Positions 1 through 36,176 of a stretch of 36,176 nucleotides of DNA are shown one piece after another. Numbering within the stretch: the first letter of the stretch is position 1; each line of letters begins with the position of its first letter. Below the pieces are notes generated by a model that had not been told where the DNA came from, did no database searches, and saw nothing but the letters and a program-made list of their open reading frames with translations. The translations under genes were made by a program, and so were the position numbers. This DNA is from Clostridia bacterium. GTDB lineage: Bacteria > Bacillota > Clostridia > Christensenellales > Aristaeellaceae. Location: positions 1-36,176 of the forward strand of contig JAFUZM010000329.1 in the NCBI GenBank assembly GCA_017476605.1. The letters run 5' to 3'.

Positions 1-15
1 ACCGTTCAGAGAATG

Positions 16-696
16 TCACAGAGGTTTCCGGTTCCTCTGGCCGTTGTTTCCTCCGCGTGCTACGTAATCGGCGTCAATGCGCTCTTTCCAGCCACCATCA
101 ATCGGTGCCGAGGCGACGCGCATCCTGGAAACCGTTTCTGCCAAGACCTCATAATTGAGCACGGTCCCTTCATGGTCGCTGTTATAGTTGGCCGCGCGAT
201 CCTCAGTTATGCCAAAGCGGCCGGCCGTTTCAATGGCATCAATATTGGCACCCAGGAACAGAAACTCCCAGCCGTATTTCTCCTTCTGATGCTCGACCAT
301 CTGCTTCACTTTGTCATAGGTATACCGACGGCTGGCATTTTCAAGACCATCTGTCGTGATAACGACGATCGTCTTCTCCGGCCGATCCTCCTCACGGGCA
401 TATTTATGGACATTGCCGATGTGATGAATCGCACCGCCTACCGCATCCAGGAGCGCCGTACATCCCCGTACGTAGTATTCCTTCTCTGTCATCTCTGGCA
501 ACTTTTCAAGAGGAACACGGTCGTAGAGCACCTCTGATTTGTCATCAAAGAGCACGGTGGAGACCAGCACCTCTCCCTCTGTCTCCCGCTGCTTTTTCAG
601 CATGCTGTTGTATCCGCCGATGGTGTCGCTTTCAAGTCCATTCATGGATCCGCTCCGGTCAAGAATCATGACCAGTTCTGTCAGGTTCTTTTTCAT
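16..696 (-). CDS. VWA-domain protein with complete MIDAS motif
   Basis: This 226-residue soluble protein is essentially one von Willebrand factor A domain, a fold that binds a divalent metal and mediates protein-protein contacts. The MIDAS metal site is complete: DRSGS at residues 13-17 (Asp13, Ser15, Ser17), Thr80 in a GCTALLDA segment, and Asp116 in TTDG. There is no signal peptide or membrane segment, so it should be cytoplasmic. The start is supported by AAGGAGG ten bases upstream of the ATG. It lies 76 bases downstream of the macro-domain gene on the same strand, with a possible promoter of its own in the gap. The specific partner is unknown. The family call is firm; the biological role is not. 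Confidence 0.85.
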   Translation of the reverse strand: MKKNLTELVMILDRSGSMNGLESDTIGGYNSMLKKQRETEGEVLVSTVLFDDKSEVLYDRVPLEKLPEMTEKEYYVRGCTALLDAVGGAIHHIGNVHKYAREEDRPEKTIVVITTDGLENASRRYTYDKVKQMVEHQKEKYGWEFLFLGANIDAIETAGRFGITEDRAANYNSDHEGTVLNYEVLAETVSRMRVASAPIDGGWKERIDADYVARGGNNGQRNRKPL

Positions 697-726
697 TTTG
701 AATGCCTCCTTGTTTTTGATGGCGCA

Positions 727-735
727 AGTATAGCA
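727..735 (-). promoter_or_regulatory. Possible extended -10 promoter for the VWA gene
   Basis: Read on the minus strand this is TGCTATACT, an extended -10 element, about 31 bases before the VWA start codon. No good -35 box is visible. Read-through from the macro-domain gene is also possible. Confidence 0.3.
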
Positions 736-772
736 TTCTCAAACCCCTCTGTGGTCGCCTGCAAAGCGACAA

Positions 773-1885
773 TTATCCGTTGAGGCCTTTTCCTGTAAAA
801 GTAAAAAACAAAGCGTCAATCTGGAAGATATCGTACATTTCATTCTCAATGCAAAAGCGGAGAATCAGGTCCTCTTTATTGTTGTTGGTAAGCGCCACTC
901 CGGCGCTGGCCAGCAGATCCCTGGCATCATCCAGATTAAGCCTCAGGGAGATCGCCAGGGCAAAAATCGTTTTCTTCTTTGGAATGTAGTTTTCGCTGCA
1001 TCGGATTTTGGAAAAGAGCTTCCGGTCGATGTTTGCCCGTTTGTATACCTCCGGATCCTTCATCCCCCGTTCATCAATCATGCGCATCAGCCTTGCCTGA
1101 AAGCTTTCTCCAAGGTTATTTACGACCTCCTCAAGACTTGGCTTTTTCTTTTCCATGGGGGCCGGCATAACTTCGCTTAATGCCGGAGCAAACGTCGCCT
1201 CAGCAGATCGAAGCAGGTCCATGCCTGGCGCCATGTTTCTCTCTGGTGCAGATCCGAACCATTCATCATCCGTCTCTTCTTTCAACAGCTCACGTCTGCG
1301 AATGGCGTCAAGACGCGCATCAAACGGCTCCCCGTATTCCTCTGTTGTGTACCATTGTACATAGTTTTCGTCGATGTATTCCTCGACGCGTTCCGTAAGA
1401 CCGGTAGCAAGCTGAAAGGCATTATGGCTAAATACAACCAGAATGACATTCAGCTCTGATTCCTCCAGGTGTTCACGGATGGTGGCAAGCGCAATATCAA
1501 GTGCTTTATCCTTTGGAAAGCCATACACACCGGTTGCAATCAGCGGAAAGGCAATGCTCTCGCAGCCAAGCTGATCGGCAAGCAGCATGGGCTTTCGATA
1601 GCAGGAGCGCAATATGTCGAATTCTCCATGATTTCCATCCCGCCACACAGGACCTACGGTATGAATAATGTACTTTGCCGGAAGCTGAAAGGCAGAGGTA
1701 ACCGCTGCTTCGCCCGGCGCAATCCGCCCGATCTTTTTCCTCTCCGCCAAAAGTTCCCTCGCTCCTGCTGCTTTGTAAATGGCTGCATCCGTGCCGCTGC
1801 CAAACTGTGGCTCTGGATTTGCTGTATTGACAATAATATCTGCATTCACCCGGGTGATATCGTTTCTGATAATCTGAAACGGCAT
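773..1885 (-). CDS. Macro-domain protein, probable ADP-ribosyl-hydrolase, with C-terminal helical domain
   Basis: Residues 1 to about 165 form a macro domain, which binds ADP-ribose and often removes it from proteins or from O-acetyl-ADP-ribose. The ligand motifs are visible: an NTAN segment (family NAAN), a GSGTDAAI loop with its aspartate, and a PLIATGVYGFP loop. A low-complexity linker follows. The last 110 residues or so form a helical, HTH-like domain (around RKLFSKIR and YIPKKKTIFALA) that I recognise as a recurring C-terminal module in Bacillota proteins of unknown role. I chose the ATG at 1885 because GGGGAGG lies nine bases upstream and the macro domain begins there; a GTG at 1927 would add 14 unlikely residues. 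The pairing with the VWA gene suggests an ADP-ribosylation-related function, which is inference. Confidence 0.85.
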   Translation of the reverse strand: MPFQIIRNDITRVNADIIVNTANPEPQFGSGTDAAIYKAAGARELLAERKKIGRIAPGEAAVTSAFQLPAKYIIHTVGPVWRDGNHGEFDILRSCYRKPMLLADQLGCESIAFPLIATGVYGFPKDKALDIALATIREHLEESELNVILVVFSHNAFQLATGLTERVEEYIDENYVQWYTTEEYGEPFDARLDAIRRRELLKEETDDEWFGSAPERNMAPGMDLLRSAEATFAPALSEVMPAPMEKKKPSLEEVVNNLGESFQARLMRMIDERGMKDPEVYKRANIDRKLFSKIRCSENYIPKKKTIFALAISLRLNLDDARDLLASAGVALTNNNKEDLILRFCIENEMYDIFQIDALFFTFTGKGLNG

Positions 1886-2417
1886 TCTCTCATTCCTCCC
1901 CGTACTCTGTTCTTCTTCCCTGCTCACGCCACATAAGACAATAGATCACGCGCATTCTCCGCAGATTCAACGCGTGGCACGTTTGCTTCTCTGTTTTATT
2001 CATATACACAAATGGCTGCCGTATATTCTGCGCAATTTCAGCATATACAGCAACCATTTTCTGCTTATATTTTTCCAAAAACATTTATTTAAAATTTCGC
2101 ATAATGGTCAAATGTAAAACACTGAGAATGCTGTAAAATTTGTATTTAAGGCAATTCAAAATTCACAAGGCAATTATTATAGTCATGTGAATCGTGAATG
2201 AATAAAATACAGGGCTTTCTAAGCCTTTTGTAGATAGCATGTAACCAAAACACGAAATTATACTCATGTCACAAATTAGCTGGAAAATAACGTTTTGGGG
2301 GAACTGTTGTTTCCTTCTTAAAGGTCATAAGGTTTCCATTTATTTCTTGACTTGAGTATAGTTACTTAGTGAAACGACAAAATCTCGATGCATGTTTTGA
2401 CAGTCTCACAGCTCGGA
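1886..2417. other. AT-rich gap without a recognisable gene
   Basis: About 530 bases separate the SecB-like gene from the macro-domain gene. The stretch is clearly AT-richer than the housekeeping parts of the window. Apart from one weak hairpin near 2213-2225 I see no gene, tRNA or repeat. A 64-codon frame at 1890-2084 lacks a ribosome binding site and family resemblance. Confidence 0.6.
2212..2229. terminator. Weak hairpin, possible terminator
   Basis: GGCTT, loop TCT, AAGCC is followed by TTTT on the plus strand and by a broken T-rich tract on the minus strand. The five-base-pair stem makes it marginal. It could end minus-strand transcription of the SecB-like gene. Confidence 0.3.
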
Positions 2418-2849
2418 TTAATTTGTTTTACTTTGACGCTCTGCTTCCATCTGCAGCAGGCTAAAAGTATTAATTGTTGGAACAATAATCGGATTTCTGC
2501 CTGTCTGCGCGGTGATACTGGAAATTAAAGAACGGGCATATGGGTATAAAATCGCAATTGCATTCGAATCCCATCTCTCATCCCATTTCTGATCTTCTGT
2601 GGATTTAAAGATGCCGGCCAGTTCAACGGATACTTTTGTCTGAGCTTCTTCATAGCTTTCACTATCAGCATCAAACGCCCGAACAATAATATTCATTTGA
2701 ATGGATTTATCCGATCTTTCTATTTTTCCATGCGCAATGTTATATTTATATTCTTCTTTGTCTTGAATTGGATATGTTGCCGGGCGAGTAAATTCTATAT
2801 TGATTACCCTGTAATCAACAAATTGAATAATTCCTCCAGGATTGCTCAT
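2418..2849 (-). CDS. SecB-family chaperone-like protein
   Basis: At 143 residues this has the usual SecB length. The second half carries the SecB pattern: a VELAGIF strand (SecB has GGIF), then an ILYPYARSLISS helix matching SecB FPYARxxIxS, then a PIIVPTINTFSLLQ segment matching the SecB LAPVNFDALF region. SecB proteins hold unfolded clients, either secretory preproteins or, in toxin-antitoxin-chaperone modules, an antitoxin. Classical SecB belongs mainly to Proteobacteria, so a copy in an AT-rich block of a Bacillota chromosome is more likely a specialised SecB-like protein than the housekeeping export factor. Its start overlaps the upstream stop in an ATGA, implying coupled translation. 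The client is unknown; the neighbouring encoded proteins are the first candidates. Confidence 0.75.
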   Translation of the reverse strand: MSNPGGIIQFVDYRVINIEFTRPATYPIQDKEEYKYNIAHGKIERSDKSIQMNIIVRAFDADSESYEEAQTKVSVELAGIFKSTEDQKWDERWDSNAIAILYPYARSLISSITAQTGRNPIIVPTINTFSLLQMEAERQSKTN

Positions 2850-3400
2850 GCTGCTTCTCCTATTTTGTCGTCTGATAATTCATGATATGCATTTCCTTCA
2901 AATTCGTAATTCTGAAATACTGTTGCGTTATTTTCAAAAGTATCATTGTTTTGGCTCTTTTCAGTGGTAAATGTCTCCTGATGCAATGCTTGCATCAATT
3001 TGAGCCGAAACAGCTGCTCAGACGCATTATCTTCGACATATAGAAGTACTTGCTCTTTTTCCGGAAGATGATCTTCCGGCACTTCATAAATCATTTTTTC
3101 CTGATAAGAAAAGCTCTGAGTTGAATAAGTATAAACAACTAGTTTCACTGACTGTGAAACCTCTTTTAAAGCATCGTATACTGTAATCTTTTTATCAATC
3201 ACTTTACGGATAATTTCTATGGTTGTTTTCCCTATAATCCAGTTTTGCTCTCCAAATCTCGTATCTGTGCAGTCGCAAAGATACAGATTCCATTTTTCAT
3301 CGCGTGTAATAAATACAATTGGTACTTCATCAAATTCCAGAATTGAGAACAGATAAAAAAAGTTTTCATTTCCTGCAGTAATATATGTTTCATTGCTCAT
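2846..3400 (-). CDS. Uncharacterised protein coupled to the SecB-like gene
   Basis: This 184-residue soluble protein has no signal peptide or membrane segment. The N-terminal 80 residues (FYLFSILEF, PIVFITRD, NLYLCDCTD, then a helix ending KKITVYDALKE) resemble the small beta-rich DUF6575-like domain found in scattered accessory loci; this is a memory-based resemblance only. The C-terminal quarter is Asn/Gln-rich and looks flexible. I placed the start at the ATG at 3400 because GGCAGGAGAG precedes it and it overlaps the upstream stop as ATGA; a longer frame would add 20 unlikely residues. It sits in the middle of a three-gene coupled unit, so it probably acts with its two neighbours. It is a plausible client of the SecB-like chaperone. 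Confidence 0.6.
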   Translation of the reverse strand: MSNETYITAGNENFFYLFSILEFDEVPIVFITRDEKWNLYLCDCTDTRFGEQNWIIGKTTIEIIRKVIDKKITVYDALKEVSQSVKLVVYTYSTQSFSYQEKMIYEVPEDHLPEKEQVLLYVEDNASEQLFRLKLMQALHQETFTTEKSQNNDTFENNATVFQNYEFEGNAYHELSDDKIGEAA

Positions 3401-3822
3401 AACAAATTCTCTCCTGCCCGGAAGCAGCGCCAAGGCTCTGCTCCTTTGTAAAGCCACCAATGAATATGTTTGCTTTCAACATTTAGCTTTGTCGGTCCAA
3501 ATTCCTTTTTTGTATAACCTATAATGATCGTCGCTTTTGGGTGTTTTTGTTCACTGTGCTGCAAATATGCTGCCATTTTCTCAACAGAAGTACTTAATGA
3601 GGTTGAATAATCCGAAAGAGCTGGTTTCTTTTTGCTTTCATTAGGTCTGAGCGCCCCATTCGATTCCAGAATCTTTTCCTGAATCGTACTATAAAATGAC
3701 CTCGGGTCATTCAATCCGTATTTTGCAACGCGATATACATCATGGTATTCTTTGAATTCGCCTCCGTTTTTCAATATCCGATCAAGCAGATCCTCCGGAT
3801 ATCCATCTGGAAAAGCAGACAT
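3397..3822 (-). CDS. Uncharacterised protein, first gene of the SecB-like unit
   Basis: I do not recognise this 141-residue soluble protein. Visible traits are a short charged N-terminal region with helices (PEDLLDRILKNGG), a Ser/Lys-rich middle, a beta-like ATIIIGYTKKEFG stretch, and a striking aromatic C-terminus, HIHWWLYKG followed by PWRCFR. The ATG at 3822 is preferred because AGGAAGGAG lies upstream; an upstream GTG at 3849 would overlap that ribosome binding site. Its stop overlaps the next start as ATGA. The 206 bases before it contain no convincing promoter, so the unit may be read either from its own weak promoter or from the XRE operon upstream. Base composition is AT-rich like its two partners, consistent with acquisition as a block. 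Confidence 0.55.
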   Translation of the reverse strand: MSAFPDGYPEDLLDRILKNGGEFKEYHDVYRVAKYGLNDPRSFYSTIQEKILESNGALRPNESKKKPALSDYSTSLSTSVEKMAAYLQHSEQKHPKATIIIGYTKKEFGPTKLNVESKHIHWWLYKGAEPWRCFRAGENLL

Positions 3823-4028
3823 ATCTTTACATTCTCCTTCCTGATACACTCAGTAATGTATAGCCATGTTGGTTTGTTTCTGTGTTTGGACAATCTATCT
3901 TGTGTGAAGTTTTCTGTTCCTATTCTTTTGCCATACGCAGTCTGTGAATGCCGCAATATTCATGGACAGCAATGGCGGGCTATGCAACTGCGAAATGTGC
4001 TTCAAGGGTCTCTCCGCGAGTAACCAAT

Positions 4029-4373
4029 TCACATTGCATATTTTCTCATAAGATCATCAAACACTTCATCTGCTTCTCGGCCAATTCCACTTTTCGCCTG
4101 ATTCAGAGAATGATCAATATGTTCCCATAATTGATCCTCATTTTGAATGTTCAGAAGGCTATTCGAATCTATGCTATTTATCGAAGGCTCAACAATAATC
4201 GCATGAACTTCTGCAAATTGCCTCTCGTCTAATTTTCCAAGCAAATCTACTGGTTTATTTTCTATTACTTGAAATTCTCTCATTTCTTTGTACACTACCA
4301 TCCATTCGCTTGCCGGAATGTCATTGCACTCAGGTTCGAGGTACAAAGATGCTTGGCTTGGCGTCAAAGCCAT
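4029..4373 (-). CDS. Small protein with antitoxin-like C-terminal tail
   Basis: This 114-residue soluble protein has a middle predicted to mix strands and helices. Its last 35 residues (a helix with SLNQAKSG, then ADEVFDDLMRKYAM) read like the C-terminal tails of Phd/RelB/ParD-type antitoxins, which commonly end in EEVFxELRxKYG-like sequence. No RelE, ParE, Doc or PIN-like toxin is visible next to it, so the antitoxin idea is weak. The ribosome binding site before the chosen ATG is poor; the ATG at 4301 is an alternative start. It follows the FtsB-like gene by 31 bases and ends the part of the locus most likely transcribed from the XRE promoter. Function unknown. Confidence 0.5.
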   Translation of the reverse strand: MALTPSQASLYLEPECNDIPASEWMVVYKEMREFQVIENKPVDLLGKLDERQFAEVHAIIVEPSINSIDSNSLLNIQNEDQLWEHIDHSLNQAKSGIGREADEVFDDLMRKYAM

Positions 4374-4405
4374 TTAGCAACACATAATGACAAGCAACTA
4401 TTAGA

Positions 4406-4777
4406 TTATTTTGTTACCTCCGGCTTTTCAAAAACGGGAATATAAATCGTTTCACCGTAGTAACTATATCCATCATCGCGGGCAAGTTGTTCCTGTTTAT
4501 CAAGAGACTGAGCCTCAGCAAGCTTTGCCGTCAGTTCGCGATTCTGCTCAAGTGCGGCCATATAGGCCGTTCGTGCAGCCTCAAGCTCGTTTGAATAATC
4601 CGGAACCTTTATGAGGCAAAACAGCTCAATTAAAATTCCAATTCCAAGAATCACTGAAAGAATGCGAAACGGATAGCTCCGTTTCTCACAGGTCTCTGCC
4701 CGTGGAATTTCGCGTTCTAACGCACGACCATGTTTATGCACTGCTCTTGATGCAGGCATTGAAATCTGATACTGCAT
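4406..4777 (-). CDS. Single-pass membrane protein with FtsB/DivIC-like topology
   Basis: This 123-residue protein has a charged N-terminal cytoplasmic region, one membrane segment (about 37-57), a coiled-coil-prone stretch (about 62-95), and a C-terminal motif EQLARDDGYSYYGETIYIPV at 96-115. That tail follows the pattern seen in FtsB/DivIC proteins, where an AR-x-GY-x-GE-x-IY segment closes the extracytoplasmic coiled coil that scaffolds the FtsQLB complex. It starts two bases after the protease stop, so it belongs to the XRE-ImmA operon rather than to a division cluster. It could be a regulated envelope effector, a division-interfering factor or a protease substrate; none is proven. The FtsB resemblance is moderate and rests on topology and tail only. 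Confidence 0.55.
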   Translation of the reverse strand: MQYQISMPASRAVHKHGRALEREIPRAETCEKRSYPFRILSVILGIGILIELFCLIKVPDYSNELEAARTAYMAALEQNRELTAKLAEAQSLDKQEQLARDDGYSYYGETIYIPVFEKPEVTK

Positions 4778-4778
4778 A

Positions 4779-5297
4779 TTATCCTACAACGTCCTTCATG
4801 AAATTGCTCGGAACCGAAATGAGGCCGGCATCCTTTCTCATCATTCGAATCTTAACCATCAGGAGTTCAACCGGAACTCCCAGTGTCTGGGCCGCCTCTT
4901 TGAGCGAATATCCGTCCATCAGCAGTTCACTCACCGCATCGTCCGAAAGAAGCAATTCTGCGGCAAACTGATTGGCCTCCCGTTCGCAGATGGATGACTC
5001 TCCATTCCGAAAGACATCCAGAAAATCGGAGACCTCCGCCAGATGCTCATGCAAACAGGCATGCCCAAATTCATGTGCCAATATGACTTCCTGATTACGC
5101 GCTGAAAGATCCGAATTGATCGTTATACAGGAAACGCCGAATTTTCTGATAAAGAATCCCTTGCATGCTCCCGGGGCATCGCCCATTGGAAAATACTGAA
5201 CAAGAATGCCCTCTGCCTCGCAAAGTTCCTGCACGCTGAGCGTTTCGCGATTCTTCCGAATCCTTTGCACACATTGTCGAATGGCATCAAGCGTCAT
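4779..5297 (-). CDS. ImmA/IrrE-family zinc metallopeptidase
   Basis: This 172-residue soluble peptidase carries the zincin motif HEFGH at residues 75-79 (two histidine ligands and the catalytic glutamate), with a likely third acidic ligand in CEREANQFAAELLL around residue 106. ImmA of ICEBs1 and PprI/IrrE of Deinococcus cleave an XRE-type repressor encoded next door, lifting repression after stress. Here the XRE gene sits directly upstream with a three-base gap, so the same pair logic is expected: a signal activates the peptidase, the repressor is cut, and the operon turns on. The pair is widespread in Bacillota. The downstream membrane protein gene is also in the operon, which is less usual. 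Confidence 0.9.
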   Translation of the reverse strand: MTLDAIRQCVQRIRKNRETLSVQELCEAEGILVQYFPMGDAPGACKGFFIRKFGVSCITINSDLSARNQEVILAHEFGHACLHEHLAEVSDFLDVFRNGESSICEREANQFAAELLLSDDAVSELLMDGYSLKEAAQTLGVPVELLMVKIRMMRKDAGLISVPSNFMKDVVG

Positions 5298-5300
5298 TTC

Positions 5301-5720
5301 CTATGGTTCCTCTTTCTCCGCTTCCTCTTTGCAGGCAATGTACGCTTTCATCAGTGCTTCAAAGAACTTATCCTTGACGCTCTGAGGCACCTGACCGCCA
5401 GCAAGAAATGCCGTATTGCGATTGATCAGGTCACTCATTTCCATTGCAGCCATTTCGCCGTAAATATCTCCGGTCTGCTGCATCATCTGATCAATGTTCT
5501 CGCCGAAATTGCGGTCACTGATGCTGTCTGTTGTCAGATACAGAACCGTCACACCCAGCGTCTCGGCAATCTTCTGAATCTTCTTATACCGCGGCACTGC
5601 GCATCCGCGTTCGTAATCCGTAACGGATCTCGGTGATACGCCAATCAAATCCGCCAGATCTGCCTGGCTGAGTCCCGCTTCCTTCCGCGCTTTCTTCAGT
5701 TTTTCCGAAAATAGTTCCAT
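5301..5720 (-). CDS. XRE-family helix-turn-helix repressor paired with ImmA
   Basis: Residues 5-60 form an XRE (Cro/C1-type) HTH with the usual LKKARKEAGLSQADLADLIG helices and a SVTDYERG recognition segment. The C-terminal half includes AFLAGGQVPQSVKDKFFEAL, a tail that I recognise from XRE repressors encoded beside ImmA/IrrE peptidases and that is a likely cleavage or dimerisation region. It is the first gene of the block and is expressed from a near-consensus promoter whose spacer contains a palindrome, the expected place for autorepression. Translation probably begins at the ATG at 5720 just after GGGGTGAGCGC. The DNA-binding call is secure; the operator assignment is inference. Confidence 0.9.
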   Translation of the reverse strand: MELFSEKLKKARKEAGLSQADLADLIGVSPRSVTDYERGCAVPRYKKIQKIAETLGVTVLYLTTDSISDRNFGENIDQMMQQTGDIYGEMAAMEMSDLINRNTAFLAGGQVPQSVKDKFFEALMKAYIACKEEAEKEEP

Positions 5721-5795
5721 GCGCTCACCCCTTCTTCTGTTCTGTGTCTTTTGTCCGCCGCATAAAATGTGTTACGAGGTCGAATGAGTGAGGCC

Positions 5796-5824
5796 ATTAT
5801 ATCGCCCCATATAGGGGCTGTCAA
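5796..5824 (-). promoter_or_regulatory. Consensus promoter with operator-like palindrome, XRE operon
   Basis: On the minus strand TTGACA (5824-5819) and TATAAT (5801-5796) are both perfect and are separated by exactly 17 bases. The spacer holds GCCCC-TATAT-GGGGC (5818-5804), a five-base-pair inverted repeat that a dimeric repressor could bind to exclude RNA polymerase. The start codon of the XRE gene lies 76 bases beyond the -10 box. Confidence 0.85.
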
Positions 5825-5882
5825 GGAAGTTTGGAAGTTTTTTTGAAAAAATCTTCTAGTTTTCTGCTTAAAATGGAAGTTT
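5825..5882 (+). repeat. Three GGAAGTTT direct repeats upstream of the XRE promoter
   Basis: GGAAGTTT occurs at 5825-5832, immediately again at 5833-5840, and at 5875-5882. The first two abut the -35 box and the third lies about four to five helical turns away. They may be additional regulator sites or an A/T-rich upstream element; chance in AT-rich DNA cannot be excluded. Confidence 0.4.
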
Positions 5883-5887
5883 TACGT

Positions 5888-6490
5888 TCAGGTCTCTGCC
5901 AGCAGTTCATCCAGTGTCTTGCCATACGATGGCAGGAAATCCCACATGAATTCCCGAACTTCCGGTAATTCATCAATCAATTCATCCAGGGATTTGCGTG
6001 TGGTTACAGCAGCTGTTTTAAATTCCGAATTTCCCGCGTGCTCCTCCTCCACGCACTTAATGAGTGCAGAGAGCTTGTCCGCCGCCTTTACATAGCGATG
6101 GAGCAGCTTATCGTCCTCATTATCCTGCTCTTTGAGTATGGCAGCATATGTGGGACGCAGATCCTCGGGAAGTCCGGCCAGCAGCTGATCCTCCGCCAGA
6201 TGCTCCACATCCTTATAGGCGTTTTTAATATTGGGATTCAGATATTTGACCGGCGTAGGCAGATCTCCGGTGATGATTTCAGATGCATCATGATAAAGGG
6301 CAATCACAGCTGCCCGATCTGCATTCAACTCTTTGTGAAACCGTACGTTTCCAATGGTACAAAGCGCATGCGCGATCATTGCGACCTCAAGCGAATGCTC
6401 ACTGAGATCCTCCGTGCGTGAATTGCGCATCAATGCCCAGCGCTGGATATATTTCATTCGTGAAAGTGTTGCAAAAAAAGGATAATCCAC
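5888..6490 (-). CDS. yfbR: HD-domain 5'-deoxynucleotidase, YfbR type
   Basis: This 200-residue protein aligns by eye along its length with E. coli YfbR (199 residues), which hydrolyses deoxyribonucleoside 5'-monophosphates and takes part in the dCTP-to-dUMP route of thymidylate synthesis. The key residues are present: Arg17-Trp18, His32 in SEHSLEVAM, His67-Asp68 in YHDASE, Glu71, Asp76 in TGDLPTPVK, and Asp138 in KAADKLSA. It is cytoplasmic and metal-dependent. It is the last gene of the long minus-strand cluster, 25 bases after the dehydratase gene, and it ends just before the promoter region of the XRE operon. The call is strong. Confidence 0.93.
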   Translation of the reverse strand: MDYPFFATLSRMKYIQRWALMRNSRTEDLSEHSLEVAMIAHALCTIGNVRFHKELNADRAAVIALYHDASEIITGDLPTPVKYLNPNIKNAYKDVEHLAEDQLLAGLPEDLRPTYAAILKEQDNEDDKLLHRYVKAADKLSALIKCVEEEHAGNSEFKTAAVTTRKSLDELIDELPEVREFMWDFLPSYGKTLDELLAET

Positions 6491-6515
6491 GGGTTTTCCT
6501 CACTTTTAAAACTAA

Positions 6516-8357
6516 TTATCTATGCCATGGATGATACGTAGGAAGGACAGAGGCGATGACCTCAACCGTTCCCTCATCATTCCGATTGGCTGCCTCATGC
6601 AGCTTATGCAGCATATCATCAATCATTTCATCGCTGATCGGATCGACATGCGCCACAAAGATCTTCCGGTGCGCTGTCTTGGTCATCTTCTCCCGTTCGC
6701 ATTCCATCATCAGCTCCTCATGCATTTTCTCGCCCTGGCGAAGACCGATGATTTTAATCGGAATGTCCACATTGGGTTCATAGCCATAGGCACGAATCAG
6801 CTTTTCTGCAAGCGTCATGATTTTTACGGGTTCACCCATATCAAGGACGAAGATGTTTCCGGAATCGGCGATTGCACCGGCCTGCAGAACAAGCTGTGCG
6901 GCCTCGGGAATGGTCATAAAGTAGCGCGTCATGTCCGGATGCGTCACGGTCACCGGACCGCCGGAGCGAATCTGGCGCTCCATGAGCGGGATGACGCTGC
7001 CATGACTTCCAAGGACATTTCCGAAACGAACCGCCGTGCATTTCATGTTCGTGCGCGCGCCAAAGGACTGAATCAGCATTTCGGTGATGCGTTTGGTTGC
7101 TCCCATCACGTTTGCCGGATTCACAGCCTTGTCGGTCGACAGCTGGACAAAGCGCTCTACCCCATGCTCGCTGGCTGATTCCAGTAAATTGAGCGTTCCG
7201 AAAACGTTGTTCTTGATGGCCTCTGCCGGGCTGCGTTCCATAAGTGGAACATGCTTGTGCGCTGCTGCATGGAACACCACCTCGGGATGGTACATTTCAA
7301 AGACCTCGTCAAGGCGTTCCTTGTCCCGAATGGAGCCAATAAGCGTAATCACCGGGCACTGCTCGCCAAACCTCTGATGGAGCTCATACTCAAGCTCGTA
7401 TGCACAGTTCTCATAGATCTCAAATATCAAAAGAAGCCGTGGCTTAAACCGAAGGATCTGACGGCAGAGCTCGGAACCGATGGATCCGCCTCCGCCGGTG
7501 ACCATGATCACTTTTCCCTTCAGATACCCGGAGATATTCTCAATATCCAGTTCAATTTCATCCCTTGACAGGAAGTCGGAGATATTGAGTTCGCGGATGC
7601 GAGGGGCAATCTCTCCATTGGGTCCCAGGTCCGTCGGTCCGGAAAAAATACGCGTATGACAATGCGGCTGATCGCAGAGCTCCAGTATCTCCTGCATCCG
7701 TTTGGTTGCATTGAGAGACGGCATGGCGACAATGATTTCCCGGATGCCGTACTTTTCCACGAGCTTTGGAATATCCGCCGTCTTTCCTTTCACCGGAACA
7801 TTCTGGATCCTGAGGCCCTGCTTGGTCGGATCATCATCCACCAGCAGAACGGGACGTCCCATATGGGCCGGATTCTTATTGCATACATTGACCGCAAAAG
7901 CACCGGAATCTCCCGCTCCGACAATCATAACCGGCATTGCATTGGCTGCGCCTGCATTGATCCGATCCTTTGCGAAAAAGCGCCACATCAGGCGAACTCC
8001 GCCAATGAACAGCATCGCCAGAACACCGGAGAGAATCAGGACGCTTCGGAACAAATCCAGGTTAAGGAACTGGTTGCATACCAGCGTACTTCCACATGCA
8101 ACCGCAGAAACAAAGAAGAGCCGCATGAGATCATGGATGCCGGCAAACCGCCACATGATCTTGTATATTCCACCAAAGAAATAGCAGGCCATATACAGTC
8201 CAAGGACAAGCGGCAATGAGCGGTATAACGTGAGCCAGTGCCGCCTCGGGACATACATCTCGAAGCGAAGCTCCATGCTTACATAAATGGCAATAAGGAC
8301 AAGGACAGCATCCAGCAAAAACAGCAACGCATGTCTCAGCTTTGGGTTTTCTCTCAT
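6516..8357 (-). CDS. Membrane sugar-nucleotide 4,6-dehydratase, CapD/WbpM family
   Basis: At 613 residues this has the full WbpM/CapD/PglF layout. About four membrane helices cover residues 8-125. A first Rossmann-like domain starts at VGAGDSGA (146-153). The catalytic extended SDR domain starts at TGGGGSIGSE (287-296). The active site contains STDK (407-410) and MGATK (418-422), with methionine in place of the usual SDR tyrosine, as known for WbpM-type dehydratases. The family converts UDP-GlcNAc to a 4-keto-6-deoxy sugar used for capsule, O-glycan or rare sugars. The gene sits between galactokinase and yfbR in the long minus-strand cluster. The product sugar cannot be predicted from sequence alone. 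Confidence 0.9.
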   Translation of the reverse strand: MRENPKLRHALLFLLDAVLVLIAIYVSMELRFEMYVPRRHWLTLYRSLPLVLGLYMACYFFGGIYKIMWRFAGIHDLMRLFFVSAVACGSTLVCNQFLNLDLFRSVLILSGVLAMLFIGGVRLMWRFFAKDRINAGAANAMPVMIVGAGDSGAFAVNVCNKNPAHMGRPVLLVDDDPTKQGLRIQNVPVKGKTADIPKLVEKYGIREIIVAMPSLNATKRMQEILELCDQPHCHTRIFSGPTDLGPNGEIAPRIRELNISDFLSRDEIELDIENISGYLKGKVIMVTGGGGSIGSELCRQILRFKPRLLLIFEIYENCAYELEYELHQRFGEQCPVITLIGSIRDKERLDEVFEMYHPEVVFHAAAHKHVPLMERSPAEAIKNNVFGTLNLLESASEHGVERFVQLSTDKAVNPANVMGATKRITEMLIQSFGARTNMKCTAVRFGNVLGSHGSVIPLMERQIRSGGPVTVTHPDMTRYFMTIPEAAQLVLQAGAIADSGNIFVLDMGEPVKIMTLAEKLIRAYGYEPNVDIPIKIIGLRQGEKMHEELMMECEREKMTKTAHRKIFVAHVDPISDEMIDDMLHKLHEAANRNDEGTVEVIASVLPTYHPWHR

Positions 8358-8378
8358 AAACTCAGTACACGCTTTCTG

Positions 8379-9653
8379 TTATTTAACCGGCATCATCACC
8401 GCACCCTCCGGGCGAATCATCAGCGGAATGCAGCTTCCGGGCCCGAAGACCTTTTCCATCAATACGATATATGCATCCAGCCATGCCGTGGGCACATAAG
8501 CCTGAATGGTTCCGGCAAATCCGCCGCCGTGAACGCGGGCAGCGCCTTTTCCCTCAAGGAACCGACGGCTCAGCTCTACGCCCAGTGCCATCTGCTCCTC
8601 CGTTGGCCGTGCATAGATATTCTGGAGCAGCTCCCAGCTGCTGTCACCCGAGCGGTTTACCGCATCAAAGAAGTGGTCAAGCTCATCCTGACGCAGGGCA
8701 TTCACCTGCTCAAGAACCCGGGCATTGTCATCATAAAAGTGCATAGCCCGCAAAATGGCACGGTCCCCTGTTACCTTCCGAATCTCAGGGATGTTCTTTT
8801 CAAATTCCTCTTCCGGAACTTCCCGTAAGACCTTCTTGCCCATTACACCTGCGACAGCTTCCATTTCACGAAGGATCGCTGCGTAATCCTCGGTCAGATC
8901 CCCGTGATCTCCGCCGGTGTTTACCACGCACAGCGCATATCCCCTGCTGGTAAAGTCATAGGACAGGGATTCCACCTTGGCGCGCTCTTCCTTAAAGTCA
9001 ATGGTCACCAGTCCGCCCACAGAGGAGGCCATCTGATCCATCAGCCCGCAGGGTTTTCCAAACCACTTGTTTTCCACTTCCTGCGCGATCTCCGCACGTG
9101 TCTGGCTGTCCAGGGTAAATCCGTTGTAAAGGCCGTCAAGAATAGTAGCGATCAGGATTTCAAATGCCGCAGAGGAGGAAAGTCCGCTGCCGCGCGCGAC
9201 GGAGGACGTGATGACGGCATCAAATCCGCCAACGGTCATGCCCCGCTCTTTGAGCGCACCCGCGGTTCCCCGGATAAGGGCCGGCGTGGTTCCAAACTCT
9301 GCCGGATTCACTGCAAGATCTCTGGTATCCACTTCCATCGGCGGGAATCCTTCGCTGTTCACATGAATGAGGCCATCCGCCCTTGGGCTTACAACCGCAA
9401 CGGTATCCAGGTTGACTGCTGCTGCCAGTACACGGCCATTGTTATGGTCCGTGTGATTTCCGCCGATTTCCGTTCTTCCGGGTGCGGAAAATACGCAAAG
9501 ATGCTCCGGATTCTCACCAAACGTCTCCGCAAAGCAGTCTGCAAGTTTATTATATCGTGCTACCTGGTTCTCTACCTCTGTCTCGCCATACAGACGTCCC
9601 ATACGCTTCAGCACATCCGGCTGTTTCCACAGCGCATCAAGAAGATTTTGCAT
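8379..9653 (-). CDS. galK: Galactokinase (GHMP kinase)
   Basis: This 424-residue GHMP kinase phosphorylates galactose at O1, the entry step of the Leloir pathway. The galactokinase signature is at residues 57-73 (APGRTEIGGNHTDHNNG), the ATP-binding GSGLSSSAA loop at 155-163, and the catalytic aspartate in GLMDQMAS at 206. The signature reads GGNH where most galactokinases have GEH, and about 50 residues precede it, as in a long-N-terminus clostridial subgroup I recall. No galT or galE lies beside it, so it serves either sugar catabolism or the adjacent sugar-nucleotide dehydratase pathway. It is separated from the Gx transporter gene by 11 bases. A related sugar-1-kinase specificity is possible because of the changed motif. 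Confidence 0.88.
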   Translation of the reverse strand: MQNLLDALWKQPDVLKRMGRLYGETEVENQVARYNKLADCFAETFGENPEHLCVFSAPGRTEIGGNHTDHNNGRVLAAAVNLDTVAVVSPRADGLIHVNSEGFPPMEVDTRDLAVNPAEFGTTPALIRGTAGALKERGMTVGGFDAVITSSVARGSGLSSSAAFEILIATILDGLYNGFTLDSQTRAEIAQEVENKWFGKPCGLMDQMASSVGGLVTIDFKEERAKVESLSYDFTSRGYALCVVNTGGDHGDLTEDYAAILREMEAVAGVMGKKVLREVPEEEFEKNIPEIRKVTGDRAILRAMHFYDDNARVLEQVNALRQDELDHFFDAVNRSGDSSWELLQNIYARPTEEQMALGVELSRRFLEGKGAARVHGGGFAGTIQAYVPTAWLDAYIVLMEKVFGPGSCIPLMIRPEGAVMMPVK

Positions 9654-9664
9654 AACGCTCCTCC

Positions 9665-10180
9665 TCAGCGGTTTTTCCCCGCTATTCCTTTCATATGTTT
9701 CATTACAAGCTGGGCCACAATTCCTGTCAGCACACCGGTCACTACCCCCGAAACCATCAGGATCGGCAAATAGGTAAAAAGCAGCCCCGGTGTATGCAGC
9801 ATAATGACCGCCATCAGAATCTGACCTACGTTAAAGAAGACCGCACCGGCGGCGCTCACACCAATCACGCTGATTCCCGGAATCCTTGAGAGAAGCAGCA
9901 TGACAAGAAGTGAACAGGCTCCACCGGCAAGAGAATAAAACATGGCATTTAAGTTCATGTAGATGAGCCAGCTCATGAGCGCCTTGAGCAGCATCAGCAA
10001 AACGGAATCCCGCCATCCCAGCATATAGATGGCATAAAGAAGCACCGAATTGGCCAGACCCAGCTTGATTCCGGGTACGGCCGCACTGATGGGAAACTGA
10101 CGTTCAATGAGGCCCAGAACCAGCATGAGGCTTGTCAAAAGGCCAGCCAGTGCAACTCGACTGGCTTTACTGTTTCGCAT
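9665..10180 (-). CDS. Gx transporter family membrane protein
   Basis: This 171-residue hydrophobic protein has about five membrane helices and belongs to the Gx_transp family (long annotated as heptaprenyl diphosphate synthase component I). It has the family's N-terminal helix, a PGIKLGLANSV segment and a conserved glycine-rich C-terminal half. It resembles substrate-binding (S) subunits of ECF transporters, but its ligand is unknown. In many Clostridia it is encoded directly after a NusG domain II protein, as here with a 13-base gap, and the two probably work together in the membrane. The family call is strong; the transported compound is not known. Confidence 0.85.
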   Translation of the reverse strand: MRNSKASRVALAGLLTSLMLVLGLIERQFPISAAVPGIKLGLANSVLLYAIYMLGWRDSVLLMLLKALMSWLIYMNLNAMFYSLAGGACSLLVMLLLSRIPGISVIGVSAAGAVFFNVGQILMAVIMLHTPGLLFTYLPILMVSGVVTGVLTGIVAQLVMKHMKGIAGKNR

Positions 10181-10193
10181 TTTCCATTTCCTC

Positions 10194-11108
10194 TCATTCC
10201 TCCGCGGGGATCATCTGAACCTGAACCCCATTGGGAAGACAAATGATGTACGTGCTGAGAATACGGGTCTTGTAGTTATCGAAGGTGATCTCACCCTCAC
10301 CGACACAGTCCTGATTCTCACAGGTCGAGGATTCCATATTGACACTGTCCCTTGTGATATGAATCCGGTTCACGGTATTCTCATCCTGACGGATCGTGAT
10401 GATCTTTTCCCGGTCCATTGGGATCGGATCCCCATACTGACGTCCATTGACCGTCACAACAACGTAGCCCTTAACCGGTTCCTCAGATACCGCCAGACTT
10501 GGACCAAACGCAGGACCTGCCACCGATGATTTGGTATCTTCTTTTGTTTGTGTTCCAGATGCTTTCCCGTCGTTTTCCGCAGGTGCCGATCCAGTTGGCT
10601 CCACGGTCGGTGTAGCCGTCGGCTTCTCTGTCGCTTCCACTGTCGGTGCAGCCGTCGGCTTCTCTGTCGCCTCCTGCGTTGGCACAGTCGTCGGCTTCTC
10701 TGTCGCTTCCACTGTCGGTGCAGCCGTTGGCTTCTCCGTCGCCTCCTGCGTTGGCACAGTCGTCGGCTTCTCTGTCGCTTCCACTGTCGGTGCAGCCGTT
10801 GGCTTCTCCGTCCCCTCCTGCGTTGGCACAGTCGTCGGCTTCTCTGTCGCTTCCACTGTCGGTGCAGCCGTTGGCTCTTCTGTTACCTCCAGGATCGGTG
10901 CAGCTGTCGGTTCTTCTGTTACCTCGGGCGTCGGTGCAGCTGTCGGTTTCTCAGTTGCATCTACATATTCAATGGCATCCGGCGCAAGGGTCACCTCTGC
11001 CGTTTTTCCTTCAAGTGTCGGGCCAGGCATCAGCCGTGAGACAATAAACAGGATCAATGCGATCAAAAGGATACTCGCAATAATCCATATATCCTTTCGC
11101 GGGGGCAT
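10194..11108 (-). CDS. Membrane-anchored NusG domain II protein with Thr/Pro repeat stalk
   Basis: This 304-residue protein has an N-terminal membrane anchor (about 7-24), a repetitive stalk at residues 52-171 made of ten 12-residue units of the type TEKPTAAPTVEA, and a C-terminal NusG domain II (about 215-302, with VTVNGRQYG, NRIHITRDSV, CENQDC and IICLPNGVQV). The last domain is usually the whole extracytoplasmic part of this family (DUF1312), so the long stalk is an addition. The Thr/Pro richness suggests an extended, possibly glycosylated spacer that lifts the domain through the wall. It is paired with the downstream Gx transporter gene, the usual arrangement. Stop of rsfS and this start are three bases apart. 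Confidence 0.85.
   Translation of the reverse strand: MPPRKDIWIIASILLIALILFIVSRLMPGPTLEGKTAEVTLAPDAIEYVDATEKPTAAPTPEVTEEPTAAPILEVTEEPTAAPTVEATEKPTTVPTQEGTEKPTAAPTVEATEKPTTVPTQEATEKPTAAPTVEATEKPTTVPTQEATEKPTAAPTVEATEKPTATPTVEPTGSAPAENDGKASGTQTKEDTKSSVAGPAFGPSLAVSEEPVKGYVVVTVNGRQYGDPIPMDREKIITIRQDENTVNRIHITRDSVNMESSTCENQDCVGEGEITFDNYKTRILSTYIICLPNGVQVQMIPAEE
10596..10955 (-). repeat. Tandem repeat of ten 36-bp units inside the NusG-II gene
   Basis: Ten in-frame 36-bp units encode 12-residue Thr/Pro/Glu blocks. The central units alternate between an AAPTVEA and a TVPTQEA version, giving a 72-bp higher-order period with nearly identical DNA. Such arrays change length by slippage or recombination. 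Confidence 0.9.
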
Positions 11109-11111
11109 GAA

Positions 11112-11483
11112 TTACGCCTCCGTCTCTTTTTCATCATCAAATTCAACTTCCACCCGGTTGTCCTCTGTGGCCCACAGGTGCTCAAGGCGATAGTATTCCC
11201 GTTCCTTTTCGCCAAAAATGTGCACCATGACATCGCCATAGTCGAGCACAATCCAGCGTCCCTCAGACATGCCCTCTTTCCGGCGGACAAAGACGTCCTG
11301 TTTGGCAAGCTCTTCCTCAACATTTTCTGCCAGAGACTTTACCTGAATGGCAGAATGACCGGTCGCGATAACCATGTAATCGGTGATGACGGTCATATCC
11401 TCCACATGCAGGACAACGATATCCTTTCCTCTCTTGGCATCCAGGGCCTTTGCAGCAGTTACGGCAATTTCATCAATCTTCAT
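11112..11483 (-). CDS. rsfS: Ribosomal silencing factor RsfS
   Basis: This 123-residue protein is RsfS (RsfA/YbeB/Iojap), which binds ribosomal protein uL14 on the 50S subunit and blocks subunit joining when nutrients are short. The family pattern is visible: a VVLHVEDMTVITDYMVIATG strand region, a GRWIVLDYGDVMVHIF segment, then a YYRLEHLW tail. I chose the ATG at 11483 because GGAGGG lies seven bases upstream; the in-frame ATG at 11498 would put that site inside the coding region. It overlaps the end of yqeK by 11 bases, the common yqeK-rsfS coupling in Bacillota. The acidic C-terminal tail is typical of variable ends. Confidence 0.95.
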   Translation of the reverse strand: MKIDEIAVTAAKALDAKRGKDIVVLHVEDMTVITDYMVIATGHSAIQVKSLAENVEEELAKQDVFVRRKEGMSEGRWIVLDYGDVMVHIFGEKEREYYRLEHLWATEDNRVEVEFDDEKETEA

Positions 11484-12072
11484 GTTTTTTCCCTCCATAT
11501 ATTTCTATAAGTTTTTGAACATCCTCATATTCACTGAGCGCATCCAGTGTATCCGGATGCAGCGTCTTTCCCTGTTCCGATACGTGCCTAAGGGACATTA
11601 GAAGTGCATAGTGCATGGCCGCATCCAGGTCCTTCATGCATAACGCCCGAAGCTCTTCTATCCCTGTGAACGGTTTTCGATTGGGCTCAATGATATCTGC
11701 AAGATACACGATTTTATCAAGGCGGCTCATTCCTGCCTTTCCTGTCGTGTGCCACCGAATTGCACTCAGCACCTCCGGATCCGTCACCCCGTATACAGAC
11801 TCAGCAAGACATCTCCCGGCAGCGGCGTGAAGCAGCGATTTGCTTTCCTTCATAATATCATCTACCGGATAATCCTTGACCACCTTGTTCATTTTATTGA
11901 GCGAAAGACATTTGGCACAATCATGCAAAAGACCTGCCAGTGCTGCCTTTTCCTCGTCCTCTCCAAAGCATCTGGCCATCTTCCTTGCCGTTTCCTGAAC
12001 CCCTTTTGTGTGAATATACCGGTCCGAATCCAATGCTTTTTTGAGTTTATACTCCATCTTTTCGATTTTCAA
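11473..12072 (-). CDS. yqeK: YqeK HD-domain Ap4A hydrolase
   Basis: This 199-residue HD-domain protein belongs to the YqeK family, which splits diadenosine tetraphosphate symmetrically into two ADP and so limits this stress nucleotide. Visible ligands are His21 in RYIHTKGV, His50-Asp51 in GLLHDCAK, a later HAAAG, and the RWHTTGKAGMS and YLADIIEPNR motifs diagnostic for YqeK. The start is uncertain. A TTG at 12072 has GGGAGAG five bases upstream and gives the same N-terminal length as B. subtilis YqeK; the ATG at 12057 has a weaker site. With the TTG it overlaps the methyltransferase gene by 26 bases. The nadD gene that often precedes yqeK is absent here. Confidence 0.92.
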   Translation of the reverse strand: MKIEKMEYKLKKALDSDRYIHTKGVQETARKMARCFGEDEEKAALAGLLHDCAKCLSLNKMNKVVKDYPVDDIMKESKSLLHAAAGRCLAESVYGVTDPEVLSAIRWHTTGKAGMSRLDKIVYLADIIEPNRKPFTGIEELRALCMKDLDAAMHYALLMSLRHVSEQGKTLHPDTLDALSEYEDVQKLIEIYGGKKHED

Positions 12073-12856
12073 TATGCTCTCCCTCTAGGGACTCTGTTTT
12101 TTCCTCTGATCCATAAATTCTGAGCATCTCATCCGAATATTGTCCGTCCGCCGTATGCGTAAAAAGCACAGGCAAAAACTGGACGCCCGAATGGGCTCCT
12201 TTTATCCCCTCAACGATGACAAGTTTTGGCGGATCATCTGTACGTGCAGCAATCAGTCGGATCCGTTTGGGCTCGATCCGATTCTTCTGCATCGCATTCG
12301 TAAGTGCAAACATCCGTGCCGCCGGGTAGATGAAAAACACATGCCCGCCATATTTCAGTACTCTTGAAGAGGCTTGTACCCAGTCCTCAACCGGGCAGGC
12401 ATGATCTCCGCCCCTGGCAAGTGCAATGCCCTTTTCCGGACTGGTAAGACCGGTTCCCTCCGGATGATAGGGCGGGTTTGTAACAACGCTGTCTGCCTGT
12501 TCGTTTCCCAGCACGGTGTAGGCCTGCCTGCAGTCGATTGTATGCACCCGTATGCGGTCCTGAAGCCCGTTCAGAAGAACGCTTCGTCTGGCCATGTCCG
12601 CCATTTTGGGAGACACCTCAACCGCATCGAAGGATGTATTGGGATTCCTGGCAGTGATGAGCAGCGGTAGTACGCCCGTTCCGGTTCCGATGTCAACCAC
12701 CTTTTTGCCCACACGTCCCGCACTGTAATCCGCCAGAATCACCGCATCCGTTCCGAATCTGAATTCATTTTGGGACTGAATGATTTTAAGTCCCCCGCGC
12801 TGCAGATCATCTATTCTCTCTCCGGGCAGCAGTGTCACTTCCATGTTCATCCTCAT
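12047..12856 (-). CDS. trmN6: TrmN6/YfiC-type tRNA (adenine-N6) methyltransferase
   Basis: This 269-residue class I SAM-dependent methyltransferase has motif I DIGTGTG (55-61), an acidic strand end at VEVSP (80-84), and the amino-methylase signature NPPY (127-130). Together with the N-terminal QSQNEFRFGTDAVILA segment, these mark the YfiC/YabB family, which methylates N6 of A37 in tRNA1(Val) in E. coli. The Bacillota member's target is less well defined. The first ATG overlaps the upstream stop as ATGA, but GAGG also fits the ATG at 12844, so the first four residues are uncertain. The C-terminus past residue 250 is charged and overlaps the yqeK start. Confidence 0.87.
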   Translation of the reverse strand: MRMNMEVTLLPGERIDDLQRGGLKIIQSQNEFRFGTDAVILADYSAGRVGKKVVDIGTGTGVLPLLITARNPNTSFDAVEVSPKMADMARRSVLLNGLQDRIRVHTIDCRQAYTVLGNEQADSVVTNPPYHPEGTGLTSPEKGIALARGGDHACPVEDWVQASSRVLKYGGHVFFIYPAARMFALTNAMQKNRIEPKRIRLIAARTDDPPKLVIVEGIKGAHSGVQFLPVLFTHTADGQYSDEMLRIYGSEEKTESLEGEHIENRKDGV

Positions 12857-15681
12857 TTTGCCTCAATTGGGCTCACAAATTCGCTGCTGACATATCCCTC
12901 ATATTCATCCCATTTTACCTTGAGGAAATTGCCCTCTGCATTCCCGGTCACGGTAAGAACCATGCCATATGGCAGAACATAGATAACCTCACTATTTACA
13001 CTTGGACGCGCCCGTAAATTGAGACCACTCGCACTATTGACCACAACACGATACGCATCATCATCGTAAATCTCGGTGCCCTGCGTGATCTGAACCGTCG
13101 GAGCCGCTGTCTGGGTCGGCGAGGGCTTTCCCTCCGGTGCATCGCCCATTGTCACGTAATCGGCGCTTAAATATCCCATGAGTGTTCCCATGCGCACGGG
13201 ATAAAAGCCATCCACAGCCTCGCCCAGCACGGTAACCTCAATACCATAACCGATGACGGCCTCAACGCCGCTGCTTGTGCTTGGTTCCTTTCTTAAATTC
13301 AGTCCTCCCGGTGCACTGACATAGGCTTTTTCACCGGAAAGCACCGTGGAGGCAGGCGGTACAGGGGATGCGGTTACTGCTGGCACACCGGTTTCGTTTT
13401 CCTCCTTCGCCTGCAGGTCCAGCGTTTCCCCGGGAAGGAAGGTCAGGTAGCTTTCGCTGACGTATCCCTGGACATCACCGACATCCACCGGGAAAAATCC
13501 GCTTTGTGCCTCACCTGTAATTTTAAGTGCTGTTCCGTTCGAAAGAAGGCGTATGGCATCTGCCTGCTGTGCAGGTCCGGACCGCAGTATGAGGCCGTTC
13601 TCCGCATTCACTTTTGCATATAGCTGGAAGGGCTCCGGCGTCGGTGTCGGTGTTGCCTCAGGCTCCGGCGAAGGGGTGGGCATGATCGTGACATACACAT
13701 ATTCCTTTGCCACATATCCCTCGATGTTGCCAAGCGCAACCGGCAGCATTCCTGTTTCTATGGACCCCTTTACGTTCAGGATGCTCCCCTGAGGCAGCAC
13801 CATCATGACGGCGGAACGCAGCGAGGCAGAGAGGCGCAGATTAAGGCCTGTACTTGGCAAAACAATGGCGACCTCATCTCCGGTAAGCGTTTCTTCTTCT
13901 TCCTCATTCCCGCTTTCCGCTTTTTCCTCAGCATCACGGATGTAGTCATTCATTACATAACCAATGATGCTTCCGAACTGAACCTGAGACCATTTTGTAT
14001 ACCGTTCCAGAATCGACAGAGTTTCCCCGTTTCTCAGATATCTGAGCACGCTTGCCGCCGTCGTTGGGCTTGCTCTCAGATTGAGAATCTGACTTTCATC
14101 CGGCAGAGAGACAATTACCGTCCCGGATCCGGATGTGACGGAGGCGCGTTCGTCCTCATCCTCAGATTCCATATGCAGATATTCGCTTTTAACATAACCG
14201 CTCAGCAGTCCATACTGAACACGCATCCACTCTCCCTGGTTCTCAAGGACCGTGATGCCCGTTCCGTGAGGAATCATGGCAAGAACCGATGCGCTGAGGG
14301 ATGGACTCTTTCGAAGCTTTAAGGCATCAAGCGGGTTATTGAGGGACACCGTCGCGCTCTTTGCATCTATGGCGGTGCTTCCATTTCCTGTTCCGTCAAG
14401 TGATGCCAGCAACGTTCGCTGCAACGTATATCTGGTCTGTTTGATTCCCGGATAATAAAACTCCAGTATTTCCGTATACGTTTTTCCCTCACTGGCCATC
14501 TGCTGAGCACCGCGCTGGCTCATGCCAATGCCATGCCCATAGCGCCTTGCGGTGAGCTTATATCCGCCGACAGTCTGGGTAACGGTCAGCGTTTCATTCT
14601 GCATGGAGTTGATGGACAGACCGCAAAGGCTCTCTACCTGAGAGAAATAGTCAAGGGAAAGGCTGATATCCCCGCTTCCCTTTATTGTCATGTCAACCGT
14701 AACCTTGCGGTAGACATGGGAGGTATCCTCATACTTTGGCGAGGTAAGGCGCACACCGTTGATCGCAGTAATGCTTACGCTGTCTTTCGACAGCTTAGCT
14801 GCTGCTTCCCGTTTCAGCAGTTCCGTAAGCGCAGGGACACTGGTGGTTCCATCCTTATAAAAGGACACGGACTTGGCGATACTGGCGGGATTCTTGAGAT
14901 CATACGGATCCTCTTTGACGATGAGATACGGATAGGCGGTACTCCCCCATGCGTTTTTGACACTTTCCGTCTGGCCGCCATTGGACGCCGTATAAAATGT
15001 CGCCATGTAATCCCCATCTATGAGCCCGATGATGCCTGCCGTCTCCTCAACGGCCTTTTTGCACTTTGAAAGAGCTGCCGGTGTTCCGTTATAAACCTGA
15101 TCACTGGTGGTATCCACCACATCATACAGCGAGGACTGCATGCTGATCTTTTTGAGTGTATAGGTTCTGGCGGCAATCGCCTGCGCTTTGAGCGCCTCCA
15201 GTGGGAATTCCTCGCTCATCTCATAGGCAACGACGCCTGGAAGATAATCCTCCATGAACACATGCACAATGATCTGGAGGACCGTTCCCTTTGCACGAAT
15301 CTCGAGATCTCCCGGATACAGATTATCCGGATATCTGGCCTCCGCAATTCGGAATCCGTTTTCCCCGGTGGTATCGTGTCTGCGCAGTTTCAGCTGGCTT
15401 CCAACCGTCTGCGTTCCGCCATTGGCGGTCATCACAAGGCTTCCGCCTTTATTTTTTATCTCAAGCTTTTCACCACGGGTGAAAGCAGTCCCGTCCTCTC
15501 CCAGCGTATAGCTTCCATTCAGCGTAACATGAACCGTTTCGAGTTGAGAAATCGAAGACAGATATACCTTGACCGTTCCCGAGAGGAGCGGTCCTGCAGC
15601 AATCTCTGCCGCCATACCGAAAGTAGCCAGCAGGCATAGCATGATCGCTATTGCCGTCAATCTGGCAATCCAAGTACGCAT
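12853..15681 (-). CDS. Secreted SpoIID/LytB-domain protein with six SH3-like repeats
   Basis: This 942-residue protein has a signal peptide (about 1-24) and a SpoIID/LytB domain at about 140-420. That domain contains the VVAYEMSEEFPLEALKAQAI segment, with glutamates in the position of the catalytic one, and RRYGHGIGMSQRGAQ near 379-393. SpoIID is a lytic transglycosylase acting on denuded peptidoglycan strands. From about 450 to the end there are six bacterial SH3-like repeats, each with an LxLR-x-P start and a GYV-x-x-E/D-Y end, separated by Pro/Thr/Glu linkers. These likely bind the wall. True SpoIID lacks such repeats, so this is probably a vegetative or specialised cell-wall enzyme. It opens the long minus-strand cluster from a clear promoter. 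Confidence 0.9.
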   Translation of the reverse strand: MRTWIARLTAIAIMLCLLATFGMAAEIAAGPLLSGTVKVYLSSISQLETVHVTLNGSYTLGEDGTAFTRGEKLEIKNKGGSLVMTANGGTQTVGSQLKLRRHDTTGENGFRIAEARYPDNLYPGDLEIRAKGTVLQIIVHVFMEDYLPGVVAYEMSEEFPLEALKAQAIAARTYTLKKISMQSSLYDVVDTTSDQVYNGTPAALSKCKKAVEETAGIIGLIDGDYMATFYTASNGGQTESVKNAWGSTAYPYLIVKEDPYDLKNPASIAKSVSFYKDGTTSVPALTELLKREAAAKLSKDSVSITAINGVRLTSPKYEDTSHVYRKVTVDMTIKGSGDISLSLDYFSQVESLCGLSINSMQNETLTVTQTVGGYKLTARRYGHGIGMSQRGAQQMASEGKTYTEILEFYYPGIKQTRYTLQRTLLASLDGTGNGSTAIDAKSATVSLNNPLDALKLRKSPSLSASVLAMIPHGTGITVLENQGEWMRVQYGLLSGYVKSEYLHMESEDEDERASVTSGSGTVIVSLPDESQILNLRASPTTAASVLRYLRNGETLSILERYTKWSQVQFGSIIGYVMNDYIRDAEEKAESGNEEEEETLTGDEVAIVLPSTGLNLRLSASLRSAVMMVLPQGSILNVKGSIETGMLPVALGNIEGYVAKEYVYVTIMPTPSPEPEATPTPTPEPFQLYAKVNAENGLILRSGPAQQADAIRLLSNGTALKITGEAQSGFFPVDVGDVQGYVSESYLTFLPGETLDLQAKEENETGVPAVTASPVPPASTVLSGEKAYVSAPGGLNLRKEPSTSSGVEAVIGYGIEVTVLGEAVDGFYPVRMGTLMGYLSADYVTMGDAPEGKPSPTQTAAPTVQITQGTEIYDDDAYRVVVNSASGLNLRARPSVNSEVIYVLPYGMVLTVTGNAEGNFLKVKWDEYEGYVSSEFVSPIEAK

Positions 15682-15721
15682 CTTTCGAAATCTCCATTTC
15701 CAACGAAATCTAGTTCTGAAA

Positions 15722-15750
15722 ATTTTACCATATTCTCTCTCTCATTGCAA
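15722..15750 (-). promoter_or_regulatory. Promoter of the SpoIID-to-yfbR cluster
   Basis: Minus-strand TTGCAA (15750-15745), a 17-base spacer and TAAAAT (15727-15722) lie about 40 bases before the SpoIID start codon. It is divergent from the apbE promoter. It is the only good promoter I see for the tightly spaced genes down to yfbR. Confidence 0.6.
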
Positions 15751-15812
15751 TTCCGCGTTCCCCGCAAAATCGGATGATTCGCATGATTCGTATTCTCTTT
15801 TATTTTGAATTG

Positions 15813-15821
15813 TGCTAGAAT
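15813..15821 (+). promoter_or_regulatory. Extended -10 promoter of apbE
   Basis: TGCTAGAAT is an extended -10 element 31 bases before the apbE ATG; the -35 region is poor, as is usual for this promoter class. Confidence 0.5.
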
Positions 15822-15852
15822 GAGCGTGATCAATTCATTGTGAGGTTTATTT

Positions 15853-16971
15853 ATGAAGCAGTCATTGATTCGTCTTGCGTCTCTTATCGCCCTCTCCGTC
15901 CTTTTTTTCTCGCTTTCCTTTTTAAATATATCATCCGGGATTGCCGAGACCAATCCGGCGGAGACGTATAAACGGTATTCCGTTGTCTTTACCGACAGCT
16001 TTGATACCGTCATCAGCTTTATCGCGTTTTCAGAAAGTGAGGAAAGCTTTAATGCCACCGCCTCTCAGGTGCATGATATTTTTCTATATCTCCACAAGCT
16101 CTATGACCGGTACAACAGCTATGAGGACGAGGGGATCATCAATGTTTATACCTTAAACCAGCGCGCCAAAGACGGACCGGTTGAGGTAAACCCGCTGCTC
16201 TTTTCCATGCTCCAGTTTGCCAAAAGTCACTACCCCGAAACCAACGGGAAGACCAATATTGCCATGGGTGCCGTTCTCGCTCTCTGGCACAACGAACGTG
16301 AGTATGCGACCGATCATCCGGACAATGCCAGGCTCCCCGACATGGACGAGCTGAAATCCGCTGCCCTGCATATGAATATTGATGACCTGATCCTTGATCC
16401 GGATGCCATGACCGTCGAATTTGCCGACCCGGAAATGCAGCTGGATGTCGGTGCCGTTGCAAAGGGCTATGCGACCGAAATTGTCGCAGAGATGCTGCTT
16501 GCGGAAAACGTAACATCCTTTATTATCAGTGCTGGCGGAAACGTGCGCGTCGGTGATTCTCCGATGGATGGCCGTCCCAACTGGGGCATCGGCCTTCAGG
16601 CTCCGGATGGTGACGTATTTGCCAAAAGCGAAATCGCAGAAACGCTGTTCCTTTCCAATTGCTCCGTGGTCACCTCGGGAGACTATCAGCGGTATTATAC
16701 CGTGGATGGCACACGTTATGCTCACCTTATCGACCCGGATACCCTGATGCCTGGCAACGCGTTCCGATCCGTCACCATCATCACAAAGGATTCCGGCTAT
16801 GCCGACCTTCTTTCCACCGCCGCCTTCCTCATGCCCTATGAAGATTCCCGTGCATTTGTGGAATCCCTGGACGACGTAGAGGGCATCTGGCTGTTCCCGG
16901 ATGGAAGCAAGACGATGACCGACGGAATTGCACAGCATGCACAGTCCCAAGGCGCGAAGAACACAAAATGA
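15853..16971 (+). CDS. apbE: ApbE-family FAD:protein FMN transferase
   Basis: This 372-residue exported flavin transferase attaches FMN to a threonine in target proteins such as Rnf/Nqr subunits and extracellular flavoproteins. An N-terminal signal sequence (about 1-31) has no lipobox cysteine, so it is a secreted or N-terminally anchored protein rather than a lipoprotein. Family motifs are present in order: a TNIAMGAVLALW region, LDVGAVAKGYATE, ISAGGNVRVG, RYAHLIDPDT and a C-terminal ADLLSTAAF. The start is supported by GAGG seven bases upstream. It is a single-gene unit with its own promoter and a strong terminator. Its target protein is not visible in the window. Confidence 0.92.
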   Translation: MKQSLIRLASLIALSVLFFSLSFLNISSGIAETNPAETYKRYSVVFTDSFDTVISFIAFSESEESFNATASQVHDIFLYLHKLYDRYNSYEDEGIINVYTLNQRAKDGPVEVNPLLFSMLQFAKSHYPETNGKTNIAMGAVLALWHNEREYATDHPDNARLPDMDELKSAALHMNIDDLILDPDAMTVEFADPEMQLDVGAVAKGYATEIVAEMLLAENVTSFIISAGGNVRVGDSPMDGRPNWGIGLQAPDGDVFAKSEIAETLFLSNCSVVTSGDYQRYYTVDGTRYAHLIDPDTLMPGNAFRSVTIITKDSGYADLLSTAAFLMPYEDSRAFVESLDDVEGIWLFPDGSKTMTDGIAQHAQSQGAKNTK

Positions 16972-16982
16972 TCTCAAAAAAA

Positions 16983-17016
16983 GCGGAGTCCATGCACTGC
17001 ATGAGCTCCGTTTTTT
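16983..17016. terminator. Strong bidirectional terminator after apbE
   Basis: CGGAG and CTCCG close a long imperfect stem with an inner ATGCA/TGCAT arm, flanked by an A-tract on one side and TTTTTT on the other. It starts 12 bases after the apbE stop codon. Confidence 0.85.
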
Positions 17017-17452
17017 ATCTTTCAAAAAACCCGAAATGCCGCTACCACCACTTTTTCCACCCACCGTCTCGGCAGGTCGGTGCCCTGCGCTATGCATCTG
17101 CCGTCCCCTGGCGTTTAAAAACGGGGGCATGACATCAACAAATTCGACCCGGACTCCAGTTATGAAAATGTAGGAGAAAACACAGGCAGCTGGCGAACAC
17201 CCCAGGCTTTTTTCTCTCAATCAATTAACTGAATGTATTATAACAAACGCATTTTTCACCTGTCAATCATTTCACAAAGATTTAAACAATTTTTCCTGAT
17301 GCTAAAACGAGACTGCCCGAACATTGGGCTTCTGACATTCTTTGCCCCATCTTCTGGATTAATTGTCTTTGGAGGCGTGATTTCCGCTCAATCAGCCTCT
17401 TGGATCAGAACATCCAATTCCTTCCGATTCTCTCATCTCGGTATGTCGGAAC
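17017..17452. other. Gap without a recognisable gene
   Basis: About 435 bases lie between the apbE terminator and the Rpn promoter. The first half has the GC content of the housekeeping regions and the second half is AT-rich. Open frames here lack ribosome binding sites and family resemblance. I recognise no tRNA, repeat or mobile-element end. Confidence 0.5.
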
Positions 17453-17481
17453 TTGATCAAGCTCGCGTTTTCGTATATAAT
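17453..17481 (+). promoter_or_regulatory. Promoter of the Rpn-family gene
   Basis: TTGATC (17453-17458), a 17-base spacer and a perfect TATAAT (17476-17481) precede the Rpn start codon by 65 bases. Confidence 0.75.
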
Positions 17482-17546
17482 CTTATCACCGAATGGAGTA
17501 TACCCACTTAGCTTTACGAAGACTTTCAAAAGAAGGTGATTTTCAG

Positions 17547-18473
17547 ATGGGTGCCATAGACACTTTAAGCAAGGAATATATGAGCGATCCGAAACATTTT
17601 GCAGACGCCATCAACTTCTTCTTATTTGATGGCGAACAAGTTGTACAAGCCTCGGATCTTAAGGAATTGGATCCCACAGAAATGGCTATTGTTTATGGCA
17701 ATGATGCTAGAGTACCGGTTCAGAAAGTTCGAGATGTTGCAAAGTCCTGGAACAGCATGTATGATAGTAATGCCATTTACATGATTCTTGGAATAGAAAA
17801 TCAATCTGAAGTTCATTATGCCATGGCTGTGAAAAACATGGTATATGATGCCCTCAATTATGCCGATCAGGTCAGGGAAGCAAGGAAATCTCATCAGGGC
17901 GAAACCATGACCGGTGATGAGTTCCTCTCAGGCTTTACCAAAGATGACAAGTTGATCCCTGTAATCACTCTTGTGGTGTACTTTGGTTCGGAGCCTTGGG
18001 ATGGTGAGACGAGCCTGCATGGAATGTTCGCAATCAAGGATCCGCGTATTCTGAAGTATGTTCCTGACTATACGATAAATCTAATTCAGCCCGCAAAAAT
18101 ACCTGATGAAGATTTCCCAAAATTCAAAACTGAATTAGGGCGCGTATTGGAATACATTAAATATTCGAAAAACAAACGTGAACTAACAAAACGTATCAAG
18201 GAAAACGAAGAATTCTGGAGAATCCACAAAGATTCGCTTGACCTGCTGAACGCAACAACACATTCGAAACTTAAGTTCAAAGAAAAGGAAGGGAGATTGA
18301 GTGACATGTGCATAGCAATGGATGAATATGGAAATGATATGATGATTCTTGGTTATATTAAGAGAATGCAGGATGAAGGTTCCCCTTTGGAAAAAGCAAT
18401 TGAAACTGCTTCTGCAATATTCGGAAAGTCTGTCGAATATGTAAAAGAAGTGTATGATGAATTGGTTGCATAA
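17547..18473 (+). CDS. Rpn-family PD-(D/E)XK nuclease
   Basis: This 308-residue protein belongs to the Rpn (recombination-promoting nuclease, older name transposase_31) family. The opening DPKHFADAINFFLFDGE and the nuclease segment ILGIENQSEVHYAMAVKNM (Glu84 and Gln86 form the E-x-Q core) match the clostridial branch. E. coli Rpn proteins are DNA endonucleases. RpnA has been linked to phage defence and is controlled by a shorter protein made from inside its own gene. The ATG at 17547 is chosen because GAAGGTGA lies eight bases upstream; an upstream in-frame start adds 18 unlikely residues. The gene stands alone on the plus strand in AT-rich DNA, consistent with horizontal transfer. A second in-frame ATG at 18306 has its own ribosome binding site. 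Confidence 0.85.
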   Translation: MGAIDTLSKEYMSDPKHFADAINFFLFDGEQVVQASDLKELDPTEMAIVYGNDARVPVQKVRDVAKSWNSMYDSNAIYMILGIENQSEVHYAMAVKNMVYDALNYADQVREARKSHQGETMTGDEFLSGFTKDDKLIPVITLVVYFGSEPWDGETSLHGMFAIKDPRILKYVPDYTINLIQPAKIPDEDFPKFKTELGRVLEYIKYSKNKRELTKRIKENEEFWRIHKDSLDLLNATTHSKLKFKEKEGRLSDMCIAMDEYGNDMMILGYIKRMQDEGSPLEKAIETASAIFGKSVEYVKEVYDELVA

Positions 18474-18664
18474 CTTCACAATTGCAAGCATGTATTAAGT
18501 AATATTCTCTCTCATTCATCATCTTACTTGATACGGCAGGAAGATGAATGGGCTTATCTGGAAGGATTGCATTGAGTATCCACATATTTTGAAGGATTCT
18601 CAAGACTTTACGAGCAAATCAAACCAAGCCAGCAAATGATTTCTGATGACTGCTGACAATTACT

Positions 18665-18693
18665 CAAAAAAGCCCTGCAATACTGCAGGGCTT
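18665..18693 (-). terminator. Intrinsic terminator of the candidate RNA
   Basis: A perfect 10-base-pair stem (AAGCCCTGCA and TGCAGGGCTT, four-base loop) is followed on the minus strand by a run of six T. Confidence 0.85.
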
Positions 18694-18836
18694 AATGTGG
18701 TTCCTTTCAACCCGATTCCCGGATCTAGTCGGCCTGAGGTTGCGCATAACCCACGGGCGTACTCCCCAAACTGGCTGAAAGCCGACCCAGTCAGCTGGAT
18801 CAATGCATGCGACAGCGACTCTTGGTGCTGCCTTCT
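18665..18836 (-). ncRNA. Candidate structured RNA of about 170 nt
   Basis: A complete transcription unit without an open frame: a good promoter at 18871-18843, a predicted start near 18836 and an intrinsic terminator ending near 18665. Within it several helices can be paired. GGUCGGC (18787-18781) pairs with GCCGACU (18733-18727) and closes a junction of about 60 nt. That junction holds a GGGUU/AACCU hairpin and a GGGG/CCC hairpin. A GGCAGC/GCUGUC hairpin lies near the 5' end. I could not match it to tRNA, tmRNA, SRP RNA, RNase P or a riboswitch I know. The size would fit 6S RNA, but the fold looks branched rather than rod-like. Confidence 0.5.
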
Positions 18837-18842
18837 GTGGTT

Positions 18843-18871
18843 ATTATAAACGATATAATAAGAATAATCAA
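18843..18871 (-). promoter_or_regulatory. Promoter of the candidate RNA
   Basis: Minus-strand TTGATT (18871-18866), a 17-base spacer and a perfect TATAAT (18848-18843). No start codon with a ribosome binding site follows. Confidence 0.7.
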
Positions 18872-19049
18872 AGGATTTTCAAAACAGAAATGCGATAATT
18901 AGGACGTTGCGTCATGTAACAAAAGAAAAGAGCAATGAAACGTTCCATATTCGCCAGGTCCCATGTTCATCCATGAGCGGCATCAGGCATATTTGAGCGA
19001 AAGAGAAAGATAATCAAGAAGTGAAGAAGGTCTGGATGATTTTCCCTGC

Positions 19050-20840
19050 TTAAGATTTCGATGCTTTCTCAGTCTTTTCAATCCGCTCAGCAAGATCTGA
19101 GAGATACAGCCAGCGCTCCTCGGCAGCCTCAATATCCGACATGACCTTTTCGCGTTTTTCACCGAGTTCAGCCAGCTTGACATAATCCGTTGCGTTCTGT
19201 TCGATTTCGTGGTCCAGCGACTCAAGGGCAGCATTCAGTTGCTGGAGTTGCTCATCAATATGCAGCCAGTCCTGCTGTTCCCGATAAGACATGCGAAGCT
19301 CTCTTGGCTTTGTTCTTTTCCGTTCCTCCCCTGCCCTGTTCTCACGCTTTTCTGTCTCATCCTCCTGCATGGCAGCATCCAGATAATCGGAGAAGGAACA
19401 GACATACTGCACAATCTGTCCGTTTTCAAAGGCGAACAGTCGATTGGCAATCCGATCCAGGAAATAACGGTCATGGCTGACCGCAATCACTGCCCCGTCA
19501 AAGTCCTCAAGATAAGCCTCAAGGATCTCCAGCGTCTGAATATCCAGATCATTCGTTGGCTCATCCAGAAGGAGGACATTTGGTGCCCCGATTAAAATTC
19601 CGCATAGATACAGGCGGCGACGTTCGCCACCGGAGAGATAGGATACCGGGGTATACTGGACATCCGGCGGAAACAGAAACCGTTCAAGGAGCTGAGATGC
19701 GGAAATCCTTCCGTCCTTCGTTTCAACATAGGTTGCTATGTCACTGATGTAGTCAATCACCCGGCACTCTCTTGGAATTTCAGGAAATTCCTGTTTGAAA
19801 TAGCCGATTTTGACGGTATCTCCTCGAACGACCTCGCCCCGCGACGGAGAAAGCTCTCCGGCCAGAATCGAAAGAAGCGTAGTCTTTCCGCATCCGTTAT
19901 TTCCGACAATGGCCATCCGCTCATTTCTGAGAACCGTATAGGTGAAATGATCAAACAGGGTCTTATCATAATCCATCCCGACATCCGAGCACTCAATGAT
20001 TTTTCGTCCCAGGCGCTGACTCTTTGTTTCAAGGGTGATCTTTTGCTCCGCCTCCGGGCCACGCATTGCCGAAAGCGTTTCAAAGCGTTCAATCCTTGCC
20101 TTCTGTTTCGTGCTCCTTGCCTGGGCACCTCTTTGAATCCAGGCCAGTTCCCGTCTCAGAATGGAACTGCGTTTGCGTGCCTGTGCGCTTTCGTTTTCAA
20201 GCCTTGCTGCCTTTTCCTCAAGGTATACTGCATAATTTCCGTCGTGAATATGAAGTTGTCCCTTGTCAAATTCATAAATGCGGTTGCATATCCGATCCAG
20301 AAAATAGCGATCATGCGTAACCAGGACGATGGCGCCCTTATATGTGGCAAGCCGATCTTCAAGATGTCGGATCGTGACGGCATCCAGATGGTTTGTCGGT
20401 TCATCCAGGAGGAGCAGATCCACCGGCCGGATCAGAGCAGCCGCCAGTGCAACCCGCTTTTTCTGACCGCCGGACATCAGGGCAACATCCGCATCCGGAT
20501 CCTCAATGCCCATTTGCATCAGAGAGGTGACCGCCTCATAGGGCTCAATCTCTCCGGTGCTCCCCGGTGCATCCAGAATCACCTGTTCCCATGCTTTCCG
20601 GTGTTCCCGATAATCCGGCATCTGAGACAGGTATGCTCTGGTTGAGCGGTTTTTCCACGTCACGCTTCCGCTGTCTGGTTCCTCAAGTCCCATGAGAATT
20701 TTGAGCATCGTGCTCTTTCCCGTTCCATTGATGCCTACAACGCCGATCTTCTCATTTTCCTCAATATAACAGGTAATACCCTCAAGCACAGGCTTGAGGG
20801 TAAAACGCTTGATCACATTTTCGCAAGAAGCAACAACCAT
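19050..20840 (-). CDS. ABC-F ATPase, Uup-like
   Basis: This 596-residue protein has two ABC ATPase domains in one chain and no membrane segments, the ABC-F layout of ribosome-associated factors. The first domain has Walker A GINGTGKST (36-44), signature MSGGQ (122-126) and LLLDEPTNHLD; the second has GNNGCGKTT, LSGGERRR and LLLDEPTNDLD. The linker ELAWIQRGAQARSTKQKAR is typical of the Uup/YfmR branch, and the charged C-terminal coiled coil (about 520-590) matches the Uup C-terminal domain. Such proteins relieve stalled ribosomes, and some confer antibiotic resistance; the Uup-like form suggests housekeeping. It starts three bases after the AAA ATPase stop and ends the minus-strand cluster. 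Confidence 0.92.
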   Translation of the reverse strand: MVVASCENVIKRFTLKPVLEGITCYIEENEKIGVVGINGTGKSTMLKILMGLEEPDSGSVTWKNRSTRAYLSQMPDYREHRKAWEQVILDAPGSTGEIEPYEAVTSLMQMGIEDPDADVALMSGGQKKRVALAAALIRPVDLLLLDEPTNHLDAVTIRHLEDRLATYKGAIVLVTHDRYFLDRICNRIYEFDKGQLHIHDGNYAVYLEEKAARLENESAQARKRSSILRRELAWIQRGAQARSTKQKARIERFETLSAMRGPEAEQKITLETKSQRLGRKIIECSDVGMDYDKTLFDHFTYTVLRNERMAIVGNNGCGKTTLLSILAGELSPSRGEVVRGDTVKIGYFKQEFPEIPRECRVIDYISDIATYVETKDGRISASQLLERFLFPPDVQYTPVSYLSGGERRRLYLCGILIGAPNVLLLDEPTNDLDIQTLEILEAYLEDFDGAVIAVSHDRYFLDRIANRLFAFENGQIVQYVCSFSDYLDAAMQEDETEKRENRAGEERKRTKPRELRMSYREQQDWLHIDEQLQQLNAALESLDHEIEQNATDYVKLAELGEKREKVMSDIEAAEERWLYLSDLAERIEKTEKASKS

Positions 20841-20843
20841 TGT

Positions 20844-22334
20844 CTATTCCTTTTCCTCTTCTTCCGTGAGACTGAGTTCCGTCTTCTCTGCTTCATTTTT
20901 CTGCGCATCGCCAAACAGAGCCGTCCTGGCGTCCTCCTCGCAGATTTCAATCAGCATCTCCCTGGTAACCGCCTCACTGGTATTGGCCAGCCGGTTGGCC
21001 TGCTCCTGGACCAGCTTTTCAAGCGTGTTGCGCATTCCGCGTGCATTGCCAAAGTCCATGCGGTCACTGAATGTCATGTTATGCAGCATGTCCCGTACAA
21101 CCGCCTTGGCTTCCTCGCTCAGGGTATATCCCTGTTTCTTTGCATTCATTTCGAGGATGCCCATGAGCTCATCGTCCGTATAATCCGGGAAATCAATATA
21201 CTTATTGAAACGTGAAATGAGACCCGGGTTGCTTGTTAAGAAGTCATGCATGAGATCTGTGTATCCGGCAACGATGACTACGAGATCGTCCCGGTGATCC
21301 TCCATCATCTTGACAAGCGTATCAATGGCCTCATGACCAAAGTCATTGTCCATGCCCTTCCTTGCAAGTGAATAGGCCTCATCTATAAAGAGGATGCCTC
21401 CAAGTGCACTGTTGACCACGTCGGTCACCTTACCAGCAGTCTGTCCCACATACCCGGCAACAAGCCCGCTGCGGTCTGTTTCAACCAGCTGACCGGTACT
21501 CAGAAATCCCAGCTGCTTATAGATCTTGGCGACCAGTCTTGCAACCGTCGTCTTTCCGGTTCCCGGATTGCCTGTAAATACCATATGGAACGACATGTCC
21601 ATAACCTTAAGGTCGTGTTCCTCCCGCATCTTTCTGACCTTGATCAGATTGATCAGGGTATGCACTTCCTTCTTGACATCGGTAAGGCCAATCAGGCTGT
21701 CCAGCTCTGCCACGAGCTCCTCAACGGTCTTTTCCTGCTCGGGCTCTTTTCCGTCTTTCGCTTTTGAATCTTTTTTGTTTTCGCTCTTGGATGCCTCCGG
21801 ACTATTGCCCGTATCCCTTCCAGACTGGGCCGCATGGCGCGTGGCTGCCCGGGTCATGAGAAACGTCCGAAGGCCACCTGCATAGGCTGTAATAAACTGC
21901 AGTTCCTTCCCATCAAGATCTCCGTCCACTTCCGCCGCTGCATACAGAAGACGGCTGACGCCATCCACAAACTGCTGGGCAAAATTGGTACCATCCTTGT
22001 CATCCATTGCCTGGCAGCAGCGGAGAAGGAGCGGTGTCCCCTCTGCAAAGGAGCGATTCTTGTATCCGATATTCAGTGCGGACTCCGGAGATGCCTTTTC
22101 GATCTGCAGTATGTCCCTTGAGGGAACGGTGCCGATAAACCGCAGCATATCCCGATCCGGAGTTCCGCCGGCCTGAGCCAGCTTGAGAAGAAGAGACTGA
22201 ACATACATATCAAGAAACAGCTTGATATCACTGCTTCCCACACGCTGCCAGTTTCCGCTTGAGACCAGATGCTCACAGCATTCATTCATCTTGGCATAGG
22301 CCGCTTTTCCCTTTTGAAGTTCCTTCATTTCCAT
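20844..22334 (-). CDS. CbxX/CfxQ-type AAA ATPase with helical N-terminal region
   Basis: This 496-residue protein has a helical N-terminal half and a C-terminal AAA ATPase domain of the CbxX/CfxQ (SpoVK-like) type. The domain begins at ELDSLIGLTDVKKEV, with Walker A GNPGTGKTT (255-263), Walker B GGILFIDEA (312-320), the pore-loop region GYVGQTAG and arginines in NPGLISRF. The N-terminal part includes an AAAEVDGDLDGKE stretch reminiscent of TerB-like domains, then a charged linker. I chose the ATG at 22334, preceded by GGGGGA; the upstream TTG at 22349 would bury that site. Relatives remodel protein complexes (Rubisco activase, SpoVK). The substrate here is unknown. It lies between a flippase and an ABC-F gene. 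Confidence 0.85.
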   Translation of the reverse strand: MEMKELQKGKAAYAKMNECCEHLVSSGNWQRVGSSDIKLFLDMYVQSLLLKLAQAGGTPDRDMLRFIGTVPSRDILQIEKASPESALNIGYKNRSFAEGTPLLLRCCQAMDDKDGTNFAQQFVDGVSRLLYAAAEVDGDLDGKELQFITAYAGGLRTFLMTRAATRHAAQSGRDTGNSPEASKSENKKDSKAKDGKEPEQEKTVEELVAELDSLIGLTDVKKEVHTLINLIKVRKMREEHDLKVMDMSFHMVFTGNPGTGKTTVARLVAKIYKQLGFLSTGQLVETDRSGLVAGYVGQTAGKVTDVVNSALGGILFIDEAYSLARKGMDNDFGHEAIDTLVKMMEDHRDDLVVIVAGYTDLMHDFLTSNPGLISRFNKYIDFPDYTDDELMGILEMNAKKQGYTLSEEAKAVVRDMLHNMTFSDRMDFGNARGMRNTLEKLVQEQANRLANTSEAVTREMLIEICEEDARTALFGDAQKNEAEKTELSLTEEEEKE

Positions 22335-22378
22335 TATCAGTTCCCCCAAAACTTATTTTCTTGGCTGATGCACTGCCC

Positions 22379-23674
22379 CTATCCCTGATGGCGCAGACGC
22401 TGCATAACATGGGACAGCTTGCCTCTCAGGTGCACGCGTTCCTCCTGTGTGAGTACGAACACGCTGATCAGCGGAATCTTATAAAGACGCACATAGTACC
22501 CCAGGAACAGAACACCGGCAGCCAGATAAGAGACAACCGAGGCCAGTGCTGCACCCATTTTCCCCCACAGCGGGATGGTAAATGCATTACATACAATGTT
22601 GACAAGCACTGAGCAGGAGAGCATACCCAGGTAGATGCCCTTTTTCCCCTGTGCCAGCAGCAGTGTCCCGATAATCTTAAACCAGGACATGGGCAAAATG
22701 CCCGCCACCAGCAAAACGGTGACTGCATAGGCAGGCAGATACTCCCTGCCGGCAAGAATACGGATCACAGGACGTCCCAGAACAAGAATCCCCGCGATCA
22801 TCATCAGGGTCAGGTAAAAGTTCACCTTAAGACTCATGGTGACCTCATCTACGGCATCATCTTTCGCTGTCCGTGAGAACAGGACTTCCCGGAAGGCATC
22901 CGGGATCAGCCAGCCATATTCAGAAAGAGACACTCCCAAGGTATAAAAGCCGATTTCCACATCCGGAACATGATACAGATACCCCATCATCAGTGTATCA
23001 ATCCGATAATTGAGCGTGAGCATCAGGGTCGTGACCATGGAAACGAACCCAAAGGGCACAATCTCCAGTGCAAACCGAAGGTCTGCCTTAAATGGATTCG
23101 GGAGTCGCTGCATCCGGATCAATGCCATGACAATTGTAATGACGTCCCCGATGACAATCAGTGCAAGAGAAACCAGGATGGTCCGCTTCATCGTATAGAA
23201 GGCCAGTATGGTAACCACCGTATTGGTAATCCTGGCGGTGAAGAAGATGACGTTTTTAAACTTGACATCCTCCACCATGATCATAAAGCTCAGTTGATTG
23301 GCGAGGACCTGTATGGGCGCCAAAAGACAGACGGCTGTAAGCTCAAAGGAATGTGTGACCGTCGCGCCGATGATGCCGATTCCCATATAACAGATGAACT
23401 GCAGGAGAAAGATGCTGAGAAAACGATCCAGCGTTCCCGGCAGCTGTTTTCTTTTATAATATGGATACGGCTGATATAGTCCGAAATTCGCGGTAACCGC
23501 AACGACAGACAAAAGCGACGAGATCCGCCCCAGTTCTCCTTTCAGCTGCGGTCCAAGAAACCGGTTGGAATAGCTCGATGCAATCAGGCCAATGAGAACT
23601 GCAAAGATCTTTGTTGCAATGGTGAACAGGTAGTCGTTATTGGTCACCCGCCGTATCACCCGTTTAAGCCCCAT
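22379..23674 (-). CDS. Polysaccharide or lipid-linked oligosaccharide flippase
   Basis: This 431-residue integral membrane protein has about 12 hydrophobic segments in the MOP-exporter (Wzx/RfbX-like) pattern. An N-terminal KIFAVLIGLIASSYSNRFLGP segment and a polar NYRIDTLMMGYL helix are typical of Wzx-type oligosaccharide flippases. It should move an undecaprenyl- or lipid-linked glycan across the membrane. It begins immediately after the ispE stop codon, without any gap. With the sugar-nucleotide dehydratase far upstream it fits surface polysaccharide production, although no glycosyltransferases are present in the window. The exact cargo is not predictable. Confidence 0.85.
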   Translation of the reverse strand: MGLKRVIRRVTNNDYLFTIATKIFAVLIGLIASSYSNRFLGPQLKGELGRISSLLSVVAVTANFGLYQPYPYYKRKQLPGTLDRFLSIFLLQFICYMGIGIIGATVTHSFELTAVCLLAPIQVLANQLSFMIMVEDVKFKNVIFFTARITNTVVTILAFYTMKRTILVSLALIVIGDVITIVMALIRMQRLPNPFKADLRFALEIVPFGFVSMVTTLMLTLNYRIDTLMMGYLYHVPDVEIGFYTLGVSLSEYGWLIPDAFREVLFSRTAKDDAVDEVTMSLKVNFYLTLMMIAGILVLGRPVIRILAGREYLPAYAVTVLLVAGILPMSWFKIIGTLLLAQGKKGIYLGMLSCSVLVNIVCNAFTIPLWGKMGAALASVVSYLAAGVLFLGYYVRLYKIPLISVFVLTQEERVHLRGKLSHVMQRLRHQG

Positions 23675-24571
23675 CTATTCTCCTTCCTCCACGATTTCAA
23701 TTCCGGTATCTGTCGTACGCATGGACAGGCAATCCGGATATTCCTCCTGCAATTGCATCAGCGCCTTGCGACACTTATAGGCATTCTGATAAACGCCATA
23801 TACCACAGATCCGCTTCCGGTCATCTGTGCACGGAGGGCACCGCTCAACCTGAGGGCCTCCAGTGCTTTCGCCATTTTGGGCCGCTTTTCGACCGATACC
23901 GGTTCAAGCACATTTCCCATCGCGTGAGCCAGTGCCCGAAGGTCTCCCTGCAGAAGGGCTGCCTGAGCTGCCTCATTATCAGGCTTGCCCTGTTCCCTGT
24001 GTCCCTCACTATGATAGCTTCCAAACACTTCCTTAGTAGAAAGCCCACGGCAGGGCTGGATGATGATCAGGTAGAGTTCCCGCCCCATCTTAAGCTTGGT
24101 CACTTTCTCGCCGATCCCCTGCACTCTGGCAAGTCCACCCTCAATGCAGTACGGCACATCCGCTCCGATGGTAAGGCCGATTTCAGATAATTCCTTCGTC
24201 TTGAGTCCGCAGTTCCACAGCCGGTTGAGCGCAACAAGTGCCGCTGCTGCATCGCTGCTTCCTCCACCCATGCCAGCCGAAACCGGAATAAACTTCTGCA
24301 GCTTTATCGATGCTCCGCGCGCAACACCTGTTGCCTCCTGCAGTGCCCTGGCAGACTGAAGAACAAGGTTCTTTTCATCCCCGGGCACAAAGCGGCTGCC
24401 GTTATTGCTGATCAGGAACATCTCAAGATCGTCTGCTTCCTGAAACTCCAGATTATCACAAAGGGAGACGGAGGAAATCAGCATGTCAAGGTCATGGTAT
24501 CCATCCGGTCTCTGACCAAGAATATCCAGCGTCCAGTTAATCTTGCCGTGCGCCTTTACTTTCAATTTCAT
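23675..24571 (-). CDS. ispE: 4-diphosphocytidyl-2-C-methyl-D-erythritol kinase IspE
   Basis: This 298-residue GHMP kinase carries out the fourth step of the MEP (non-mevalonate) isoprenoid pathway, phosphorylating CDP-methylerythritol. The N-terminus KAHGKINWTLDILGQRPDGYHDL is an IspE hallmark, including the catalytic lysine region. The ATP loop is PVSAGMGGGSSDAAAAL, and a third GHMP motif MTGSGSVVYGV is near residue 260. It is cytoplasmic and essential in bacteria that use this pathway. Its start overlaps the pepP stop as ATGA, and its stop abuts the flippase start, so it is translated as part of the same polycistron. A strong call. Confidence 0.95.
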   Translation of the reverse strand: MKLKVKAHGKINWTLDILGQRPDGYHDLDMLISSVSLCDNLEFQEADDLEMFLISNNGSRFVPGDEKNLVLQSARALQEATGVARGASIKLQKFIPVSAGMGGGSSDAAAALVALNRLWNCGLKTKELSEIGLTIGADVPYCIEGGLARVQGIGEKVTKLKMGRELYLIIIQPCRGLSTKEVFGSYHSEGHREQGKPDNEAAQAALLQGDLRALAHAMGNVLEPVSVEKRPKMAKALEALRLSGALRAQMTGSGSVVYGVYQNAYKCRKALMQLQEEYPDCLSMRTTDTGIEIVEEGE

Positions 24572-25821
24572 GCGCGCTTCCTCCCGGCCATGATCCTCTC
24601 GATATGATCCGGATCCTTCTCAATCTCTCTTGAAAGATTCTCGCATCCGTTTTCCGTGATGAGGAGATCATCCTCAATCCGGATGCCGATCGCCTCATCG
24701 TCGATATAGAGTCCGGGTTCATTGGAGATGATCATTCCTGGTTCAAGGGGACAATTGAGCGCATCATAGACATCATGCGTATCAAGGCCAATGAAATGGG
24801 AAACACCGTGCATAAAGTAATTCCCGATTTCCTCTTTGCCCTTGATCTTTCCCAGACGAATGAGCCCTTCCGCCAGCACATCCTTGCACAGCTCCGTCAG
24901 CTGCTTTATTGTCATGCCCGGCTTTGCACTTGCCTCCACCGCCCGGTTTGCCTCAAGGACGATCTCATAATAGGCTCGCTGTGCCTCTGTATATGTTCCG
25001 TTTGCCGGATATGTCCTTGAGATATCCGCGCAGTAGCCTTTGTACCTGGCACCAAGGTCCAGGAGCACCAGATTCCCGTCACCGATTTCGGCGTCATTGC
25101 TCTCATAATGCAGGGAGCACCCGTTTTTCCCGCTGCCGACAATGGTGGGAAACGAGGTATGTTCCGATCCCTGATTTCGAATTTCATACTCGAAATCCGC
25201 CTGCACCTGATACTCCATCATGCCCGGATGCAGTCTGTCCATCACGCGTTCAAGACCTTTGTTCGTCATGCGGATTGCTTCCCTGAAGCAGGCGATTTCC
25301 TCTGCATCCTTGATCATCCGAATGCGGGAAACAACCGGGTGCAGATCGCGAACCTGGACACCGGGATATTTGCCTAAGAATTCCTTTGCCTTCACGACAT
25401 TGTACATCGGCAGTGCCTTCCCATCCTCAACATGGGTATCCATCCACACTGCCTTCGGAAACTCTCTTGCACAAATCCTCGAAATCATGTCCTCCAGTGC
25501 ACCGATAAACTGCACACTGGACATTCCGCTGATTCTGATCGCTTCCTCCCGCGTCACGCGCTTTCCCGTCCACCGTTCCATTTTGGGAATCGCCGGTTCT
25601 ATATACAGGATTTCCCTCGGCTCATCTCCGGTCTTTGAAAGCAGCAGTGCCATGTTTTCGCGACGCAGTCCGGTCAGATAATAGAAGTGACGGTTTGCCT
25701 CAAAGGGATAACATTCATCCATGGACATGGGTACGGGCATGCCGGAATAAAGGACCAGCATTTCCCCGTCCCCAAGGCAATCCATGACTTTCTTTCTGCG
25801 ATCCACATAGATTTGATTCAT
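24568..25821 (-). CDS. pepP: Xaa-Pro aminopeptidase (M24 family)
   Basis: This 417-residue M24 (pita-bread) metallopeptidase removes N-terminal residues preceding proline. An N-terminal creatinase-like domain covers about 1-160, and the catalytic domain follows. All five metal ligands can be placed: two aspartates in LLDLGARYKGYCADISRT, a histidine in GVSHFIGLDTHD, a glutamate in ISNEPGLY and a glutamate in RIEDDLL. It has no signal peptide and should be cytoplasmic. It follows the serine hydrolase gene by 30 bases and overlaps ispE by four. An unrelated pathway role next to ispE suggests simple housekeeping co-transcription. Confidence 0.92.
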   Translation of the reverse strand: MNQIYVDRRKKVMDCLGDGEMLVLYSGMPVPMSMDECYPFEANRHFYYLTGLRRENMALLLSKTGDEPREILYIEPAIPKMERWTGKRVTREEAIRISGMSSVQFIGALEDMISRICAREFPKAVWMDTHVEDGKALPMYNVVKAKEFLGKYPGVQVRDLHPVVSRIRMIKDAEEIACFREAIRMTNKGLERVMDRLHPGMMEYQVQADFEYEIRNQGSEHTSFPTIVGSGKNGCSLHYESNDAEIGDGNLVLLDLGARYKGYCADISRTYPANGTYTEAQRAYYEIVLEANRAVEASAKPGMTIKQLTELCKDVLAEGLIRLGKIKGKEEIGNYFMHGVSHFIGLDTHDVYDALNCPLEPGMIISNEPGLYIDDEAIGIRIEDDLLITENGCENLSREIEKDPDHIERIMAGRKRA

Positions 25822-25851
25822 GATGTTTTCTTTCTAGTTTCAATGTTGCTC

Positions 25852-27012
25852 TTACTCGTTCATAATGGCTTCCTCGGCCAGTGCACAGAGCCGTCTGGTA
25901 AGTGACATGACTCCATGGTCACGAACCGTCCTGCAACCGTTTGTCATGACGCAGAACACCGTCTCGGTCTCCGGCTCAAAATAAAGATTGCAGACAATCC
26001 CCTCAGAGGTTCCCTGATGACCATATACCCGATGGTTCTTGAGCACGCCATCCTGTCGAATGCAGAAAAAACTGTAGGGCGATTTCGAAGTGATTCCCGT
26101 CGTCTCCGGGCTCTGCTCCTGGCGCATCCGCATCAGGGCTTCCTCGCTCAGCACCCGACGGCCATCCAGTGTGCCATCACCGCATACCGCAATGCCAAGC
26201 CGTGCCAGATCCCGGGGACGAATCAGAAGAGAGCCCACGGTGATCCGATAGTGTTCATCAGGATTGGCGGTGGCATCATATTCCTGTGACAGCATATACG
26301 AGGGAGCATGCAGCAGGTCTCCATCCTGATGATAGGTTGCCACAATATACTCGGGTTCCCTCAGCTGCGTGGCCGAATAGGCAGCATCTATCCCAAAGGG
26401 CTCAAACAGAAATTCCCGCATGAAGCTTGAGACATCCATTCCGGTAACCGCCTCAACGATCGCCCCTGTCACACCTGCACCAAAATTGGAATACTTGTAT
26501 TGCTTCCCCGGCTCAACCTCCCGGAAATTAGCCCGCGCCTTCTTGTCAAGCGCCAGCATATCCGAAAGAAGACTGGATTTTTTCGTAAACGAGGCATCCT
26601 CATTGATCCCCGACGTATGGCTCATGAGATGCCGCAGGGTGATCGGGGTATTTGGATACCGTGGATTTCCAACCGCATAGCCAAGATACCGGCTGATATC
26701 CGCATCCGGATCCAGAATCCCGGCATCCATCATGCGCTGCAGGCCAATCCCGGTGACAAATTTTGTCACCGAAGCGCATTTGAAATAGGTCTTCTCAGTG
26801 ACCGGCACACCGGTTGTCTTCTGCTGAACACCATAGTAGCGTTCGTAGACGATCTGGCCCTTCTGTGCAACGACAAATGCACCGCCCACCGCTCTTGCAT
26901 TGCGAAATGCCCGGTCCACCTGCTCATCCAGGCTCTCGCCTTCCGCAAAGCTTCCTGCGATCATCCCGCAAAGAATGCAAAACATCAAAAGGAAAAGTTT
27001 AACCGATTTCAT
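25852..27012 (-). CDS. Exported beta-lactamase-family serine hydrolase
   Basis: This 386-residue class C beta-lactamase-like (CubicO/DD-peptidase) hydrolase has a signal peptide (about 1-23, ending SFA). The catalytic triad motifs are intact: SVTK (Ser81, Lys84), YSN (174-176) and a HQGTSEG segment in place of the KTG box, as in esterase and peptidase members of the family. A SHTSGI segment is typical of CubicO proteins. The substrate could be a D-amino-acid peptide or an ester; resistance to beta-lactams is not implied. It opens the minus-strand cluster, behind a plausible promoter and a leader with a strong hairpin. Confidence 0.88.
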   Translation of the reverse strand: MKSVKLFLLMFCILCGMIAGSFAEGESLDEQVDRAFRNARAVGGAFVVAQKGQIVYERYYGVQQKTTGVPVTEKTYFKCASVTKFVTGIGLQRMMDAGILDPDADISRYLGYAVGNPRYPNTPITLRHLMSHTSGINEDASFTKKSSLLSDMLALDKKARANFREVEPGKQYKYSNFGAGVTGAIVEAVTGMDVSSFMREFLFEPFGIDAAYSATQLREPEYIVATYHQDGDLLHAPSYMLSQEYDATANPDEHYRITVGSLLIRPRDLARLGIAVCGDGTLDGRRVLSEEALMRMRQEQSPETTGITSKSPYSFFCIRQDGVLKNHRVYGHQGTSEGIVCNLYFEPETETVFCVMTNGCRTVRDHGVMSLTRRLCALAEEAIMNE

Positions 27013-27063
27013 TTACGTGATCCCCCATGTGTACGGGTAAAAAAGTCTCCCAATTCTCCCTGT

Positions 27064-27090
27064 GTGATGATGGCTTTGGCCAATCATCAC
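27064..27090 (-). other. Stable hairpin in the leader of the serine hydrolase operon
   Basis: GTGATGAT and ATCATCAC pair perfectly and continue through GGC/GCC with one bulged base around a four-base loop. It is about 50 bases before the serine hydrolase start, followed at 20 bases by a T-run. It may affect RNA stability or bind a regulator; it does not look like a standard terminator. Confidence 0.5.
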
Positions 27091-27101
27091 AATTGCGCTT
27101 A

Positions 27102-27130
27102 AGTGTATCCGATTCCCATCCAAAATGCAA
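27102..27130 (-). promoter_or_regulatory. Plausible promoter of the serine hydrolase-to-ABC-F cluster
   Basis: Minus-strand TTGCAT (27130-27125), a 17-base spacer and TACACT (27107-27102), about 90 bases before the serine hydrolase start codon. Confidence 0.45.
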
Positions 27131-27326
27131 GACCATGGCGCAGCCCCCTGGCGCTTCTGCGTCATTTCTGAGGAGTTCTTCTCCGACATGTTCTCTCTCG
27201 ACAATATGGCCATGTGAGGCACAGGATGGATGAGATCAAATGGTGAGCATTTCCGCTTTAACACTCTTTTCAGAAGTTAAAAATGCCAGAATTTCAGCAT
27301 TTTTGTGGATTTTAACACTCAAATCA

Positions 27327-27355
27327 TTGACTTTAAACTGTAAAGTCGGTAGTAT
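27327..27355 (+). promoter_or_regulatory. Promoter with operator-like palindrome before the transposase-like gene
   Basis: TTGACT (27327-27332), a 17-base spacer and TAGTAT (27350-27355). GACTTTA-AACTG-TAAAGTC (27329-27347) is a perfect seven-base-pair inverted repeat overlapping the -35 box and most of the spacer. Two copies of TTTAACACTC lie upstream (27257-27266 and 27311-27320). Confidence 0.65.
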
Positions 27356-27388
27356 ATTGGCGTCATTTTATCACTTGGAGGTATGGCC

Positions 27389-29215
27389 ATGAGTTACTCA
27401 AACACTCTGGTTCCGATTCCATCGCATCCCTTTAAAATTACCAGGAAACCCCTGGCTTCCGGATCCTATGTATATGTTGAAATTGGTCGATCCTATAACT
27501 CTCAGCAGAAACATACCGTTCCAATTCGTAAAACCATTGGCAAACTGGAGGAGCGATACAAAGGAAAAACTGCAGCTGAACTGCAAGAGGCAACGCACAT
27601 GTACCCAAACAGCAACTACGTTACATACATTCTGGATAAGGAAATACTAACAGAGAAACGTAAAGAGCCGTCCCATGAAGATTCCACGAGAAGCAGTTGC
27701 CTGAGCATCGGCACTTATATTGTCATCCGTCGCCTTTTTGAGGAGACGGGCATCAGACGTATACTCGAATCTGTTCTTGGCAGGGACGCGCCTCTTTTTA
27801 TGGATCTTGTTGCGTATTTGATCATCTGTCAGTCCAATGAAGCTCTGCAGTATTCCAGCTATTGCTATAAGCACCCTCTGTTTACCGAAGAGATGATCGT
27901 TTATAGCGACTCTATCCTTTATTCTTTTCTCAAAAGCGTCACCATCCGTCACTCGATTGACTTCCAGGACGAGTGGAACAAATCACGGGACAAATCTGTC
28001 GAAATCCTTCTATCCACAAGCGAAGCAAGTAAAAATGCTGAAGCAGAACAAATCGAAAAGGTAGAATATCGTAAAGCCTTGGCGGATCTTGAGGAATTTC
28101 CATCCGTAAACTATGCCATTGCTTATGATGCAACGAATTATGATCCTCTATTTTACGAACTCTATCCCGGCTACAGTCTGGATGCCGGGCAACTGTCCTA
28201 TACCATTGATCGTCTGGAGAAGTATAAGTACAAAAAGATGACCGTCGTCTTAAATCGCGGATATTTTTCCGAAGCGAATATTCACGGTATCGAGTCAGCC
28301 GGGCTTGGATTTATCCTGATGGCAGGCGGGAAATCAAAGGTCCTTCAGGAGATAGTAAGCCCGAAAAAGGGAACATTCGAAACAGACATTACCTGTTACC
28401 TTGCGCGTTTTCATGTGTATGGCACTGCCTACGAGGGAAAGTTGTATGAATCAGATATCCACAATCGACACTTCCATGTTTATTGTGATGATATAGGCGG
28501 AATCATTGAACGAGAAACCCTATATACAAACATAGGCAGGTATCGGGAAGCCTTGGATAAGCTTATTGGCAAGCCAGTTGCGTCAATCGCTTCTTTCAAG
28601 GATCTTGAGCGCTATTTCGATTTTACTTTCGAAGAAATCCCCGATCCGGAGTCCATGAGAATGCACCTCATCCATCCGGATGGAACAAGTGAGAACGACA
28701 AGCATCCACAAAAAGGGTTTCTCTTAAAGGCTTACCGTGAAAAGTCGGATGTAATTACCAGAGACGGAAAATCCTGTGGATATTTCGCTATCGTCACCAA
28801 CAGACTGATGTCATCCGAAGAAGCAATTCCCCTTTATATGGAAAGAAAGTGCTTTGAACAGTTATCTCTTAACGTCAAATTCCTTATGGAAGACGTCGAA
28901 AATCATGCATACCCCTTTGAAATAGAAGAGGCCAAAACTTTCATAGAGTTTGTTGCCTCCATAATTCGCAACAGGATGTTTTATATGCTGAACACAGCTT
29001 CCCAGAAAAGCGAAAGCAGGCCAAGCAAGATGAGCGTCCTAGCTGCAATTGCTGAACTTGAAAAGATCGAAATCATCCACACAAAGAACCAAAGCTATGC
29101 TTTGGATCATACAATCACTGCGTTACAAAAAAACATTTTGTCTGCATTCGGTCTTACCGAAGAAGACGTGGAAAAGGAAATTGCCAATATTAACACGGTC
29201 CTTTCTTCGAATTGA
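27389..29215 (+). CDS. Transposase-like protein (IS1634/IS4-related) with altered catalytic residues
   Basis: This intact 608-residue protein is related to DDE transposases of the IS1634/IS1549 type common in Clostridia. The middle matches the family pattern: NYAIAYDATN, PLFYELYPG, DAGQLSYTID and VVLNRGYFSEANI. A C-terminal ERKCFEQLSLNVKFLMED helix occupies the place of the YxxR-x-x-IE glutamate motif. In relatives I know, the DRGYFS aspartate is catalytic; here it is asparagine (about residue 289). The earlier YDSTNKN-like aspartate region reads STSEASKN. The start at 27389 has GGAGG seven bases upstream. No terminal inverted repeats were found around the gene. It may be an inactive or domesticated transposase, possibly DNA-binding. 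The frame is undamaged over its whole length. Confidence 0.8.
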   Translation: MSYSNTLVPIPSHPFKITRKPLASGSYVYVEIGRSYNSQQKHTVPIRKTIGKLEERYKGKTAAELQEATHMYPNSNYVTYILDKEILTEKRKEPSHEDSTRSSCLSIGTYIVIRRLFEETGIRRILESVLGRDAPLFMDLVAYLIICQSNEALQYSSYCYKHPLFTEEMIVYSDSILYSFLKSVTIRHSIDFQDEWNKSRDKSVEILLSTSEASKNAEAEQIEKVEYRKALADLEEFPSVNYAIAYDATNYDPLFYELYPGYSLDAGQLSYTIDRLEKYKYKKMTVVLNRGYFSEANIHGIESAGLGFILMAGGKSKVLQEIVSPKKGTFETDITCYLARFHVYGTAYEGKLYESDIHNRHFHVYCDDIGGIIERETLYTNIGRYREALDKLIGKPVASIASFKDLERYFDFTFEEIPDPESMRMHLIHPDGTSENDKHPQKGFLLKAYREKSDVITRDGKSCGYFAIVTNRLMSSEEAIPLYMERKCFEQLSLNVKFLMEDVENHAYPFEIEEAKTFIEFVASIIRNRMFYMLNTASQKSESRPSKMSVLAAIAELEKIEIIHTKNQSYALDHTITALQKNILSAFGLTEEDVEKEIANINTVLSSN

Positions 29216-29240
29216 GAGAGGAACGCATGGAAATCCACCA

Positions 29241-29269
29241 TTGATTTTTCCCATTGTTTGCTGTACAAT
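29241..29269 (+). promoter_or_regulatory. Promoter of the MATE gene
   Basis: TTGATT (29241-29246), a 17-base spacer and TACAAT (29264-29269), about 100 bases before the MATE start codon. Confidence 0.65.
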
Positions 29270-29367
29270 CCTCCGACATTGCAATCAGGAGACATCATCA
29301 AAAGTGGGCATCTGACAAAATGTCTTATCAGACCAACAACGGAAACGACCTCAGAAGGAGCCGCATC

Positions 29368-30741
29368 ATGAAAAAAACACGCATGATCACCATTACCGAG
29401 GGAGTCATCTGGAAGCAGCTGCTTCTGTTCTTCTTCCCCATCATGCTGGGCACACTGTTCCAGCAGCTCTACAATACGGTGGATACCATCGTCATCGGGC
29501 AGTATGCCGGGACAACCGCCCTTGCCGCTGTCGGCGGCTCCGCCGCACAGATCATGAATCTCCTGATCGGCTTTTTCGTCGGTCTTTCCTCCGGTGCCAC
29601 CGTGATCATTTCTCAGTATTTCGGAGCCAGGAATGACAGCGGCGTATCAAAGGCCGTCCATACGGCCATGGCGCTGGCCATACTGGCAGGGCTGCTCATG
29701 ACAGTTCTGGGGCTCGCACTTTCCCCCTTCCTTCTGAGGCTCATGAATACCCCCGAGGAAACCATGCCTGATTCCACCCTGTATATGCGCATCATCTTCC
29801 TCGCGATGATTCCCGCCATGATCTACAATGTGGGCTCCGGTGTCCTGAGAGCCGTTGGTGACTCACAGCGTCCGCTTCATTTTCTCATCGTCTCATGTCT
29901 TGTCAACGTTGTCCTTGACCTGCTCTTTGTCGCCGCTTTCCGCTGGTCCGTTGCAGGCGTTGCCATAGCTACCGGCATCGCCCAGATTGCCTCCGCTGTT
30001 CTGATCTGGCGTTGTCTTGGAAACGTCGTGGCCTCACACCGGCTGCGGATCCGGCATATCCGCATTGATCCGGCCATCCTTAAGAAAACCATCCGGATCG
30101 GCCTTCCCTCCGGTCTTCAGTCCGTCATGTACGCGCTTTCCAACATGATCATCTCCGCAACCATTAACGGCTTTGGAACCGCGACAGTGGCCGCCTGGGT
30201 CAGCCTTGGCAAGGTCGACGGCATGTACTGGATGATCAGCGGAGCCTTTGGTGCCTCCGTCATGACCTTTGTCGGACAGAACTATGGTGCCGGGAAACTG
30301 AGGCGTGCCGAAACCTCCATGCTGGTCTGTACCGGTCTCTCGCTGGCCGCAGCCGGCATTTTCAGCACAGGCTTCATCACCTTTGCACGTCCGATCTTTT
30401 CCTTATTTACAAAGGATCCCGAGGTGCTCGCCACTGCCCTTCGCATGACCCGCAGCATCTCTCCCTGGTATTTTCTGTTTGTGCCCATTGAGGTGATTTC
30501 CGGATCCCTGCGCGGCATGGGCATTACTCTTTTCCCGACCCTTCTGACCGCACTTGGCATCTGCGTGTTCCGCTCTTTCTGGATGTTTGCCGTCGTCCCG
30601 ACACAGCCGGTCATTGAAACCATCACGGTGTCCTACCCGATTTCCTGGCTTCTAACTTCGCTGGCCTTCATCCTTTATTATCTGTACGCCCGCAGAAAGC
30701 TGGGATTCGATCCGCTTCTGACATCCATCTCACGGAAATAG
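29368..30741 (+). CDS. MATE-family multidrug or metabolite exporter
   Basis: This 457-residue membrane protein has about 12 helices in two homologous halves. The MATE signatures are present: PIMLGTLFQQLYNTVDTIVIG in the first helix pair, a GSGVLRAVGDSQRP loop, and in the second half GLPSGLQSVMYALSN with FVGQNYGAGK. MATE proteins export drugs or metabolites using sodium or proton gradients. The ATG at 29368 follows AGAAGGAG by seven bases; a longer frame begins upstream inside the promoter and is unlikely. The gene is monocistronic, with a clear terminator. The substrate is unknown. Codon use is like the housekeeping genes and unlike the AT-rich transposase-like gene before it. Confidence 0.92.
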   Translation: MKKTRMITITEGVIWKQLLLFFFPIMLGTLFQQLYNTVDTIVIGQYAGTTALAAVGGSAAQIMNLLIGFFVGLSSGATVIISQYFGARNDSGVSKAVHTAMALAILAGLLMTVLGLALSPFLLRLMNTPEETMPDSTLYMRIIFLAMIPAMIYNVGSGVLRAVGDSQRPLHFLIVSCLVNVVLDLLFVAAFRWSVAGVAIATGIAQIASAVLIWRCLGNVVASHRLRIRHIRIDPAILKKTIRIGLPSGLQSVMYALSNMIISATINGFGTATVAAWVSLGKVDGMYWMISGAFGASVMTFVGQNYGAGKLRRAETSMLVCTGLSLAAAGIFSTGFITFARPIFSLFTKDPEVLATALRMTRSISPWYFLFVPIEVISGSLRGMGITLFPTLLTALGICVFRSFWMFAVVPTQPVIETITVSYPISWLLTSLAFILYYLYARRKLGFDPLLTSISRK

Positions 30742-30769
30742 AAGATTCTCTCCGCCCATATAAACGTCT

Positions 30770-30802
30770 GAAAGCCTGGCATCTGTCAGGCTTTCTTTTT
30801 TA
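30770..30802. terminator. Convergent terminator between MATE and the MBL-fold gene
   Basis: GAAAGCCTG and CAGGCTTTC form a nine-base-pair stem followed by TTTTTT on the plus strand. It ends the MATE transcript; its T-run touches the stop codon of the minus-strand gene. Confidence 0.85.
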
Positions 30803-31813
30803 TTTGTCCACTCTCAGTGTTGTCCCATCTGTATATACCTGAATGGTTCCGTTTTCTTTTACGCTAAATGTCTGATATCCGGTAGTTCGGATGCGTGACA
30901 CTGCCGCATCATCCTGTTTTCCAGCAACAATCACGTAGCGGGGATGCACCAGATCAAGAAGCTCTGAGGACACGGCGCTTCCACCGCTGCCCAGGATCAG
31001 CACATCCGCCGGCATTGCCTCCCGCTGCCAGCGGACCAGTTCCCGGCCACCGGACTGGAGAATGGTCCCAAGAATCAGGATACGCGTATTTCCATAGTCA
31101 ATTCTGAGGGAAAGGCCATCATCCGCGCTCACCGAATGATTGGTACTGACCGGTCCGATGACCGAGACGCGGCCACGTCCCAGTGTAAAGGAAAGGCCGG
31201 ACTGTGCCACGATGGATTCGCTCCCTGCCCTGTTTGCCGCCTCCAGCATCTTATCGTAGCTTTTCGACTTTGTCTGCGTGTTCTGATAGAAGAAATACTG
31301 AGGCTTAAATCGTGACAGAAGCGTACTCATGCCCCCAACATTTGTATCATCCGAACTGAGCGCGGCCGCTGCCATGAGACGATTCACGCCGCTCAGCAGA
31401 ATTTCCGCAGAGATGAGATTTCCCGTTCCGCTGCCTGCATCCGCGATCATGGTAAATCCATCTGCACAGATCAGGAAGGATTCCCCGTCACCTGCATGCA
31501 ACGCTTTGACGGTAAGACCGTTTGCCGAAATCCCAAAGGGCCATTTTATGTTCTTTATCCCGCCAAAAAATCCGGTAATGGACTCGAGTGCACGCCCGAG
31601 CTCGCCGGTAAGGTCTCCCATTTCCGGCGCATGAATGTTCCCAAGGGTTAATGTTGGCTTTCCGGTTACCGAATCGTTTGAAATTATGCCCGTCATGCAA
31701 CCGGCAACAAAGATAAACGCCGCCAGGCCCAGCAGGACGAGAAGGCGAATCAGACAGCCACCGAGGCAGCCGTGCCGGCGCCGTTCGATGGTCGAATGCT
31801 TTTCGCGTGCCAT
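30800..31813 (-). CDS. Membrane-anchored metallo-beta-lactamase-fold protein lacking metal ligands
   Basis: This 337-residue protein has an Arg-rich N-terminus, a hydrophobic segment (about 21-38) and VAGC at 36-39, a good lipobox, so it may be an extracytoplasmic lipoprotein. Residues about 100-310 follow the ComEC C-terminal MBL pattern. The landmarks are a VKALHAGDGESFLI strand, IADAG, a position equivalent to THxDxDHxGG, an ILILGT strand and the place of the HHGS motif. At these sites it reads LSSDDTNVGG (152-161), GT (249-250, family GD) and GSGGS (275-279). Nearly all zinc ligands are thus replaced. It probably lacks hydrolase activity and may bind a ligand instead. It is the last gene after the CDF and acetyltransferase genes. 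Confidence 0.75.
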   Translation of the reverse strand: MAREKHSTIERRRHGCLGGCLIRLLVLLGLAAFIFVAGCMTGIISNDSVTGKPTLTLGNIHAPEMGDLTGELGRALESITGFFGGIKNIKWPFGISANGLTVKALHAGDGESFLICADGFTMIADAGSGTGNLISAEILLSGVNRLMAAAALSSDDTNVGGMSTLLSRFKPQYFFYQNTQTKSKSYDKMLEAANRAGSESIVAQSGLSFTLGRGRVSVIGPVSTNHSVSADDGLSLRIDYGNTRILILGTILQSGGRELVRWQREAMPADVLILGSGGSAVSSELLDLVHPRYVIVAGKQDDAAVSRIRTTGYQTFSVKENGTIQVYTDGTTLRVDK

Positions 31814-31837
31814 ATGCTCACCTTTCCCGGTAGAAAA

Positions 31838-33061
31838 TCAGAAGTAATCCGAAAAGTAAGGCTGATCAATCGGTAAAATATCCTCAAGAATACGAACGGC
31901 TTCATCATCTGCCTTGAGGCGTTCAATTCTGCGCAGATACGTGGGGCGACGGTATCCAAAGAACATGGTGGTCAGCGTCTGGATATCACAACGCACCAGC
32001 CGTCCTCTGGTTCCCCCGCGTTCCACAATCGTCTCTCCCCGACCATCCCATCTCAGTGTAAAATCGCCACAGTTGTTTTCCATGACCGGATCCGTAATCA
32101 CGAGATGCAGGTCATCATAGATGGAGATCACATCAAAGGGGAACTGCTTCAGAAATTCTTCGACATCCACGATTCTGGCCATCATGTATGGCTTGATCTC
32201 CTCCTGGATTTCGCTGTCCTCAAGCAGAAAGGCCATGGGTTCATTGGTATAGTTATTCCCCACAACCTTTTCAATCATGGAAAAATGGGCAGAGATATAG
32301 TTCCAAAGTCCGTTATGTGCCTCTTCATTGATATAGACAAACTCTTTGATCTTGAAGATGTCATTAGCGATGTAATAGACGAGATACCCCTTGGGCTCCT
32401 CCTCTGCGTCATAGTAGACGGCAACCAGAACATCATCTGCCTCCCAGCGCCAGTATTCCTCCCATTCAAGGCTGTTACGCTTGAGTGCTCCATGGCGCAT
32501 GGCGGTAAACTGATCATGGATCGTGCGAATGTCCTCGCTCTCGATATCGACGCGCTCCACCATTCCATCTGCTTTGCGCCTTTTGGGCAGCTGTGTGTCC
32601 CGAATGGTATAGGTCATGATGTCGGTGACGATTTCCCATCCTTTTTTTCTGTAATATGGGATGAAATACGGATAGAGCATGGAAATGCACTGATGGTTTT
32701 CCTGCATGTTCTGGAGTGCCTGCTTGATCAGGTTGCTCATGAGTCCATGCTGGGAATACTCCGGATAGGTGGCCACACCGGTGACACCGCCCATTTTAAA
32801 CATCTTTCCGTAAATGTTGATCTGCATTGGGTAAATGCTGATCTGTGAGGCCAGCTTGTCACCATCAAAGTACCCAAAGGACTCCGTCTTTTTGAGCACC
32901 GGCTTCTTGGATTTTTCCATATCCTTCTGGTTCCATCCAAGAGACGCCAGTTCACTGTCCGTGACCTGAAACGCATACCGCAGCAAAGCGTTATACTGTG
33001 CTGTGTCGTCGGTCGTCAGTCTCCTCATTTTTACCCGGTCTTCCAGTCGTTCACGTTTCAT
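31838..33061 (-). CDS. Eis-like GNAT acetyltransferase
   Basis: This 407-residue protein fits the Eis architecture: two GNAT-type acetyltransferase domains followed by a C-terminal sterol-carrier-like domain. Visible parts include the N-terminal MRRLTTDDTAQYNALLRYAF, an acetyl-CoA-binding region GGVTGVATYPEYSQHGLMSNL, a FIPYYRKKGW motif, and a C-terminal FTLRWDGRGE strand set. Eis enzymes acetylate multiple amines, including aminoglycosides in mycobacteria; the substrate here is unknown. I chose the ATG at 33061 because AGGAG lies six bases upstream; the longer in-frame TTG start is less likely. It overlaps the CDF stop by 11 bases, showing coupling. Confidence 0.88.
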   Translation of the reverse strand: MKRERLEDRVKMRRLTTDDTAQYNALLRYAFQVTDSELASLGWNQKDMEKSKKPVLKKTESFGYFDGDKLASQISIYPMQINIYGKMFKMGGVTGVATYPEYSQHGLMSNLIKQALQNMQENHQCISMLYPYFIPYYRKKGWEIVTDIMTYTIRDTQLPKRRKADGMVERVDIESEDIRTIHDQFTAMRHGALKRNSLEWEEYWRWEADDVLVAVYYDAEEEPKGYLVYYIANDIFKIKEFVYINEEAHNGLWNYISAHFSMIEKVVGNNYTNEPMAFLLEDSEIQEEIKPYMMARIVDVEEFLKQFPFDVISIYDDLHLVITDPVMENNCGDFTLRWDGRGETIVERGGTRGRLVRCDIQTLTTMFFGYRRPTYLRRIERLKADDEAVRILEDILPIDQPYFSDYF

Positions 33062-34196
33062 CTGTTTCTCCTGCGATTCCATCGCCTGTAAAGCTGTGTT
33101 CAATGGTTGGGATACAGAGGTATTCCGGATATTTTTGATTAAAGCACGTCACAACCCTTTCACGGACATCCTCCTCCGGATTCCGTTTTGTATAGGGAAT
33201 GACGCAGTCAAACATGACTTTTGCCTTTGTGCTGGTTGGAACAATGCGGAGATCATGCACGGTCATGCCCTTACAGATCCCGCTGGTTTCAAGAAAATGC
33301 CGCATCTCATCTGCGCGCCGGTCCTTAACGACAGGATCACAGTGGATGACCATCTGTATGCCCAGGTCCTCCTGCACCTGACGCTCAACCGCATCAATGA
33401 TTTCATGCATGTCAATGGGCGTCATATCCGCCGGCATTTCCACATGGGCGCTGGCAAACTGCCGTCCGGGCCCATAGTCATGTACCAGAAGATCGTGCAT
33501 TCCGAGGACATGCGGTGCACTTTCCACCAGCTTTCGGATCCCCACGACGACGCTCCGATCCGGTGCACGCCCCAGAATCGGGCTGATGCCATCGCGGATC
33601 AATGAAATCCCATTGAGCATGATATAAATGGAAACGGCAACGCCTACCGGTCCGTCAACCGCAACTCTCCACGTCTTTTCCACCAGTGCTGCGACCAGGA
33701 TGACCAGTGTGGTCATTGCATCGTTTCGGCTGTCCGCCGCAGTTGCTCCAAAGATGGAGGCCTTAATTTTCCTGCTCATCCGCCTGAAATAGAGGAACAG
33801 AAATCCTTTGACGAGCACAGAGGCAAGCAGCACAACACCCATCCAGGCACTGATGGTCACAGGCGTTGGATGAATGCATTTCTTTGCACTGTCAAGAAAC
33901 ACATTGATGCCGACCGCCATGACCATGACGGCTACGCAGAGACTTGCGAGATATTCAATCCGCCCATGCCCGTATGGATGCTCAGCGTCTGCCGGCTGCT
34001 CCGACACCCGGAATCCGATAAACGCAATGACGCTGGTTGCAATATCCGAGAGGTTGTTCACGGCATCGCCGAGAACCGCGACCGAGCCGCTGGCAAGACC
34101 AACCGCGCTCTTTCCGATGACAAGCATGAGATTCACAAGAATCGCGATTCCGGAAACCATTGCACCGGCCTCGCTCCGCTTTTTATTCGCCTGCAT
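33051..34196 (-). CDS. Cation diffusion facilitator (CDF) metal exporter
   Basis: This 381-residue protein has about six membrane helices and a long cytoplasmic C-terminal part, the CDF layout. Metal site residues appear in GDAVNNLSDIATS (helix 2) and AADSRNDAMTT (helix 5), the DxxxD-like form found in a large Bacillota group whose substrate may be manganese, iron or zinc. The HPYGHGRIEYLA loop is a strong family hallmark. The C-terminal region includes a ferredoxin-like metal-sensing domain and an extra segment of about 100 residues. The ATG at 34196 is chosen because of GAGGAGAGGAG immediately upstream. It heads a three-gene operon and is divergent from the TRAP operon. Confidence 0.92.
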   Translation of the reverse strand: MQANKKRSEAGAMVSGIAILVNLMLVIGKSAVGLASGSVAVLGDAVNNLSDIATSVIAFIGFRVSEQPADAEHPYGHGRIEYLASLCVAVMVMAVGINVFLDSAKKCIHPTPVTISAWMGVVLLASVLVKGFLFLYFRRMSRKIKASIFGATAADSRNDAMTTLVILVAALVEKTWRVAVDGPVGVAVSIYIMLNGISLIRDGISPILGRAPDRSVVVGIRKLVESAPHVLGMHDLLVHDYGPGRQFASAHVEMPADMTPIDMHEIIDAVERQVQEDLGIQMVIHCDPVVKDRRADEMRHFLETSGICKGMTVHDLRIVPTSTKAKVMFDCVIPYTKRNPEEDVRERVVTCFNQKYPEYLCIPTIEHSFTGDGIAGETDET

Positions 34197-34427
34197 CTCC
34201 TCTCCTCCTCTCAGGTACATTCGGTATTGTTGATTAGACGAGGCAATCCTGCTCGACGCTACACGCACATTCTAATTTTGAAAATCACTCGCGGAATGTT
34301 GTCAATAGAATACAACTATTTTGTCAAAAAAGCAATTGAATGGTGCAAATAGGCAATGGTTCTGGATTAATATTTCTCACCGTCCGATTATTTACATGAA
34401 ATTTTTTCACCTATAACATGAACGATA

Positions 34428-34455
34428 TTGACAAATAGAAAAGATGGAGTAGAAT
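34428..34455 (+). promoter_or_regulatory. Promoter of the TRAP operon
   Basis: A perfect TTGACA (34428-34433), a 16-base spacer and TAGAAT (34450-34455). The 5' leader contains a CCTGC/GCAGG hairpin at 34472-34485 before the ribosome binding site. Confidence 0.75.
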
Positions 34456-34508
34456 GTGAGGCGTTTGTCGACCTGCCTAAGCAGGAATATATTCAGGAGG
34501 ACTTTGAA

Positions 34509-35480
34509 ATGAAAAAAGTCATCGTTTCACTTTTGGTTTTCGTCCTTTCCCTCTGCTCTCTCGCCTATGCAGAAACCGTACTGCAGCTGGGAACCACCGT
34601 TAATGAGCAGGATTCTTTCCAGGTAGCCGCTGAGAAATTTGCTGAGCTGGTTGCCGAGCGCACCAACGGTGCATACAAGATTGAGATCTATCCCAATGGC
34701 TCTCTGGGTGACGAAAGCGCTCTGCTCGAGTCCATGTCCATGGACAGCCTCGATATGGGCATCATCACCAGTGGCCCATTCGTAAACTTCTCCCCCATGA
34801 TGGGCGTCCTTGATATGCCGTATCTGTTTGCGAACAACGAGGAAGCCTATGCCATTTTTGATGGCGAAATCGGTCAGGAGCTGCTGGATACTCTCGAGAG
34901 TGCAAACCTCAAGGGTCTCGCCTACGCTGAGCGCGGATTCCGCAATCTGACCAACTCCGTCCGTCCGATCAACTCTCCGGCAGACCTCAAGGATCTCAAG
35001 ATCCGCGTCATGGAGAACAAGGTTTACACCGCCACCTTCCAGGCTCTGGGTGTCAACGCCGTTCCGATGGCCTGGCAGGATGCGCTGACCGCCATGCAGC
35101 AGGGAACCATCGCCGGTGAGGAGAACCCCATCAACGTCATCTATTCCTATGGTCTTTGGGACTATGACCAGAAGTACGTTACCCTGGACCGTCACAGCTA
35201 CTCTACCGCCATCATCACCATGAGCCTTGACAAGTTCAACGAGCTCGATGAGGAGACCCAGAAGATCTTCAAGCAGTCCGCTCAGGAAGCCGCCGAATAC
35301 GAGCGTGCATGGGTGGCCGAGCAGGAGAGCAGCCAGCTTGAGGCGATCAAGAGCCACGGCGTTGAGGTCATCGAGAATCCTGATGTTGCTCCGTTCCGTG
35401 AGGCTGTTCAGTCCGTCTATCAGGACTATCCGCAGTACAGCGAATACATCACCCGCATTCAGGAACAGCTGGCAAAGTAA
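34509..35480 (+). CDS. dctP: TRAP transporter substrate-binding protein, DctP family
   Basis: This 323-residue extracytoplasmic binding protein has a classical signal peptide (about 1-21, cut after AYA). TRAP systems take up organic anions with a sodium gradient. Family motifs are visible: GTTVNEQDSFQVAAEKFAELV at the mature N-terminus, a YPNGSLGDE segment, the ligand-anchoring arginine in DLKIRVMENKVY, and AMQQGTIAGEENP. The ATG at 34509 follows AGGAGG by eight bases; an earlier in-frame TTG coincides with the -35 box and cannot be used from this promoter. It is followed by a terminator-like hairpin and then dctQ and dctM. The substrate (dicarboxylate, sugar acid or other) cannot be told from sequence. 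Confidence 0.93.
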   Translation: MKKVIVSLLVFVLSLCSLAYAETVLQLGTTVNEQDSFQVAAEKFAELVAERTNGAYKIEIYPNGSLGDESALLESMSMDSLDMGIITSGPFVNFSPMMGVLDMPYLFANNEEAYAIFDGEIGQELLDTLESANLKGLAYAERGFRNLTNSVRPINSPADLKDLKIRVMENKVYTATFQALGVNAVPMAWQDALTAMQQGTIAGEENPINVIYSYGLWDYDQKYVTLDRHSYSTAIITMSLDKFNELDEETQKIFKQSAQEAAEYERAWVAEQESSQLEAIKSHGVEVIENPDVAPFREAVQSVYQDYPQYSEYITRIQEQLAK

Positions 35481-35490
35481 TCCGATAGAA

Positions 35491-35517
35491 AAGGCAGGAC
35501 AGTGTCTTGCCTTTTTT
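35491..35517 (+). terminator. Intergenic hairpin between dctP and dctQ
   Basis: AAGGCA-G-GAC and GTC-T-TGCCTT form a ten-base-pair stem with one G-U pair and a three-base loop, followed by TTTTTT. It probably ends part of the transcripts so that the binding protein is made in excess over the permease. Confidence 0.8.
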
Positions 35518-35542
35518 CTCCCCCTGAAATGAGGAAAAAAAG

Positions 35543-36019
35543 ATGCAAGTTTTAAAGAAAATCAGTGATACCATCGACAAAATCTGTGGTGTCCTGATCG
35601 TCATTATGCTGGGCCTGATGGTGCTTTTCACCGTTGCCCAGATCATCTGGCGAACCTGGTTTACCGCCCTGGCCTGGTCCGAGGAAGCGACCCGTTTCCT
35701 TCTGATCTGGTCCACCTTCTTCGGTGCCACCTGCGTATATCGCCGTGGCGGCAACATCGCTATTACCGCACTCCAGTCGGCAATGCCCAAAAATGTTCAG
35801 AAATGCATGCGTGTTCTGGTTCACGCTGTTTCCCTGGTCCTTTTCATTGTCCTTTTCTATTACGGATGCGTCTATTGCAGTAAGCAGGTTCGAATGGCCG
35901 CAGCCATTCCGATCCCCATGAAGTACGTTTACATGTGTCTGCCCATCAGCATGGTCATCCTGGCTTTCCATGCCCTTGTCATGATGCTTGAAGAGATCAC
36001 AAAGAAGGAGGTCAAATAA
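35543..36019 (+). CDS. dctQ: TRAP transporter small permease, DctQ family
   Basis: This 158-residue membrane protein has four hydrophobic segments, the usual DctQ layout and length. An FTVAQIIWRTWF segment, the WSEEATRFLLIWSTFFGA motif in helix 2-3 and an IPIPMKYVYMCLPISM segment near the end are typical. DctQ supports the large subunit DctM in the sodium-driven transport step. It starts after AGGAAAAAAAG, a fair ribosome binding site, and its stop codon overlaps the dctM start as TAATG. The intervening hairpin suggests lower expression than dctP. Confidence 0.93.
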   Translation: MQVLKKISDTIDKICGVLIVIMLGLMVLFTVAQIIWRTWFTALAWSEEATRFLLIWSTFFGATCVYRRGGNIAITALQSAMPKNVQKCMRVLVHAVSLVLFIVLFYYGCVYCSKQVRMAAAIPIPMKYVYMCLPISMVILAFHALVMMLEEITKKEVK

Positions 36020-36176
36020 TGGCTACGATTTTATTCGGTGTATTTATCCTCCTCCTTCTGATCGGTGTTCCGATCGCCTTCTCCATCGCCTCTGCCGCAT
36101 CGGTGACCATTGTCGCCGGTCTTGGCACCAAGCAGCTCATGATGGTCATCCAGCGCATGTTTGAGAGCTGCAACTC
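36019..36176 (+). CDS. dctM: TRAP transporter large permease, DctM family (partial)
   Basis: Only the first 52 codons are present; the gene runs off the window end. The N-terminus is a long hydrophobic helix (ILFGVFILLLLIGVPIAFSI) followed by a polar stretch with QLMMVIQRMFESCN, which is the typical start of DctM, the channel subunit of TRAP transporters. AAGGAGG lies seven bases upstream. The start overlaps the dctQ stop, so translation is coupled. Confidence 0.9.
   Translation, partial: MATILFGVFILLLLIGVPIAFSIASAASVTIVAGLGTKQLMMVIQRMFESCN

Follow-up and report, generated by a model that had tools for sequence, protein, structure and literature searches.

A SecB-like chaperone gene behind a PD-T4-10-like gene pair in a Clostridia bacterium: a candidate toxin-antitoxin-chaperone module

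A stretch of 36,176 nucleotides from a Clostridia bacterium (contig JAFUZM010000329.1, here called the window) was analysed. Three coupled genes at 2418-3822 may well form a toxin-antitoxin-chaperone (TAC) module made from a PD-T4-10-like pair; judged from sequence, the first gene would code for the toxin, the second for the antitoxin and the third for a SecB-like chaperone. This trio and an XRE-ImmA-P0005 operon on the same strand are two separate systems, which together with one further gene make up the block 2418..5824. As given in the preliminary description, the block holds seven minus-strand genes, all real according to an ORF check, and a gap of 206 bases at 3823-4028.

The trio consists of P0001 (3397..3822, minus strand, 141 aa), P0002 (2846..3400, minus strand, 184 aa) and P0003 (2418..2849, minus strand, 143 aa). 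Both junctions, P0001/P0002 and P0002/P0003, are ATGA overlaps, in agreement with the tight coupling described for these genes. In P0002 a DUF6575-like domain occupies the N terminus (about residues 8-121); the tail is acidic, with a net charge of -9, and ends in EAA.

For P0001 no significant match of its own was obtained in four family libraries. Neither P0001 nor P0002 matched any PD-T4-10 model directly; the link runs via relatives. Two relatives of P0001, P0014 and P0015, matched the PADLOC model PD-T4-10_A at 5.2e-6 and 8.1e-8. In profile comparison P0001 was connected to the PD-T4-10A side with 97.0% probability (E 1.3e-10), against at most 0.5% for 50 shuffled controls, and P0002 to full-length DUF6575 partners with 94.6% (E 6.5e-8), against at most 2.0% for as many shuffled controls. 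P0002 aligns to the N-terminal domain only of these partners, and about the last 240 residues are missing. The comparisons tie genes 1 and 2, as putative distant homologues, to PD-T4-10A and to the N-terminal part of PD-T4-10B. In the literature searched, to which Mets et al. 2024 on TAC systems did not belong, this type of pair was not reported with SecB.

The letters YR and the STS-like letters in P0001 resemble ADP-ribosyltransferase motifs. Such a fold found no support for P0001, as the single-sequence model reached a mean pLDDT of 52.4 and 0 of 71 fold matches had E <= 0.001. The model of P0002 (pLDDT 35.9) gave no usable fold. A search of the sequences of solved structures returned no match for P0015, alignment A2 and P0003, and for alignment A3 chance-level matches only (best E 0.38).

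The trio was found in the same gene order at a second locus, L036, which belongs to another family. Identities to the genes of the window are 34%, 28% and 22% (genes 1-3), and the two chaperones are not grouped together in the tree. At both trio loci the partner (P0002 and P0010) is short with 184 and 203 aa; it has AA at its end, and the SecB gene comes next. In all ten two-gene loci the partner measures 379-432 aa and does not end in AA, and the fetched stretch is free of SecB-like genes. Since the C-terminal part is longer, rather than shorter, in the SecB-free relatives, the tail is a replacement and not an added extension; the partners of both SecB loci comprise the N-terminal domain and a tail ending in AA, similar to the degron of CmdA. 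Together with the homology of the pair, this restriction of the shortened, AA-ending partner to SecB loci suggests that a PD-T4-10-like pair has acquired chaperone addiction. The homologies, the gene order, the translational overlap, the shortening of the partner with SecB, the AA end and the type of the chaperone are all read from the sequence.

The pair was detected in one of 38 genomes of the family of L036, namely that of L036 itself. No relative was found in viral contigs searched with P0003, P0002, A1 and A4, in phages searched with P0001, P0012, P0014, the DUF6575 N-terminal part of L044 and P0016, or in plasmids searched with P0001, P0012 and P0014. A match of P0001 to the viral contig L003 proved to be a chance match within an unrelated ORF. 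The phage searches with the DUF6575 protein served as a test of polarity, and no orphan neutralisers were found. One plasmid carries a short stand-alone DUF6575 gene; it was excluded from the counts, as were weak matches with E 0.004-0.01 (L041, L042, L086, L121, L122, L123). A macrodomain gene at 773-1927, which could reverse ADP-ribosylation, was considered as a linked part and rejected due to its different distribution. Homologues occur in 17 of 29 genus genomes at 1e-40 (window counted in); P0001 occurs in one of 60 relatives searched, the window's own genome. Furthermore, eight macrodomain regions held no match to P0001-P0003 among non-overlapping ORFs of at least 60 aa.

The trio probably represents a bacterial self-restraint system aimed at phages. 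Toxicity, polarity, the participation of ClpP, the phage trigger and the target are proposed as follows. P0001 would be a small enzyme-like toxin, to which P0002 would bind via its DUF6575-like domain. The C-terminal tail of P0002 could serve both as chaperone-addiction sequence and, with its EAA end, as protease signal. Held at this tail by P0003, the antitoxin would fold and persist. If a phage protein competed for P0003, the tail would become exposed and P0002 would fall to a protease, which the analogy with CmdA suggests to be ClpP; P0001, now unbound, would stop growth before phage release.

The assignment of gene 1 as toxin and gene 2 as antitoxin follows from TAC logic and is opposite to the published assay. 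According to the accessible part of PMC9519451, the DUF6575 protein PD-T4-10B is toxic and needed for T4 resistance, and PD-T4-10A neutralises it and cannot be deleted. Besides this published polarity, the number of trio loci (n = 2), the low identity (22%) and separate grouping of their chaperones, the tie of P0001 and P0002 to PD-T4-10 via relatives and the models of both proteins, which yielded no usable fold, speak against the explanation favoured here. It is conceivable, if rather unlikely, that P0002 is the toxin, its folding or turnover being governed by the SecB-like protein, and P0001 the antitoxin. This would keep the polarity of the PD-T4-10 assays as far as they are described in that part of the source (PMC9519451). 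However, some 240 C-terminal residues of the PD-T4-10B-like partners are missing from P0002, whose tail has a degron-like end. Loss of the chaperone would presumably switch a degradable, chaperone-dependent toxin off, not on, which counts against the inverted polarity. Moreover, Arg, Ser and His (in P0001 Arg31, Ser75 and His119), besides Gly and Trp, are invariant in the 12 members of the gene-1 family, whereas in the DUF6575-like domain of 12 members only Phe, Leu and Pro are invariant in the columns shown.

The membership of P0003 in the SecB family, already recognised in the preliminary description, is borne out by a Pfam SecB match of 30.6 bits (cut-off 26). Its placement in a TAC-type system, likewise raised there, is supported by the closest PADLOC chaperone model, PD-T4-9_C of CmdTAC (2.8e-17), and by a clade of seven TAC-type chaperones (support 0.976). 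It is very improbable that P0003 is a housekeeping SecB for export or general use, standing behind two unrelated genes by happenstance. Stand-alone SecB-like genes do exist in the same taxonomic order, some of them after YitT-like membrane proteins (named by eye). Against a housekeeping role, P0003 stays below all five export-SecB NCBIfam equivalog cut-offs touched (best 28.4 bits against 143; TIGR00809 27.3 against 102.8), groups with the TAC-type chaperones, and has its counterpart behind the same pair of genes in the second family (L036). It is also the one SecB-like copy in its genome.

The neighbouring operon starts with the XRE repressor P0007 (5301..5720, minus strand; Pfam HTH_3 1.8e-16), followed by the M78/ImmA-type metallopeptidase P0006 (4779..5297, minus strand; Peptidase_M78 1.5e-19, HEFGH in the sequence); both had been named correctly. 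P0005 (4406..4777, minus strand), with a hydrophobic segment and a charged helix-like stretch, had been called FtsB-like, but its match to Pfam DivIC lies below threshold (15.8 bits, cut-off 28.9). Homologues of P0006 occur in five of 29 genus genomes at 1e-20 (window counted in). In each of the four congener loci (L089-L092) ImmA is followed by P0005, and a P0007-type XRE gene adjoins them in L089-L091. In L092 a 57-aa ORF antisense to ImmA matches P0010 at 3.9e-4, which was taken as chance. The promoter region (5796..5882, minus strand) contains a 12/12 sigma-70 match at 5824-5796 and the octamer AAACTTCC at 5825, 5833 and 5875, which is absent from the rest of the window and occurs three times in the congener promoter of L091 and once in that of L090. 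These repeats are a probable self-repression site, and XRE-ImmA-P0005 is a separate, probably self-repressed regulatory unit.

A single module of XRE/ImmA, envelope protein and SecB trio had been proposed, together with the justified warning that the gap might divide two adjacent systems. The parts occur independently, which the preliminary description had itself named as refuting its proposal, and the single module was therefore rejected. XRE-ImmA-P0005 stands without the trio in the four congener loci (in one the contig end removes the XRE gene), and the trio stands without XRE, ImmA and P0005 in L036. A role of XRE/ImmA as regulator of, or sensor for, the SecB trio beyond the 206-base gap is hardly credible given these neighbourhoods and the differing GC contents (trio 37.4%, XRE-ImmA-P0005 48.2%), even if the genes adjoin on one strand, no strong minus-strand promoter match was found in the gap, and L044 has two XRE-type genes near a PD-T4-10-like pair (matches 1e-5). 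With 49.5% GC for the window, the block is an AT-rich patch in the trio and in P0004 (38.6%), not in the operon. P0004 (4029..4373, minus strand, 114 aa) lies between the two systems and was assigned to neither. It had no match in L089-L092 or L036, and the antitoxin-like tail ascribed to it found no family support in the four libraries.

Tentatively, the trio could stand for one more class of toxin systems with chaperone addiction. It would derive from the PD-T4-10/DUF6575 pair, about 240 residues of the partner having given way to a degron tail and a SecB-like sensor. If so, the PD-T4-10A family itself would be a toxic enzyme, neutralised by the DUF6575 N-terminal domain, contrary to the published assignment. 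It would appear from this that a toxin-antitoxin pair can acquire chaperone addiction even if it has no kinship with the pairs that the literature searched names together with SecB. The change is visible as an exchange of part of the partner for a degron-like tail and a chaperone. It offers a genetic argument as to whether A or B is the toxin of PD-T4-10/DUF6575, a little-studied system; in the literature searched, PD-T4-10 and DUF6575 each occurred in one paper, PMC9519451.

As in known TACs, a SecB-like chaperone and a toxin-antitoxin pair share one operon here, the nature of the pair being assigned by homology only. XRE-ImmA/IrrE regulator pairs are known, for example that of ICEBs1. The present operon resembles them in that an XRE repressor is followed by an M78 peptidase; it differs by the third, membrane-type gene next in all four congener loci, and cleavage of the XRE protein is presumed here. 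HigBA, HicAB and MqsRA TACs have an antitoxin with a C-terminal extension followed by a SecB-like chaperone, as described in the accessible part of PMC5105189. The same order, with an antitoxin-like gene bearing a C-terminal tail before the chaperone, was found here, but P0001 and P0002 matched none of HTH, HicB/MqsA antitoxins and RelE/HigB/HicA/MqsR toxins in the four libraries. Of the trio, gene 1 is putatively a distant homologue of PD-T4-10 A, and gene 2 one of the N-terminal part of B. In contrast to full-length B (DUF6575 and C-terminal region), P0002 with its 184 aa is without about 240 C-terminal residues, its tail ends in AA, a SecB gene accompanies it, and the proposed polarity is opposite. 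CmdTAC, the former PD-T4-9, in which a surplus of CmdC is reported to cancel protection, differs in genes 1 and 2, which match no CmdT or CmdA model. A CmdT-type ADP-ribosyltransferase was not recognised in P0001, which gave no fold match at E <= 0.001 and, like P0009, P0012, P0014 and P0015, no match to PD-T4-9_A at E <= 1. The likeness to CmdTAC lies in the three-gene order with the SecB-like chaperone last, in the match of P0003 to the PADLOC chaperone model, and in the AA end of P0002, as CmdA ends in LAA (PMC11618068).

In the region between 2418 and 5824, seven minus-strand genes had been claimed, and all of them were found at the claimed positions. XRE (P0007, 5301-5720) is the most upstream, followed by an ImmA-type M78 peptidase (P0006, 4779-5297) and P0005 (4406-4777), which has one hydrophobic segment with a charged stretch after it. 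P0004 (114 aa, 4029-4373) lies 206 bases upstream of a trio consisting of P0001 (3397-3822), P0002 (2846-3400) and the SecB-like P0003 (2418-2849), whose two junctions are both ATGA overlaps. The GC content was 37.4% for the trio (32nd among 1391 overlapping windows of equal length) and 48.2% for XRE-ImmA-P0005, compared to 49.5% for the window; by this measure, the trio, unlike the XRE operon, looks acquired. The trio is closely followed, also on the minus strand, by genes for a macrodomain protein that has an additional C-terminal region (773-1927) and a von Willebrand A-type protein (16-696; PHROG 7371, 1.8e-56). Of 29 genus genomes, 17, window counted, contain a homologue of the macrodomain gene; L112 and L117 also show a match to the von Willebrand protein close to it.

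The preliminary description had tentatively joined the seven genes in a single module, while allowing, in view of the 206-base gap, for two adjacent systems. The peptidase gave matches at 1e-20 in five of 29 genus genomes, window counted. XRE, ImmA and P0005 are adjacent in three of the four other loci (L089, L090, L091); the contig of the fourth (L092) starts at ImmA and P0005 comes next. In these stretches of 6 to 12 kb neither a match to P0001-P0003 nor a SecB-like ORF was detected, with a chance-level exception in L092: a 57-aa ORF antisense to ImmA, matching the second gene of another trio (P0010) at 3.9e-4, was set aside as a chance match. Among 60 relatives searched with P0001, only the window's own genome was positive. 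The second trio (L036) belongs to a genome of a different family of the same class, and no XRE, ImmA or P0005 match was present in its 12.3 kb. Thus, operon and trio recur without each other, and the block is not one system but two. One result points in the opposite direction: in the two-gene locus L044, two XRE-type genes with matches to P0007 (about 1e-5) lie less than 3 kb from the pair. It was given little weight, because XRE genes are common. P0004, with one weak relative besides the window in the 29 genus genomes (E 1.8e-4), so far belongs to neither set. It is AT-rich like the trio, without family match or partner, and by eye its C-terminus resembles antitoxin tails.

For the XRE operon a sigma-70 match (12/12) was found at 5824-5796 on the minus strand. 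Just upstream, three copies of the octamer AAACTTCC/GGAAGTTT (5825, 5833, 5875) are the only ones in the 36 kb window. Of the congener promoters compared, L091 likewise contains three copies and L090 one, where 1000 letter-shuffled versions gave means of 0.008 to 0.014. The repeats look like a putative operator of a self-repressing XRE protein, which the M78 peptidase might inactivate.

P0003 passed the Pfam SecB cut-off and remained below all five export-SecB equivalog cut-offs it touches. Its best PADLOC match was the CmdTAC chaperone (2.8e-17), and it is single-copy in its genome (E <= 0.001). A search of 396 genomes of the order with the CmdTAC chaperone model gave SecB-like genes in 67. 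Ten of 29 fetched loci (window's excluded) were read by eye as toxin-antitoxin-chaperone systems (TACs), from RelE/HigB-, HicB- or MqsA-like upstream genes, and the others as stand-alone. The apparently stand-alone genes (L013, L014, L016, L027, L029, L030 and similar loci) are numerous, and some of them follow genes for YitT-like membrane proteins or cyclase-like genes. A tree built from 31 sequences placed P0003 inside a clade of seven (support 0.976). If one member, L010, with an MqsA-like protein directly upstream, is read as a TAC, all seven are TAC chaperones. The chaperone of L036 (P0011) was placed elsewhere with weak support (0.49) and shares 22% identity with P0003. Either the trio did not arise once and recently, as this would suggest, or chaperones were exchanged. 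The second trio may lie in a mobile or defence region, because a DUF262/GmrSD-like ORF (L036 3639-5120, by eye) is found a few kb away, with antirepressor-like genes around.

For P0001 and P0002, searches of Pfam, NCBIfam, PADLOC and PHROGs gave nothing significant. Relatives of P0001 were found in three of 391 class genomes, window counted, the others carrying P0009 (L036) and P0012 (L037). Further genome searches yielded P0014 (L043), P0015 (L044), L087 and L088, and a plasmid search yielded L093, L094 and L095. L096 and L097 were recovered via their DUF6575 genes; for L097 the first gene shows a match to P0001 (2.6e-4), whereas that of L096 was assigned from position and alignment only. P0014 and P0015 matched PADLOC PD-T4-10_A (5.2e-6, 8.1e-8), and their partners PD-T4-10_B (1.5e-14, 2.6e-10), PDC-M63B and Pfam DUF6575 (1.2e-30, 2.2e-23). 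In profile-profile comparisons, P0001 and P0009 matched ten other first genes (97.0% probability, E 1.3e-10), and P0002 and P0010 the N-terminal DUF6575 domain (94.6%, E 6.5e-8, P0002 residues 8-121). The best of 50 column-shuffled controls per comparison reached 0.5% and 2.0%, respectively, and crossed comparisons 0.1%. Single-sequence structure models were poor (mean pLDDT 52.4 for P0001, 35.9 for P0002), and a fold search with the P0001 model gave no significant match. Upstream of the pair in L087 (197-4553), two cytosine-methyltransferase-like genes as well as restriction-type genes were identified by eye. On a plasmid (L098, 2947-3351), a short DUF6575 gene of 134 aa stands alone, with no A-type gene annotated beside it.

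The comparison covers twelve loci, two with a trio (window and L036) and ten with two genes; most were found via the first gene, so that overall frequency cannot be derived. In the two-gene loci the partner has 379-432 aa (from the first start codon), ends in AA in 0/10, and none of the fetched stretches, 5 to 13 kb long, held a SecB-like ORF (0/10). In the trios it has 184 aa (window) and 203 aa (L036), ends in AA in both (EAA, YAA), and a SecB-like gene comes next, the match in L036 being by construction, as the profile was built with both trio chaperones. The contrast rests on small numbers.

SecB-linked TA families named in the accessible parts of the literature are HigBA, HicAB, MqsRA and CmdTA; no other was found in the literature searched, and a 2024 TAC study could list more. 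According to these reports, the TAC chaperone binds a C-terminal antitoxin extension absent in chaperone-independent relatives (PMC5105189, PMC6377645), and the CmdTAC antitoxin, with an LAA end, is degraded by ClpP; T4 capsid protein draws the chaperone off and the toxin is freed (PMC11618068). P0002 is a short domain with an acidic tail ending in EAA, and AA-ending antitoxins occur in 3/10 TAC loci of the order. One observation speaks against a plain TAC, in which the tail would be a simple addition: the SecB-free relatives are longer than P0002 at the C-terminal side, so that the tail replaces a region. In the trio P0001 would be the toxin, P0002 the antitoxin and P0003 the TAC-type chaperone, because of the TAC-like anatomy, the type of P0003 and the invariant residues (Arg, Ser, Gly, His and Trp in the gene 1 family; Phe, Leu and Pro alone in the gene 2 domain, in the columns shown).

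The published polarity of PD-T4-10 is opposite. According to PMC9519451, PD-T4-10B is toxic and its loss abolishes resistance to T4; PD-T4-10A neutralises it and could not be deleted. From lengths and DUF6575 matches, we assume that PD-T4-10B is the protein with DUF6575 (PADLOC model PD-T4-10_B). If this polarity applied to the trio, with P0002 as toxin and P0001 as antitoxin, it would be the toxin that carries the degron-like tail, and removal of the chaperone would switch the system off. This leaves three explanations: B owes its toxicity to the part that the trio lacks, the two forms differ in their roles, or the TAC interpretation is mistaken. In our view, the trio is probably a new TAC variant that arose from a PD-T4-10-like pair; compared to CmdTAC and other TACs, it has the same anatomy with different parts.
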